Part shown: positions 1-64,000 of the stretch, one piece after another
Layout: each line of letters opens with the position of its first letter
How positions within the stretch are numbered: the first letter of the stretch is position 1
DNA from: Streptomyces clavuligerus
Lineage (GTDB): Bacteria > Actinomycetota > Actinomycetes > Streptomycetales > Streptomycetaceae
Assembly: GCF_005519465.1 (NCBI RefSeq)
Contig: NZ_CP027858.1
Span: 2,480,001-2,544,000 of the forward strand
Reading direction: 5' to 3'
Length of the DNA stretch: 64,000 bases
The notes under the pieces: model-generated
Seen by the model: the letters and a program-made list of their open reading frames with translations, nothing else
Database searches by the model: none
What the model was told of the DNA's origin: nothing
Position numbers and translations under genes: made by a program

Positions 1-417
1 GCCGAGGAGCGGCAGCGGCTGAAGCCGCGGGGGCCGCAGGGGCTCCCCGCCGAGTCGGGCTCCGGGACCCGGGTGGTGTACGACCTGTCGGAACGCAGGA
101 TCTGGCTGGTCAACGGGGACCGCAAGGTCGCCCGCAGCTTCGCCGTGATGCCGTCGACGGTGCATCCCCGGCCGGGTTCCTACTCCGTCACCTCACGGTC
201 GGGGCAGGTCACCGGGTCGGACGGGGTGGCGATCGAGCATGTGGTGCGGTTCGCGCACCTGGGCGACGTGGTGATCGGCTTCAGTGCCGCCGTGAACGGC
301 TCGATGGCGGAGCCGGACCCGGACCGCAAGACGGGCGGCGTGCGGATGATGCGGAGCGACGGGGACGTGATGTGGCGGTTCGCCACGGTCGGCTCGAAGG
401 TGATCGTGGTCCCGTAG
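1..417 (+). CDS. L,D-transpeptidase (YkuD)-like protein lacking the catalytic Cys, 5' end cut off
   Basis: The frame is open from base 1, so the start lies outside the window; 138 residues are visible. The visible part (VYDLSERRIWLVNGDRKV, then a PGSY segment) looks like the beta-rich YkuD domain that cross-links peptidoglycan stem peptides. In active enzymes the C-terminal motif is HGCVRM-like, with a nucleophilic Cys. Here the matching stretch reads KTGGVRMM, with Gly in place of Cys, so a transpeptidase reaction is unlikely. It may bind cell wall or be a structural relative. A signal peptide cannot be judged because the N-terminus is missing. The fold assignment is by motif only. Confidence 0.6.
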   Translation, partial: AEERQRLKPRGPQGLPAESGSGTRVVYDLSERRIWLVNGDRKVARSFAVMPSTVHPRPGSYSVTSRSGQVTGSDGVAIEHVVRFAHLGDVVIGFSAAVNGSMAEPDPDRKTGGVRMMRSDGDVMWRFATVGSKVIVVP

Positions 418-520
418 GCCGGGACCCCGTGAATCCGGCGCCCCCTTCCCGGACCGCCCGGCCCGGAAACGGAAATCGCCCGTACGAAGGACCCCGCGCG
501 CACCGGACACGAGGGCTGCG

Positions 521-565
521 CGGGAGTACGGCGGAGGGCGGGACACGGGAGTACGGCGGAGGGCG
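521..565. repeat. 20-bp direct repeat, two copies 25 bp apart
   Basis: The 20-mer CGGGAGTACGGCGGAGGGCG occurs at 521-540 and again at 546-565, separated by five bases. It sits between the end of the YkuD-like gene and the end of the convergent small gene at 585-827. No function is apparent; it may be a slippage product. Confidence 0.85.
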
Positions 566-584
566 ACGGGCGACGGCGCGGACC

Positions 585-827
585 TCAGGCGGCCTCGGGC
601 GCCTCGGGGCGGTCGCTCCCCCGCGCCGGGGCCGGGCGCGGCGGCGTCGACAGGGCACTGGCCGCCGCGCAGGACGCGAGCAGATCGCGCATGGACAGCG
701 CGGCGGGGGCGGACGGCTGGCGCCCGGGGGCCCCTGGGGCCGGGCGGACGGCCCGTACCGGCGGGTGGTCCGCCGTCGTCCGCCGCCGCCCGGAGTGGGG
801 CTGGAGTTCGCGCTCGGGTGCCGTCAT
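585..827 (-). CDS. Small uncharacterised protein, 80 aa
   Basis: The gene is not recognised. Support for it being real is a strong Shine-Dalgarno sequence (GGAGG, six bases before ATG at 827), almost uniform G or C in third codon positions, and an 18-bp palindrome 29-46 bases upstream of the start. The protein is rich in Pro, Arg and Ala, with a short conserved-looking core (SMRDLLASCAAASALSTPPR, residues about 45-64) holding its single Cys. It has no signal peptide and no clear membrane segment. It lies downstream of tsaE on the same strand, but the palindrome between them suggests its own promoter. It could be a small regulatory or iron-responsive protein; this is inference from the upstream site only. 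Confidence 0.55.
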   Translation of the reverse strand: MTAPERELQPHSGRRRTTADHPPVRAVRPAPGAPGRQPSAPAALSMRDLLASCAAASALSTPPRPAPARGSDRPEAPEAA

Positions 828-855
828 GGGTCGCCTCCTGTGGTCACGGGGGCTG

Positions 856-873
856 GGTTAGGTATACCTAACC
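856..873 (-). promoter_or_regulatory. 18-bp perfect palindrome, possible operator for the small gene at 585-827
   Basis: GGTTAGGTATACCTAACC is a perfect inverted repeat of nine-base half-sites. The arms resemble IdeR/DmdR (DtxR family) half-sites, and aligning it with the 19-bp iron box matches TTAGGT on one side and CTAACC on the other. However, the TTAGG/CCTAA spacing is shorter (4 rather than 9 bases), so it is not a canonical iron box. A second inverted repeat (GTGGTCAC at 840-847, GTGACCAC at 889-896) flanks it. Confidence 0.5.
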
Positions 874-1011
874 AGGGCTCCGTACCATGTGACCACGGTC
901 GGCACGGCCCACGCAACATTTTCCCGACGCCGTGTCGGAATATTCGTCCCGGAAGCCGCGCGGGCCGCCGGGTCCGGCGCGGCGCGGGCCCGGACCGGCG
1001 GGGCACAGGGC

Positions 1012-1569
1012 TCAGCCGGTGGGCAGGTCCACCCCGGACCAGCGGGAGCCGTAGCCCGTCAGGGTGACCCTGCGCCGGTCATCGGCGTCGTCGGCACCCC
1101 CGTCGGCGGTGTCCGCCGCGTCCCCGGGGACCGTGCCGTTGCCGACCACCCGGTGGATCACCACATGCAGCCGGTCGTCCGACAGTTCCTCGACCTTGCC
1201 GTCGCCCCACTCCACGACCACCACCGAGTCCGGCAGCGAGACATCGAGGTCCAGGTCCTCCATCTCGTCCAGACCGCCGCCGAGGCGGTAGGCGTCCACA
1301 TGGACCAGGGCGGGGCCGCCGCTCAGGGACGGGTGCACACGGGCGATGACGAAGGTGGGCGAGGTGACCGCGCCCCGCACGCCGAGGCCCTCTCCGAGCC
1401 CCCGGGTGAGCGTGGTCTTGCCCGCGCCCAGCTCCCCGGTGAGCATCACCAGATCACCGGGGCGCAGCAGTGCGGCGAGCCGCCGTCCCAGGTCCCGCAT
1501 CTCTTCGGCGGAGTCGACGGCGAGGTGGGCGGCGGAGTACTCAGCCGCCGGGCTGTGCGGTGCTTCCAT
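1012..1569 (-). CDS. tsaE: tRNA threonylcarbamoyladenosine biosynthesis ATPase TsaE
   Basis: TsaE is the ATPase partner of TsaB/TsaD in making the t6A modification at position 37 of ANN-decoding tRNAs. The P-loop GELGAGKTT sits at about residues 45-53, followed by SPTFVI, the family motif HVDAYRL and VVEWGD near the nucleotide pocket. The length of 185 aa is a little above the usual 150-170 because of N- and C-terminal extensions. ATG at 1569 is preferred over an in-frame TTG at 1578. The start overlaps the end of the upstream hydrolase by 29 bases, which suggests translational coupling in the nnr-alr-hydrolase-tsaE operon. Confidence 0.92.
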   Translation of the reverse strand: MEAPHSPAAEYSAAHLAVDSAEEMRDLGRRLAALLRPGDLVMLTGELGAGKTTLTRGLGEGLGVRGAVTSPTFVIARVHPSLSGGPALVHVDAYRLGGGLDEMEDLDLDVSLPDSVVVVEWGDGKVEELSDDRLHVVIHRVVGNGTVPGDAADTADGGADDADDRRRVTLTGYGSRWSGVDLPTG

Positions 1570-2767
1570 ACGGCCCAACGGTAGCCGCTGCCGGTACCGC
1601 CCCCGCCCGGACGAGGAGATCCGCCAGCCGGTCGGTGACGGCGTCGGGGTGCTCCAGCATCACCAGATGCCCGCCGTCGGGCACGATCACCAGTTCGGCG
1701 TCGGGCAGCAGATCCGCGATCGTCTCGCTGTGGCCGCTGGGGGTGACCAGGTCCCGGTCCCCGGCGAGCACCAGGGCCGGAATACCGGCGAAGACGGGGA
1801 GCGCGGCGGCCTTGTCGTGCTCGTCGAAGGCGGGGTAGAACTCCGCGACCACGTCGATGGGGGTGGACTCGATCATCCGCTCGGCGAAGCGGACCACGGC
1901 GGGGTCCACGTCGCGGGAGGAGAACGAGTACCGCTTGATCAGGCCCGCGAACAGGTCGGCGGTGGCCCGGCGGCCCCGTTCCACCAGTTCGGCGCGGGAG
2001 CCGAGGGCGCGCAGCACCCCGGGGAGCACCCGGCGCACGGCGTTGACCCCGGCGACCGGGAGCCCGTAGTCGACCTCGCCGAGCCGTCCGCTCGACGTCC
2101 CGACGAAGGCGACCCCGACGACCCGTTCCCGTACCAGCTCGGGGAAGTGCCCGGCGAGGGCCATCATCGTCATGCCGCCCATGGAGTGGCCCACCAGTAC
2201 CAGGGGTCCCTCGGGGGCCGCCGCGTCGATGACGGCCTTCAGGTCGCGCCCGAGGCGGTCGATGGAGACGGGGACCGCGTCCGGGCCGGTCTGCTCGGCG
2301 CCCCGGTCCGAGCGGCCGTGGCTGCGCTGGTCCCAGTACACAGTCCGGACCAGTCCGCGCAGGGCGGCGCGCTGGAAGTGCCAGCAGTCCTGGTTCAGGC
2401 AGTAGCCGTGGCTGAACACGACGGTGACGGGGGCGGGGGCGCGACGGCCGAAGATCCGGCGCCGGCGCGGGGCGGCGACCTGCGGATCGACCGCGTCGAC
2501 CTCGTAGTACAGCGCGGTGCCGTCGTCGGCGTACGCGGTGCCGGGGGTGCCGCGCAGGGCCCCGTACGGCCCGGTGGTGTCCAGGGCGAGGCGGGCCTTG
2601 CGGCGGGTGCTGCGGCTGACGGTGAGGCGGTCGACGGCGACGGCCGCGGCGGCGCCCGCGGCGAGCAGGCCGAGCGCGGCTCCGGCCATGCCCGCGCGGC
2701 GCCAGTTCCCGGCCGCGGCGGCGTCCACCGCGGCCGCGACGGACTCCCCCGTACTGGTCTCGCTCAC
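1541..2767 (-). CDS. Alpha/beta hydrolase with N-terminal membrane anchor
   Basis: The 408-aa protein starts at GTG. A hydrophobic Ala/Gly/Leu stretch at about residues 26-46 probably anchors it in the membrane. The hydrolase domain shows an oxyanion-side motif FSHGY (118-122), the nucleophile elbow GHSMGG with Ser195, a GDRD segment carrying the acid (Asp337 or Asp339), and the catalytic His367 in GGHLVMLEHP. The substrate cannot be told from sequence; lipase, esterase or epoxide-hydrolase-like activity are all possible. It lies between alr and tsaE in a minus-strand operon. Just upstream (2820-2849) are four near-tandem copies of GTCGTGC in the spacer to alr. Confidence 0.85.
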   Translation of the reverse strand: MSETSTGESVAAAVDAAAAGNWRRAGMAGAALGLLAAGAAAAVAVDRLTVSRSTRRKARLALDTTGPYGALRGTPGTAYADDGTALYYEVDAVDPQVAAPRRRRIFGRRAPAPVTVVFSHGYCLNQDCWHFQRAALRGLVRTVYWDQRSHGRSDRGAEQTGPDAVPVSIDRLGRDLKAVIDAAAPEGPLVLVGHSMGGMTMMALAGHFPELVRERVVGVAFVGTSSGRLGEVDYGLPVAGVNAVRRVLPGVLRALGSRAELVERGRRATADLFAGLIKRYSFSSRDVDPAVVRFAERMIESTPIDVVAEFYPAFDEHDKAAALPVFAGIPALVLAGDRDLVTPSGHSETIADLLPDAELVIVPDGGHLVMLEHPDAVTDRLADLLVRAGAVPAAATVGPYGSTAQPGG

Positions 2768-2851
2768 CGTGCTGACCGCCTCCCTCGTCGCCGTGCGCCG
2801 TGTCGTCCTACGCCCTGTCGTCGTGCGTCGTGCCGTCGTGCCGTCGTGCGA

Positions 2852-4042
2852 TCAGGGCCGGGCCGTGGGGACGGCCCCCGGCAGTGGCTCCCGCTCCGGC
2901 TCCTCGTGCAGCAGCACGCGCGGCACCCGGGTGCCGATCCGGGTGACGATCTCGTACGCGATGGTGCCCGCGGCCCGCGCCCAGTCCTCGGCGCTGGGCT
3001 CGCCCCGGGTGCCGGGGCCGAAGAGGACGGCCTCGCTGCCCTCGGGGATCTCCTGTCCGCCGAGGTCCACGACGAACTGGTCCATCGCGATCCGGCCCGC
3101 CGCCGTGCGCACCCGGCCGCCGACGAGGACCGGGCCCCGGCCGGAGGCATGGCGCGGGACGCCGTCCGCGTAGCCGACCGGGATCAGTCCGAGGGTGGTG
3201 GCCCCGGGGGTGGTGTAGTGGTGGCCGTAGCTGACGCCGTGCCCCTCGGGCACCCGCTTGACCAGGGCGACCGAGGCGGCGAGCGTCATGACGGGGCGCA
3301 GCCCCAGCTCCTGGTGGGTGCCGATCTCGGGGCTGGGCGACACCCCGTACATGGCGATACCGGGGCGGACGAGGTCGAAGTGGGCCTCGGGCAGGGTGAG
3401 GGTCGCCGGGGAGTTGGCGATGTGCCGGACCTCGGGGTCGGCGCCCTCCTTCTCCGCGTGCGCGACCATCTCGCGGAACGCGGTGAGCTGGTGCGCGATG
3501 GAGGGGTGGCCCGGCTCGTCGGCGCAGGCGAAGTGGGACCAGAGCCCGGTGATCCGGACGGCGCCCTCGGCCTCGGCGGCGCGGGCGGCGGCGACCAGCG
3601 CGGCCCAGTCGGCGGGCTGGCAGCCGTTGCGGCCGAGACCGGTGTCGGCCTTGAGCTGGATGCGGGCGGTCCGCCCGGTGGCGCGGGCGGCGGCGACGAC
3701 CTCGTCGAGCGCCCAGAGGCCGCTGACGGACATGTCGAGCCCGGCCTCGATCCCCTCCCGCCAGGGGCCGCCCGGGGTCCACAGCCAGCACATGATCCGC
3801 CCGGGGACGCCCGCGGCGCGCAGCGCCAGCGCCTCGTCCGGGGTGGCGGTCCCGATCCACTCGGCCCCCGCCGCGATCGCGGCCCGCGCGCAGGGCACCG
3901 CGCCGTGCCCGTAGCCGTCGGCCTTCACCACCGCCATGAGCCCGGCCCGGGGCGCCCTGGCACGCAGGGCGCGCACGTTGGCGCGCAGGGCGGCGAGGTC
4001 GATCTCGGCACGGGCTCGGGTGTGCGGCGTTGTCTGGGTCAT
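2852..4042 (-). CDS. alr: Alanine racemase
   Basis: PLP enzyme that interconverts L- and D-alanine, supplying D-Ala for peptidoglycan. The PLP lysine is Lys40 in AVVKADGYGHG; the second catalytic base is the Tyr in GVSYGHHY, with the usual IPVGYADG and AMDQFVVDLG segments of the C-terminal beta domain. It has 396 aa from ATG at 4042, giving MTQTTPHTRARAEIDL, the typical actinobacterial N-terminus. A longer frame upstream is low-complexity and has no homology-like content. It follows nnr on the same strand after about 395 bases and precedes the anchored hydrolase by 84 bases. Confidence 0.97.
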   Translation of the reverse strand: MTQTTPHTRARAEIDLAALRANVRALRARAPRAGLMAVVKADGYGHGAVPCARAAIAAGAEWIGTATPDEALALRAAGVPGRIMCWLWTPGGPWREGIEAGLDMSVSGLWALDEVVAAARATGRTARIQLKADTGLGRNGCQPADWAALVAAARAAEAEGAVRITGLWSHFACADEPGHPSIAHQLTAFREMVAHAEKEGADPEVRHIANSPATLTLPEAHFDLVRPGIAMYGVSPSPEIGTHQELGLRPVMTLAASVALVKRVPEGHGVSYGHHYTTPGATTLGLIPVGYADGVPRHASGRGPVLVGGRVRTAAGRIAMDQFVVDLGGQEIPEGSEAVLFGPGTRGEPSAEDWARAAGTIAYEIVTRIGTRVPRVLLHEEPEREPLPGAVPTARP

Positions 4043-4437
4043 CCGCCACAGTCTCTCAGGCCGCCCAGGACCACCCGGTCCGCGACTCCCCCTTGACCCC
4101 ACCGCCCGCTGTGCCCTTCCTCACGCCCCACCGGCCGAACCACCCGGACCCCACCGCCAGCGCCGGACGCCCCGGGCACCGGGGGCCACAGCACCGCTGC
4201 CCACGGCGGACCACCGCCCATGGGGACGGCCCCGGGCCCGGTCCCCGACCGCCCGGTACGGGACCGGCCCACCCGGGTCGGCGGCGCGACCACCCGGCCG
4301 CCGGAGACAGCCCCCGCCAGCCACCGGAAGGCACGTCACAGCCCCGGCCCACCGGACTCCGTCGGGCGCGGAGACGCCGTCGACGGCGGGACCCCGTCGG
4401 CCGCCCGGCGGGCACATGGCCAAAGAGGAGGCCGGGG
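4043..4437. other. Intergenic region between nnr and alr, nothing recognised
   Basis: The 395 bases are Pro/Arg-codon-like GC-rich sequence in several frames, but with no Shine-Dalgarno-supported start, no strong hairpin and no clear -10/-35 pair. It presumably holds the alr promoter. Confidence 0.5.
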
Positions 4438-5880
4438 TCAGTCCGGGGTGCGGATGTCGCGCCAGGCCGCCCCGAGGGCGTCGGCGACCTCGTAGGAGGT
4501 GATGGGGGTGGACACGGCGGCGGCGCGGCGGGCGGCGAGGCCGTGGAGGTAGGCGGCGCAGGAGGCGGCGTCGAGCGGGGGCAGACCGGCGGCGAGGAGG
4601 GAGCCGGCGAGGCCGGAGAGGACATCGCCGCTGCCCGCCGTCGCCAGCCAGGGCGTTCCCATGGGGTCCGCCCGCACCGGGAGCCGGGGGTCGGGGGCCG
4701 CGATCAGGGTGGTCGAGCCCTTGAGCAGGACCGTCGCCCCGTAGCGCGCGGACAGTTCGCGCACCGCGTCCAGCCGGCCCGCCTCCACCTCGGCACGGTC
4801 GCGGCCGAGCAGCGCCGCCGCCTCCCCGGCGTGCGGGGTGAGCAGGGTCGGCGCGGTCCTGGCGCGGACCGCGTCGGGGTCCAGGAGCCGCAGCCCGTCG
4901 GCGTCGACCAGCACCGGCACATCGGAGGCGAGGACCTGGCCCACCGTGTCCTCGTCGTCGCCGAGGCCCGGCCCGACGACCCACGCCTGCACCCGGCCCG
5001 CCTTCACGGGCGGCCCGGCGTGCACCAGCGCCTCGGGGAAGCGGGCGACCACGGCGGCGCCCTCGGGGCCCACGTACCGCACCGCGCCCGCTCCGCCGCG
5101 CAGCGCGCCCGCGACCGTGAGGACCGCGGCGCCCGGGTAGCGCGCCGACCCGGCGGCGACGCCGACGACCCCGCGCCGGTACTTGTCGCTCTCCCCCGAC
5201 GGCTCCGGCAGCAGCACCGCCACATCCGGGTGCTGGAGCGACTCCACGTCGGGGACGGACGGCAGATGGGGGCCGAGCCCGATGTCGACCAGCCGCACGG
5301 TCCCCGCGTGCTCGCGCGCCGGGTCGATCAGCAGCCCCGGCTTGTCGGTGCCGAAGGTGACCGTCGCGTCCGCCCGCAGGGCCTCCCCGCGGACCTCGCC
5401 GCTGTCCGCCTCGACGCCGCTGGGCAGATCGACCGCGACGACGACCGCGCCGGAGCCCCGGGCCGCCCGGGCCACGGGCACCGCCGCCGGGCGCAGCCCG
5501 CCCGTGCCGCCGATGCCGGTGATCCCGTCCAGCACCAGATCGGCCCCGCTGAGCACCGCGAAGGGGTCGTCGGCGACCCGCCCGCCCGCGGCCTGGAACG
5601 CGGCGAGCCCGGCGGCGTGCGCGCGGTCCGGCGCGAGCAGCACCGCGTGCACGGCCGCGCCCCGGCGGGCGAGCCGGGCACCCGCCCAGAGCGTGTCGCC
5701 GCCGTTGTCGCCGCTGCCGACGAGCAGGACGACCCGGGCCCCGTACACCCGGCCGAGCAGATCGGCGCAGGCGGCGGCGAGCCCGGCGGCGGCGCGCGCC
5801 ATGAGCGCCCCGTCCGGGAGCCGTGCCATCAGCTCGGCCTCGGCGGCCCGGACCTTCTCCACACGGTGAGCGGTACGCAT
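4438..5880 (-). CDS. nnr: Bifunctional NAD(P)HX epimerase and ADP-dependent dehydratase
   Basis: Repairs hydrated NADH and NADPH: the N-terminal YjeF epimerase interconverts R- and S-NAD(P)HX, and the C-terminal ribokinase-like domain dehydrates the S form. The N-terminal domain (about 1-215) has GSGDNGGD and VAVDLPSGVEADSG. The C-terminal domain (about 225-480) has the YRRGVVGVAAGSARYPGAA segment, LTPHAGEAAALLG and the nucleotide-site motif ATAGSGDVLSG. The length of 480 aa matches the fused bacterial enzyme. ATG at 5880. The gene heads the minus-strand run towards alr and tsaE; its upstream neighbour is the divergent iron-box pair. Confidence 0.95.
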   Translation of the reverse strand: MRTAHRVEKVRAAEAELMARLPDGALMARAAAGLAAACADLLGRVYGARVVLLVGSGDNGGDTLWAGARLARRGAAVHAVLLAPDRAHAAGLAAFQAAGGRVADDPFAVLSGADLVLDGITGIGGTGGLRPAAVPVARAARGSGAVVVAVDLPSGVEADSGEVRGEALRADATVTFGTDKPGLLIDPAREHAGTVRLVDIGLGPHLPSVPDVESLQHPDVAVLLPEPSGESDKYRRGVVGVAAGSARYPGAAVLTVAGALRGGAGAVRYVGPEGAAVVARFPEALVHAGPPVKAGRVQAWVVGPGLGDDEDTVGQVLASDVPVLVDADGLRLLDPDAVRARTAPTLLTPHAGEAAALLGRDRAEVEAGRLDAVRELSARYGATVLLKGSTTLIAAPDPRLPVRADPMGTPWLATAGSGDVLSGLAGSLLAAGLPPLDAASCAAYLHGLAARRAAAVSTPITSYEVADALGAAWRDIRTPD

Positions 5881-6064
5881 GGTCCCGAGTCTGCCTCAGC
5901 GGGCCCCGCCGCGCCCGGGTGCACAGCGGCGGAGCGCCCGGCTCCGGGCCGGGCACCGAACGGCGGAGCGCGGACGGCACAGCGGCGGACCGAGTCACCC
6001 AAATCACCCCCTTCGGAACGAACTTGCCCGTTCGGACAGCTCGCCGGACGGCGCGCGGGGAGGG

Positions 6065-6106
6065 TTGACGAACCCTCACGAGCAAACTTAGGTTTGCCTT
6101 ACCTAA
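6065..6106 (+). promoter_or_regulatory. Promoter overlapped by an iron box (IdeR/DmdR operator)
   Basis: A -35 hexamer TTGACG (6065-6070) is followed after 17-18 bases by a -10 TTAGGT/TAGGTT. The -10 lies inside TTAGGTTTGCCTTACCTAA at 6088-6106. This 19-mer matches the DtxR-family iron box (TTAGGTTAGGCTAACCTAA) at nearly every position, with both five-base ends perfect. A second, overlapping inverted repeat, GCAAAC-TTAG-GTTTGC, spans 6082-6097. An operator over the -10 predicts repression by the Fe-loaded regulator and induction in low iron. The transcript would start about 45 bases before the gene at 6152. Confidence 0.85.
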
Positions 6107-6151
6107 GTGGGACGCTGAGCGGCGCCCCACCCATCGAAAGGTGTCCTTTTC

Positions 6152-6724
6152 ATGCGCTCTGCCGCCCGCACCGCCGCCCGAGCCGCCACCGCCGTGATCG
6201 GAGCCGGTGCCCTCGCCCTGGGCCTCGCCACCACCGCATCCGCCGCGACCGCGGGCCGCACCGTCACCGACGGCGGCACCACCTACACCCTCTCGGTGAC
6301 CGCGCCCGGCACGGCCGCCGCGTCCGGGGCCAACATCACGGTGAGCGGCAGCGGCTTCAACCAGTCGCAGGGCATCTACGTGGGCCTGTGCGCCATCCCC
6401 GCGGGCGTCGACACCAACAACCCGGCCACCTGGAACAGCAAGCCGACCCCGTGCCTCGGCGGCCAGGACCAGAACGGCACCACCGGCGCCTCGCACTGGA
6501 TCAACAACGACTGGTACTGGATGTCCCCGAACAACTCCTCCCCCTACACCGCCACAGCGGGCGGCCGGGGCTCCTTCTCCGTGACCATCCACGTCAAGGC
6601 CAAAATCTCCACCGCCGTGAGCTGCGGCCAGAACGGCGTCCGCTGCGCCGTCGTCACCCGCGCCGACCACTTCGACGCGAACGACCGCGCGTACGACGTC
6701 TATGTCCCGGTGACCTTCTCCTGA
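6152..6724 (+). CDS. Secreted neocarzinostatin-fold protein, iron-box controlled
   Basis: The 190-aa protein has a Sec signal peptide (Arg-rich start, hydrophobic core, cleavage near TASA-AT at residue 31) and a single beta-rich domain. Four cysteines at 80, 101, 158 and 165 form two spaced pairs: GLCAIP...TPCLGG and SCGQNGVRC. This pattern and the GSGF/IYVGLC and CAVVTRADH segments match the Ig-like fold of the neocarzinostatin apoprotein family, where two such disulfides line a ligand cleft. No chromophore biosynthesis genes are nearby. Given the iron box upstream, haem, siderophore or other iron-ligand binding at the cell surface is a reasonable guess, but is inference. It is followed after three bases by a larger relative. 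Confidence 0.8.
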   Translation: MRSAARTAARAATAVIGAGALALGLATTASAATAGRTVTDGGTTYTLSVTAPGTAAASGANITVSGSGFNQSQGIYVGLCAIPAGVDTNNPATWNSKPTPCLGGQDQNGTTGASHWINNDWYWMSPNNSSPYTATAGGRGSFSVTIHVKAKISTAVSCGQNGVRCAVVTRADHFDANDRAYDVYVPVTFS

Positions 6725-6727
6725 CCC

Positions 6728-8872
6728 ATGCGCACCCACACCACAGGACCCCTGAACACACCACGGGCCGTGGTGGCCACGCTGCTGCTCGCGGCGGGGC
6801 TCACCGCCGCGGGCCCGGCGCGGGCGGACACCCCCGGGGAGGCCACCGGGCCCACGGGGCAGAAACTGACGGTCTCCGCCACCGCGGACCTCGACCCGGC
6901 CGGACAGAAGGTCACCGCGACCGGCTCGGGCTACGACCCCGCCAAGGGCGTCTACCTCGCCGTCTGCGCCCTCCCCGAGAAGGCGGGCGAAGCACCCGGC
7001 CCCTGTCTCGGCGGCACCGACATGTCCGGCACCTCGGGTTCCTCGTACTGGATCTCCAACAACCCGCCGCCCTACGCCAAGGACCTCGTCAAACCGTTCA
7101 CCGTGCAGGGCGGCAAAGGCGGCTTCACCTTCGAGCTGACCGTCAAGGCCAAGGACAGCGGCGCCGACTGCACCCAGCGGGCCTGCGCCGTGGTCACCCG
7201 GGCGGACCACACCCACGGGGCCGACCGCGAACAGGACGTCGTCGTCCCGATCGCCTTCCGCGGCGGTGAGGCCCCCGCCCCGGCGGTCCCCCCGGGCACC
7301 GTCCGCCACGACGAGGTCCGCCGCTTCCCCGCGGGCGGCGCGCTGGACATCGAGGTGGACCCGGCCGCGGGCCGCCTCTACGTCGGCACCGGCGGTGAGC
7401 GGCCCCTGCTGACCACGTACGACACCGCCACCGGCGAACGGATCGGCGCACCCGTCGAACTGCCCGCCGCCGCCGGGGCGCTGGCGCTGGACGCCGGCTC
7501 CCGGACCCTGCACCTCGCGCTGGGCGACCGGATCGCCACCTACGACACCCGGACCGGCCGGGTCACCGACCACCGCACCCCCGTATCGCCGTCGGCCGTC
7601 CAGCACCTGGGCGCCGACCCCGGGGCGGACCTGCTCTACGTCGGCACCAGGGACGGAACGGTGACGGTCTACGACACCACCTCCTGGACGGCGGTCGGCG
7701 CACCGGCCGGGCTGGGCCTCCCGGCGGGCGCGCTCGCCGTGGACACCCGGACCCGCCGGGCGTACACGGTGCACATCGGCCAGGCGACCGACCCCGCGAC
7801 CGGGAAACCCGGCTTCGTCAACCTGCTCCACGGGGTCGACGGCACCACCGGGAAACGGGTGAGCACCGTCGAGCTGGGCCGGACCGCACTCGGCAGCAGG
7901 GGCCTGGCCGTCGACGCCGCGAACGGCACCGCGTATGTCGCCAACATGGCGGCGGGCACGGTCTTCACCGTCGACCTGGCGGCGGGGAAGGTCACCGGCT
8001 CGACCGAGGTCGGCGGCAACCCCAAGAGCCTGGCGGTCGACCCCACGACCGGCACCCTCTACGCGGGGCAGACCACGGCGGGCACCGTCGCCGTCGTGGA
8101 CACCGCGCGCAGGAGGACCGTCCAGACGCTGGAGACCGGGGGCGGCCCGGAGGCGCTGACCGTCGACGAGCGGGCGCACACCCTGTACACGCTCTCCACC
8201 GGCACCGGTGAGGTCGTCCGGAGCGAACGCCGGATCTCCCCGGCGGTCACGGCCCAGCCGCGGCGGAACGTCTCCGTGACGGCCGGGAAACAGGCCGTGT
8301 TCACGGTCGCGGGCGAGGGAACGCCCGCGCCGCGGATCGGCTGGGAGGTCAGCTCCGACCTCGGGGACACCTGGCGTCCCGTCGTCGGCGCCGCCGGGGC
8401 GGAGCTGGAGTTCCGGGCCACCGCGGAACACGACGGCAACCGCTACCGGGCGGTGCTGTCCAACCCCGTCGGCTCGACGCGCACCGCCTCCGCCGAACTG
8501 TCCGTCCTCGCGCCGCCGGGCCCGGGGGGACCCGGCGGACCGGAAGACCCCGGCACACCGGCCGTACCGGGCAGACCGGGCGGTGACGGGGGCCCGGCCG
8601 GTCCGGACGGCCCTGACCGCCCCGGAGGGTCCGGCGACACCGGCGGAGCGTCCGGCGGGACACCGGGCACCGACGGCAGCCCCGGCACGGGCGGCCCGGT
8701 GGACAGCCCCGTGGGCGGCGGCGCCTCGGGCGGAGCGGGTGACGGCGGCCCCGTCACCCACGGCAACCTCGCCGCCACCGGGATGCCGCTGCTCCCCTTC
8801 GCCCTCGGGGCCGCCGTCCTCGTCGCCCTGGGCGCGGCGGCGCTGATCCCGCGCCGCAGAGTCCGCGGCTGA
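6728..8872 (+). CDS. Sortase-anchored surface protein: neocarzinostatin-like domain, beta-propeller, Ig domain
   Basis: The 714-aa protein is modular. A signal peptide ends near ARAD (residue 34). Residues about 45-178 repeat the fold of the upstream protein, with Cys80/Cys93 and Cys148/Cys153. Residues about 190-500 contain YVTN-type propeller repeats (LAVDPTTGTLYAGQ and similar). An Ig-like domain covers about 500-592, followed by a Gly/Pro-rich collagen-like spacer (about 596-680). The C-terminus is a sorting signal: LAATG at 681-685, a hydrophobic helix and RRRVRG. LAxTG is the class E sortase motif of Streptomyces, so it should be covalently attached to the wall. Only three bases separate it from the first gene, so the pair is probably one iron-regulated transcript. 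Confidence 0.82.
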   Translation: MRTHTTGPLNTPRAVVATLLLAAGLTAAGPARADTPGEATGPTGQKLTVSATADLDPAGQKVTATGSGYDPAKGVYLAVCALPEKAGEAPGPCLGGTDMSGTSGSSYWISNNPPPYAKDLVKPFTVQGGKGGFTFELTVKAKDSGADCTQRACAVVTRADHTHGADREQDVVVPIAFRGGEAPAPAVPPGTVRHDEVRRFPAGGALDIEVDPAAGRLYVGTGGERPLLTTYDTATGERIGAPVELPAAAGALALDAGSRTLHLALGDRIATYDTRTGRVTDHRTPVSPSAVQHLGADPGADLLYVGTRDGTVTVYDTTSWTAVGAPAGLGLPAGALAVDTRTRRAYTVHIGQATDPATGKPGFVNLLHGVDGTTGKRVSTVELGRTALGSRGLAVDAANGTAYVANMAAGTVFTVDLAAGKVTGSTEVGGNPKSLAVDPTTGTLYAGQTTAGTVAVVDTARRRTVQTLETGGGPEALTVDERAHTLYTLSTGTGEVVRSERRISPAVTAQPRRNVSVTAGKQAVFTVAGEGTPAPRIGWEVSSDLGDTWRPVVGAAGAELEFRATAEHDGNRYRAVLSNPVGSTRTASAELSVLAPPGPGGPGGPEDPGTPAVPGRPGGDGGPAGPDGPDRPGGSGDTGGASGGTPGTDGSPGTGGPVDSPVGGGASGGAGDGGPVTHGNLAATGMPLLPFALGAAVLVALGAAALIPRRRVRG

Positions 8873-8902
8873 CCGGGCCCGACCGCGCCCGGCCCCAGGA
8901 CC

Positions 8903-8939
8903 CTCGGTCCCTCCCGATCATCGGCCGGGAGGGACCGAG
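8903..8939 (+). terminator. Terminator after the iron-box pair
   Basis: Perfect 13-bp stem: CTCGGTCCCTCCC at 8903-8915 and its complement at 8927-8939, with an 11-base loop, 30 bases after the stop codon. Only a short T run follows, as is common in Streptomyces. The remaining bases up to acpS contain further GGGGCCCCT repeats. Confidence 0.8.
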
Positions 8940-9134
8940 CCTTTCCCCGGCACACCGGAAACGGAGCGACGGACCCCGGGAAAACGGTCCCCAACGGGAA
9001 ACGGGGCCCCTCGGCGAGGCGTCGGGGCCCCTCGGGGAGGTGTCCGCGGCCGGCCCCGGGGCCGGGCTCCCTCCGGGTGGAGCCGATCAGCCGGGAAAGC
9101 GCCTCGTCGGCCGGGTGCTCGGCGGGCCGGCCCC

Positions 9135-9503
9135 TCACCCCTCCGCGATCACCACCGCGGACGCCACCCCCGCGTCATGGCTGAGCGAGATGTGCCAGGA
9201 GCGCACCCCCAGCCGCTCCGCGCACGCCGCGACCGTCCCCGTGACCCGCAGCCGCGGCCGTCCGCCCTCCTCGACATACACCTCCGCGTCCGTCCAGTGC
9301 AGCCCCGACGGGGCACCCAGCGCCTTCGCCAGTGCCTCCTTCGCCGCGAACCGCGCCGCCAGGGAGGCGTCACCGCGCCGCTCCCCGCTCGGCAACAGCA
9401 GCTCCCGACCGAGGAAGAGACGGTCCGCCAGCCCCGGCGTCCGCCTCAGGGACGCGGCGAACCGCTCGATCTCGGCCACATCGATCCCCACCCCAATGAT
9501 CAT
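9135..9503 (-). CDS. acpS: Holo-[acyl-carrier-protein] synthase
   Basis: Transfers the 4'-phosphopantetheine arm of CoA to a Ser of acyl carrier protein in fatty acid (and often polyketide) synthesis. The family signature is intact: Asp8 in [14 protein letters not shown] and Glu56 in [12 protein letters not shown] coordinate Mg2+, and the C-terminal HISLSHD is present. The length of 122 aa is typical. ATG at 9503. It lies 80 bases downstream of the glutaminase-domain gene on the same strand and may be co-transcribed with it. Confidence 0.96.
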
Positions 9504-9583
9504 GAATCACTCCACCGTCGCAATCATCCGCCGCGGCCTGTACACCGCGGTCGTCCGGCTCGGCCGTCCCGCGGCCGTGCTCC

Positions 9584-10330
9584 TCAGGGCGCCCCGGCGG
9601 CCGGTACCCCCGCCGCCCGGTACGGAAGCACCTCCACCACGGCACCGTCCGCGTCGGTGACGGACACCCCGTCCCGGCGCACCTCCACCACCCGGCCGTC
9701 GCCCGGCTCCACCACGGACCGGGCCACACCGGCGAGGGCCGCGGCGTCCGACGCGAGAAAGGACTCCCCGTCGCCCACCCCCACCAGCAGCGGCAGCCCC
9801 CGGACCGCGCCCACCAGGACGTCCGGGTCGTCCGCGCCGACGGCGGCCAGGGCGAAGACGCCGTCGAGACGCCCGTACACCTGCCGCATGGCCTCCGCCA
9901 GATCCCCGCAGGAGGAGAAGGACTCGGCCAGCAGATGCGCCACGACCTCGGTGTCCGTGGCGGAGACGAGCGCGTGCCCGCGCCGGGTCAACTCGGCACG
10001 GAGCGCGGCATGGTTCCCGATCACCCCGTTGTGGACGACGGCGACCCGGCCCGCGTTGTCCAGATGGGGATGCGCGTCGGCGTCTCCCCCGCTCTCCCCC
10101 GTGCCCCGGCGGATGTGCCCGACCCCGGTGGAGCCGCTGGGCAGCGGACGCCGGGTCAGCTCCCGTTCCAGCCGCTCCAGCGGGCCCGCCTTCTTCGCGG
10201 TGGCGAGACCCCCGTCGGAGACCACCGCGACGCCCGCCGCGTCGTACTCCCGGTCCGTCAGCCGCTCCAGGCCCTCCCACAGCACTTCGAGCGCCGACCG
10301 GCCGCCGGTGTACCCCACGATTGCGCACAT
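9584..10330 (-). CDS. Stand-alone class II glutamine amidotransferase domain, GlmS-like, isomerase half absent
   Basis: The 248 residues align with only the N-terminal glutaminase domain of glucosamine-6-phosphate synthase (about 610 aa). The nucleophile Cys2 is kept (MCAIVGYTG), as are VHNGVIGNH (oxyanion Asn-Gly), AHPHLD and [11 protein letters not shown]. The HTRWATHG loop is changed to HIRRGTGE, losing the gating Trp and the His, and YRGYDSAG is now DREYDAAG. No SIS (sugar isomerase) domain follows; acpS begins 80 bases later. It may be a decaying copy of a second glmS or a recruited glutaminase or regulator. Codon bias is still normal for the genome, so it is not obviously dead. Confidence 0.8.
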
Positions 10331-10402
10331 GGCCGCAGCCTACGGCCGTGGGCCCCGCGTGACCGAGCACACCACCCCACCGCGCCGCACAGCCACGACA
10401 AT

Positions 10403-11443
10403 ATGGAGGTGATCTCCTCACCTCCGCCGTTCCCGTCCGCGAACGTCCCGCCGACCGCGTCCGCGGGCGGGCCCCGCCGGGGCGGCGAACCGGCGCCGAC
10501 GCCGTTCGTCGACCTCACCCGCGCCCAGTGGAGCGCCCTGCGCGACCGGACCCCGCTGCCGCTGACGGCCGACGAGGTGGAGCGGCTGCGCGGACTCGGT
10601 GACGTCATCGACCTCGACGAGGTACGCGATGTCTATCTGCCGCTGTCCCGGCTGCTCAACCTCTATGTCCAGGCCACCGGGGAGCTGCGGGGCGCCCTCA
10701 ACACCTTCCTGGGCGACGCGGGCCGCGGCCAGGGCGAGCAGCGCGGCACCCCCTTCGTCATAGGGGTGGCGGGCTCCGTCGCGGTCGGCAAGTCCACCGT
10801 GGCCCGGCTGCTCCAGGCGCTGCTGGCGCGCTGGCCCGAGCACCCCCGGGTGGAGCGGGTCACCACGGACGGCTTCCTCTATCCGATGAAGGAGCTGCGG
10901 GCCCGTGGGCTGATGTCCCGCAAGGGGTTCCCCGAGTCCTACGACCGCAGGGCTCTCACCCGTTTCGTCGCGGACGTCAAATCCGGCAAGGAGGAGGTCA
11001 CCGCGCCGGTCTACTCCCATCTGATCTATGACATCGTCCCCGGTGAACGGCTGGTGGTCCGCCGCCCCGACATCCTCATCGTGGAGGGGCTGAACGTCCT
11101 CCAGCCCGCGCAGCCGGGCCAGGACGGCCGCACCCGGGTGGGGCTCGCGGACTACTTCGACTTCTCGGTCTACGTCGACGCCCGGCCCGAGGACATCGAG
11201 AGCTGGTACCTCCACCGCTTCCGCAGGCTGCGGGAGACCGCCTTCCAGGACCCGTCCTCGTACTTCCGGAAGTACACCCAGGTCTCCGAGGAGGAGTCCA
11301 TGGAGTACGCCCGGACCATGTGGCGGACCGTCAACCAGCCCAATCTGCTGGAGAACGTGGCCCCCACCCGGGGCCGCGCCACGCTGATCCTGCGCAAGGG
11401 CGCCGACCACAAGGTCCGGCGGCTGTCGCTGCGCAAGCTCTGA
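10403..11443 (+). CDS. coaA: Type I pantothenate kinase
   Basis: Phosphorylates pantothenate with ATP, the first step of CoA synthesis, and is usually feedback-inhibited by CoA. The P-loop [12 protein letters not shown] is at residues 121-132, with [19 protein letters not shown] and the YVDA...ESWYLHRF segments of the CoaA fold. The protein has 346 aa, slightly long because of a Pro-rich N-terminus. ATG at 10403 is the only in-frame choice near the divergent promoter; the next start candidate is far inside. It has no upstream Shine-Dalgarno sequence; instead, the codons after ATG contain one inside a hairpin. It is divergent from the glutaminase-domain gene. Confidence 0.93.
10405..10425 (+). 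promoter_or_regulatory. Hairpin covering the coaA start, with anti-SD-complementary arm
   Basis: GGAGGTGA at 10405-10412 pairs perfectly with TCACCTCC at 10418-10425 across a five-base loop. The left arm plus two loop bases (GGAGGTGATC) is complementary to ten bases of the 16S rRNA 3' end, yet lies just after the A and T of the ATG rather than before it. No ATG, GTG or TTG follows at a normal spacing. It may act as a DNA operator between divergent genes or as an RNA element. Confidence 0.6.
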
Positions 11444-11475
11444 CGGGGCGTATCCAGCCGGCGTGTCCAGCAAAA

Positions 11476-11510
11476 ACGGGCCCCGCGACCGCAAGGGTCA
11501 CGGGGCCCGT
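11476..11510. terminator. Bidirectional terminator between coaA and glmM
   Basis: Stem ACGGGCCCCG (11476-11485) with CGGGGCCCGT (11501-11510), extended inside by GACC/GGTC. On the minus strand it is followed by TTTTTG, on the plus strand by no T run. It sits between the convergent stops of coaA and glmM. Confidence 0.85.
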
Positions 11511-11533
11511 CGCCGTCCCGGCCGGGGGACGGA

Positions 11534-12892
11534 TCAGCCCAGGGCCGACTTCACCACGTCCGCGAGACGCTCCGCGACCGAGCGGGCCTGCTCGCTGTCG
11601 GCGGCCTCGACCATGACCCGGACCAGCGGTTCGGTGCCGGACGGACGCAGCAGCACCCGGCCGCTCGTGCCCAGCTCGCGCTCGGCGTCGGCGACGGCCG
11701 CCGCCAGCTCGCCGGAGGTGTGCACCCGGGACCTGTCCACGTCCGGGACGTTGATCAGGACCTGCGGCAGCCGCTCCATCACGGCGGCCAGCTCGGCCAG
11801 CGAACGGCCGGTGGCGGCCACCCGGGCGGCCAGCAGCAGCCCGGTGAGGGTGCCGTCCCCGGTGGTGGCGTGGTCCAGGACGATGACATGCCCGGACTGC
11901 TCGCCACCCAGCGCGTAGCCGTGCTCCTTCATCGACTCCAGGACATAGCGGTCGCCGACCGCCGTCTGCACCACCTGGACGCCCTCGCGCTCCATCGCCA
12001 GCTTGAAGCCCAGGTTCGACATCACGGTGCCGACGACCGTGTTGCCGCGCAGGGCGCCCGCGTCGCGCAGCGCCAGCGCCAGCACGGCCATGATCTGGTC
12101 GCCGTCGACCTCCTCGCCCGCGCCGTCCACGGCGAGGCAGCGGTCCGCGTCGCCGTCGTGGGCGATGCCGAAGTCGGCCCCGTGCGCCACGACCGCGGCC
12201 TTGAGCAGACCGAGGTGGGTCGAGCCGCAGCCGTCGTTGATGTTGAGCCCGTCCGGTTCGGCACCGATGGTGACGACCTCGGCCCCGGCCCGCGCGAACG
12301 CCTCGGGGGAGACCCGGGCGGCGGCGCCGTGCGCCTCGTCCAGGACGATCCTCAGTCCGTCGAGCCGGTTCGGCAGCACGGCGACGAGGTGCGCGATGTA
12401 CTTGTCGAAGCCCTCGTCGTAGTCGCGGACCCGGCCGACACCGACGCCGGTGGGACGGTTCCACGGCTCACCGGAGCGGTGCTGCTCGTAGACCGACTCG
12501 ATCCGGTTCTCCAGCTCGTCGGCGAGCTTGTGCCCGCCGCGCGCCAGGAACTTGATCCCGTTGTCCGGCATCGCGTTGTGGCTGGCGGAGAGCATCACCC
12601 CGAGGTCGGCGCCGAGCGCACCGGTGAGATACGCCACCGCGGGGGTGGGCAGCACACCGACACGCAGGACGTCCACGCCCGCGCTCGCCAGACCGGCCAC
12701 GACGGCGGCCTCCAGGAACTCCCCCGACGCCCGTGGGTCACGTCCGACCACGGCGGTCGGCCGGTGCCCCTCAAAGGTTCCCGCCTCGGCGAGCACATGC
12801 GCGGCGGCGACCGAGAGCCCGAGGGCCAGCTCCGCCGTCAGATCCGCGTTGGCGACACCGCGCACACCGTCCGTGCCGAAGAGTCGTCCCAC
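11534..12892 (-). CDS. glmM: Phosphoglucosamine mutase
   Basis: Converts glucosamine-6-phosphate to glucosamine-1-phosphate on the way to UDP-GlcNAc. All four active-site segments are present: the phosphoserine loop [12 protein letters not shown] (Ser104), the Mg-binding HDGDADRC, the sugar-binding GGEQSGH and the phosphate-binding [11 protein letters not shown]. The 452 aa match the family. The start is GTG at 12892 with GGAGG five to six bases upstream. It lies downstream of rplM-rpsI, a common actinobacterial arrangement, but a terminator separates them. Confidence 0.97.
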
Positions 12893-13022
12893 AGCTGTCC
12901 TCCGAAAACTCCGTGATGCTCCAGAAAGGTAAGCCTATGAACGCTTCCTGCCCGTTCTCCGCCCGAGGGGGGCCGAAAGGACGCGCTCCGGCCGTAACGT
13001 GTCGCCCGGTCGGGGAAAGACG

Positions 13023-13055
13023 ACGCCCCGGCAGCACGGAGTGCCGCCGGGGCGT
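13023..13055 (-). terminator. Terminator of the rplM-rpsI operon
   Basis: A ten-base stem (ACGCCCCGGC and its complement) extended by GCAC/GTGC with a single mismatch, 27 bases after the rpsI stop in the direction of transcription, followed by CGTCTTTCC. Confidence 0.8.
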
Positions 13056-13081
13056 ACGTACAGAGCAGACCGAGCGAGCGA

Positions 13082-13600
13082 TTAGCGCTTGCTGTACTGC
13101 GGGGCCTTGCGGGCCTTCTTCAGACCGGCCTTCTTGCGCTCGACCGCGCGGTCGTCGCGGCTCAGGAAGCCGGCCTTCTTCAGCGGGCCGCGGTTGTTGT
13201 CCACGTCCGCCTCGTTCAGCGCACGGGCCACACCGAGGCGCAGGGCGCCGGCCTGGCCGGAGACGCCGCCGCCGGAGATGCGGGCGACAACGTCGTAGCG
13301 GTTGTCGAGTTCGAGCACCTTGAAGGGCTCGTTGACTTCCTGCTGGTGCACCTTGTTGGGGAAGTAGTCCTCAAGGGTGCGACCGTTGATCTTCCACTTG
13401 CCGGTGCCCGGGACGATCCGGACGCGGGCGATGGCGTTCTTGCGGCGGCCCAGGCCGGCGGCCGGCTGCGGGTCGCCGAAGCGGGAGGCCAGGGACTCGG
13501 AGGTGTACTCGCCCTCGACGGGCACCTCCGACTCGAAGGTGGTGACCTCGGCGTAGGTCTCTTCGCCCTCGACGGGGATTTCAGCGGTGGTCTCGGCCAC
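13082..13600 (-). CDS. rpsI: 30S ribosomal protein S9
   Basis: Binds the head of the 30S subunit; its C-terminal tail reaches the P-site tRNA. The core [30 protein letters not shown] and the basic tail ending KAPQYSKR are intact. An acidic N-terminal extension of about 50 residues precedes the core, as in other actinobacteria, giving 172 aa. The start is GTG at 13600 with GAGGAG six bases upstream. It is the second gene of the rplM-rpsI operon. Confidence 0.98.
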
Positions 13601-13641
13601 GATGCTCCTCAGATTCTTTTCGTCTTAGGGGGTGGCCGGAA

Positions 13642-14085
13642 CTACTGCGCGACCTGGGTGATCTCGAACGGAACCGGCTGCTGCGCAGCGTGGGGGTGGT
13701 TCTCGCCCGCGTAGACCTTCAGCTTCGAGAGCATCTGACGGCCCAGGGAGTTCTTCGGGAGCATGCCCTTGACGGCCTTCTCCACGGCCTTCTCGGGGTT
13801 CTTGTCCATCAGCTCGTCGTAGCGGACGGAACGCAGACCACCCGGGTAGCCGGAGTGGCGGTAGGCCATCTTCTGGGTCCGCTTGTTGCCGGACAGGTGC
13901 ACCTTGTCCGCGTTGATGATGATGACGAAGTCACCAGCGTCGACGTGGGGGGCGTAGATCGGCTTGTGCTTGCCGCGCAGCAGGGTGGCGGCGGTGGTCG
14001 CCAGACGGCCCAGGACGACGTCCTGCGCGTCGATGACGTGCCACTGACGCGTCACATCGCCGGGCTTGGGGCTGTACGTACGCAC
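13642..14085 (-). CDS. rplM: 50S ribosomal protein L13
   Basis: Early-assembly protein of the 50S subunit. The 147-aa protein starts at GTG 14085 ([20 protein letters not shown]), with GAAGG nine bases upstream; the longer open frame upstream would run back through the promoter region. The motifs [25 protein letters not shown] and [12 protein letters not shown] are typical. It leads the operon with rpsI 41 bases downstream. Confidence 0.98.
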
Positions 14086-14297
14086 GGTCGTAGCCTTCGC
14101 TTCTTCAGTGAGTGGGACTCCCTGGGCCCGGAGGCTCGGGGAGCGGGTCCTGACAAGGCCACCCGAACGATGAACGTCAGCCCTGGCAGCATCACGGGGA
14201 CGCAACCCGGATGCCGGCCGCTGGTCATCGGTCCGGTGGACCGGCGTAAGGGCCCCTCACGTGAGATAGAGCAAGCCAATACGCATAACGAAGCAGA

Positions 14298-14327
14298 ACA
14301 CTACCCGCGTACCGCCGGGCGGGTCAA
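14298..14327 (-). promoter_or_regulatory. rplM-rpsI promoter
   Basis: On the minus strand TTGACC (14322-14327) is followed after 18 bases by TAGTGT (14298-14303), a good match to the vegetative HrdB-type consensus. It predicts a leader of about 200 bases before rplM. The rest of the 290-base gap to the ABC-F gene shows nothing else. Confidence 0.75.
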
Positions 14328-14375
14328 AACGATCTGCCGCGCCGGGCCCCACCGGGCCCCGGCACTCACAGAACG

Positions 14376-15998
14376 TTACCGTGCGCGCTGCACCCGGCGC
14401 TCGTCCCAGACCGGCTCCCGGGTCTCCCGCACCACCCCGTCCGAGCCGAAGACCAGATAGCGGTCGAAGGAACGGGCGAACCAGCGGTCGTGCGTCACGG
14501 CCAGCACCGTCCCCTCATAGCTCTCCAGACCGTCCTGGAGCGCCTCCGCCGACTCCAGGTCCAGGTTGTCGGTGGGCTCGTCCAGGAGCAGCGCGGTCGT
14601 CCCCACCAGCTCCAGCAGCAGGATCTGGAACCGCGCCTGCTGCCCGCCGGAGAGCCGGTCGAAGCTCTGGTCCCCCTGGCGTTCCAGCTCGTACCGGCGG
14701 AGCACCGACATCGCCCCGCCCCGGTCCTTCGCGTGCTCCGTCCACAGGATGTCGACCAGGGTCCGGCCCTCCAGCTCGGGGTGGGCGTGGGTCTGCGCGA
14801 AGTGGCCGGGGACCACCCGCGCGCCCAGCTTCCACGCCCCCGTGGCGGCCACCGAGGCATCCCCCGCGAGCAGCCGCAGGAAGTGCGACTTCCCGGAGCC
14901 GTTCGAGCCGAGGACCGCCACCCGCTCGCCGTAGAAGACCTCCAGGTCGAACGGTTTCATCAGCCCGGTCAGCTCCAGCCCCGCGCAGGTCACGGCCCGC
15001 ACACCGGTGCGCCCGCCGCGCAGCCGCATCCGGATCTCCTGCTCCCTCGGCGGCTCGGGCGGCGGCCCCGCCTCCTCGAACTTCCGCAGCCGGGTCTGCG
15101 CCGCCGCGTACCGCGAGGCCATGTCGGGGCTGATCGCCGCCTGCTGGCGCAGCCGGTGCACCAGCGCCTTCAGCTGCGCGTGCTTCTCGTCCCAGCGCCG
15201 CTTCAGCTCCTCGAACCGGGCGAACCGCTGCTGCCGGGCCTCGTGGTACGTGGCGAAGCCGCCGCCGTGCACCCAGACGTCCGAGCCCGCCGGGCCGGGC
15301 TCCACACTGACGATCTTCTGGGCGGCGCGGGAGAGCAGCTCCCGGTCGTGCGAGACGAAGAGGACCGTCTTACGGGTCTCCTTCAGCCGCTCCTCCAGCC
15401 AGCGCTTGCCGGGGACGTCCAGATAGTTGTCGGGCTCGTCGAGGAGCAGCACCTGGTCGGGGCCGCGCAGCAGCGCCTCCAGGGCGAGCCGCTTCTGCTC
15501 ACCGCCGCTGAGGGTGCGCAGCTCACGCCATTGGGCCCGCTCGTAGGGGACGCCGAGGGCGGCCGTGGTGCACATGTCCCACAGGGTCTCGGCCTCGTAG
15601 CCGCGGGCCTCCGCCCAGTCGCTGAGCGCCTGGGCGTACCGCATCTGCGCGGCCTCGTCGTCCACGGTCATGATCAGGTGCTCGGCCTCGTCCACGGCCC
15701 GCGCGGCCTCCCGGACCCGGGGCTGGGCGAGGGAGACCAGCAGGTCCCGTACGGTCCGCTCGTCCCGGACCGAGCCGATGAACTGGGGCATCACCCCGAG
15801 GCCGCCACTGACGGTCACGGTGCCGCCGTGCGCCTTCAGCTCCCCCGAGAGCAGCCGCAGCAGGGTGGTCTTCCCCGCGCCGTTCGCGCCGACCAGAGCG
15901 ACCACGGCGCCCTCGCCGACCCGGAACGAGACGTCGGCGAGCAGCACCCGCCCGTCGGGAAGGTAGTACTCCAGATGTGCGGCTTCGAGATGTCCCAT
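14376..15998 (-). CDS. ABC-F family ATPase
   Basis: Soluble protein with two ATP-binding cassettes and no membrane segment, the ABC-F layout of ribosome-acting translation factors and antibiotic-protection proteins. The first cassette has GANGAGKTT (about 37-45), LSGGEQKR and LLLDEPDNYLD. The second has GSNGSGKSH, LSGGQQARF and LLLDEPTDNLDL. The inter-domain linker is Arg/Lys-rich and probably helical (RFEELKRRWDEKHAQLKALVHRLR). It has 540 aa from ATG 15998. Sequence alone does not tell whether it is a housekeeping factor or a self-protection protein. It lies between the rplM operon and a divergent membrane protein; the 56 bases between the two starts must hold both promoters. Confidence 0.88.
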   Translation of the reverse strand: MGHLEAAHLEYYLPDGRVLLADVSFRVGEGAVVALVGANGAGKTTLLRLLSGELKAHGGTVTVSGGLGVMPQFIGSVRDERTVRDLLVSLAQPRVREAARAVDEAEHLIMTVDDEAAQMRYAQALSDWAEARGYEAETLWDMCTTAALGVPYERAQWRELRTLSGGEQKRLALEALLRGPDQVLLLDEPDNYLDVPGKRWLEERLKETRKTVLFVSHDRELLSRAAQKIVSVEPGPAGSDVWVHGGGFATYHEARQQRFARFEELKRRWDEKHAQLKALVHRLRQQAAISPDMASRYAAAQTRLRKFEEAGPPPEPPREQEIRMRLRGGRTGVRAVTCAGLELTGLMKPFDLEVFYGERVAVLGSNGSGKSHFLRLLAGDASVAATGAWKLGARVVPGHFAQTHAHPELEGRTLVDILWTEHAKDRGGAMSVLRRYELERQGDQSFDRLSGGQQARFQILLLELVGTTALLLDEPTDNLDLESAEALQDGLESYEGTVLAVTHDRWFARSFDRYLVFGSDGVVRETREPVWDERRVQRAR

Positions 15999-16054
15999 GC
16001 GCTCGATTCTGTCCCCAGGCCCCGCTGTCACCCAACCGGTTTAGGATGCGCGGC

Positions 16055-17161
16055 ATGAGCTTCGGTCAGGGGGGACCCTCGCACGGGTCCGACGGGCAGG
16101 GCGGGGACCCCTACGGGTCCGGTCAGCACAATCCGTACAGCGGCGGCCGACAGGGGGAGGAGCGGCAGGGGCCCTACGGGGGGCAGCAGGGCGCTCCCGG
16201 CCCCTACCAGGGGCAGCCGAACCAGCCGAACCCCTACGGCCCCGGAGCGGGGCAGCCGAACCCCTACGGGCAGCCCCAGCCGTATCCGGGCTATCCGCAG
16301 CAGGGCGGGCCGGGACAGCCGCAGCCCCCGCAGCAGCAGCCCCGTCCGCAGGCCGCCCAGCAGCCCCCGGCGGCCTCCACCACCCCCGACTGGGCCGCGC
16401 TCGCCGACGCCTCCGCCGCCCGGGACCGGCGCAAGCGGCGGACGCTGATCGGCGGCGCGGCGGTCGCGGCCGTCGCCGTGGCCGCCACGGCGGCGGGCGT
16501 CCTGCTCACCTCCGGCGACGACGGCACAAAAGACAACAGAGGCGGGCAGAGCGCACGGCCGAGCACGAGCGGCGGCACCTCCCCCGGGCCCACGGGCGCC
16601 CCGAAGCCCCCGCCGACCGCCCAGGAGATCGTCGCGGACGAGAAGCTGGACACGGCGCCGCTGACCGTCGACACCCTCTTCCCCGGCCGCAGGATGACCG
16701 CGGGTGACCGGGCCTACACCAAGTCCACCGTGGCCCGCGCCGACGCCTGCTCCGCCGTCACCCAGGGCGGCCTCGGCGACGTCCTGGAGCGCAACGGCTG
16801 CGACCAGGTCTTCCGCGCCACCTACACCCGGGGCAAGATCTCGGTCACCGTCGGTGTCGCCGTCTTCGGGCTGGAGCGCGAGGCGAAGAAGGCGATCGAG
16901 CAGTCCAAGGGCAATATCGCCCCGCTGAAGGCCAAGGGCGGCCCCGACTTCTGCAAGGGCGGCCCGGTCTGCCGCTTCACGGCCAACTCCTACGGCCGCT
17001 ACGCGTACTTCACCACCACCGGGCTCACCGGCGGAAAGCCCGTGAAGAAGGGTGACGAGGCCGCCTTCAAGGCGGGCGACGACGTGGCGGAGACGGTCTT
17101 CCGGGGGCTCGTCGGCCGCGGGGAGACGAAGGCGTCAGCAGCAGCCGGCGCCACCGGCTGA
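16055..17161 (+). CDS. Single-pass membrane protein with Gln/Pro/Gly-rich cytoplasmic tail, function unknown
   Basis: The 368-aa protein starts at ATG 16055 (AGGAT eight bases upstream). Residues 1 to about 100 are low-complexity with repeats of the QPNPYG type. A basic RRKRR stretch then precedes one membrane helix (about 129-150) and an extracytoplasmic domain (about 190-350) with four Cys ([19 protein letters not shown]). This layout is common in Streptomyces membrane proteins of unknown role. It is divergent from the ABC-F gene, and its last 27 bases overlap the convergent end of truA. Confidence 0.75.
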
Positions 17162-18001
17162 CCCGGGCAGCGACCGCTTGTTGCGGGCCTCCCGGTTCCG
17201 GGCGGCCAGCAGCTCGTCGGCGGGGTAGCCGACCTCCTCCAGGGTGAGGCCGTGCGGGCGCACCACATGGACCGCGGAGTCCCGGACACCCGCCGCCAGC
17301 ACCTTCCCCGGCCAGTCCACGGGCCGGTGCCCGTCCCCGACGAAGAGCAGCGCGCCCACCAGCGAGCGCACCATGTTGTGGCAGAACGCGTCGGCCCGCA
17401 CCGTGGCCGTGATCACCCCGGCGGCGTCGCGCTCCCAGGAGAGCCGCTGAAGGGTGCGGATCGTGGTGGCGCCCTCCCGCTTCTTGCAGTACGCGGCGAA
17501 GTCGTGCTCCCCCAGCAGCGGCTGGGAGGCGGCGTTCATGGCGGCCACGTCCAGCGGCCAGTCGTGCCAGAGCACATGGCCGCGCAGCAGCGGGTCGACC
17601 CCGCCGGGGTGGTCGCTGACGCGATAGGCGTAGCGGCGCCAGACGGCCGAGAAACGGGCGTTGAACCCTGCCGGGGCCTCCTCGGCCCGCCAGATCCGCA
17701 CATCGCGGTCGAGCCGCCCCGCGAGCCGCTTGAGCAGCTTCTCCCGGTGCTCGGCCCACACCTCGGCGGGCAGATCCACATGGGCCACCTGGCCCCGGGC
17801 GTGCACCCCGGCGTCGGTCCGCCCGGCGACGGTCAGCTCGTACGGCCGCGCGGAGCGGGTCACGGTCCGCAGCGCGTCCTCGATCTCCCCCTGGACGGTG
17901 CGCCGCCCGCCCGCCTGCCGGGCCCACCCGGAGAAGTCCCTTCCGTCGTAGGAAAGGTCCAGCCGTACCCGGACGGACCCGGGCTCCACCTCATCGCTCA
18001 C
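17135..18001 (-). CDS. truA: tRNA pseudouridine(38-40) synthase
   Basis: Isomerises uridines 38-40 of the tRNA anticodon arm to pseudouridine. The catalytic Asp63 is in [30 protein letters not shown] and [13 protein letters not shown] are the other family blocks. It has 288 aa from GTG 18001. It follows rplQ with a terminator between, as often seen at the end of the alpha operon. Its 3' end overlaps the convergent membrane-protein gene by 27 bases. Confidence 0.96.
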
Positions 18002-18063
18002 AGCACAGATCCTCTCAGAGTCCCGCGGCGGCCCCGCCCGGGCCGGCCCGGCCGGGAACGCGG

Positions 18064-18097
18064 AACGGGCCCGCTCCCCGGAGGGAACGGGCCCGTT
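18064..18097 (-). terminator. Terminator after rplQ
   Basis: A 15-bp stem (18064-18078 with 18083-18097, core AACGGGCCCG) with one mismatch and a CGGA loop, 40 bases downstream of the rplQ stop and upstream of truA. Confidence 0.85.
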
Positions 18098-18137
18098 GCG
18101 ACGAGGATCACCCGGAGGCGATCACAGGTCCCGGGAC

Positions 18138-18644
18138 TCAGGCGTCCTTGGACTCGGCCTTCGCCTCGTCGGCGGCCTCGGCGGCGGGGGCGTCCTCGGT
18201 GGCCGCCTCCTCCTTCTTGAGGGCGTCTTCCTTGACCGCACGCTGGGTGGCGGCCTCGGCCTCGGCGACGGTGGCCTTCTTGGCGATCTCGCCCTCGACC
18301 AGCTCGATCACGGCCATGGGAGCGTTGTCACCACGGCGGTTGCCGATCTTGGTGATACGGGTGTAACCACCCGGACGCTCGGCGTACCGCGGAGCGATCT
18401 CGGTGAACAGGGCGTGGACGATGCCCTTGTCCGTGATCGTCTGAAGCACCAGGCGACGGTTGTGGATGTCGCCCTTCTTCGCCTTGGTGATCAGGCGCTC
18501 GGCGACCGGACGCAGGCGGCGGGCCTTGGCCTCGGTCGTGGTGATCCGGCCGTGCTCGAACAGCGCCTTCGCGAGGTTCGCGAGGAGCAGACGCTCGTGC
18601 GCGGCGCTGCCGCCCAGACGGGCACCCTTGGCGGGCTTCGGCAT
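18138..18644 (-). CDS. rplQ: 50S ribosomal protein L17
   Basis: The 168-aa protein starts at ATG 18644 with a very good AAGGAG. The core ([25 protein letters not shown] to the IELVEGE segment) covers about 120 residues. A C-terminal Ala/Glu/Lys-rich acidic tail of about 45 residues follows, longer than in most bacteria but usual in Streptomyces. It is the last gene of the infA-rpmJ-rpsM-rpsK-rpoA-rplQ run. Confidence 0.98.
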
Positions 18645-18811
18645 GGTGTTTCTCCTTGTGTGCTGCACCGGCCGTGTCAGGTACCGGTGTCAGGGCCCCG
18701 CGGGCGGATGCCCACGGGCAGTGTGCCGGGGCCCGAAGGCCCCGCCAGGGGCGCAGGGACCCGCGCGCTCAGCCACAACGGCGGCGCACCGTCCCCGCTC
18801 CCCGGGAAGAC

Positions 18812-19834
18812 TCAGTACTGCTCGGTCTCCACGAACCCGGCGTCCGCGTCGTCGTCCGCGCCGAAGGCGTCGGCGGCGGCGGTCGGGTCGAATCCGGGCG
18901 GGCTGTCCTTGAGGGCCAGGCCCATGCCGGCCAGCTTCGCCTTGACCTCGTCGATCGACTTCGCACCGAAGTTGCGGATGTCGAGCAGGTCGGCCTCGGA
19001 GCGGGCGACCAGCTCACCCACGGAGTGGATGCCCTCGCGCTTGAGGCAGTTGTAGGAGCGGACGGTCAGCTCCAGCTCCTCGATCGGCAACGCCAGATCG
19101 GCGGCGAGCGCGGCGTCCGTCGGGGACGGACCCATGTCGATGCCCTCGGCGTCGATGTTCAGCTCACGGGCCAGACCGAACAGCTCGACCAGGGTCTTGC
19201 CGGCGGACGCCATGGCGTCGCGCGGGCGCATGGCCTGCTTGGTCTCGACGTCGACGATCAGCTTGTCGAAGTCGGTGCGCTGCTCGACTCGGGTGGCCTC
19301 GACCTTGTAGGTGACCTTGAGGACCGGCGAGTAGATGGAGTCGACCGGGATACGGCCGATCTCCTGGCCCACCTGCTTGTTCTGGACGGCGGAGACATAG
19401 CCGCGACCGCGCTCGACGGTCAGCTCCATCTCCAGCTTGCCCTTGCCGTTGAGGGTGGCGAGGACCAGGTCGGGGTTGTGCACCTCGACACCGGCCGGGG
19501 GCGCGATGTCGGCGGCGGTGACCAGACCCGGGCCCTGCTTGCGCAGGTACATCACGACCGGCTCGTCGTGCTCCGAGGAGACGACCAGCTGCTTGATGTT
19601 GAGGATCAGGTCGGTGACGTCCTCCTTGACGCCCGGCACGGTGGTGAACTCGTGCAGCACGCCGTCGATGCGGATGGACGTGACCGCCGCACCCGGGATC
19701 GAGGAGAGGAGGGTACGGCGGAGGGAGTTGCCGAGGGTGTAGCCGAAGCCCGGCTCCAGCGGCTCGATCACGAACCGGGAGCGGTACTCGTCGACGACCT
19801 CTTCGGTCAGCGAGGGACGCTGAGCGATCAGCAT
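18812..19834 (-). CDS. rpoA: RNA polymerase alpha subunit
   Basis: The alpha dimer nucleates RNA polymerase assembly and its C-terminal domain contacts promoter UP elements and activators. The N-terminal domain shows [28 protein letters not shown]. The CTD shows [22 protein letters not shown] and [15 protein letters not shown] short acidic tail ends the 340-aa protein. ATG at 19834. The gap to rpsK (248 bases) holds the duplicated rpsK end. Confidence 0.99.
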
Positions 19835-19969
19835 GTGTATCGATCCTTCAGTCGGGGGCGCCCGCTATATGACGCCCGACATATGTGGTGCAAGGGTACG
19901 GGCGGCACGGCCCACGAGGGGGTCGTACCGCCCGGACACTCAGGATGAAGCGGTGAGGCGCACGCGGCA

Positions 19970-20116
19970 CCTCGGCCGTGCGTCAGACGCGGCGGCGCTT
20001 CGGCGGACGGCAGCCGTACTGCGACATGAGGGGGATGACCCCCACACCCCCAGCAGGCTGCCGACCGTGCCTCGGCCGTGCGTCAGACGCGGCGGCGCTT
20101 CGGCGGACGGCAGCCG
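19970..20116. repeat. 47-bp duplication of the rpsK 3' end, period exactly 100 bp
   Basis: The 47 bases at 20070-20116, which include the last codons and stop of rpsK, recur identically at 19970-20016 inside the rpsK-rpoA spacer. The copy would encode the same S11 tail ([10 protein letters not shown] then stop). The sequence next to it still looks related (V-P-...-YGCRPP against V-P-...-NGCRPP), so the duplication was longer and has diverged. The offset is not a multiple of three, so read-through of rpsK would not enter the copy in frame. Confidence 0.95.
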
Positions 20117-20487
20117 TTGTGCGGCGTGGGGGTGACGTCCTGGATCGAGCCGACCTCAAGACCGGTGGCCTGGAGGGAGCGGATCGCGGTCTCACGGCCG
20201 GAGCCGGGACCCTTCACGAAGACGTCGACCTTGCGCATGCCGTGCTCCTGCGCGCGGCGGGCGGCCGACTCGGCGGCCATCTGCGCGGCGAAGGGGGTGG
20301 ACTTGCGCGAGCCCTTGAAGCCGACGTGGCCGGCGGAGGCCCAGGAGATCACGTTGCCGGACGGGTCCGTGATCGACACGATCGTGTTGTTGAACGTGCT
20401 CTTGATGTGCGCGTGGCCGTGAGCGACGTTCTTCTTTTCCTTGCGGCGCACCTTCTTGGCAGCGCCCTGACGACCCTTGGGGGGCAT
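20083..20487 (-). CDS. rpsK: 30S ribosomal protein S11
   Basis: Platform protein near the 3' end of 16S rRNA. The 134-aa protein has an N-terminal basic segment ([21 protein letters not shown]), the [22 protein letters not shown] core and the conserved C-terminus ending [12 protein letters not shown] at 20487, with GTAGGAG upstream. It lies between rpsM and rpoA. Confidence 0.98.
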
Positions 20488-20585
20488 CTATAACTCCTAC
20501 GGGAGGTGGTCGGTCCTTCAGCGAAGACCGCTGGTTGGCGCGGAGTCCCGGGTGGTACCCGGCCCTCCGCCATGTCCGCTGAGGA

Positions 20586-20966
20586 CTACTTCTTGCCCGG
20601 CTTCTTCTTACCGGCGATGGCGCGACGCGGGCCCTTGCGGGTACGAGCGTTCGTGCTGGTGCGCTGGCCGTGGACCGGCAGACCGCGGCGGTGACGCAGA
20701 CCCTGGTAGCAGCCGATCTCCACCTTGCGGCGGATGTCGGCCTGGATCTCGCGACGGAGGTCACCCTCGGTCTTGATGTTGTTGTCCACGTACTCGCGGA
20801 TCTTGACCAGGTCCTCTTCGGCCAGGTCACGAACGCGGGTGTTCGGGTTCACACCGGTGGCGGCGAGGGTCTCCTGCGCCAGGGTGCGGCCGATACCGAA
20901 GACGTAGGTGAGTGCGATCTCCACACGCTTTTCGCGCGGGATGTCAACACCGGAAACGCGTGCCAT
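20586..20966 (-). CDS. rpsM: 30S ribosomal protein S13
   Basis: Head protein forming intersubunit bridges and contacting P-site t[29 protein letters not shown] begins the 126-aa protein. The C-terminus is the basic [26 protein letters not shown] at 20966 with GGAG eight bases upstream; the longer upstream frame is not coding-like. Confidence 0.98.
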
Positions 20967-21180
20967 GCAATGGCTCCTGTGTGTTCGGGGGTCTTCCGCA
21001 GAACCACTCCCGCCCGCCGACCCCGCCACACCCCTGAGGGGTCGTGGAAGAGGTGGTACGAACCGGGTCTCCGGCCCCCGCCGGAGGTGTCGTCAGCCGC
21101 GGTGCGGCCGGACGGGTTCTGCCTATGTACGTTGTGCTCGCGTCGCGCGAAGAACTGCGGGAAGTGCAGGTCGGCGTGCG

Positions 21181-21294
21181 TCAGCCCTGGCGCTGCTTGT
21201 GGCGCAGGTTGTCGCAGATGACCATGACCCGGCCGTGACGGCGGATCACCTTGCACTTGTCGCAGATCTTCTTGACGCTCGGCTTGACCTTCAT
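21181..21294 (-). CDS. rpmJ: 50S ribosomal protein L36, zinc-binding form
   Basis: A 37-aa protein found by reading the gap between rpsM and inf[21 protein letters not shown], then [17 protein letters not shown]. The Zn ribbon ligands Cys-x2-Cys...Cys...His are all present, so this is the C+ form. ATG at 21294 has a GGTGAG-type upstream sequence. It lies 54 bases downstream of infA, the standard actinobacterial order. Confidence 0.98.
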
Positions 21295-21348
21295 GGGGTG
21301 AGGTTCTCCGGGTCAGTGCCGACGCCCCGAAGAGGGGCGCGACAAGAT

Positions 21349-21570
21349 CTACTTGTAGCGGTAGACGATCCGGCCACGCGTCAGGTCGTACGGAGACAGC
21401 TCCACGACGACCCGGTCGTCCGGAAGGATTCGGATGTAGTGCATCCGCATCTTGCCGGAGATGTGCGCGAGGACCTTGTGACCGTTCTGAAGCTCCACCT
21501 TGAACATCGCGTTCGGGAGGGACTCGATCACGGTGCCCTCGATCTCGATGGCACCTTGCTTCTTGGCCAC
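21349..21570 (-). CDS. infA: Translation initiation factor IF-1
   Basis: The 73-aa OB-fold protein binds the 30S A site during initiation. It starts at GTG 21570 ([20 protein letters not shown]) with GAAGGGCG upstream. [21 protein letters not shown] and [11 protein letters not shown] segments are intact. It leads the operon that runs to rplQ. Confidence 0.98.
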
Positions 21571-21650
21571 GCTTCGCCCTTCGAATCGGCTACCTTGATC
21601 GACTCCCGTCGCCATGTGCGGACACACGGGTACACGAGAGCCGACGCATC

Positions 21651-21656
21651 AGTCTA
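21651..21656 (-). promoter_or_regulatory. Probable -10 of the infA-rplQ operon promoter
   Basis: TAGACT on the minus strand, about 80 bases upstream of infA, is a consensus -10. The -35 at 17-18 bases is weak (TTCGTC). The 245-base gap between map and infA otherwise contains GC-rich inverted repeats (GCCCGGC types at about 21720-21780) that may end the map transcript. Confidence 0.5.
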
Positions 21657-21815
21657 CGCCAGGCCCCTCGAAAAGACGAATCCAGGGAGCTTGCCCAGGG
21701 TTCGTGATCCTTACGCAGGGCCCGGCGGGCGGCGGCCGAAGACCGCCGGGTGCCCCGGGTCCGGCGGCCCGGGGTCCCGGAGCCGGGGCAGGGCCCCGTC
21801 CGGCGGTCGGCGGGC

Positions 21816-22652
21816 TCAGCCCAGCGGGTCCGGCGCCGCCGTGATCCCCAGCTCGGCCAGCCGGGCCCGGCCGCAGTCCGGCGCGGTGAGGACGAGCGGC
21901 CCCTCCTCGGTCACGGCCACCGAGTGCTCCCAGTGGGAGGACCAGGTCCCGTCCGTGGTGATCACGGTCCACTCGTCCGCGAGCACCTCGGTCTTCGGCG
22001 TGCCCAGCGAGACCATCGGCTCGATGGCCAGGCAGAGGCCGGGCACCAGCTTGGGGCCCTTGCCGCGCTTGCGGGCGACGTAGTTCAGCAGATGCGGTTC
22101 CATGTGCATCTCGGTGCCGATGCCGTGGCCGCCGTACTCCTCGATGATCCCGTACCGGCCGCCGCCCGGCTTGGGCTGGCGGCGGATGTAGGTCTCGATG
22201 GACCGCGAGACGTCCACCAGGCGGTTGCCGCTCTTCATCGCGGCGATCCCGGCCCACATGGACGCCTCGGTCACCCGGGACAGCTCGACCAGCTCCGGGG
22301 CGTGACCGGTGCCGACGAAGGCGGTGTAGGCGGCGTCCCCGTGCCAGCCGTCGATGACGGCACCGGCGTCGATGGAGATGATGTCGCCGTCCTTGAGCAC
22401 GGTCTTGTCGTCCGGGATGCCATGGACGACGACCTCGTTCACCGAGGTGCAGATCGTGGCGGGGAAACCGCCGTAGCCCAGGAAGTTCGACTTCGCCCCG
22501 TGCTCGGCGATCACCTTGCGGGCGACCTCGTCCAGGTCCCGGGTGGTGGCGCCGGGCACGGCGGCCTCGCGCGTCGCGGCGTGGATCGCGGCGACGACCA
22601 GCCCCGCCTCGCGCATCTTCGCGATCTGCTCCGGGGTCTTGATCTGCACCAT
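21816..22652 (-). CDS. map: Methionine aminopeptidase, type I
   Basis: Removes N-terminal Met from nascent proteins. The metal-binding residues sit in SIDAGAVIDGWHGDAA (two Asp), GGHGIGTEMH (His), LAIEPMV (Glu) and HWEHSVAV (Glu). It has 278 aa from ATG 22652 (MVQIKTPEQIAKMREAG), with GGAAGG upstream. It follows adk in the secY-adk-map group after 233 bases. Confidence 0.97.
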   Translation of the reverse strand: MVQIKTPEQIAKMREAGLVVAAIHAATREAAVPGATTRDLDEVARKVIAEHGAKSNFLGYGGFPATICTSVNEVVVHGIPDDKTVLKDGDIISIDAGAVIDGWHGDAAYTAFVGTGHAPELVELSRVTEASMWAGIAAMKSGNRLVDVSRSIETYIRRQPKPGGGRYGIIEEYGGHGIGTEMHMEPHLLNYVARKRGKGPKLVPGLCLAIEPMVSLGTPKTEVLADEWTVITTDGTWSSHWEHSVAVTEEGPLVLTAPDCGRARLAELGITAAPDPLG

Positions 22653-22885
22653 GGCCTTGCCTTCCACCTCTGTCGTCGGTCCTCTGTGACCGTCTGCGCC
22701 CTGCCGGCGGGACGGCCCCTCGGGGCTCCGGTCCTCGCTCAACAGTACGGCCGCGGTGCCTCTCGGACACCGCGGCCGTCGGTCGCGCACCGCGTACGGC
22801 CGTGCACGACTCTGGTACTGCTCCTGACGGTACGGACACCCGTACCGCGAAACCGTCCGCCCTGGCCGGCGGCGGCCTCGGTCTT

Positions 22886-23530
22886 CTACTGCAACGCGGC
22901 CATCGCCCGCTGGGTCACCTCGGTGACCTTGCCCAGCGCCGAGATCGTCACCACGAGGCCCTGGCCCCGGTAGTAGTCGATGATCGGCTCGGTCTGGGTG
23001 TGGTAGACCTCCAGGCGCTTGCGCACGGTGGTCTCGGAGTCGTCGTCGCGCTGGTACAGATCGCCACCGCAGACGTCGCACACACCCTCCTGGGCCGGAG
23101 GCGAGTACGTCACATGGAAGACGTGGCTGGAGTCGTTCCGGCAGATGCGCCGGCCCGCGATCCGCTTGACCACCTCGTCCTCGGGGACCTCCAGGTCGAG
23201 CACCGCGTCCAGCGTCATGCCCTCGGACTTCAGCATCGCGTCCAGCGCCTCGGCCTGCGAGACATTGCGCGGGAAGCCGTCGAGCAGAAAGCCGCCGGTG
23301 GCGTCCGGCCGTTCCATCCGGTCCTTGGCCATGCCGATGGTGACCTCGTCGGGGACCAGCTCTCCCGCGTCCATGTAGGACTTGGCCTGACGGCCGAGGT
23401 CGGTGCCCTGGCTGATGTTGGCCCGGAAGAGATCCCCCGTGGAGATGTGCGGGATCGACAGGTTCTCGGCAAGGTACGCGGCCTGCGTTCCCTTGCCCGC
23501 ACCGGGGGGTCCGACGAGGACGATTCGCAT
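22886..23530 (-). CDS. adk: Adenylate kinase
   Basis: Interconverts ATP + AMP and 2 ADP. The P-loop GPPGAGKGTQ is at residues 7-16; FLLDGFPRN and the AMP site are present. The 214-aa protein has a long LID domain with a Zn-type ribbon variant: Cys-x2-Asp on the first side (ICRNDSSH) and Cys-x2-Cys on the second (VCDVCGG). The ATG overlaps the secY stop (TAATG), which indicates translational coupling. Confidence 0.98.
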   Translation of the reverse strand: MRIVLVGPPGAGKGTQAAYLAENLSIPHISTGDLFRANISQGTDLGRQAKSYMDAGELVPDEVTIGMAKDRMERPDATGGFLLDGFPRNVSQAEALDAMLKSEGMTLDAVLDLEVPEDEVVKRIAGRRICRNDSSHVFHVTYSPPAQEGVCDVCGGDLYQRDDDSETTVRKRLEVYHTQTEPIIDYYRGQGLVVTISALGKVTEVTQRAMAALQ

Positions 23531-24849
23531 TAGCGGAGGAACCCTTCGTAATTGCGCTGCTGGAGCTGGCTCTCGATCTGCTTCACGGTCTCCAGACCCA
23601 CACCCACGATGATGAGGATGCTTGTCCCGCCGAACGGGAAGTTCTGGTTCGCGCCCCCGAAGAAAGCCAACGCCATCGTCGGCACAAGAGCAATCAGGCC
23701 CAGATACAGCGAGCCCGGCCAAGTGATCCGGTTGAGTACGTAACTCAGATACTCGGCAGTAGGTCGACCAGCCCGGATGCCCGGGATGAACCCACCATAC
23801 TTCTTCATGTTGTCCGCGACTTCCTCGGGGTTGAACGAGATAGCCACATAGAAGAAGGCGAAGAAGACGATCAGAATGAAGTACGCGGTGATGTAGTACG
23901 GGTGGTCACCTGTGACGAAGTACTTCTCGATCCAGGTCTTCCACTCCGAGGTACCGCTGGAGAACTGTGCCACCAGGGCCGGGATGTACAGCAGCGACGA
24001 GGCGAAGATGACGGGGATCACACCCGCCTGGTTCACCTTGAGCGGAATGTAGGTCGACGTACCGCCGTACGAACGGCGGCCGATCATGCGCTTGGCGTAC
24101 TGCACCGGAATCCGGCGCTGTGCCTGCTCCACGAAGACGACCAGGCCGACCATCACAAAACCGACCGCGATGACGGTGCCGAACTCGATCCATCCCTGTG
24201 CGAGCTTGCCGCTCTCCTTGATGGCCCAGAGCTGACCCGGGAAGCCGGCCGCGATGGAGATGAACATCAGGATCGACATGCCATTGCCGATTCCGCGGTC
24301 GGTGATCAGTTCACCGAGCCACATGACGGCAGCCGTACCCGCGGTCATCGTGATGACCATCGTGACGGTCGTGAAGATGGATTGGTCGGGAACGATCTGA
24401 TTCGCGACCTGACAGCCACTGAAGAGCGCGCCACTGCGCGCGGTGGCCACCAGACCGGTGCCCTGGAGCACGGCGAGAGCGATCGTCAGATAACGGGTGT
24501 ACTGCGTAATCTTCGCGGTCCCGGACTGACCCTCCTTCTTAAGGGCTTCCAATCGCGGAATGACCACGGTCAGCAGCTGGAGGATGATGCTCGCCGTGAT
24601 GTAGGGCATGATGCCCAGGGCGAAGATGGTGATCTGCAGCAGCGCGCCGCCACTGAACATGTTCACCAGGCCGAACAGGCTGTTGTTGTTCTCCTGCGCC
24701 TGGTCTACACAGATCTGTACGTTCTGGTAATCGATGCCCGGTGTGGGGATATGTGACCCGAGCCGGTACAGCACGATGATGGCGAGCGTGAACAGCAGCT
24801 TCTTGCGCAGGTCGGGCGTCTTGAACGCCCGGGCGAACGCGGTGAGCAC
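23530..24849 (-). CDS. secY: Protein translocase subunit SecY
   Basis: Ten-helix channel of the SecYEG translocon. It has 439 aa from GTG 24849, preceded by a perfect AGGAGG. TM1 (LLFTLAIIVLYRLG), the plug region after PTPGIDY, TM2 (IFALGIMPYITASIILQLL), the lateral-gate helices and the cytosolic AKRMIGRRSYGG loop that binds SecA and the ribosome are recognisable. It is separated from rplO by a 13-bp terminator hairpin, so it probably has its own promoter in the 257-base gap, although no convincing -35/-10 pair was found there. Confidence 0.98.
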   Translation of the reverse strand: MLTAFARAFKTPDLRKKLLFTLAIIVLYRLGSHIPTPGIDYQNVQICVDQAQENNNSLFGLVNMFSGGALLQITIFALGIMPYITASIILQLLTVVIPRLEALKKEGQSGTAKITQYTRYLTIALAVLQGTGLVATARSGALFSGCQVANQIVPDQSIFTTVTMVITMTAGTAAVMWLGELITDRGIGNGMSILMFISIAAGFPGQLWAIKESGKLAQGWIEFGTVIAVGFVMVGLVVFVEQAQRRIPVQYAKRMIGRRSYGGTSTYIPLKVNQAGVIPVIFASSLLYIPALVAQFSSGTSEWKTWIEKYFVTGDHPYYITAYFILIVFFAFFYVAISFNPEEVADNMKKYGGFIPGIRAGRPTAEYLSYVLNRITWPGSLYLGLIALVPTMALAFFGGANQNFPFGGTSILIIVGVGLETVKQIESQLQQRNYEGFLR

Positions 24850-25038
24850 GGTGCCTCCTGCGACCCCCGCGCAACTGCGTCAGAGGTGACGGTCTTGAGG
24901 ATCGACGAATACGTTTCAGGCAAGTCCGTACGGTCCCGGTGAAAGCGGACCTTACGGTACGAGGGGCAGACCCCCCGCATGTTTACAGCAACAGTGCACG
25001 CCACCTTACCGGCGACGGTGCCCCCCTTGGAACGACCA

Positions 25039-25073
25039 ACCGGGGATGCCCCATTTGAGAGGGCATCCCCGGT
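25039..25073 (-). terminator. Hairpin between rplO and secY
   Basis: Perfect 13-bp stem (ACCGGGGATGCCC, 25039-25051, with 25061-25073) and a nine-base loop, 34 bases after the rplO stop. It may end or attenuate the S10-spc transcript before secY. Confidence 0.8.
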
Positions 25074-25106
25074 CGGATGGTTCAGCTTTCAGCCACAGAG
25101 GCCGTC

Positions 25107-25562
25107 TCAGACGAGCTCGGTGACCGTGCCGCCAGCGGCGGCGATCTTCTCCTTGGCGGAGCCGGAGACGGCGTCGACCGTCACCTGCAGCGCCACGGAG
25201 ATCTCGCCCTGGCCCAGGACCTTGACGAGGTGGTTCTTGCGAACCGCACCCTTGGCGACCAGATCGGCCACCGTGACCTCGCCACCCTGCGGGTAGAGCG
25301 CGGCCAGCTTGTCCAGGTTGACCACCTGGTACTCGGTGCGGAAGGGGTTGTTGAAGCCCTTCAGCTTCGGGAGGCGCATGTGGAGGGGCATCTGCCCACC
25401 CTCGAAGCGCTCCGGAACCTGGTAGCGGGCCTTGGTGCCCTTGGTTCCACGACCTGCGGTCTTACCCTTGGACGCCTCACCACGACCCACACGGGTCTTG
25501 GCGGTCTTGGCACCCGGGGCGGGGGCGAGGTTGTGGAGGCGCAGCGGGTTGTTCTCCGCCAT
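25107..25562 (-). CDS. rplO: 50S ribosomal protein L15
   Basis: The 151-aa protein has the [21 protein letters not shown] glycine-rich N-terminus and [21 protein letters not shown] at 25562, one base after the rpmD stop. It is the last gene of the spc group before secY. Confidence 0.98.
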
Positions 25563-25563
25563 G

Positions 25564-25746
25564 TCAGTCGACCTCCTCGACCGTGACGAGGTGGCGGACG
25601 GTGTGCACCATGCCGCGGAACTCGGGACGGTCCTCCTTGACAACCACGTCGTTCAGCCGCTTGAGGCCGAGCGAACGCAGGGTGTCGCGGTGGTTCTGCT
25701 TACTGCCGATGTACGACTTCGTCTGCGTGATCTTGAGGCGGGGCAT
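25564..25746 (-). CDS. rpmD: 50S ribosomal protein L30
   Basis: The 60-aa protein ([20 protein letters not shown] start) is the short bacterial L30. Its ATG overlaps the rpsE stop as TGATG, so it is likely translated by re-initiation. Confidence 0.98.
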
Positions 25747-26351
25747 CAGGCACCCGCTCCCGCACGAGCACGCAGCAGAGCCGCGGGGGCGACGTCCTCC
25801 AGCGGCAGACCGCGGCGGGCCGCGATCTCCTCGGGACGCTGGAGACCCTTCAGGGCCTCCACGGTCGCGTGCACGATGTTGATCGCGTTGTCGGAGCCGA
25901 GCGACTTCGACAGGATGTCGTGGATACCGGCGCACTCCAGAACGGCGCGCACCGGACCACCGGCGATAACACCGGTACCCGGGGTGGCGGGCTTGAGCAG
26001 GACGACGCCCGCAGCCTTCTCACCCTGGATGGGGTGGGGGATGGTGCCCTGGATACGGGGGACCTTGAAGAAGTGCTTCTTGGCCTCCTCCACACCCTTG
26101 GCGATGGCGGCCGGCACCTCCTTGGCCTTGCCGTAACCGACACCCACGGTGCCGTCACCATCGCCCACCACGACCAGCGCGGTAAAGCTGAAGCGACGAC
26201 CACCCTTCACAACCTTGGCGACGCGGTTGATCGCGACGACGCGCTCAACGTAAGCGGTCTTCTCGGCGGCAGCAGCGCCACCGTCCCGACCCTTCCGGTC
26301 CCGCCGCTCGCCGCCACCGGCACCGCTGCCGCGGCGCTGGGGTCCAGCCAT
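25746..26351 (-). CDS. rpsE: 30S ribosomal protein S5
   Basis: Decoding-site and helicase-side protein. The 201-aa protein has a Gly/Arg-rich N-terminal extension ([20 protein letters not shown]). The double-stranded-RNA-like domain contains [21 protein letters not shown], the region of the spectinomycin-resistance loop, which looks unchanged. The start is ATG at 26351. It is 66 bases downstream of rplR. Confidence 0.98.
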
Positions 26352-26417
26352 TGGAATTACCTCTCTCTTTTTCCGCTAGCTACGCAGCGACATAAAGTCG
26401 CTAGCGCGAACGGCGGC

Positions 26418-26801
26418 TCAGAACTTGAGCCCGGCCTCGCGGGCGGCGTCCGCCAGGGCGGCGATGCGCCCGGCGTACTGGTTACCACCACGGTCGAACA
26501 CGACGGCCTCGACACCGGCGGCCTTGGCGCGCTCGGCGACCAGGGCGCCGACCTGCTTGGCGTGGGCGCTCTTGTCGCCCTCGCCACCGCGGATCGAGCT
26601 GTCCAGGGTCGACGCCGACGCGAGCGTGTGGCCCGCGATGTCGTCGATGACCTGCGCGACGATGTGACGGTTGGAACGCGTCACCACCAGACGGGGACGC
26701 TCCGCCGTGCCATTGACACGCTTGCGGATGCGAATGTGCCGGCGCTTGATGGCGGCGCGCTTGTACGCGTCACCCTTAGCGATCTTCACACCGTATGCCA
26801 T
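26418..26801 (-). CDS. rplR: 50S ribosomal protein L18
   Basis: 5S rRNA-binding protein, 127 aa. [32 protein letters not shown] is the RNA-binding part and [20 protein letters not shown] the conserved C-terminal part. It is three bases after the rplF stop. Confidence 0.98.
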
Positions 26802-26804
26802 GGC

Positions 26805-27344
26805 TTACTTACCCGCCTTTCCGACCTTGCGGCGGATGACCTCGCCCGCGTACTTCACGCCCTTGGCCTTGTACGGGTCGGGCTTGCGCAGCTTGCGGAT
26901 GTTCGCGGCGACCTCGCCGACCTTCTGCTTGTCGATGCCCTCGACCGAGAACTTGGTCGGCGACTCGACCTTGAAGGAGATCCCCTCGGGGGCCTCCACC
27001 GTGATCGAGTGGCTGTAGCCGAGCTGGAACTCCAGGTTGGAGCCCTTCGCGGCGACGCGGTAACCGACACCGCTGATTTCGAGCGCCTTGGTGTACCCCT
27101 GGGTCACACCGGTGATCATGTTCGCCACCAGCGTGCGGGACAGGCCGTGCAGGGCCTTGTTCTGACGCTCGTCGTTGGGACGGGTGACGTTGAGAACGCC
27201 GTCCTCGCCCTTGGCGATCTCGATCGGCGCGGCAACGGTGTGGGTGAGGGTGCCCTTCGGGCCCTTCACCTCGACCGTGCGGCCGTCGATGGTGACGTCC
27301 ACACCGGCGGGAACCTGGATGGGGAGCTTGCCGATACGCGACAT
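26805..27344 (-). CDS. rplF: 50S ribosomal protein L6
   Basis: 179-aa protein near the sarcin-ricin loop, with two repeated RNA-binding domains. It starts [20 protein letters not shown] and ends with the [25 protein letters not shown] block. ATG at 27344 with GGAGGAAAAGCC upstream. Confidence 0.98.
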
Positions 27345-27365
27345 TGGCTTTTCCTCCGTTCCCGA

Positions 27366-27764
27366 CTACCAGACGTAGGCGAGGACTTCCCCACCCACGC
27401 CCTTCTTCTGTGCCTGCTGGCCGGTGAGCAGCCCGTGGGACGTGGAGATGATCGCCACGCCGAGGCCGCCCAGAACCTTGGGCAGGTTGGTGGACTTCGC
27501 GTAAACGCGCAGACCCGGCTTCGAGATCCGCTTGATGCCCGCGATGGAGCGCTCACGGTTCGGACCGAACTTGAGCTCAAGGACGAGGTTCTTGCCGACC
27601 TCGGCGTCCTCGACCTTCCAGCCGCTGATGAAGCCCTCCTGCTGGAGGATCTCCGCGATGTGCGACTTGATCTTGCTGTGCGGCATCGCCACGGTGTCGT
27701 GGTACGCCGAGTTCGCGTTCCGCAGACGCGTCAACATGTCTGCGATCGGATCAGTCATGGTCAT
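27366..27764 (-). CDS. rpsH: 30S ribosomal protein S8
   Basis: The 132-aa 16S-binding protein starts [18 protein letters not shown] and ends [11 protein letters not shown]. Of two in-frame ATGs (27764, 27758), the first is chosen because of GAAGG upstream and the usual length. In enterobacteria S8 represses the spc operon; no matching target was identified here. A 211-base gap to rpsN contains a possible -10 (TAGGCT, 27898-27903) without a -35. Confidence 0.98.
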
Positions 27765-27958
27765 GAATTGGCCTTCGGCCTCTCTCGCCGGGGTTTCCTG
27801 TATGCGCCATCCCTCTCCCCACACAGGGGCGGGACGGGTGCGGCGCGGGGACCTACGGCGTAGTAAGTCGTACGGGCGGCGGACGCCCAACCCTCCTAGC
27901 CTAAGCCATGGAGTGCTGGGCCCCCGCCGACCCTCTGCTTACCGAGAGCGTCCGGTAG

Positions 27959-27975
27959 AACCCGAAAAGCGGGTT
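27959..27975 (-). terminator. Short hairpin directly after the rpsN stop
   Basis: AACCCG and CGGGTT pair over a five-base loop CTTTT, beginning at the base after the TAA. It may protect the 3' end, act as a processing site or weakly terminate before rpsH. Confidence 0.5.
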
Positions 27976-28161
27976 TTACCAGGAGCTCTTGGTCACGCCC
28001 GGCAGCTCGCCACGGTGAGCCATCTCACGAAGGCACACACGGCAGAGGCCGAACTTGCGGTACACGGAGTGGGGACGACCGCAGCGCTGGCAGCGCGTGT
28101 AAGCACGCACGCCGAACTTGGGCTTGCGGGCCGCCTTGGCAATGAGAGCCTTCTTCGCCAC
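27976..28161 (-). CDS. rpsN: 30S ribosomal protein S14, type Z (zinc)
   Basis: The 61-aa short form has Cys-x2-Cys...Cys-x2-Cys ([14 protein letters not shown] and LCRVCLRE), so it is the Zn-dependent C+ version. It ends [10 protein letters not shown]. It lies three bases after rplE. Confidence 0.98.
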
Positions 28162-28164
28162 GGC

Positions 28165-28722
28165 TCACGCCTCCTTGAACGGGAAGCCGAGGTGACGAAG
28201 GAGCGCGCGGCCCTCAGCGTCGTTGGTCGCCGTGGTCACCACGGTGATGTCCATACCCCGGACGCGGTCGATCTTGTCCTGGTCGATCTCGTGGAACATG
28301 ACCTGCTCGGTGAGACCGAAGGTGTAGTTGCCACGGCCGTCGAACTGCTTGGGGGACAGACCACGGAAGTCGCGGATGCGCGGCAGCGCCAGCGACAGGG
28401 TGCGGTCCAGGAACTCCCACATGCGGTCGCCACGGAGCGTGACGTGTGCACCGATCGGCTGGCCCTCGCGCAGCTTGAACTGCGCGATGGACTTACGGGC
28501 CTTGGTGACGGCCGGCTTCTGGCCGGTGATCGTGGTGAGGTCCTTGATGGCACCCTCGATCAGCTTGGAGTCGCGGGCGGCGTCGCCCACACCCATGTTG
28601 ACCACGATCTTGACGAGACCGGGGATCTGCATGACGTTCTCGTACGAGAACTCCTCGCGCAGCTTGTCCTTGATCTCGTTGCGGTACTTCGTCTTGAGAC
28701 GCGGAGTGGTGGTGGTAGCCAT
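28165..28722 (-). CDS. rplE: 50S ribosomal protein L5
   Basis: 5S rRNA-binding protein, 185 aa, that contacts the P-site t[22 protein letters not shown] and [26 protein letters not shown] are diagnostic. The ATG overlaps the rplX stop (TGATG). Confidence 0.98.
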
Positions 28723-29045
28723 CAGATGTCCTCACCCGTCCGCTTGGCAACGCGGATCTTGTTGCCCTCGTCGTCGAAGCGGTAACCGACGCGGGTCACG
28801 ACCTTGTTGCCGTCCTTCTCCACGACGAGCTGAACGTTGCTCACGTGAATCGGGGCCTCAGTGGTGATGATCCCGCCGGACTGCGAACCGCGCGCGGTCG
28901 GACCGGCCTTGGTGTGCTTCTTGACCCGGTTGACACCCTCGACCAGGACCCGGTCCTCGCGGGGGAAGGCCGCGATGACCTTGCCCTGCTTGCCCTTGTC
29001 CTTGCCGGTGATGACCTGTACCAGGTCGCCCTTCTTGATCTTCAT
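28722..29045 (-). CDS. rplX: 50S ribosomal protein L24
   Basis: The 107-aa assembly-initiator protein has an N-terminal KOW motif ([20 protein letters not shown]). It is two bases after rplN, and its stop overlaps the rplE start. Confidence 0.98.
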
Positions 29046-29047
29046 GC

Positions 29048-29416
29048 TTACAGCACCTCCGGCGCGAGCGAGATGATCTTCATGAACTTCTTCTCGCGCA
29101 GCTCACGGCCGACGGGGCCGAAGATACGGGTGCCGCGAGGGTCGCCGTCGTTCTTCAGAATGACGGCGGCGTTCTCGTCGAAGCGGATGTACGAGCCGTC
29201 CTGGCGGCGGCGCTCCTTGACGGTGCGAACGATGACCGCCTTGACGACGTCACCCTTCTTCACGTTGCCACCGGGGATCGCGTCCTTGACGGTGGCGACG
29301 ATGACGTCACCGATGCCCGCGTAGCGGCGACCCGAACCACCGAGAACACGGATGCAAAGGATCTCCTTGGCACCAGTGTTGTCGGCGACCCGAAGTCGCG
29401 ACTCCTGCTGGATCAC
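29048..29416 (-). CDS. rplN: 50S ribosomal protein L14
   Basis: The 122-aa protein starts [20 protein letters not shown] and includes [18 protein letters not shown]; it lies at the subunit interface. ATG at 29416, 97 bases downstream of rpsQ. Confidence 0.98.
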
Positions 29417-29513
29417 GTCTATCTCCTGTTTGTCTGCCGGTTCCCCGGGGGGCCGCTGAGCGGCCCCCCGGAGCCTGGCGGAACTGAACTCGAAGGGTTA
29501 CCCCTTCAAGCGA

Positions 29514-29801
29514 TTACTTGGCCTTCTCGAGGATCTCGACGACGCGCCAGCGCTTCGTCGCGGACAGCGGCCGGGTCTCCATGAGGAGGACACGGTCGCC
29601 GACGCCCGCAGCGTTCTGCTCGTCGTGGGCCTTGAGCTTGTTCGTACGACGGATGACCTTGCCGTACAGAGCGTGCTTGACGCGGTCCTCGACGGCGACG
29701 ACGACGGTCTTGTCCATCTTGTCGCTGACGACCAGACCCTCGCGGGTCTTGCGGAAGCCGCGCTCGGCCTTGGTCTCTTCAGTCACGTTGTTCTCGCTCA
29801 T
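29514..29801 (-). CDS. rpsQ: 30S ribosomal protein S17
   Basis: 95-aa OB-fold protein with [22 protein letters not shown]. Its ATG at 29801 overlaps the rpmC stop. Confidence 0.98.
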
Positions 29802-30025
29802 CAGGCGCTCTCCACCGTCTCGATGCCCAGCTCGCGCTCGCGCATCAGGGTGTAGATCCGGGCGATGTCCTTACGGACGGCCTTGAGCCGACCGTGGTTT
29901 TCGAGCTGGCCCGTCGCCGCCTGGAAGCGGAGGTTGAACAGCTCTTCCTTGGCCTCGCGGAGCTTGTTGACAAGCTCCTCGTTGCCCAGCTCGCGCAGCT
30001 CCGACGCCTTGGTACCGGTCGACAT
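29801..30025 (-). CDS. rpmC: 50S ribosomal protein L29
   Basis: 74-aa helical-hairpin protein near the exit tunnel ([20 protein letters not shown]). Start codons GTG and ATG are adjacent at 30028 and 30025. ATG 30025 is chosen because it overlaps the rplP stop as TGATG and gives the usual length. Confidence 0.97.
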
Positions 30026-30444
30026 CACGCTTCACCTGCCTCGCGCTTGACGATCCGGCACTTCATCGGCAGCTTGTGGGCTGCACGAGTGAGGGCCTCA
30101 CGCGCAGTCTTCTCGTTCGGGTAGGACAGCTCGAACATCACGCGACCGGGCTTGACGTTCGCGATCCACCATTCCGGCGAACCCTTACCGGAACCCATGC
30201 GGGTCTCGGCGGGCTTCTTCGTCAGGGGACGGTCCGGGTAGATGTTGATCCAGACCTTGCCGCCACGCTTGATGTGGCGGGTCATCGCGATACGGGCCGC
30301 CTCGATCTGGCGGTTGGTCACGTACGCCGGAGTAAGGGCCTGAATGCCGTACTCGCCGAACGCAACCTGCGTACCACCCTTGGCCATGCCACTGCGCTTC
30401 GGGTGGTGCTGCTTACGGTGCTTGACCCTACGGGGGATCAGCAT
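30025..30444 (-). CDS. rplP: 50S ribosomal protein L16
   Basis: 139-aa protein near the peptidyl-transferase centre: [39 protein letters not shown] and [12 protein letters not shown] are conserved. It is five bases after rpsC. Confidence 0.98.
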
Positions 30445-30449
30445 GTCGG

Positions 30450-31280
30450 TCAGGCCTCCGTTCCGGTGCTCTCAGCCGGAGCAGCGGCAGCGGCCTCGGC
30501 CTTGGGGGCCTCGGCAGCGGCGCTCTGCTGCGGCTTGCGACCGCGACCGCCACGCTCGCCACCGCGGCCACCGCGGCCGGCCGGGCGGTCGGAACCGCCA
30601 CGGGCCGGACGGTTGCCGGCGCGGGCGGCGGCGTTCTCGGCGCGGACCTCGGCGATGTTCTTGACATCGCCCTTGTAGATCCAGACCTTCACACCGATGC
30701 GGCCGAAGGTCGTCTTGGCCTCGAAGAAGCCGTACTCGACGTTCGCGCGGAGCGTGTGCAGCGGCACACGGCCCTCGCGGTAGAACTCCGAGCGGGACAT
30801 CTCGGCGCCGCCGAGACGGCCACCACACTGGATCTTGATGCCCTTGGCGCCCGCCTTCATCGCCGACTGCATGCTCTTGCGCATGGCACGGCGGAAGGAG
30901 ACGCGCGAGGAGAGCTGCTCGGCGACGGCCTGGGCCACCAGCTGAGCGTCCACCTCGGGGTTCTTGACCTCAAGGATGTTGAGCTGGACCTGCTTGCCGG
31001 TCAGCTTCTCCAGCTGGCCACGGATCTTGTCGGCCTCGGCGCCACGGCGACCGATGACAATGCCCGGGCGAGCGGTGTGGATGTCCACGCGGACACGGTC
31101 ACGGGTGCGCTCGATCTCAACCTTCGAGATACCGGCGCGCTCCATGCCGGACGTCAGCATCCGACGGATGGCGACGTCTTCCTTGACGTAGTCCTTGTAC
31201 AGCTTGTCGGCGTACCAGCGGGACTTGAAGTCCGTGGTGATGCCGAGCCGGAACCCGTGCGGGTTAACCTTCTGGCCCAT
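30450..31280 (-). CDS. rpsC: 30S ribosomal protein S3
   Basis: 276-aa protein at the mRNA entry channel with a KH domain ([20 protein letters not shown]) and the [18 protein letters not shown] segment. The C-terminus is a Gly/Arg-rich then Ala/Glu-rich extension of about 60 residues, typical of streptomycetes. The ATG overlaps the rplV stop (TAATG). Confidence 0.98.
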
Positions 31281-31627
31281 TACCGGGTTCCTTCCTTGCT
31301 GCTGACGACCACGGTGATGTGGCTGGTCCGCTTACGGATCCGGTAGGCACGGCCCTGGGCACGCGGACGGAACCGCTTCAGGGTCGGGCCCTCGTCCACG
31401 TACGCCTCGCTGATGACCAGCGTGGAGGCGTCCGTGTGGTCGTAGTTGTGCGCGGCGTTGGCGATGGCGCTGTCCAGCACCTTGCCAACCGGCACGCTCG
31501 CGGCCTGCGGGGCGAAACGCAGGACCGCCTGAGCCTCCGTGGCGTCCATGCCACGGATGAGGTCCACCACGCGGCGGGCCTTCATGGGCGTGACGCGGAT
31601 GTACCGCGCCTGGGCCCTGGCTTCCAT
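31280..31627 (-). CDS. rplV: 50S ribosomal protein L22
   Basis: 115-aa protein lining the exit tunnel; [20 protein letters not shown] starts it, and the tip loop [20 protein letters not shown] is unchanged, with no macrolide-resistance-like insertion. ATG 31627 has GAAGGGA upstream; a longer frame is possible but atypical. Confidence 0.98.
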
Positions 31628-31678
31628 GGTTGTCCCTTCAGTGTCTGACACGTTCGTCATAGTCGTTCCACCCCGCGA

Positions 31679-31960
31679 TTAGCGGCGCTTCGACTTCCGG
31701 TCGTCCTTGACGTGGCCGCGGAAGGTGCGAGTCGGCGAGAACTCGCCGAGCTTGTGGCCGACCATCGACTCGGTGACGAACACCGGAACGTGGGTCTTGC
31801 CGTTGTGCACCGCGATCGTGTGGCCCAGCATGGCCGGGACGATCATCGAGCGACGGGACCAGGTCTTGATGACGTTCTTGGTGCCTGCCTCGTTCTGTAC
31901 GTCCACCTTCTTGATCAGGTGGTCGTCGACGAAGGGCCCCTTCTTGAGACTGCGCGGCAT
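31679..31960 (-). CDS. rpsS: 30S ribosomal protein S19
   Basis: 93-aa head protein starting [20 protein letters not shown] with [23 protein letters not shown] at 31960, 12 bases after rplB. Confidence 0.98.
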
Positions 31961-31972
31961 CTAAACCCGCTC

Positions 31973-32809
31973 CTAGCGCTTCTTGTTCGTCTTGCGGCGG
32001 CGGACGATGTACTTGTTGCTCGCCTTCTTGGGAGAACGCGTACGACCCTCCTTCTGACCCCACGGGCTGACCGGGTGGCGACCACCGGAGGTCTTGCCCT
32101 CACCACCACCGTGCGGGTGGTCAACCGGGTTCATCGCGACACCGCGGACGGTCGGGCGGACGCCCTTCCAGCGCAGGCGGCCGGCCTTGCCCCAGTTGAT
32201 GTTCGACTGCTCGGCGTTGCCGACCTCGCCGATGGTGGCGCGGCAGCGGACGTCGACCAGACGGATCTCACCGGACGGCATGCGCAGGTGGGCCATGGAG
32301 CCCTCCTTCGCCAGCAGCTGCACGGAGGCACCCGCGGAGCGGGCGAACTTCGCGCCGCCGCCGGGCCGCAGCTCGATGGCGTGGATGGTCGTACCGACCG
32401 GGATGTTGCGCAGCGCCAGGTTGTTGCCCGGCTTGATGTCGGCCCCGGGGCCGTTCTCGACGCGGTCACCCTGCGACAGGCCACGCGGCGCGATGATGTA
32501 GCGCTTCTCGCCGTCCGCGTAGTGGAGCAGCGCGATGCGCGCGGTGCGGTTCGGGTCGTACTCGATGTGAGCGACCTTCGCCGGCACGCCGTCCTTGTCG
32601 TGACGACGGAAGTCGATCACACGGTAGGCGCGCTTGTGGCCACCGCCCTGGTGGCGGACGGTCACACGACCGGTGTTGTTACGGCCGCCCTTGCTGTGCA
32701 GGGGGCGGACCAGCGACTTCTCCGGCGTGGACCGCGTGATCTCGACGAAGTCGGCGACGCTGGAGCCACGACGGCCCGGAGTCGTCGGCTTGTACTTGCG
32801 GATACCCAT
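31973..32809 (-). CDS. rplB: 50S ribosomal protein L2
   Basis: 278-aa universally conserved protein needed for subunit association and peptidyl transfer. [18 protein letters not shown] contains the functionally important His. It ends with the usual basic [17 protein letters not shown]. Confidence 0.99.
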
Positions 32810-32848
32810 TTCTCAGTCCTCGTCCGATATTCGGACCAGGGCGCTCCG

Positions 32849-33178
32849 TCAGGAGGCCTGGCCGAAGATGTCGATACGGTCGCCCTCGGCGAGGGTCACG
32901 ATGGCGCGCTTCGTGTTGGCGCGCTTGCCGAAACCGGTGCGGGTGCGCTTGCGCTTGCCCTGGCGGTTGATCGTGTTGACCCCGGTGACCTTGACCGAGA
33001 AGACCTTCTCAATGGCCTGCTTGATCTGGGTCTTGTTGGCACGCGGGTCGACGACGAACGTGTACTTGTTCTCGTCCAGCAGCGCGTAGCTCTTCTCGGA
33101 GACAACCGGCTTGACGAGAATGTCGTGCGGGTCCGAGAAGGTCTTGCTGGTAACGGTGACCTGAGCGTTGTCGGTCAT
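32849..33178 (-). CDS. rplW: 50S ribosomal protein L23
   Basis: 109-aa protein at the exit tunnel, the docking site for trigger factor and [23 protein letters not shown] and [20 protein letters not shown] are typical. The ATG overlaps the rplD stop (TGATG). Confidence 0.98.
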
Positions 33179-33828
33179 CAGGCGTCGTTCCCTTCGGTCT
33201 CGTTGGCCTGGGGGCCAGACACGAAGGTCTCGAAGGCGGCCTGAGTGAAGACCACGTCCTCGGAGCGGATCACGTCGTACGTGTTCAGCTGGCCCGGCTC
33301 CAGGATGTGCACCTGGGGCAGGTTGCGGGCGGACAGCCACGCGGCCTCGTCGGAGCGCTCGACGACCAGGAGCAGGTTCTTGCGCTCCGAGATCTTGCCG
33401 AACAGCGTCCGGGCGGCCTTGGTGGAGATGCCACCCTCGACCACGCCGGTGACGACGTGGATACGCGCGTTGCGGGCCCGGTCGGTGAGGGCACCGCGCA
33501 GGGCGGCGGCCTTCATCTTCTTGGGGGTGCGCTGCGAGTAGTCGCGCGGCACGGGGCCGTGCACAACGCCACCGCCGGCGAACTGCGGAGCGCGGGTCGA
33601 ACCCTGGCGGGCGCGGCCGGTGCCCTTCTGGCGGTAGGGCTTCTTGCCACCACCACGGACCTCGCCACGCGTCTTGACCTTGTGCGTGCCCTGGCGGGCA
33701 GCGGCCAGCTGCGCGACGACGACCTGGTGGATCAGCGGAACGCTGACCTTGGCGTCGAAGATCTCGGCCGGGAGCTCGACGGTCCCGGTCTTGTCACCCG
33801 CGGGCGACAGAATGTCAATGGTGCTCAT
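33178..33828 (-). CDS. rplD: 50S ribosomal protein L4
   Basis: 216-aa protein; the tunnel loop [21 protein letters not shown] is intact. In enterobacteria L4 represses the S10 operon through its leader; whether that holds here is unknown. It is five bases after rplC. Confidence 0.98.
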
Positions 33829-33833
33829 AGTCC

Positions 33834-34478
33834 TCAGGCCCCCTTGGCCGCAGTGCGGACCAGGACCAGGCCGCCGTTCGGACCAGGAACCGCGCCCTTG
33901 ATGAGCAGCAGGCCCTTCTCCGCGTCAACGGCGTGAACGGTCAGGTTCTGGGTGGTGACCCGCTCGTTGCCCATACGGCCCGCCATGCGGAGGCCCTTGA
34001 ACACACGGCCCGGGGTGGCGCAGCCACCGATGGAACCGGGAGAGCGGTGCTTGCGCTGCGTACCGTGACCGGCACCCAGACCACGGAAGTTGTGGCGCTT
34101 CATGACACCGGCGAAGCCCTTGCCCTTGCTCTTGCCCGTGACGTCAACCTTGACGCCGGACTCGAACACGGCAGCCGTGATCTCCTGGCCGAGCGTGTAC
34201 TCGCTGGCGTCGGAGGTACGGAGCTCCACCAGGTGGCGGCGCGGGGTCACGTCGGCCTTGGCGAAGTGGCCCTTGAGGGGCTTGTTCACCTTGCGCGGGT
34301 CGATCTCGCCGAAGGCGATCTGGACCGACTCATAGCCGTCGACGTCATTGGTACGGACCTGGGTGACAACACAGGGCCCGGCCTTGACGACGGTCACCGG
34401 GACGACACGGTTGTTCTCGTCCCAGACCTGGGTCATGCCGAGCTTCTCGCCCAGGACGCCCTTGATCTGCTTAGCCAT
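33834..34478 (-). CDS. rplC: 50S ribosomal protein L3
   Basis: 214-aa protein: [20 protein letters not shown] at the N-terminus and the peptidyl-transferase finger [20 protein letters not shown]. It is 14 bases after rpsJ, the second gene of the S10 group. Confidence 0.98.
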
Positions 34479-34492
34479 CTTCTCCGTGCCTC

Positions 34493-34801
34493 TCAGAGCT
34501 TGATCTCGATGTCAACGCCGGCCGGAAGGTCCAGGCGCATCAGCGAGTCAACGGTCTTGGGCGTCGGGTCGAGGATGTCGATCAGGCGCTTGTGCGTGCG
34601 CATCTCGAAGTGCTCGCGCGAGTCCTTGTACTTGTGCGGCGACTTGATGACGCAGTACACGTTCTTCTCAGTGGGCAGCGGCACCGGGCCCGCGACCGAC
34701 GCACCAGTGCGGGTCACCGTCTCGACGATCTTCTTCGCCGAGGAGTCGATGACCTCGTGGTCGTAGGCCTTGAGCCGGATGCGGATCTTCTGTCCCGCCA
34801 T
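34493..34801 (-). CDS. rpsJ: 30S ribosomal protein S10
   Basis: 102-aa first gene of the S10 operon; S10 (NusE) also joins NusG and NusB in transcription antitermination. [19 protein letters not shown] and [20 protein letters not shown] are standard. ATG at 34801. The leader contains a hairpin shared with the rpsL leader. Confidence 0.99.
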
Positions 34802-35689
34802 GGCTACTCAGTAGTCCTGTCTCTAGTGAACGCTCTGGAACTCGGGGGGTCCTGCGCTTTTCTCCGACCCACGCGGTCGGGCGTGTCGCGCTCCCTCTAC
34901 GCAGATGTCCCAGGGGACATCCCAACCAAGGGGGCGCGGGTCCGGCCCGCGCATCGGGGGAAAAGCACCCACCGAGTGCCTGGTCTGCACCCCGCTGACA
35001 CTTCCCGGAAGATTCCCGTACGTCCGCCTCAGCGCTGCCGTACGGCAGATGGGGCGACGAGTACTGTGGGACTCGCTTCCGGTCCTCCCGGCGGGAGGCG
35101 CGCAGCATCGGCACTCAACCGAGCAACCCGCACAGTCTGCCATACGGGATGGCGCGCTGGCCAATCGAGCCGTAGAGAGTACCCCAGGTCACGGGGGTTC
35201 ACGCAGACGGCACGGCGCATCGCGCGAAGATCGCCGGAAAGATCGCCTCGGCTCCGGCTCCCCGGACCGCTCCCCCGCCGTCCGCGGACGGATCACCGAG
35301 TGATCGTCCAGCCCCTCGGACGGCTTCCCCGACGGCTCCCGGGCGACTCCCCGGCCGCCCCCCCTGCACCTCCCCGGCCGCGCCCCGACTGCACTCCGGC
35401 ACCTCCCCGGCTGTACGCACGGTGACCCCTCGGCCGTCGCCCGCCGTCGCCCGCCATCGCCCGCCATCACGACGGAGCGTTACCCTCCGCTCGCCTCCCG
35501 TCCCCTCCCACGTGCGTTATCACCGTGTTTTTGAACAAGAGTTCACCGCTCGGGCAACCCTGTGTGACGATAATCCGTCTCATTCTGCGCGACCCCGCCT
35601 GACCAGCGGTTCGCGCCAGTACCACCATGTAACGCAGCCAGGGCCGCAGGCCGCCCGCTGCGGGGGAAGCGGACGGAGCGCACGGCCAA
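34802..35689. other. 888-bp region between rpsJ and the divergent PIG-L gene
   Basis: No gene is supported here. The rpsJ side holds the shared leader hairpin (34861-34888), a perfect eight-base hairpin GATGTCCC/GGGACATC (34904-34921) and a 14-base palindrome CTGCCGTACGGCAG (35035-35048). The best rpsJ promoter candidate is TTGGCC (35159-35164) with CAGACT (35134-35139), but the 19-base spacing is long. The PIG-L side is Pro/Arg-rich sequence without clear signals. Confidence 0.6.
34861..34888 (-). promoter_or_regulatory. Leader hairpin element of rpsJ, shared with rpsL
   Basis: In the rpsJ leader 60-87 bases before the start, a 28-base block is identical at 27 of 28 positions to 42390-42417 before rpsL. 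As RNA it folds as CCGACC-GCGTG-GGTCGG. See the rpsL copy. Confidence 0.8.
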
Positions 35690-37843
35690 GTGAAGAGAGC
35701 ACCCTCGCATGCCCTGGTTCGGGCTGCCCGGATATCCGAGCCGGAGTCCGGTGCCGGGGCGGACACCCCCCGGCGCGGGCCCCGGCGCCGCGCCCTCGTG
35801 ACCGCGGCGGGCCTGCTCGGCGCGGGCGTCGCCACCGGCTGCACGGTTCCCGACCCGCAGCGGCCGATACCTGCGGCCGACCCCGCGCCCGGTATGCCGA
35901 TCGCCAGCTCCCGGCGGGCCCAGCTGATGCAGATCCTCGCCCACCCGGACGACGATCTGTACTTCATGAACCCGGACACCCAGCGGATGCTCGACTCCGG
36001 GACCCCCCTGGTCTGCGTCTATGTCTCCGCCGGGGAGCACACCGGGAAGAACCGCGTCCCCGGGGGGCAGGAGCCGGCCCCGGACACCCGCGCCTACTCC
36101 TCCGCCCGCCACCAGGGGCTGCGGCAGGCGTACGCCTCCCTCCTCGGGCTGGACAAGTTCACCGAGTGGACCCGGGGCGTCACCGCACTGCGCCGGGACC
36201 GGCTGGCCGAGATCAACACCCTCACCAACGGCCACCGCCGGGTCGAGCTGATCTTCCTCAATCTGCCCATGCACACCCGCCGCCGCTGGATGGCGCTCCC
36301 CAGCCTCTGGCACGACCGCGCGGTCGAGGTGCAGACCGTGATCGCCGAGGGCTCCCCGCTGCGGAAGACCGTCCCGTACGCGTACGACGAGCTGATCGAC
36401 GTCCTCGTCGGGCTGATGGAGCAGTACCGGCCCACCGTGATCCAGACCCTGGACCCGGACCCGGACATCCAGCACAGCGACGAGCGGACCCGCCGTCTGG
36501 ACAGCGAGCAGCGCGGCTACTCCGACCACGGCGACCACACCGCCGTGGCCTGCTTCAGCTGGGCGGCGATGGTGCGCTGGGTGGCCCGGGCGACCGAGGA
36601 CGGCGGGCAGGTGCCCGGCTTCGTCGTGAACGCCTTCCGCGGCTACTACAACCGCCACTGGCCCAAGAACCTCCCGCCGCGGGTCCTCCAGGAGAAGGCG
36701 GCGCACCTCGTCCCCTACGGCGGTGACCCCGGCTGGCAGTGCGGCAACGACGCGGGCTGCGGCGACTACAGCGTCGGCGGGACCCGGCCGCTCCGGAACA
36801 AGAAGGGCTGGGTGCGCTCCACCCACCACCGCTACCCCGGGCCCCGCCCGGCCGTCACCGTGCAGCCGGACAAGCGGCTCGCCGCCTACGGGGTGCTGGG
36901 GCTGCGCGCGGTGCGCTGGCGGGAGACCGCGCCCGGCAGCGGCACCTGGGGCGCCCCGGACGACCTGGGCGGCGGCCCGCTGGCGCCCGCGCTGGGCGCC
37001 GCGGTCCTCAAGGACGGACGCCAGCTCCTCTTCGGGCTGCGGTTCGCCGCGCTCGGCGGGCGGGGGGCGCCCAACCGACGCGAGATCGTGCTGCTGGAGC
37101 AGCGGCGCGCGGGCGGCGACTTCCTGCCCTGGACGGGCCTCGGCAACCCGGAGCACAGCGACGACCGGGGCCGGCGGATCGGGGTCCCGGTGGCGGTGGC
37201 CGCGCCGGACGGCCGGGTCCACCTCTTCGTGCGCGACGCCGACAAGCAGCTCAGCACCCGGGTGCGGGCGGCCGACGGAAGCTGGGGCCCCTGGCGGCGC
37301 CTCGGCGGTCCGGAGATCCAGGACGGGCTCAGCGCGGTGGTGGACGCGCGGGGGCGGGTCCAGGTCTTCGCCGCGGGCCGGGACGGTGTGGCGCACTGGG
37401 GGCAGCGGGCCCCCGGGGAGCCGGTGGCCCTCCGCCCCGGGGGCCCGCTGCCGCCGCCCGGCGGGCCGGTCACCGCGCTCCCCGACCGGGACGGCGGGGT
37501 GGGGCTCTACTACCGCGCGCCGGCGGCGGCGGAGCTGACCGCGGTCGGCCTCGACGGCACCCCGCTGCCCGGCGGCGGGCTCCCCGGGTACGGCCCGGTC
37601 GGCGCGGTCCGCACCCGTACGGGCGCCGTCCTGCTCGACCGGGGGCTGCGGGGCGGGATGCGGCTGTCCTCGTCCGGCCGGACGGTGAACCGTTCGGCGG
37701 GAGTCCGGGCGCTGTCCGACCCCACCCTGCTGGACTGCCACTACGGCCCCACCGCCGTCGCTCTCGGGGCGGACGCGCGGCCCTTTCTCGTCTGGCACCC
37801 GAAGAACGGCACGGCCCCGGTGCGGCGCACGGGCAGCGTCTGA
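35690..37843 (+). CDS. PIG-L family deacetylase lipoprotein with C-terminal beta-propeller
   Basis: The 717-aa protein starts at GTG 35690. Twin arginines ([14 protein letters not shown]) and a lipobox-like ATGC (Cys51) suggest a Tat-exported lipoprotein. The catalytic domain (about 75-330) has the PIG-L/LmbE Zn motif AHPDDD (84-89) and a distal SDHGDHTAV His motif; such enzymes remove acetyl groups from N-acetylglucosaminyl substrates. The rest (about 400-717) is made of repeated blocks such as [22 protein letters not shown], resembling PLL-type propeller lectins. It may act on an extracellular glycan; the substrate is unknown. It is the only plus-strand gene within the str-S10 block. Confidence 0.82.
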
Positions 37844-37849
37844 GCAGAT

Positions 37850-37877
37850 CCGTCCGCCGTCCGAGGACGGCGGACGG
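37850..37877 (+). terminator. Terminator after the PIG-L gene
   Basis: Perfect 13-bp stem CCGTCCGCCGTCC (37850-37862) with its complement (37865-37877) around two bases, directly after the stop. Confidence 0.8.
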
Positions 37878-37905
37878 CGTACGGCAGAGGGCAGAGGGCA
37901 GACGA

Positions 37906-37940
37906 AAGGGCCCCGCACCGGTGAACGGTGCGGGGCCCTT
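37906..37940 (-). terminator. Terminator of the str operon after tuf
   Basis: Perfect 15-bp stem AAGGGCCCCGCACCG (37906-37920) with 37926-37940 and loop TTCAC on the transcribed strand, 45 bases after the tuf stop, followed by TCGTCTGCC. Confidence 0.88.
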
Positions 37941-37985
37941 CGTACGGCGGCTCGCTGGGAGCTACCGGGTCAGAGCGTCAGGCGA

Positions 37986-39179
<1,194 letters not shown>

Positions 39180-39256
39180 TGGGGTCCTCCTGGGGAGTGG
39201 TTCTGTACGCCTTACTCATCGGCGCCAGGTGATCTTTGCTGGGATGCCGGGTCCCA

Positions 39257-39291
39257 GGGGCATTCCATCCCGGTCTGGGAGGGAATGCCCC
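39257..39291 (-). promoter_or_regulatory. Hairpin in the fusA-tuf spacer
   Basis: Ten-base stem GGGGCATTCC with GGAATGCCCC, extended by TCCC/GGGA after one mismatch. No T run follows, so it may be a processing or attenuation signal that helps set the high tuf output. Confidence 0.6.
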
Positions 39292-39333
39292 GTCGGGCTC
39301 CGGTGACAAGCCTAAAGCGTGCACTCGGGTGAG

Positions 39334-41460
<2,127 letters not shown>

Positions 41461-41498
41461 ATGGCTCAGTCTTCTCTCGGTCTCGATGGGGGTAGCGA

Positions 41499-41969
41499 CT
41501 ACCAGCGGTAGTGCGCGAAGGCCTTGTTGGACTCGGCCATCTTGTGCGTGTCCTCACGCTTCTTGACCGAGGCGCCGAGGCCGTTCGAGGCGTCCAGCAG
41601 CTCGTTCATGAGGCGCTCGGTCATGGTCTTCTCGCGACGGGCGCGGGAGTAACCGACCAGCCAGCGCAGCGCGAGGGTGGAGGCGCGGCCCGGCTTGACC
41701 TCGATCGGCACCTGGTAGGTGGCGCCACCGACACGGCGGGACTTGACCTCAAGAGCGGGCTTGACGTTCTCAAGCGCGCGCTTCAGCGTGATGACCGGGT
41801 CGTTGCCGGTCTTCTCGCGGAGGCCCTCCATGGCGCCGTAGACGATCCGCTCGGCGGTGGAGCGCTTGCCGTTCAGGAGGATCTTGTTGATGAGCGAGGT
41901 CACCAGAGGAGAACCGTAGACCGGGTCGATGATGACCGGGCGCTTCGGGGCGGGGCCCTTACGAGGCAT
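41499..41969 (-). CDS. rpsG: 30S ribosomal protein S7
   Basis: 156-aa head assembly protein ([20 protein letters not shown] start). In E. coli S7 represses the str operon by binding the S12-S7 spacer; here that spacer is only two bases, so that mechanism is unlikely in the same form. Confidence 0.98.
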
Positions 41970-41971
41970 TC

Positions 41972-42343
41972 TTACTTCTCCTTCTTGGCGCCGTAGCGGC
42001 TGCGGGCCTGCTTACGGTTCTTGACGCCCTGGGTGTCCAGGGAACCGCGGATGATCTTGTAACGAACACCCGGCAGGTCCTTCACACGGCCACCACGCAC
42101 GAGCACGATGGAGTGCTCCTGCAGGTTGTGTCCCTCACCCGGGATGTAGGCCGTGACCTCGATGCCAGAGGTCAGACGCACACGCGCGACCTTACGCAGG
42201 GCCGAGTTCGGCTTCTTCGGGGTGGTCGTGAACACACGCGTGCAGACGCCGCGGCGCTGAGGAGAACCCTCAAGGGCGGGCGTCTTGTTCTTCTCGACCT
42301 TGTCCTGCCGGCCCTTGCGGACCAGCTGCTGGATCGTAGGCAC
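41972..42343 (-). CDS. rpsL: 30S ribosomal protein S12
   Basis: 123-aa decoding-centre protein starting at GTG 42343 with CCGGAGAAGTA upstream. Lys43 ([11 protein letters not shown]) and Lys88 ([12 protein letters not shown]), the classic streptomycin-resistance positions, are wild type. It leads the str operon. Confidence 0.99.
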
Positions 42344-42389
42344 TACTTCTCCGGTTTCTGTGTGCCGACTGTGAAACTAACCTGGAACG

Positions 42390-42417
42390 TCTCCGACCCA
42401 CGCGGTCGGGTGTGTCG
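42390..42417 (-). promoter_or_regulatory. Leader hairpin element of rpsL, shared with rpsJ
   Basis: In the long rpsL leader, 47-74 bases before the start. The RNA would fold as a six-base stem CCGACC/GGTCGG with loop GCGTG. Conservation of 27 of 28 bases with the rpsJ leader, while the surrounding leaders differ apart from a nearby GTTCCAG, argues for selection. Confidence 0.8.
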
Positions 42418-42537
42418 TAGCTGCGGGCTCCCGCCGCGAAGGCGGAAGCGGGTGCAGATAGCGGTGGCCCAGATCGGACTCGCCACGCGGTTGAGGACAC
42501 GCGCAGGAGCCCAGGCACACCCCAGGCACAAGGTCAG

Positions 42538-42566
42538 AGCGTACCTACCGCATGGGCTGCGGTCAA
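42538..42566 (-). promoter_or_regulatory. rpsL (str operon) promoter
   Basis: TTGACC (42561-42566), 17 bases, TACGCT (42538-42543) on the minus strand: a near-consensus vegetative promoter. Predicted leader of about 185 bases. The region between here and the rpoC terminator shows no gene. Confidence 0.8.
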
Positions 42567-42732
42567 AACAAATGCGGCCGGGGCGACACGCCGAGGGGCC
42601 GCTCATCCGGTGGGAGCGCGCAGTATCGCAGAACGGACACCGGAGCGCGAACGGGGGGAGCGGGAGCCGCCCCGGACCGCCCGGACGGAGCAGGGGCCCG
42701 GCCCACGGCCCGGCGCGGGGTCCCGGACACGC

Positions 42733-42768
42733 CGAAGGGCGGCCACCCCACGGGGTGACCGCCCTTCG
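42733..42768 (-). terminator. Terminator of rpoBC
   Basis: CGAAGGGCGG plus CACCCC pair with GGGGTG plus CCGCCCTTCG, with one C-A mismatch and a two-base loop, starting 12 bases after the rpoC stop. Confidence 0.88.
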
Positions 42769-42780
42769 CCGACTGGCGCC

Positions 42781-46680
<3,900 letters not shown>

Positions 46681-46784
46681 TATGCGTCAATCCCTCTCAG
46701 GGTTGTGTATCAAAGTGGTCTGTACGGAGTCCTGGGGGCGGCGGCCGGGACCCGCATCGCGGTGCGGGTCCCGGCCGGACCCCG

Positions 46785-49700
46785 TCAGACCTCTTCGACG
46801 CTGCTCGGCTCGCGCCGGGACAGGTCGATGCCGAGCTCTTCCGCAGCGCGGAAGACGTCCTCGTCGGTGTCGCGCATCTCGATGGACATGCCGTCCGAGG
46901 ACAGCACCTCCACGTTGAGGCACAGGGACTGCATCTCCTTGATGAGCACCTTGAAGGACTCGGGGATGCCGGGCTCGGGGATGTTCTCGCCCTTGACGAT
47001 GGCCTCGTAGACCTTCACGCGGCCGGTGACGTCGTCGGACTTGATGGTCAGCAGCTCCTGGAGGGCGTAGGCGGCGCCGTATGCCTCCAGCGCCCACACC
47101 TCCATCTCACCGAAGCGCTGGCCACCGAACTGGGCCTTACCACCCAGCGGCTGCTGGGTGATCATCGAGTAGGGACCGGTCGACCGGGCGTGCAGCTTGT
47201 CGTCGACCAGGTGGTGGAGCTTGAGGATGTACATGTACCCGACCGAGATCGGGTCCGGGAACGGCTCGCCGGAGCGGCCGTCGAACATCCTGGCCTTGCC
47301 GGAGGGGAGGACCATCCGGTCACCGTCGCGGTTGGGGATCGTGTTCTCGAAGAGACCGGCGATCTCGTCCTCGCGGGCGCCGTCGAAGACCGGGGTGGCG
47401 ACATTGGTGCCGGGCTGGACCTCGTCCGCGCCGATGGACTTCAGCCGCTCCATCCACTCCTCGTTGCCCTCGACCTTCCAGCCCTGGCTGGCGAGCCAGC
47501 CGAGGTGGATCTCCAGGACCTGTCCCGGGTTCATTCGGGACGGGACACCCAGCGGGTTGAGGATGATGTCGACCGGGGTGCCGTCCTCCAGGAACGGCAT
47601 GTCCTCGATCGGGAGGATCTTGGAGATGACACCCTTGTTGCCGTGGCGGCCGGCCAGCTTGTCACCGTCGGTGATCTTGCGCTTCTGGGCGACATAGACG
47701 CGGACCAGCTGGTTCACGCCCGGAGGCAGCTCGTCACCCTCCTCGCGGTCGAAGACGCGGACGCCGATGACCTTGCCGATCTCGCCGTGCGGCACCTTCA
47801 GCGAGGTGTCACGGACCTCACGGGCCTTCTCACCGAAGATCGCGCGGAGCAGGCGCTCCTCCGGGGTCAGCTCGGTCTCACCCTTCGGGGTGACCTTGCC
47901 GACCAGGATGTCGCCGGCGACGACCTCGGCGCCGATGCGGATGATGCCGCGCTCGTCGAGGTCGGCCAGGACCTCCTCGGAGACGTTCGGGATGTCCCGG
48001 GTGATCTCCTCGGGGCCCAGCTTGGTGTCCCGGGCGTCGACCTCGTGCTCCTCGATGTGGATCGAGGAGAGGACGTCGTCCTGCACGAGGCGCTGCGACA
48101 GGATGATCGCGTCCTCGTAGTTGTGGCCCTCCCACGGCATGAACGCCACGAGGAGGTTCTTGCCGAGCGCCATCTCGCCGTCTTCGGTGGCGGGGCCGTC
48201 GGCCAGGACCTGGCTCTCGATGACCCGGTCGCCCTCGGAGACGATGACCTTCTGGTTGACCGAGGTGCCCTGGTTGGAGCGGGAGAACTTGGCCACCCGG
48301 TAGGTGGTGAAGGTGCCGTCGTCGTTGGCGACGGTGATGTAGTCCGCGGAGACCTCCTGGACCACACCGTCCTTCTCGGCCTTGATCACGTCACCGGCGT
48401 CGACCGCGCAGCGGTACTCCATACCGGTACCGACCAGCGGCGCCTCGGCCGTGATCAGCGGAACGGCCTGACGCATCATGTTCGCGCCCATGAGGGCACG
48501 GTTGGCGTCGTCGTGCTCCAGGAAGGGGATCATGGCGGTCGCGACCGACACCATCTGGCGCGGCGAGACGTCCATGTAGTCGACCTCGGCCGGCAGGACG
48601 TAGTCGACCTCGCCGCCGCGGCGGCGGACCAGCACCCGGGCCTCGGTGAACTGCAGCTCGTCGTTGAGCGCGGCGTTGGCCTGCGCGATGACGAAGCGGT
48701 CCTCCTCGTCGGCGGTCAGGTAGTCGACCTCGTCGGTGACCTGGCCGTCGACGACCTTGCGGTACGGGGTCTCCACGAAGCCGAACGCGTTGACCCGGCC
48801 GTAGGAGGCGAGCGAGCCGATCAGACCGATGTTCGGGCCTTCGGGGGTCTCGATCGGGCACATGCGGCCGTAGTGCGAGGGGTGCACGTCACGGACCTCG
48901 AAGCCCGCCCGCTCACGGGAGAGACCACCCGGGCCGAGCGCCGACAGACGGCGCTTGTGGGTGAGACCCGACAGCGGGTTGTTCTGGTCCATGAACTGCG
49001 ACAGCTGGCTGGTGCCGAAGAACTCCTTGATGGAGGCGACGACCGGCCGGATGTTGATCAGGGTCTGGGGCGTGATCGCCTCGACGTCCTGGGTGGTCAT
49101 GCGCTCGCGCACGACACGCTCCATACGGGCGAGACCCGTACGGACCTGGTTCTGGATCAGCTCGCCGACGTTGCGCAGACGACGGTTGCCGAAGTGGTCG
49201 ATGTCGTCGGTCTCGACGACGATCTGCGAACCGTTCTCACCGATCGTCTCGGTCTCGCCCGCGTGCAGCTTGACCAGGTACTTGATGGTCGCGATGACAT
49301 CGTCGGTGGTGAGCACGCCGGCGTCCAGCGGCTCGTCCGCGCCGAGCTTCTTGTTCACCTTGTAGCGACCGACCTTGGCCAGGTCGTAGCGCTTCGGGTT
49401 GAAGTAGAGGTTCTCCAGCAGCGTCTGGGCGGCCTCGCGCGTCGGGGGCTCGCCCGGACGGAGCTTGCGGTAGATGTCGAGGAGCGCGTCGTCCTGGCCC
49501 TGGGTGTGGTCCTTCTCCAGGGTGGCGCGCATCGACTCGTACTCGCCGAACTCCTCAAGGATCTGCTCGGTCGTCCAGCCGAGGGCCTTGAGCAGCACCG
49601 TGACGGACTGCTTGCGCTTGCGGTCGATACGGACACCGACCATGTCGCGCTTGTCGATCTCCATCTCCAGCCAGGCACCCCGGGACGGGATGATCTTGGC

Positions 49701-50267
49701 GGTGTAGATGTCCTTGTCGGACGTCTTGTCGATGGAGGAGTCGAAGTAGACACCGGGGGAGCGCACCAGCTGCGACACCACGACACGCTCGGTGCCGTTG
49801 ATCACGAAGGTGCCCTTGTTGGTCATGAGCGGGAAGTCGCCCATGAAGACCGTCTGAGACTTGATCTCACCGGTCTCGTTGTTCGTGAACTCGGCCGTGA
49901 CGAAGAGCGGCGCGGCGTAGGTGAAGTCGCGCTCCTTGCACTCGTCGATGGAGTTCTTCGGAGGCTCGAAGCGGTGGTCCCGGAAGGTCAGGGACATCGA
50001 CCCGCTGAAGTCCTCGATCGGGGAGATCTCCTCGAAGATCTCCTCCAGACCGGACTTCGTGGGGACGTCCTGTCCACTCTCCAGAGCCGCCTCGACCCGA
50101 GCCTTCCACGCGGCGTTGCCGAGCAGCCAGTCAAAGCTCTCGGTCTGGAGCGCGAGGAGGTTCGGAACCTCAAGAGGCTCCTTGATCTTTGCAAAGGAGA
50201 TGCGCAGCGGGGCAGTGCTGGCGCCGTTGTTCATATTCGCGGTCGAGGCGTTGCGCGAGGCGGCCAA
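46785..50267 (-). CDS. rpoB: RNA polymerase beta subunit
   Basis: About 1,160 aa from TTG 50267, giving the streptomycete N-terminus LAASRNAST, with GAAGGA upstream; an in-frame GTG at 50297 is less likely. The rifampicin pocket (about residues 418-445, [20 protein letters not shown], then RLSALGPGG) has the wild-type Asp, His and Ser, so the strain is predicted rifampicin-sensitive. The C-terminus has [20 protein letters not shown]. The protein pairs with RpoC to form the active-site cleft. Confidence 0.98.
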
Positions 50268-50588
50268 GAGGGGGTCCTTCCGAGGGCTCGGACTCACTAC
50301 GCGCGTACCGTTCCCAAGCCCGGCGCAGAGAGAGAAGTCCCAGGTCAGGGATGGATCAATCCGCTGTGCTCATGCGAGGGGATGCCCCTGGTGACGGGCA
50401 GGGGGCAGCTAACAGGCAGCGCAAAGGGTCAGTGTAGCCACATGGCTCACTGATGTCCAGTCCGGGTTCCGACGACCCTCGTTGTTCTCATCTCCGCGCT
50501 TGCCCCGCGCCTTGAGGCGCACATCGATACTGCCCGTTCGCCCGCCGATCCATGCCTCGAACCCGGATCGTTGTGACGACGCGTCCTG

Positions 50589-50617
50589 AGAATTGCGCGC
50601 TGCGTGCGGTTCGTCAA
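50589..50617 (-). promoter_or_regulatory. Candidate rpoB promoter
   Basis: TTGACG (50612-50617) then AATTCT (50589-50594) at 17 bases. The -35 is excellent, the -10 poor. It would give rpoBC a leader of about 310 bases. The 598-base rplL-rpoB gap holds this and the hairpin at 50748, and nothing else recognised. Confidence 0.45.
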
Positions 50618-50747
50618 GGCCCCCCGGCCCGCACCGGCTGCTGGGAGCGACACCGATCACGGTCCGGCCCGGTCCGGAACCCCACGGCGATGATCACCAT
50701 ACTCCCCGCCGCGGGAAGTGCAACGCACCCGTCGCTCAACGCCGAAA

Positions 50748-50773
50748 GGCGATCACCCTGATGGGTGATCGCC
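50748..50773 (-). terminator. Hairpin between rplL and rpoB
   Basis: Perfect 11-bp stem GGCGATCACCC/GGGTGATCGCC with a four-base loop, followed on the minus strand by TTTCGG. It sits 93 bases after the rplL stop and probably attenuates rplJL read-through into rpoBC. Confidence 0.8.
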
Positions 50774-50865
50774 CTTGGCGGGTCCCGACGGGACGCCCAC
50801 CGGCGGCCCCGAGGGGCTGTCGGTGGGCCCACCGGGCCCGGAGAGTCACGGGGGACTCAGGAGGG

Positions 50866-51252
50866 TCACTTGACCTCGACGGAGGCGCCGGCGGCCTTGA
50901 GGGACTCGGCAGCCTTCTCCGCGGCCTCCTTGGCGACCTTCTCCAGGACCGGCTTCGGGGTGCCGTCGACCAGGTCCTTGGCCTCCTTCAGGCCGAGGGA
51001 GGTCAGCTCGCGGACGACCTTGATGACCTGGATCTTCTTCTCGCCGGCGCCGGTGAGGATGACGTCGAACTCGTCCTTCTCCTCGACGGCCTCGGCGGCG
51101 CCACCAGCGGCACCACCGGCGACGACGACCGGCGCGGCGGCGGCGGCGGTGACGTCGAACTTCTCCTCGAACGCGGAGACGAACGCGGCCAGCTCAATGA
51201 GGGTCATGTCCTCGAACTGAGCGAGCAGGTCTTCCTGGCTGAGCTTCGCCAT
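50866..51252 (-). CDS. rplL: 50S ribosomal protein L7/L12
   Basis: 128-aa stalk protein that recruits translation GTPases. The N-terminal dimerisation helices, an Ala/Gly-rich hinge (about 36-56) and the C-terminal factor-binding domain ([20 protein letters not shown]) are present. ATG at 51252, 110 bases downstream of rplJ. Confidence 0.98.
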
Positions 51253-51362
51253 GATGGGCGATCCTTCCACTAAATCGGCTGGTGCCGGTTGTATATGACG
51301 GCGGGCGTGCGGCCCGCTGCGATCAGCGCCCCGAGGGGGCCCCGATCAATGCGCGAGCCGAA

Positions 51363-51893
51363 TTACTCGGCACCGCCCTGCTCGTCCCGCTTGGCGCGCA
51401 GCGCGTCCACCGTGCGGACGAGCTTCGACGGGAGCGCCTGGAACAGCGAGGCAGCCTGGGACTGCTTGCCCTTCATGGCGCCCGCCAGCTTGGCGAGCAG
51501 AACCTCGCGGGACTCAAGGTCCGCGAGCTTCTTGATCTCATCGGGGGACAGCGCCTTGCCATCAAGGACACCGCCCTTGATGATCAGGTTGGGGTTGTCC
51601 TTGGCGAAGTCACGAAGACCCTTCGCCGACTCCACCGGGTCACCGGTGATGAAGGCGACCGCCGTCGGACCAGTGAACTGGTCGTCCAGCGACGTGATCC
51701 CGGCCTCGTTGGCCGCAATCTTGGTCAGCGTGTTCTTCACCACGGCGTACTGGGCGTTCTCACCGAGCGAACGACGCAGCGTCTTGAGCTGCGCCACGGT
51801 GAGACCCCGGTACTCGGTCAGCACGGCGGCGTTCGAGCTGCGGAACTGGTCCGCCAGCTCGGCTACCGCGGCAGCCTTGTCGGGCCTAGCCAT
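51363..51893 (-). CDS. rplJ: 50S ribosomal protein L10
   Basis: 176-aa stalk base that anchors the L7/L12 dimers through its C-terminal helix. [20 protein letters not shown] and [18 protein letters not shown] are typical. ATG at 51893 with GGAAGGAGG upstream. In many bacteria L10 autoregulates by binding its own leader; here the leader is long and contains a terminator-like hairpin. Confidence 0.98.
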
Positions 51894-51950
51894 AGCTTCG
51901 GCCTCCTTCCGGGTGATGAGGACCGCGCGGACCCGAAGGAGGAAACTTGG

Positions 51951-51984
51951 CAAAACAAAACGCCCCGGCGCAGGCGCACGGGGC
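51951..51984 (-). terminator. Attenuator-like terminator in the rplJ leader
   Basis: On the RNA: GCCCCG, an 11-base loop that can pair further, CGGGGC, then GTTTTGTTTTG. A GC stem with a U-rich tail is rare in this genome. It ends about 58 bases before the rplJ start, so it can stop transcription before the gene. Confidence 0.78.
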
Positions 51985-52125
51985 TTTGGCTCGACCGGAA
52001 CGAGTCCGGGAACCAGGGGTCCTCTGTGTCACCTGCGCAGGCCGTCCGTAGCTAGCGGATTCCTTCGGTCGCCGCACTCTCTGACGAGCACGCGGCAACG
52101 ACCAGCGGTCTTTGGCTTCTCCGGA

Positions 52126-52155
52126 AGAGTACGGGACCGTGGTGCGAAGGTGCAA
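52126..52155 (-). promoter_or_regulatory. rplJL promoter
   Basis: TTGCAC (52150-52155), 18 bases, TACTCT (52126-52131). It would give a leader of about 225 bases that includes the attenuator hairpin at 51962-51984. Confidence 0.65.
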
Positions 52156-52235
52156 ATCCACAGAAGTGCGCAGGTGGGAGCCCGGAGGACGGGCTGCGGG
52201 CCTCCGGGGCTGCGCACTCCGGACTGCGGGGCTCC

Positions 52236-52263
52236 GGACTGCGGACTGCGGACTGCGGGCTGC
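52236..52263. repeat. Tandem heptamer repeat
   Basis: Four head-to-tail copies of GGACTGC (the last one GGGCTGC), with another GGACTGC just upstream at 52221-52227. It lies upstream of the rplJ promoter. Confidence 0.85.
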
Positions 52264-52309
52264 GGGCCCAGAAGCCCCGGGCTGCCGACTCCCGGGCCCG
52301 GGGACAGCA

Positions 52310-52350
52310 GAACGGCTCCCCCGCCCCACACGGGGGCAGGAGAGCCGTTC
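52310..52350 (-). terminator. Terminator after rplA
   Basis: GAACGGCTC (52310-52318) pairs with GAGCCGTTC (52342-52350), with inner CCCCC/GGGGG pairing. It starts about 50 bases after the rplA stop and precedes the rplJ promoter. Confidence 0.78.
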
Positions 52351-52400
52351 CTCAACGTGTACCGCGCCTGGTGTCAGGCGCCGCGCCGGTCGTCGTCCGA

Positions 52401-53123
52401 TCAGACGGCGGCCGGGTCCTCCTCGACGAGGAGGTTGCGGGTGCGGTTGGAGTCCAGCGGGATGCCGGGGCCCATCGTCGTGGTCAGGGTCGCCTTCTTG
52501 ATGTAGCGGCCCTTCGCGGCGGACGGCTTCAGACGGAGGATCTCCTCCAGCGCCGCAGCGTAGTTCTCCACCAGCTTGGTCTCGTCGAAGGAGACCTTGC
52601 CGATGATGAAGTGCAGGTTCGAGTGCTTGTCGACGCGGAACTCGATCTTGCCGCCCTTGATGTCGGTCACAGCCTTGGCGACATCGGGGGTGACGGTGCC
52701 GGTCTTCGGGTTCGGCATCAGACCACGCGGACCGAGCACCCGGCCGAGGCGGCCGACCTTGCCCATGAGGTCCGGGGTGGCGACGACGGCGTCGAAGTCC
52801 AGACGGCCCTTCGACACCTCGTCGATCAGCTCGTCGGCGCCGATGATGTCGGCGCCCGCGGCACGCGCGGCCTCGGCACGGTCACCGGTCGCGAAGACCA
52901 GGACCCGGGCGGTCTTACCGGTGCCGTGCGGAAGGTTCACGGTGCCGCGGACCATCTGGTCGGCCTTGCGCGGGTCGACACCCAGACGCAGGGCCACCTC
53001 GACGGTGCCGTCGAACTTGCTGGACGCGGTGTCCTTGGCGAGACGGACGGCCTCGAGCGGGGCGTAGTTGCGCTCCCGGTCGATCTTGGCGTCCGCAGCG
53101 CGGAGGTTCTTGCTGCGCTTCAC
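52401..53123 (-). CDS. rplA: 50S ribosomal protein L1
   Basis: 240-aa stalk protein; [20 protein letters not shown] and [19 protein letters not shown] are the conserved RNA-binding loops. L1 commonly represses its own operon. ATG at 53123, 111 bases after rplK. Confidence 0.98.
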
Positions 53124-53234
53124 TTCTGCTCCTGCTGTGTTTCAGGTGGGAGATGTGGTCCGGACCAGCGCGTGGTCCTGCCACAGGAGGTCAGACGGGG
53201 CGTGCTGCCTCGTCCTGCTGCCTCGGGCTGGGAA

Positions 53235-53669
53235 TCAGCCCTCGACCGTGATGCCCATGGAGCGGGCGGTGCCGGCGATGATCTTCTCGGCGGCGTCCAG
53301 GTCGTTGGCGTTCAGGTCGGGCATCTTCGTCGTGGCGATGTCACGGACCTGGTCGCGCGTGAGCTTGGCGACCTTGGTCTTGTGCGGCTCGCCGGAGCCC
53401 TTGTCCACACCCGCGGCCTTGAGGATCAGCTTGGCGGCCGGCGGAGTCTTGGTCACAAAGGTGAAGGAACGGTCCTCGTAGACCGTGATCTCCACCGGCA
53501 CGACCATGCCACGCTGCGACTCGGTCGCGGCGTTGTAGGCCTTGCAGAACTCCATGATGTTGACGCCGTGCTGACCCAGGGCGGGGCCGACCGGCGGAGC
53601 CGGGTTGGCCGCGCCGGCCTGGATCTGGAGCTTGATAAGCCCCGTGACCTTCTTCTTCTTGGGAGGCAT
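53235..53669 (-). CDS. rplK: 50S ribosomal protein L11
   Basis: 144-aa protein of the GTPase centre, the relC locus needed for RelA activation and the thiostrepton target. The N-terminal Pro-rich [20 protein letters not shown] is unchanged. ATG at 53669 with GGAG upstream. A possible promoter is TTTAAC with TATCGT at 17 bases, overlapping the nusG terminator tail. Confidence 0.98.
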
Positions 53670-53774
53670 GTGCTCTCTCCGGGTCCTAGTGAGAGTGGTC
53701 GGCCTTCCATCCATCATCCGGATGGAGGCATACCGCACCACGATAACGGGTAGAGGTGCGGGGTTAAAAACCGA

Positions 53775-53810
53775 CAGGTCAGAACCGCCTTGAAGAGCGG
53801 TTCTGACCTG
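53775..53810 (-). terminator. Terminator after nusG
   Basis: Perfect 14-bp stem (CAGGTCAGAACCGC and complement) with an eight-base loop, then TCGGTTTTTAA: an intrinsic terminator with a true U run. Confidence 0.92.
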
Positions 53811-53845
53811 GTCGGAAGCGATGGTCCGGCGGAGGGCCGGAGGGC

Positions 53846-54760
53846 TCAGTTCTTCTGGATCTGGTCGAAGCTCAGCTCGACCGGGGTCTCGCGGCCGAAG
53901 ATCTCGACCAGGCCCTTGACCTTCTTCGAGTCGGCGTTGATCTCGTTGATCGTGGCCTGGAGGGTGGCGAAGGGGCCGTCGGTGACGGTGACCGAGTCGC
54001 CCACCTCGAAGTCCAGGACCTGGACCTCCAGCTTGCGCGCCGGGGCGGGCTCGCCCTTGGCCTCGGCGGCCTCGCGAGCGGCCTTCTCCTCCGCCTCCGG
54101 GGCGAGCATCTTGACGATCTCGTCCAGGGTCAGCGGGTACGGGTCGTAGGCGTTGCCGACGAAGCCGGTGACGCCGGGCGTGTTGCGGACGACGCCCCAG
54201 GACTCGTTGGTGAGGTCCATCCGGACCAGGACATAGCCGGGAAGCTTGTTCTGGCGGACGTTCTTGCGCTCGCCGTTCTTGATCTGGACGATCTCTTCCT
54301 CGGGCACTTCGGCCTGGTAGATGAACTCCTCGACGTTCAGCGAGACGGCGCGCTGCTCCAGGTTGGCCTTGACCCGCTTCTCGTACCCGGCGTAGGTGTG
54401 GATCACGTACCACTCGCCCGGCAGGATGCGCAGCTCGTCACGGAGCGCGGCGATCGGGTCGACGGCCTCGGCGGCCTCTTCGACGACCTCGGCCGTGCCC
54501 TCGTCGTCCTCGGCGGACGCGTCGTCGGCCTCGACGGCCTCGTCGATCTCGGCGGCCTCGTCCTCGGCGGACGCGTCGTCCTCGGCGTGGAGGGCGGCCT
54601 CCTCGGCGGGCTCACCGGCCTCGGCGTCAGCAGCTTCCGCCTGGTCCGGGTCGATGGAGTCCGCGGCCTCAACGATGTCGAGCTGGTCCTCCGCCGACGC
54701 GGCCGACTCGAAGCTCTCGTCGCCGGGCCGGGCGGCCTCGTTCAGGTTCGGGTCAGACAC
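53846..54760 (-). CDS. nusG: Transcription termination/antitermination factor NusG
   Basis: 304-aa protein starting at GTG 54760. The NGN domain begins about residue 115 ([20 protein letters not shown]) and the KOW domain is near the end ([20 protein letters not shown]). The N-terminal 110 residues are an acidic, Ala-rich, probably disordered extension, usual in Streptomyces but absent in most bacteria. An ATG-started longer frame reaches into secE and is not coding-like. Co-transcribed with secE. Confidence 0.97.
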
Positions 54761-54848
54761 GGTGGCTGCTTCTTCCTGGCTACAGATGGGTGGAACATAC
54801 GGAAGGCTGCCGCCGCCGATGAGCCTCTGACCGGTTCCCCTCGCGGGA

Positions 54849-55127
54849 TCAGCCAAAGACGTAGCTGACGGCTTCCTGGAATCCATAGTCAATCACGGTC
54901 ACCAGACCGATCATGATGACGACGAAGATAATCACCACTGTGGTGTACGTCGTGAGCTGGTTGCGCGTCGGCCAGACGACCTTGCGGAGCTCCGCGATGA
55001 TCTGCCGGTAGAACAGAGCCAGACGGCCCAGAGGGCCCTTCTTGCCGCGCTTGCCGCCCTTGCGGGACTTCTGAGGCGCTTCGTCCTCGGCATCAGGCGT
55101 GTCGATGGAGCCCACGGCGTCCGTCAC
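54849..55127 (-). CDS. secE: Protein translocase subunit SecE
   Basis: 92-aa single-pass subunit of SecYEG. The amphipathic region [18 protein letters not shown] precedes the membrane helix ([20 protein letters not shown]). The N-terminal 35 residues are charged. ATG at 55127. A TAGATT (55189-55194) could be the -10 of its promoter. Confidence 0.98.
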
Positions 55128-55231
55128 TTTCTTTCACCTGATCCCGGGTCGTGGCCGTGCCGCGCCCGGTGACGCCGCACGGCCAATGAATCTACGTACA
55201 TGCGCACACAGCCTGGCGAAGGTGTGTGTAG

Positions 55232-55304
55232 CAGGGCCGGAGGGACTTGAACCCCCAACCGCTGGTTTTGGAGACCAGTGCTCTACCAATTGAGCTACGA
55301 CCCT
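55232..55304 (-). tRNA. trpT: tRNA-Trp (CCA)
   Basis: 73 bases. Acceptor AGGGTCG pairs with CGGCCCT, the D arm is GCTC...GAGC, the anticodon arm CTGGT-CTCCAAA-ACCAG has anticodon CCA, and the T arm is GGTTCAAGTC. The 3' CCA is not encoded. It lies upstream of secE, a conserved actinobacterial position. Confidence 0.97.
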
Positions 55305-55553
55305 TGGTGGTGTCCACAACCTACAGCATCCGGGGGATGCGGTCGGTGTGGGCCAACGACGAGTGAGTGTACGTGGTCATGGGCTCTTCGTCGAACAGAC
55401 GCCTCCGGGGAGGTTCTTGCGGCCCCCCTCGTGGGCTGCCGGAAGACCTTCGCCGCAGGGCCCGGCGGCGCCGTCCCGGCCGTGTTCCGGGCCGTTGTCC
55501 GGGGGGCGGAACACCTGTGCCGGACGCCTGTCGCGTCTGGGACGATGGACGGC

Positions 55554-56780
55554 ATGAGCGCTGCTACCTCTCCCGCCGAGCGCCGGGTCTCCGCCCGCGT
55601 CGGCGCGATCTCCGAATCCGCCACCCTCGCCGTCGACGCCAAGGCCAAGGCCCTCAAGGCCGCCGGGCGCCCGGTGATCGGCTTCGGCGCGGGCGAGCCC
55701 GACTTCCCGACGCCGGAGTACATCGTCGAGTCCGCCGTCGAGGCGTGCCGTACGCCGAAGTACCACCGCTACACCCCGGCGGGCGGGCTGCCCGAGCTGA
55801 AGAAGGCCATCGCCGAGAAGACCCTGCGGGACTCCGGCTACCCGGTCGACCCGGCGCAGGTGCTGGTGACGAACGGTGGCAAGCAGGCGATCTACGAGGC
55901 GTTCGCGGCGATCCTCGACCCGGGCGACGAGGTGATCGTCCCCGCTCCGTACTGGACCACCTACCCCGAGTCGATCCGGCTCGCGGGCGGTGTCCCGGTC
56001 GAGGTGGTGGCCGACGAGACCACCGGTTACCGGGTCTCCGTCGAGCAGCTGGAGGCGGCCCGCACCGAGCGCACCAAGGTGGTGCTGTTCGTCTCCCCGT
56101 CCAACCCGACCGGCGCCGTCTACAGCCGTGAGGACACCGAGGCGATCGGCCGCTGGGCCGTCGAGCACGGTCTGTGGGTGCTCACGGACGAGATCTACGA
56201 GCACCTGGTCTACGGCGACGCCGTCTTCACCTCGATGCCGGCGGTCGTGCCCGAGCTGCGCGAGAAGTGCATCGTGGTGAACGGTGTGGCGAAGACGTAC
56301 GCCATGACCGGCTGGCGGGTGGGGTGGATCGTGGGCCCCAAGGACGTGGTGAAGGCCGCGACGAACCTCCAGTCCCACGCCACCTCCAATGTGTCCAACG
56401 TGGCGCAGGTGGCGGCGCTCACCGCCGTCTCCGGGAGCCTGGACGCGGTGGCCGAGATGCGGGAGGCGTTCGACCGCCGCCGCCGGACGATCGTCCGGAT
56501 GCTCAACGAGATCGACGGCGTCGTCTGCCCCGAGCCCGAGGGCGCGTTCTACGTCTACCCCTCGGTGAAGGCCCTGCTGGGCAAGGAGATCCGCGGACAG
56601 CGCCCGGCGACCTCCGTGGAGCTGGCCGCGCTGATCCTGGACGAGGTCGAGGTCGCCGTCGTCCCCGGTGAGGCGTTCGGCACCCCCGGCTATCTGCGGC
56701 TGTCCTACGCGCTGGGCGACGAGGACCTGGTGGAGGGCGTCTCGCGGCTCCAGAAGCTGCTCGCCGAGGCCACCGACTGA
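55554..56780 (+). CDS. aspC: Pyridoxal-phosphate aminotransferase, aspartate-type class I
   Basis: 408-aa fold-type I aminotransferase. The PLP Schiff-base residue is Lys247 in [16 protein letters not shown], with Asp212 (TDEIYEH), SNPTGAVYS and the [11 protein letters not shown]-terminal block. The N-terminus [20 protein letters not shown] fits the family; ATG 55554 is chosen over 55545. It probably interconverts aspartate/oxaloacetate and glutamate/2-oxoglutarate, but aromatic or prephenate activity is possible. It is divergent from secE and tRNA-Trp. Confidence 0.9.
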
Positions 56781-56972
56781 TCGTTCCACCGCTGAGCCGG
56801 TGAGCCGCCGCACGGCCCCGGAGCCCCCGCGAGGGTGGTTCCGGGGCCGTTCGCGCGAGCCGTTCCGGTTCCGCCGGGGACGCCCCCACGTGAGATCGAA
56901 CACAGATCCGGGCAAGGACCCGATGGGGGAATCCGCTTACCTCCCGGCCCGGCCGTGCGGCAAGATCCTGGG

Positions 56973-58019
56973 ATGGAGCACGTACGTGATGTCACCCGGC
57001 TGCCCAAGGCCCATCTGCATCTCCACTTCACCGGATCGATGCGCCCCGCCACCCTGCTCGAACTGGCCGACAAGTACGGCGTCCATCTCCCCGACGCGCT
57101 GACCGGCGGCGAGCCTCCCAGGCTGCGCGCCACCGATGAGCGCGGCTGGTTCCGCTTCCAGCGGCTCTACGACATCGCCCGGTCCTGTCTGCGCGCCCCC
57201 GAGGACATCCAGCGGCTGGTCAGGGAGGCCGCGGAGGAGGACGTCCGGGACGGCTCCCAGTGGCTGGAGATACAGGTCGACCCGACCTCGTACGCCCCGC
57301 TGCTGGGCGGTCTGACCCCCGCGCTGGAGATCATCCTCGACGCGGTGGAGAGCGCGTCGCGGGAGACGGGGCTCGGGATACGGCTGCTGGTGGCCGCCAA
57401 TCGGATGAAGCATCCGCTGGAGGCGCGGACCCTGGCCCGGCTGGCCGTGCGGTACGCGGACCGCGGCATCGTGGGCTTCGGACTCTCCAACGACGAACGC
57501 CGGGGCATGGCCCGGGACTTCGACCGCGCCTTCACGATCGCGCGCGAGGGCGGGCTGCTCGCGGCCCCGCACGGCGGCGAGCTGACCGGTCCGTCCTCCG
57601 TTCGGGACTGTCTGGACGATCTGCGCGCGTCCCGCGTCGGCCACGGGGTCCGGGCCGCCGAGGACCCCCGGCTGCTGAAGCGGCTCGCCGAACTGCAGGT
57701 CACCTGCGAGGTCTGCCCCGCGTCGAACGTGGCGCTCGGCGTGTACGAGAAGCCCGGGGACGTGCCGCTGCGGACGCTGTACGAGGCGGGGGTGCCGATG
57801 GCGCTGGGCGCGGACGACCCGCTGCTCTTCGGCTCCCGGCTGGCCGCGCAGTACGAGTTCGCCCGGCGGCACCACGCGTTCACCGACAGCGAGCTGGCGG
57901 AGCTGGCCCGGCAGTCGGTACGGGGCTCCGCCGCCCCCGAGGGCGTCCGGGCCCGGATGCTGGCGGGGATCGACGGCTGGCTGGCCGAGGAGGCGGGTCC
58001 GCGGCCGGTCACGGGGTGA
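56973..58019 (+). CDS. add: Adenosine deaminase family protein
   Basis: 348-aa TIM-barrel amidohydrolase. Zn ligands and catalytic residues are in place: HLHLHFTGS (His16 and His18 region), AAPHGGE (His200, Glu203), GHGV (His224) and GADDP (Asp281, Asp282). It presumably converts adenosine to inosine in purine salvage. Family members near this position may use other 6-aminopurines. It begins at ATG 56973 with GGGATGG upstream, downstream of aspC and convergent with murB. Confidence 0.88.
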   Translation: MEHVRDVTRLPKAHLHLHFTGSMRPATLLELADKYGVHLPDALTGGEPPRLRATDERGWFRFQRLYDIARSCLRAPEDIQRLVREAAEEDVRDGSQWLEIQVDPTSYAPLLGGLTPALEIILDAVESASRETGLGIRLLVAANRMKHPLEARTLARLAVRYADRGIVGFGLSNDERRGMARDFDRAFTIAREGGLLAAPHGGELTGPSSVRDCLDDLRASRVGHGVRAAEDPRLLKRLAELQVTCEVCPASNVALGVYEKPGDVPLRTLYEAGVPMALGADDPLLFGSRLAAQYEFARRHHAFTDSELAELARQSVRGSAAPEGVRARMLAGIDGWLAEEAGPRPVTG

Positions 58020-58106
58020 GCCCGCGGGTGACCCCGTTCCCGGGCCGGACGGCCGCCCGGGGCGGGTCGGCGCGGGTGGTGGCGCCCGACGGTCGGCCGG
58101 GGGCCG

Positions 58107-59162
58107 TCAGAGCTCCACGCCGACCGTCACCGGCTCGTTGACCAGCGTGATCCCAAAGGCGTCCCGCACCCCGGCCACGACCTCGCGGGCCAGCGCGAGC
58201 AGATCCTCGGTGGTGGCCTCGCCCCGGTTGGTGAGGGCCAGCGTGTGCTTGGTGGAGATCCGGGCCGGGCCGGTGCCGTACCCCTTGGTGAAGCCCGCCC
58301 GGTCGATCAGCCAGGCGGCGGAGGTCTTGGTGAACCCCTCCCCCGCCGGATACGCGGGCGCCGTCGCCTCCGCGCCGAGCCGCTCGCGGACACGATCGGT
58401 GAACGCCGTGTACTCCTCGGCGGTGAGGACGGGGTTGGTGAAGAACGACCCCGCCGACCAGGTGTCGTGGTCGGCGGGGTCCAGGACCATGCCCTTCCCG
58501 GCGCGCAGCGCGAGCACGGCGGAGCGGACCGCCGCCAGGCCGGCGCGCTCGCCGGGGACCACTCCGAGGACCCGCGCGGCCTCCGCGTACCGCACCGGCG
58601 CGGACAGGCCGTCCGCGTCCTCCAGCCGGAAGCGGACCCGCAGCACGACATAGCGGCCGGGGTGCTCCTTGAAGCGGCTGTGGCGGTAGGAGAAGCCGCA
58701 CTCGGCGTTGGTGAGGGTGACCGTCTCACCGGCGCGGCGGTCGTAGGCGACGACCTCGGTGATGGTGGACGAGACCTCCTGGCCGTACGCCCCCACGTTC
58801 TGGAGGGGCGTCGCACCTGCGGAGCCGGGGATTCCGGCCAGGGCCTCGATGCCCGCGAGACCGGCCTCGACGGCGTACGCGACCACGTCCGTCCAGACCT
58901 CGCCCGCGGCCAGCTCCAGCTCGGTGCCGTCGTGGACGAGGCCCCGGGTGGCGATGCGCAGCGCCGTCCCGTCGAAGCCCTTGTCCCCGATGACCAGGTT
59001 GCTGCCGCCGCCGATCAGCAGCAGCGGGGTCCCCGAGGCGTCGGCCGCGCGGACGGCGGCGACCACCTCGTCATCGGTGGTCGCGGTGATCAGCCGGGTG
59101 GCCGGGCCGCCGAGCCGGAAGGTGGTCAGGGGGGCGAGGGGGGCGTCGTGGAGTTCCTGCAC
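58107..59162 (-). CDS. murB: UDP-N-acetylenolpyruvoylglucosamine reductase MurB
   Basis: Reduces UDP-GlcNAc-enolpyruvate to UDP-MurNAc with FAD and NADPH. LLIGGGSNLVIGD and GIPGSAGATPLQNVGAYGQE bind FAD and substrate; GFSYRHSRFKEHP and SAGSFFTNPV hold the catalytic Ser; the terminal NEPVTVGVEL carries the Glu. About 351 aa from GTG 59162, with nearby GTG 59168 and TTG 59171 as alternatives. The sequence upstream of that is Pro/Gly-rich and not coding-like. Confidence 0.95.
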   Translation of the reverse strand: MQELHDAPLAPLTTFRLGGPATRLITATTDDEVVAAVRAADASGTPLLLIGGGSNLVIGDKGFDGTALRIATRGLVHDGTELELAAGEVWTDVVAYAVEAGLAGIEALAGIPGSAGATPLQNVGAYGQEVSSTITEVVAYDRRAGETVTLTNAECGFSYRHSRFKEHPGRYVVLRVRFRLEDADGLSAPVRYAEAARVLGVVPGERAGLAAVRSAVLALRAGKGMVLDPADHDTWSAGSFFTNPVLTAEEYTAFTDRVRERLGAEATAPAYPAGEGFTKTSAAWLIDRAGFTKGYGTGPARISTKHTLALTNRGEATTEDLLALAREVVAGVRDAFGITLVNEPVTVGVEL

Positions 59163-59303
59163 GGGCACAAGGGTACGGTCCGGCCCCGACAGCCCCGCGG
59201 GCCCCGTGGGACCGTCCGGGCCGTCCGGCCTGTCCGCCCGCCCCACCGGGCACGGCGGCACGGGCAGGGCGGACGGGCGGCCGAGCCCCGGGGCGCCGGG
59301 GGC

Positions 59304-59732
59304 CTAGGCGAGGGCGACGACGGCGCGCGCCATGCCCAGCACCTTCTCGCCGCCGCTGGTCGCGGTCAGGTCGACCCGTACGCGGTTGTCGTCGAGGAGC
59401 GCCGCGACCTTGCCGCTGACCTCGATGAGCGCGCCCTCGCCGTCGTTGGGGACCACGACGGGCTTGGTGAAGCGGACGCCGTACTCGACCACGGCGCCCG
59501 GGTCGCCGGTCCAGTCCGTGATCACCCGGACGGCCTCGGCCATGGTGAACATGCCGTGCGCGATCACGTCCGGGAGCCCGACCGCGACGGCGAACTTCTC
59601 GTTCCAGTGGATGGGGTTGAAGTCGCCCGACGCGCCCGCGTACCGGACCAGGGTGTCCCGTGTCACAGGGAAGGACCGCGCGGGCAGCTCCGTGCCGACC
59701 TCGACGTCCGCGTAGGAGATCCTCGCCGTCAT
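59304..59732 (-). CDS. MaoC-like (R)-hydratase/dehydratase, HadB-like
   Basis: 142-aa single hot-dog domain. It has the hydratase 2 motif YAGASGDFNPIHWNEKFA with catalytic Asp37 and His42. In mycobacteria HadB is the catalytic subunit of the FAS-II dehydratase. Its ATG overlaps the stop of the neighbour (TGATG), so the two chains are probably made together as a heterodimer. MurB follows on the same strand. Confidence 0.88.
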   Translation of the reverse strand: MTARISYADVEVGTELPARSFPVTRDTLVRYAGASGDFNPIHWNEKFAVAVGLPDVIAHGMFTMAEAVRVITDWTGDPGAVVEYGVRFTKPVVVPNDGEGALIEVSGKVAALLDDNRVRVDLTATSGGEKVLGMARAVVALA

Positions 59733-60184
59733 CACGCCTCCTCGGCGGCGCGCGCCACCAGCTTGGTCCATGCGGTGACCACATGGGCACCGGTCTCGTC
59801 GCGGACCTCGCCCCGGATCTCCACGACGTCGTTGCCCGCGAGTGTCTTGATGCTCTCGATGGTGGAGACGACACTCAGCCGGTCCCCGGCGCACACCGGC
59901 CGCGTATAGGCGAACTTCTGCTCCCGGTGGACCACGCGGTCGTAATCGAGACCCAGTCCCGGGTCCTGAATGACCTCTCCGGCGGCCCGGAAAGTGATCG
60001 CGAAGGCGAAAGTGGGCGGGGCGATCACATCGGGGTGGCCGAGCGCCTTCGCGGCTTCGGCGTCGGTGTACGCGGGATGGTCGTCCCCGACCGCCTCGGC
60101 GAACTCCCGGATCTTTTCCCGGCCGACCTCGTACGGCTCGGTGGGCGGATAGCTCCGTCCCACGAAGGACTGGTCGATCGCCAT
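59732..60184 (-). CDS. MaoC-like non-catalytic partner, HadA-like
   Basis: 150-aa hot-dog protein (MAIDQSFVGRSYPPTEPYEV). The position matching the hydratase motif reads VGDDHPAYTD, so the catalytic His is not conserved. This fits the substrate-holding HadA subunit. ATG at 60184 with AGGAGGGAG upstream. It follows rpmG, the same order as rpmG2-hadA-hadB in mycobacteria. Confidence 0.85.
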   Translation of the reverse strand: MAIDQSFVGRSYPPTEPYEVGREKIREFAEAVGDDHPAYTDAEAAKALGHPDVIAPPTFAFAITFRAAGEVIQDPGLGLDYDRVVHREQKFAYTRPVCAGDRLSVVSTIESIKTLAGNDVVEIRGEVRDETGAHVVTAWTKLVARAAEEA

Positions 60185-60222
60185 GAAGGGACTCCCTCCT
60201 GCTGGGCCAATGACAAACGACA

Positions 60223-60253
60223 CGAGGCCGCCCCCGAGTCGGGGACGGCCTCG
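60223..60253 (-). terminator. Hairpin between rpmG and the HadA-like gene
   Basis: Eight-base stem CGAGGCCG/CGGCCTCG with an inner CCCC/GGGG and one mismatch, after the rpmG stop. Confidence 0.7.
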
Positions 60254-60266
60254 CAGACGAGCCTGA

Positions 60267-60431
60267 TCAGCGCGTTTCGCGGTGCGCAGTGTGAGAGTTG
60301 CAGCGCGGGCAGTGCTTCTTCATCTCAAGACGGTCCGGGTTGTTGCGCCGGTTCTTCTTGGTGATGTAGTTCCGCTCCTTGCACTCCACGCAGGCCAGCG
60401 TGATCTTCGGGCGGACGTCGGTGGCAGCCAC
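60267..60431 (-). CDS. rpmG: 50S ribosomal protein L33, zinc-binding form
   Basis: 54-aa protein: it starts at GTG 60431 (AAGGAG 12 bases upstream) and reads [20 protein letters not shown] and, near the end, [16 protein letters not shown]. Cys-x2-Cys twice marks the C+ form. Confidence 0.97.
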
Positions 60432-60527
60432 GTGAGTGCTCCTTGGACGGACTATGGACAGTACAAACTATGAACGCATAAGAGAGTAGCCGATCGGAGG
60501 ACCGACCCCACAATCGGCTACTGTGTG

Positions 60528-60600
60528 TAGCGGTGACCGGACTTGAACCGGTGACACAGCGATTATGAGCCGCTTGCTCTACCGACTGAGCTACACCGCT
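60528..60600 (-). tRNA. metT: tRNA-Met (CAT), elongator
   Basis: 73 bases; acceptor AGCGGTG with CACCGCT, anticodon arm AGCGG-CTCATAA-TCGCT gives CAT. The first base pair A-T is regular, unlike initiator tRNA. The 3' CCA is not encoded. Confidence 0.95.
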
Positions 60601-60646
60601 TTGATATCGGATCCCCTCACCCGAGGGTGAGGATCACCGACACCAG

Positions 60647-60719
60647 AGCCCCAATACGGAATCGAACCGTAGACCTTCTCCTTACCATGGAGACGCTCTA
60701 CCGACTGAGCTATTGGGGC
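60647..60719 (-). tRNA. thrT: tRNA-Thr (GGT)
   Basis: 73 bases; acceptor GCCCCAA with TTGGGGC, anticodon arm TCTCC-ATGGTAA-GGAGA gives GGT. CCA is not encoded. An eight-base hairpin (CCTCACCC/GGGTGAGG, 60615-60632) lies in the 46-base spacer to tRNA-Met, perhaps for processing of a joint precursor. Confidence 0.95.
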
Positions 60720-61238
60720 GAGCGAGGAAGACATTACACGGTCTCTCGCCGATCGCCCAAATCCGTTTCCTGTCGCCCTGTCCGGCATCGGTGACGAGGG
60801 GGTCGGACGGGGCGGAACGGGGCGGTGGGGAGAGGGTCGGCGGGCCGTGCCGTGCCTCGTTCCAAAGCCGTTCCAAACCCGTTCCTGAGCCTGCGCCGGA
60901 ACCGTGCCGGAGCCGCGCCGGAGCCCGTTCCGCGGTGCGTCCAGAGTTCTGTGGGGCGGCGTGGGGCCGGTAGGACCCACGAGGCTGTGGTGACGAGTGG
61001 TGGGGCCCGGCGGGGAGTGGCGGGGAAGTCCCGGCGGGACGGGTGGGAAGTCCGGCGGGACCGGCGGGCGTACGGTCGCGCCCCCGGGAGCGACCGGGGC
61101 ACGCGCCCCGGCTCACCGGTACGACTATTTCGCTCTTCCGCGAAGCGCGACCGGAGCGCCCCTAGGCTCACCCCAGGCTGTGTGATCTTCCTCATCCGCT
61201 CACCCGGCCCGAGCCCCGACCTCCCCCGCAGGAGCGCG
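60720..61238. other. 519-bp gap before the amidohydrolase, with repeats
   Basis: No gene supported. It contains three tandem 11-mers with core CGTTCC (60858-60890), several GGAACGGGGC-like repeats at 60818-60835, and GCGGGAC-rich repeats near 61030-61060. It must also hold the tRNA promoter (minus strand) and the amidohydrolase promoter. Confidence 0.5.
60858..60890. repeat. Three tandem 11-bp repeats (CGTTCCnnnnn)
   Basis: CGTTCCAAAGC, CGTTCCAAACC and CGTTCCTGAGC follow each other without spacing, one helical turn each. This layout is typical of protein-binding direct repeats. No regulator gene is adjacent. Confidence 0.75.
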
Positions 61239-62459
61239 ATGCCCGACAGTCAGCCGCAGCCGTCCGACGGCGCGACCGCCGACACCACCGCGCTGCTGCT
61301 GTGCGGCGCCCGGCTCGCCGACGGCCGCACCGTCGACGTACGGCTCAGCGGAGGGCGCATCGAGGCGGTCGGCACCGCGGGGAGTCTCACGGCGCACTCC
61401 GCGCGGGTGGATCTGAGCGGGTATCTGCTGCTGCCCGCTCCGGCGGAGCCCCACGCCCACGGCGACACGGCCCTCACCGCCGACACCCCCGGCCCCGTCT
61501 CGTACGCCTCCGACGACGTCCAGCGGCGGACCACCGAGGCCGCCCTGCTCCACCTCGGCCACGGGGCGACCGCGCTCCGCTCCCATGTGCGGATCGGCCC
61601 CGTCCAGGGCCTCGGCCCGCTGGAGGCGGTGCTCCAGGCCCGGCGGTCGCTGCGCGGGCTCGCCGATCTGACGGCCGTCGCCGTGCCCCGGCTGCTGACC
61701 GGGGTCGCCGGGGCGGAGGGACTGGCGATGCTGCGGGACGCCGTGAAGATGGGCGCGGCGGTCGTCGGCGGCTGCCCGGACGCGGACCCCGACCCGACCG
61801 GCTATGTCCAGACCGTCCTGGAGGTGGCGGCGGAACACGGCTGCCCCGTCGATCTGCACACCCACGGCGACGACCCGGCCCGGCTGGCCCGGCTGGCGGC
61901 GATGGCGGGCGGGCTGCGGGCCCGGGTGGTGATCGGGCCCTGCGCCGGGCTCTCGGAGCTGCCGCGCGACAAGGCGTCCCGGGCCGCCGACCAGCTCGCG
62001 GCGGCGGGGGTGACCGTGGTCTGCCTCCCCCAGGGCGGCTGTGGCGCGCTGGAGCACCGGGGCACCGCTCCCGTGCGGCTGCTGCGGGCGGCGGGGGTGC
62101 GGGTCGCCGCGGGCGGCGGGGCGCTGCGCGATGTGTCGAACCCGGTGGGCCGGGGCGACCCGCTGGAGGCCGCCTATCTGCTGGCCTCGCAGACGGGGCT
62201 GCGCGCCCAAGAGGCGTACGACGCGGTCGGCCCGGCCGCCCGGGAGGCCATGGGGCTGCCGGAGGTCCGGGTGGAGGCGGGTTTCCCGGCGGAGCTGCTG
62301 GCGGTGCGCGGGGAGCGGATCTCGGGGGTGCTGTCGCTCGCGTACAGCAGGATCGTCATCCACCGCGGCCGGGTCGTGGCCCGGACCAGCGCGGTACGGG
62401 AGTACTGCGACTCGGCCGTGGCGGTGGCGCTGGAGCTGCCGCGGCAGGGGCGCCCCTGA
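61239..62459 (+). CDS. Amidohydrolase superfamily protein, cytosine-deaminase-like
   Basis: 406-aa metal-dependent hydrolase: His72-x-His74 (PHAHGDT), VDLHTHGDD and the GGGALRDVSNPVG segment in the place of the catalytic Asp loop. The layout resembles CodA-type deaminases. Residues 1-17 are low-complexity. ATG 61239 with GGAGCGCG upstream is chosen over a far longer frame starting in the repeat region. Substrate unknown. Confidence 0.82.
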   Translation: MPDSQPQPSDGATADTTALLLCGARLADGRTVDVRLSGGRIEAVGTAGSLTAHSARVDLSGYLLLPAPAEPHAHGDTALTADTPGPVSYASDDVQRRTTEAALLHLGHGATALRSHVRIGPVQGLGPLEAVLQARRSLRGLADLTAVAVPRLLTGVAGAEGLAMLRDAVKMGAAVVGGCPDADPDPTGYVQTVLEVAAEHGCPVDLHTHGDDPARLARLAAMAGGLRARVVIGPCAGLSELPRDKASRAADQLAAAGVTVVCLPQGGCGALEHRGTAPVRLLRAAGVRVAAGGGALRDVSNPVGRGDPLEAAYLLASQTGLRAQEAYDAVGPAAREAMGLPEVRVEAGFPAELLAVRGERISGVLSLAYSRIVIHRGRVVARTSAVREYCDSAVAVALELPRQGRP

Positions 62460-62578
62460 GCCGTGCCCGGCGCGTCCGGGCGGGACGGCCCCGGGCCGTG
62501 CCACAGACCGGGGGACCCTCGGTGCGACGCGCCGCCGCGGTGAGGCGGACGCGGCCCGGCGGACGTACGGTCGACGTC

Positions 62579-63235
62579 ATGCGCATTGTCATCGCTGGAG
62601 GACATGGCCGGATCGCCCTGCGGCTGGAGCGGTTGCTCTCGGCGGGCGGGCACGAGGCCGTGGGGATCGTACGCAACCCCGATCACCGCGCGGACCTGCG
62701 GGCGGCCGGGGCGGAAGCGGTCGTCCTGGATCTGGAGTCGGCGCCCGTGGACGAGGTGGCCGAGGTGCTGAAGGGCGCGGACGCCGCGGTGTTCGCGGCG
62801 GGCGCCGGGCCGGGCAGCGGCACGGCCCGCAAGGAGACCGTGGACCGGGCCGCCGCGCTGCTGCTCGCGGACGCCGCGGAACGCGCGGGGGTGCGGCGCT
62901 TTGTCGTGGTGTCCTCGATGGGCGCGGACGCCGGGCATCCGGGCGACGAGGTCTTCGACGTCTATCTGCGGGCGAAGGGCGCGGCGGACGACGCCGTACG
63001 GTCCCGTTCCGCCCTGGACTGGACGATTCTGCGCCCGGGGATGCTGACGGACGACGCCGGTACCGGCCTGGTCCGGCTGGAGGCGGCGACGGGGCGGGGC
63101 CCGGTCCCGCGCGACGACGTCGCGGCGGTCCTGGCCGAGGTGCTGGAGACCCCGGCCACGGCGGGGCTGACCCTGGAGCTGGTCGGCGGCTCGGTCCCGG
63201 TCACCGTGGCGGTCAAGGACATCGCGGGGAACTGA
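62579..63235 (+). CDS. NAD(P)-binding atypical short-chain dehydrogenase family protein
   Basis: 218-aa Rossmann-fold protein of the NmrA/SDR_a5 type: MRIVIAGGHGRIALRLERLL holds the dinucleotide loop (Gly7-Gly10), and RFVVVSSMGADAGHPG with YLRAKGAADDAVRSR holds the Ser and the Y-x3-K-like residues. WTILRPGMLTDDAGTG is the family C-terminal block. It could be an epimerase, reductase or redox sensor. ATG 62579 lies 119 bases after the amidohydrolase, perhaps in one transcript. Confidence 0.82.
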   Translation: MRIVIAGGHGRIALRLERLLSAGGHEAVGIVRNPDHRADLRAAGAEAVVLDLESAPVDEVAEVLKGADAAVFAAGAGPGSGTARKETVDRAAALLLADAAERAGVRRFVVVSSMGADAGHPGDEVFDVYLRAKGAADDAVRSRSALDWTILRPGMLTDDAGTGLVRLEAATGRGPVPRDDVAAVLAEVLETPATAGLTLELVGGSVPVTVAVKDIAGN

Positions 63236-63306
63236 CCCACCGGACGCCCGGCGCCCGGCCCGACGAGTCCGGGGCCGGGACCGGTCCTCCCGACAGGAGG
63301 AACACC

Positions 63307-63816
63307 ATGTCTGACTTCGCCTCCCTCGAACCCATCGTGGTGGAGCACGGCGAACGCCCGTACGCGTTCATCCGCGGCTCCGTCCGGATGGACGCCTTCG
63401 CGACGATCGCCGACCGCCTCGGCGAGCTGATCGGCTGGGTCGCCGCGCAGGGCACCGAGTTCGCCGGCCCGCCCTTCTTCCGCTTCAACACGGTCGACCT
63501 GACCGGTGAGTCGGAGGTCGAGGCGGGCATCCCGGTGGTCTCGCTCCCCACCCCGGAGGGCGACATCCACATCGGCGCCCTCCCCCCGGGCCGCTACGCC
63601 ACCGCCCGCTTCACCGGCCACCCCGACCGCCTCCGCTCCGTGGCCACCGCCCTGCGCGCCTGGGCCGACCGCGAGAACCTGCCCTTCGACATGACGCGAA
63701 CCGACGACGGCGTGGAGCACTGTGCCTGCCGCATCGAGTCCTACCTCACCGACCCCCGCGTCCAACCCGACCCGCACCAGTGGGAGATGGAACTCGCCTT
63801 CCGCCTCGCGGACTGA
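63307..63816 (+). CDS. GyrI-like small-molecule-binding domain protein
   Basis: 169 aa with AGGAGG seven bases before ATG 63307. The SHS2/GyrI-like fold is suggested by an Ile/Val-rich strand start (EPIVVEHGERPYAFI), GWVAAQGTEFAGPPFFRF and PEGDIHIGALPPGRYATARF. Stand-alone members bind ligands or act as effector sensors, and some hydrolyse electrophiles. No DNA-binding domain is present. Function here is unknown. Confidence 0.75.
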   Translation: MSDFASLEPIVVEHGERPYAFIRGSVRMDAFATIADRLGELIGWVAAQGTEFAGPPFFRFNTVDLTGESEVEAGIPVVSLPTPEGDIHIGALPPGRYATARFTGHPDRLRSVATALRAWADRENLPFDMTRTDDGVEHCACRIESYLTDPRVQPDPHQWEMELAFRLAD

Positions 63817-63885
63817 CCTCCGCCGCCCTCCCGGTCCTGTCCGCCTGGCAGGATCGGGGGACAGGACGAGTCGTCAGGGGGCACC

Positions 63886-64000
63886 ATGGGCACGCTGGAA
63901 GAGCTGACGTCGGACCTCCTCATGGACAGGCTCAGAAAGCTCCGGGTCCACCGGCTCAACGGGCGGCCGAGCAGGCACAAGCCGCTCGCGCTGCTGTGGG
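63886..64000 (+). CDS. N-terminus of a possible sulfur-binding (ScoMcrA-like) type IV restriction endonuclease, cut off
   Basis: Only 38 residues are visible. The stretch RLRKLRVHRLNGRPSRHKPL followed by ALLW resembles the start of the sulfur-binding domain (APHKPLLLLWALGR-type) of HNH enzymes that cut phosphorothioate or methylated DNA, such as ScoMcrA. ATG 63886 with AGGGGG upstream. The catalytic part is outside the window, so this is a tentative call. Confidence 0.4.
   Translation, partial: MGTLEELTSDLLMDRLRKLRVHRLNGRPSRHKPLALLW

Follow-up and report, generated by a model that had tools for sequence, protein, structure and literature searches.

Two genes, here called W1 and W2, lie one behind the other on the forward strand of the stretch of Streptomyces clavuligerus chromosome that we analyzed (the window, 64 kb in full). 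W1 (6152-6724) encodes a secreted protein of 190 amino acids, with a signal peptide placed by eye at about residues 1-32 and a single neocarzinostatin-like (NCS) domain at residues 40-190; it has no anchor. W2 (6728-8872) begins three bases after the W1 stop and encodes a multidomain protein of 714 amino acids that carries a sorting signal for wall anchoring. Its own NCS domain (6845-7261, residues 40-178) is followed on the same strand by a predicted YncE-like beta-propeller (7310-8230, residues 195-501), found with a model of the whole of W2 in a search that probed only the propeller, by an I-set immunoglobulin-like domain (8246-8506, residues 507-593; PF07679 at 26.5 bits against a cut-off of 23.7) and by the LAATG sorting motif (8768-8782), after which come a hydrophobic helix and a basic tail. 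The two NCS domains are 41% identical, and the W1 pairs Cys80/Cys101 and Cys158/Cys165 are invariant in an alignment of 75 sequences.

An earlier note on this DNA had described two neighboring secreted proteins sharing a domain with two cysteine pairs, encoded three bases apart, the second anchored through LAATG, and each of these points holds. The 81 loci compared below encode 72 W2-type proteins, of which 71, W2 among them, have LAxTG; a sorting motif occurs in one of 80 W1-type genes. With seven sortase (PF04203) matches in the genome and the C-terminal layout described above, W2 has the makeup of a sortase substrate. Neither protein matched the HtaA CR domain (PF04213) at E<=10. In public listings, members of the family appear as hypothetical protein, endoglucanase, YncE family, I-set or neocarzinostatin apoprotein domain protein.

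Chromosomal setting and iron box

The pair stands between nnr (4438-5880) and acpS (9135-9503), two genes named by eye, both on the reverse strand; the neighbors read by eye in the window are acpS, nnr, alr, a glmS fragment and ribosomal proteins. The family is carried by 45 of 246 Streptomyces genomes (E<=1e-8). For comparison we used 81 loci, namely the best 80 of 218 confirmed loci plus the S. clavuligerus window; 79 of the 80 are from Streptomyces, and the other (L134) is from 'Actinobacteria bacterium OV320'. Both acpS and nnr lie within 7 kb in 10 of the 81, as in S. clavuligerus, which is not the case in the other 71. The nnr locus was recovered from 19 of 20 genomes that lack the family: acpS is at most 449 bp from nnr in 13 of these, 1.2-1.4 kb away in two, and not within 1.5 kb in four. 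Because the two genes are so close in those 13, the pair looks inserted between them, in line with the claim that it interrupts an opposite-strand acpS-nnr neighborhood.

Upstream of W1, a forward-strand -35 hexamer (TTGACG, 6065-6070) that is conserved in homologous loci is followed, after an 18-base spacer, by a presumed -10 (TAGGTT, 6089-6094), placed from the conserved -35 spacing. The -10 falls inside a DtxR/IdeR/DmdR-type operator, or iron box, TTAGGTTTGCCTTACCTAA (6088-6106, without strand), two mismatches from TTAGGTTAGGCTAACCTAA, so the promoter is covered by a 19-bp palindrome of this type, much as had been claimed. It is the sole site with three or fewer mismatches in the window, and 10 mono-nucleotide shuffles of the window gave none. 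At the same threshold the whole genome holds 11 forward and 11 reverse matches to the box, and none to a reversed control pattern.

The box is conserved with the domain. One with at most three mismatches lies between -400 and +60 of an NCS-domain gene in 76 of the 81 loci. The rest of the genes at these loci score 25 of 757, and genes away from the cluster 3 of 680. Many of the 25 box-bearing other genes share the intergenic region. At least three loci (L110, L116, L154) have a longer operon, and the score there belongs to its upstream NCS gene. Among the five misses, the box stands before the first operon gene in L122 and L158, it precedes W1 in L159, where another gene was scored, and L136 is at a contig edge; L173 has no box. 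Moreover, a TTGACA-like -35 (at most one mismatch) at a distance of 16-19 bases, or 17-19 to the -10 inside the box, precedes 69 of the 107 homologous boxes, against 1.4 expected from shuffles. This conservation of box and -35 over the 81 loci, at several chromosomal sites, makes iron control of W1-W2 well supported by comparison; the repressor would be DmdR. The available parts of a paper on S. coelicolor DmdR1 (PMC12161575) and of one on iron in S. venezuelae (PMC6401478) name no such gene.

Fold of the shared domain

A structure model of W1 has the Ig-like sandwich of the neocarzinostatin type, and the best rows of its structural alignment are that family, which bears out the fold proposed in the earlier note. 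By sequence the match is weak: hmmscan gave W1 15.1 bits for PF00960, below the Pfam cut-off of 25, the match to PDB sequences was weak, and the profile-profile comparison spanned only 40 columns. P0001, a protein identical to W1, does have PF00960.26 in a precomputed table. As W1 falls below the cut-off, its fold membership rests on the model, the profile comparison and better-scoring relatives, and we regard the predicted neocarzinostatin fold as supported. Foldseek returned no match for the model at E <1e-3. Arrestin and antibody sandwiches also resemble it, at lower Z, and no HtaA or NEAT chain was among the best 50 structural rows, a list that does not address the relation to those proteins.

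In sequence alignment, the four near-invariant cysteines of the domain follow the order of the disulfide cysteines of PF00960. Further conserved elements (P-x-P-C-x-G-G, a Trp and T-R-x-D-H...D-R) set the family apart from the enediyne apoproteins neocarzinostatin, macromomycin, C-1027 and actinoxanthin (PF00960), which lack them; an iron box, multidomain anchored forms and a haem-locus context are likewise features of the W1/W2 family and not of those apoproteins. The candidate His of T-R-x-D-H shows 90% weighted conservation and is missing from some paralogues; over the 80 loci its conservation is partly built in, because the locus search used this very motif. The domain profile also matches ThiX of Corynebacterium glutamicum (PDB 7qhm chain M) over 119 positions (E 1.5e-10), with the cysteine pairs and the Asp-His kept. 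Unlike W1 and W2, ThiX is a single lipoprotein on a respiratory complex; the accessible text of PMC8795186 describes it as a lipoprotein subunit of the C. glutamicum bcc-aa3 supercomplex whose soluble domain is without a resolved structure. That paper was all that a search of a limited PMC set gave for ThiX and heme.

Haem-uptake genes beside the domain

Among the 81 loci, a gene of the haem-binding HtaA type lies within 7 kb in 36, a PF01497-type gene in 34 and a W2-type gene in 71. A frequent order is a PF01497 gene, a divergent box, an NCS gene, an HtaA gene, a second box, W1, and a W2 with two NCS domains; in L177, genes of the FecCD, haem-oxygenase and PF01497 types precede box, NCS, HtaA, box, W1 and W2. 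At eight further Streptomyces loci one protein joins an HtaA match (8/8) to a PF00960 match, with both above the Pfam cut-offs in the four scanned, and all eight fused genes have an iron box with two mismatches. Six proteins among 120 listed fuse the domain to PF01497 (P0217-P0222; P0217 was rechecked). PF04213 was not matched in 4 of 44 carrier Streptomyces genomes (the 45th carrier, G135, was left out), and in two of these four (G049 and G131) a diverged HtaA gene is labelled at the locus (L149 and L146). As a side impression, several carriers of long loci have only weak HtaA matches and carriers of the pair alone have strong ones, as if one replaced the other.

Beyond the Streptomyces loci, a profile of the domain matched 10 of the 396 phylum genomes searched and 69 of 394 from the class; the latter represent 26 of 137 genera, with Streptomyces as one of them. 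We read 48 stretches, eight from seven genomes of the phylum set and one each from 40 genomes of the class set, and called gene types with profiles built for this analysis. A gene of the PF01497, FecCD, haem-oxygenase or HtaA type was present at 44 of the 46 non-Streptomyces loci (44 of all 48 stretches), and haem-uptake-type genes were present in none of 20 control stretches taken at arbitrary positions in genomes of the same sets. Most of the first eight stretches supplied members of the profiles; with these eight set aside, the count is 36 of 40. The four stretches without such genes are two from Streptomyces (L252, L254) and two from elsewhere (L234, L260), where the domain occurs without importer genes. 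Haem-oxygenase-type genes occur at 19 of the 48 and HtaA-type genes at 21; NCS and HtaA share one reading frame at 10. No more than 1 kb separates the NCS gene from a PF01497-type gene at 42 of the 48 loci, and in 33 the two are divergent. Pfam confirmed the scanned neighbor genes with one exception, L184:4885-5523, which we rejected as a haem oxygenase since Pfam makes it a TetR regulator.

By these counts the domain family has its genes next to those of haem uptake, and the S. clavuligerus copy does not. The pair lies alone there, with no importer adjacent, although the genome is ferrochelatase-positive; the organism's own HtaA proteins, HmuT-type (PF01497) binding protein and FecCD-type permease are 2.47 Mb away, under an iron box of their own.

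Ferrochelatase (PF00762) was searched for in 40 genomes, comprising all 33 matches of four small-genome families and seven larger genomes. It was present in 10 and not found in 30, all of 1.3-3.1 Mb and from three families. At the 16 ferrochelatase-negative loci that were read, binding protein and permease are present in 14; HtaA or haem oxygenase appeared at none, a count that covers the locus only and includes some weak absences, because L247 is only 3.2 kb long and two others are 13 kb. All nine ferrochelatase-positive loci read have HtaA, and five have haem oxygenase; the tenth positive genome, S. clavuligerus, has HtaA elsewhere than at the W1 locus and was excluded from that count. The pattern follows a few families and so does not represent many independent events, and in one family (f103) G774 differs in state from nine others. 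A genome that cannot complete haem synthesis depends on haem as a cofactor and has no use for haem oxygenase, which fits the locus pattern. In several of them a short secreted single-domain protein is the sole extra component found beside the importer, and genomes as small as 1.3-1.9 Mb carry the domain. We think these small ferrochelatase-less genomes may be Nanopelagicales and similar; haem auxotrophy of 'Ca. Nanopelagicales' and of Planktophila is stated in PMC10202952 and PMC12381374.

The PF01497 binding proteins of L223, a ferrochelatase-less locus, and L177 are nearest to 5az3 and 5gj3 (E 9.5e-46 and 9.7e-58), with the best non-haem rows at E 3.3e-7 for L223 and 3e-6 for L177. For L223 the order is 5az3 and three variants, then 5gj3 and proteins titled as haemin-binding, and L177 shows a similar picture. 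We take 5az3 to be C. glutamicum HmuT. The 5az3 alignment has a His at 118, a Tyr at 217 and an Arg at 219, all of them kept in L223 and, by eye, in L177. The identification of 5az3 is borne out by their spacing, which equals that of the HmuT haem ligands His141, Tyr240 and Arg242 given in the available part of PMC4926363. Above the NCBIfam cut-offs, none of the names given to the binding proteins is specific for haem.

Discussion

Taken together, the iron switch and the presence of relatives in haem-import clusters across the actinobacteria indicate that the pair probably helps the cell to capture haem. On this sequence evidence we consider it likely, with good confidence, that W1 and W2 are an iron-repressed, haem-scavenging surface pair feeding an HmuTUV-type importer encoded elsewhere. 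A DtxR-type repressor (DmdR/IdeR) would cover the -10 region as long as iron is in good supply, and under iron starvation W1 and W2 would be transcribed together. Exported W1, small and unattached, would then carry haem or a haemoprotein. Sortase would fix W2 to peptidoglycan through LAATG, its NCS domain receiving or binding the same cargo as W1, and the propeller and Ig domain may be spacers or docking modules. Haem would then pass to the HtaA proteins, the HmuT-type binding protein and the distant FecCD-type permease. Direct binding of haem by the domain is a less secure proposal, and the direction of transfer and the role of the propeller are suggestions.

Within the haem-uptake reading, and compatible with it, the domain may not bind haem itself and may instead keep haemoproteins, HtaA or HmuT in place as an Ig-like module for docking. 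We take this possibility seriously while doubting it. The arrestin and antibody likeness of the model, weak TIG matches and tandem copies of the domain beside Ig and HtaA domains would all suit such a module. A lone short secreted protein beside the importer in ferrochelatase-less genomes is what one expects of a carrier instead, and the four near-invariant cysteines with the conserved T-R-x-D-H...D-R, even allowing for the motif search, also argue for a carrier. Known members of the neocarzinostatin fold carry hydrophobic ligands.

The earlier note had left the iron-linked ligand as haem or a siderophore. A pair serving a ferric-siderophore receptor or another FecCD-type cargo such as cobalamin seems improbable to us, even though siderophores and B12 are also among the cargoes of the PF01497 and FecCD families, and NCBIfam, whose top models were BtuC, FhuB and FecC, gave only unspecific matches for the permeases and binding proteins. 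The haem-oxygenase-type and HtaA-type genes at the loci, HtaA within the same polypeptide as the domain, binding proteins far nearer to HmuT-type haem receptors than to any non-haem row, and the retention of domain and importer where ferrochelatase is missing are best explained by haem as the ligand class. It is still less probable that these proteins, as other sortase substrates do in mycelial actinobacteria, serve wall structure or morphogenesis and are iron-regulated by chance. In favor are the sorting signal of W2 and a neocarzinostatin-like sortase-substrate candidate, CwpG, which the accessible part of PMC13251363 includes among the Actinoplanes wall proteins studied; the conserved operator, the haem-locus association and the domain's occurrence in genomes of 1.3-1.9 Mb speak against this. 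An enediyne carrier or self-protection protein, suggested by the fold and by a low-scoring match to NF040680, the model of enediyne apoproteins, is disfavored and barely conceivable, given scores of 24.8 (W1) and 18.9 bits (W2) against a cut-off of 86, the neighbors read by eye, the iron box and the phylum-wide haem context.

The favored haem-scavenging pair has counterparts in known systems. Isd proteins carry sorting signals other than the LAxTG of W2. The NEAT/Isd systems of Bacillota follow the same logic, as secreted and wall-anchored small beta domains pass haem to an ABC importer (partly from the available text of PMC12494546). That text also describes NEAT as a fold different from CR, and the CR of HtaA/ChtA as binding haem through an axial Tyr. 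The HtaA/ChtA haemophores, which with HmuTUV serve corynebacteria, are likewise secreted or surface proteins of actinobacteria, and the NCS domain occurs in PF04213 loci, sometimes in the same polypeptide, yet CR is a different domain family from that of W1 and W2. The YncE propeller has the fold predicted for W2 residues 195-501, where it would be one module of a wall protein. A search of a limited PMC set found no report linking the neocarzinostatin fold with HtaA and, judged by titles and the opening of abstracts, none linking it with haem or iron acquisition, and what is new is probably the context, that is, the domain in haem-import gene clusters and haem capture as a use of the fold.

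We offer a bolder proposal that we hold tentatively and that could well be wrong: the domain would be a third kind of Gram-positive haemophore beside NEAT and HtaA-CR, binding haem in the cleft that holds the enediyne chromophore, probably through the conserved Asp-His after the second cysteine pair, and handing it to HmuT. It would be the minimal capture module of streamlined actinobacteria that lack ferrochelatase, and the antitumor apoproteins would have branched off late from an old fold for carrying tetrapyrroles.

Haem uptake in actinobacteria has so far been described through HtaA-CR domains and HmuTUV, and a second domain family shares these operons, staying beside the importer in small genomes whose locus showed no HtaA. 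If the domain is a haem carrier, a large family without a function gains one, a haem source is suggested for ferrochelatase-less genomes, and the origin of the enediyne carriers is recast. It would also yield a concrete prediction for ThiX, which, if the bolder proposal is true, would be a haem carrier of the respiratory supercomplex.

Related proteins and neighbouring genes

The haem-binding family HtaA (PF04213) and the neocarzinostatin-like domain (PF00960) are joined in a separate Streptomyces protein, about 645-670 amino acids long in the four examples scanned. Its gene (in L207, L208 and L210-L215) is preceded by an iron box and sits at a locus distinct from that of W1 and W2, the secreted and wall-anchored proteins of the window. 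An HtaA-neocarzinostatin fusion is also encoded in another stretch (L178:10633-13266); this fusion contains a WxL-like stretch scoring below Pfam's cut-off, and the next gene encodes a WxL-interacting-protein domain scoring above it.

By sequence comparison, ThiX of Corynebacterium glutamicum (PDB 7qhm chain M) belongs to the haem-locus domain family. ThiX is a supercomplex lipoprotein whose name refers to thiamine, and its soluble domain is described in PMC8795186 as not resolved.

Four loci (L062, L063, L064 and L067) carry a diverged, secreted neocarzinostatin-like paralogue of about 200 amino acids. Within the central 10 kb of each stretch, no iron box with five or fewer mismatches was listed, and the histidine of the T-R-x-D-H motif is missing from the copies in L064 and L067.

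Beside acpS lies a glmS-like gene (9584-10330, minus strand) encoding only 248 amino acids. Its product matches residues 1-240 of a 615-residue relative at the equivalent place in L042, and a full-length homologue with 46% identity is encoded at G000:C1:4433168-4434982.

Public records call W2-type proteins endoglucanases (P0133, P0143, P0145 and other W2 relatives). Because Pfam and NCBIfam searches returned no glycosidase family for W2, we suggest that this name is likely a misnomer for W2-type proteins.
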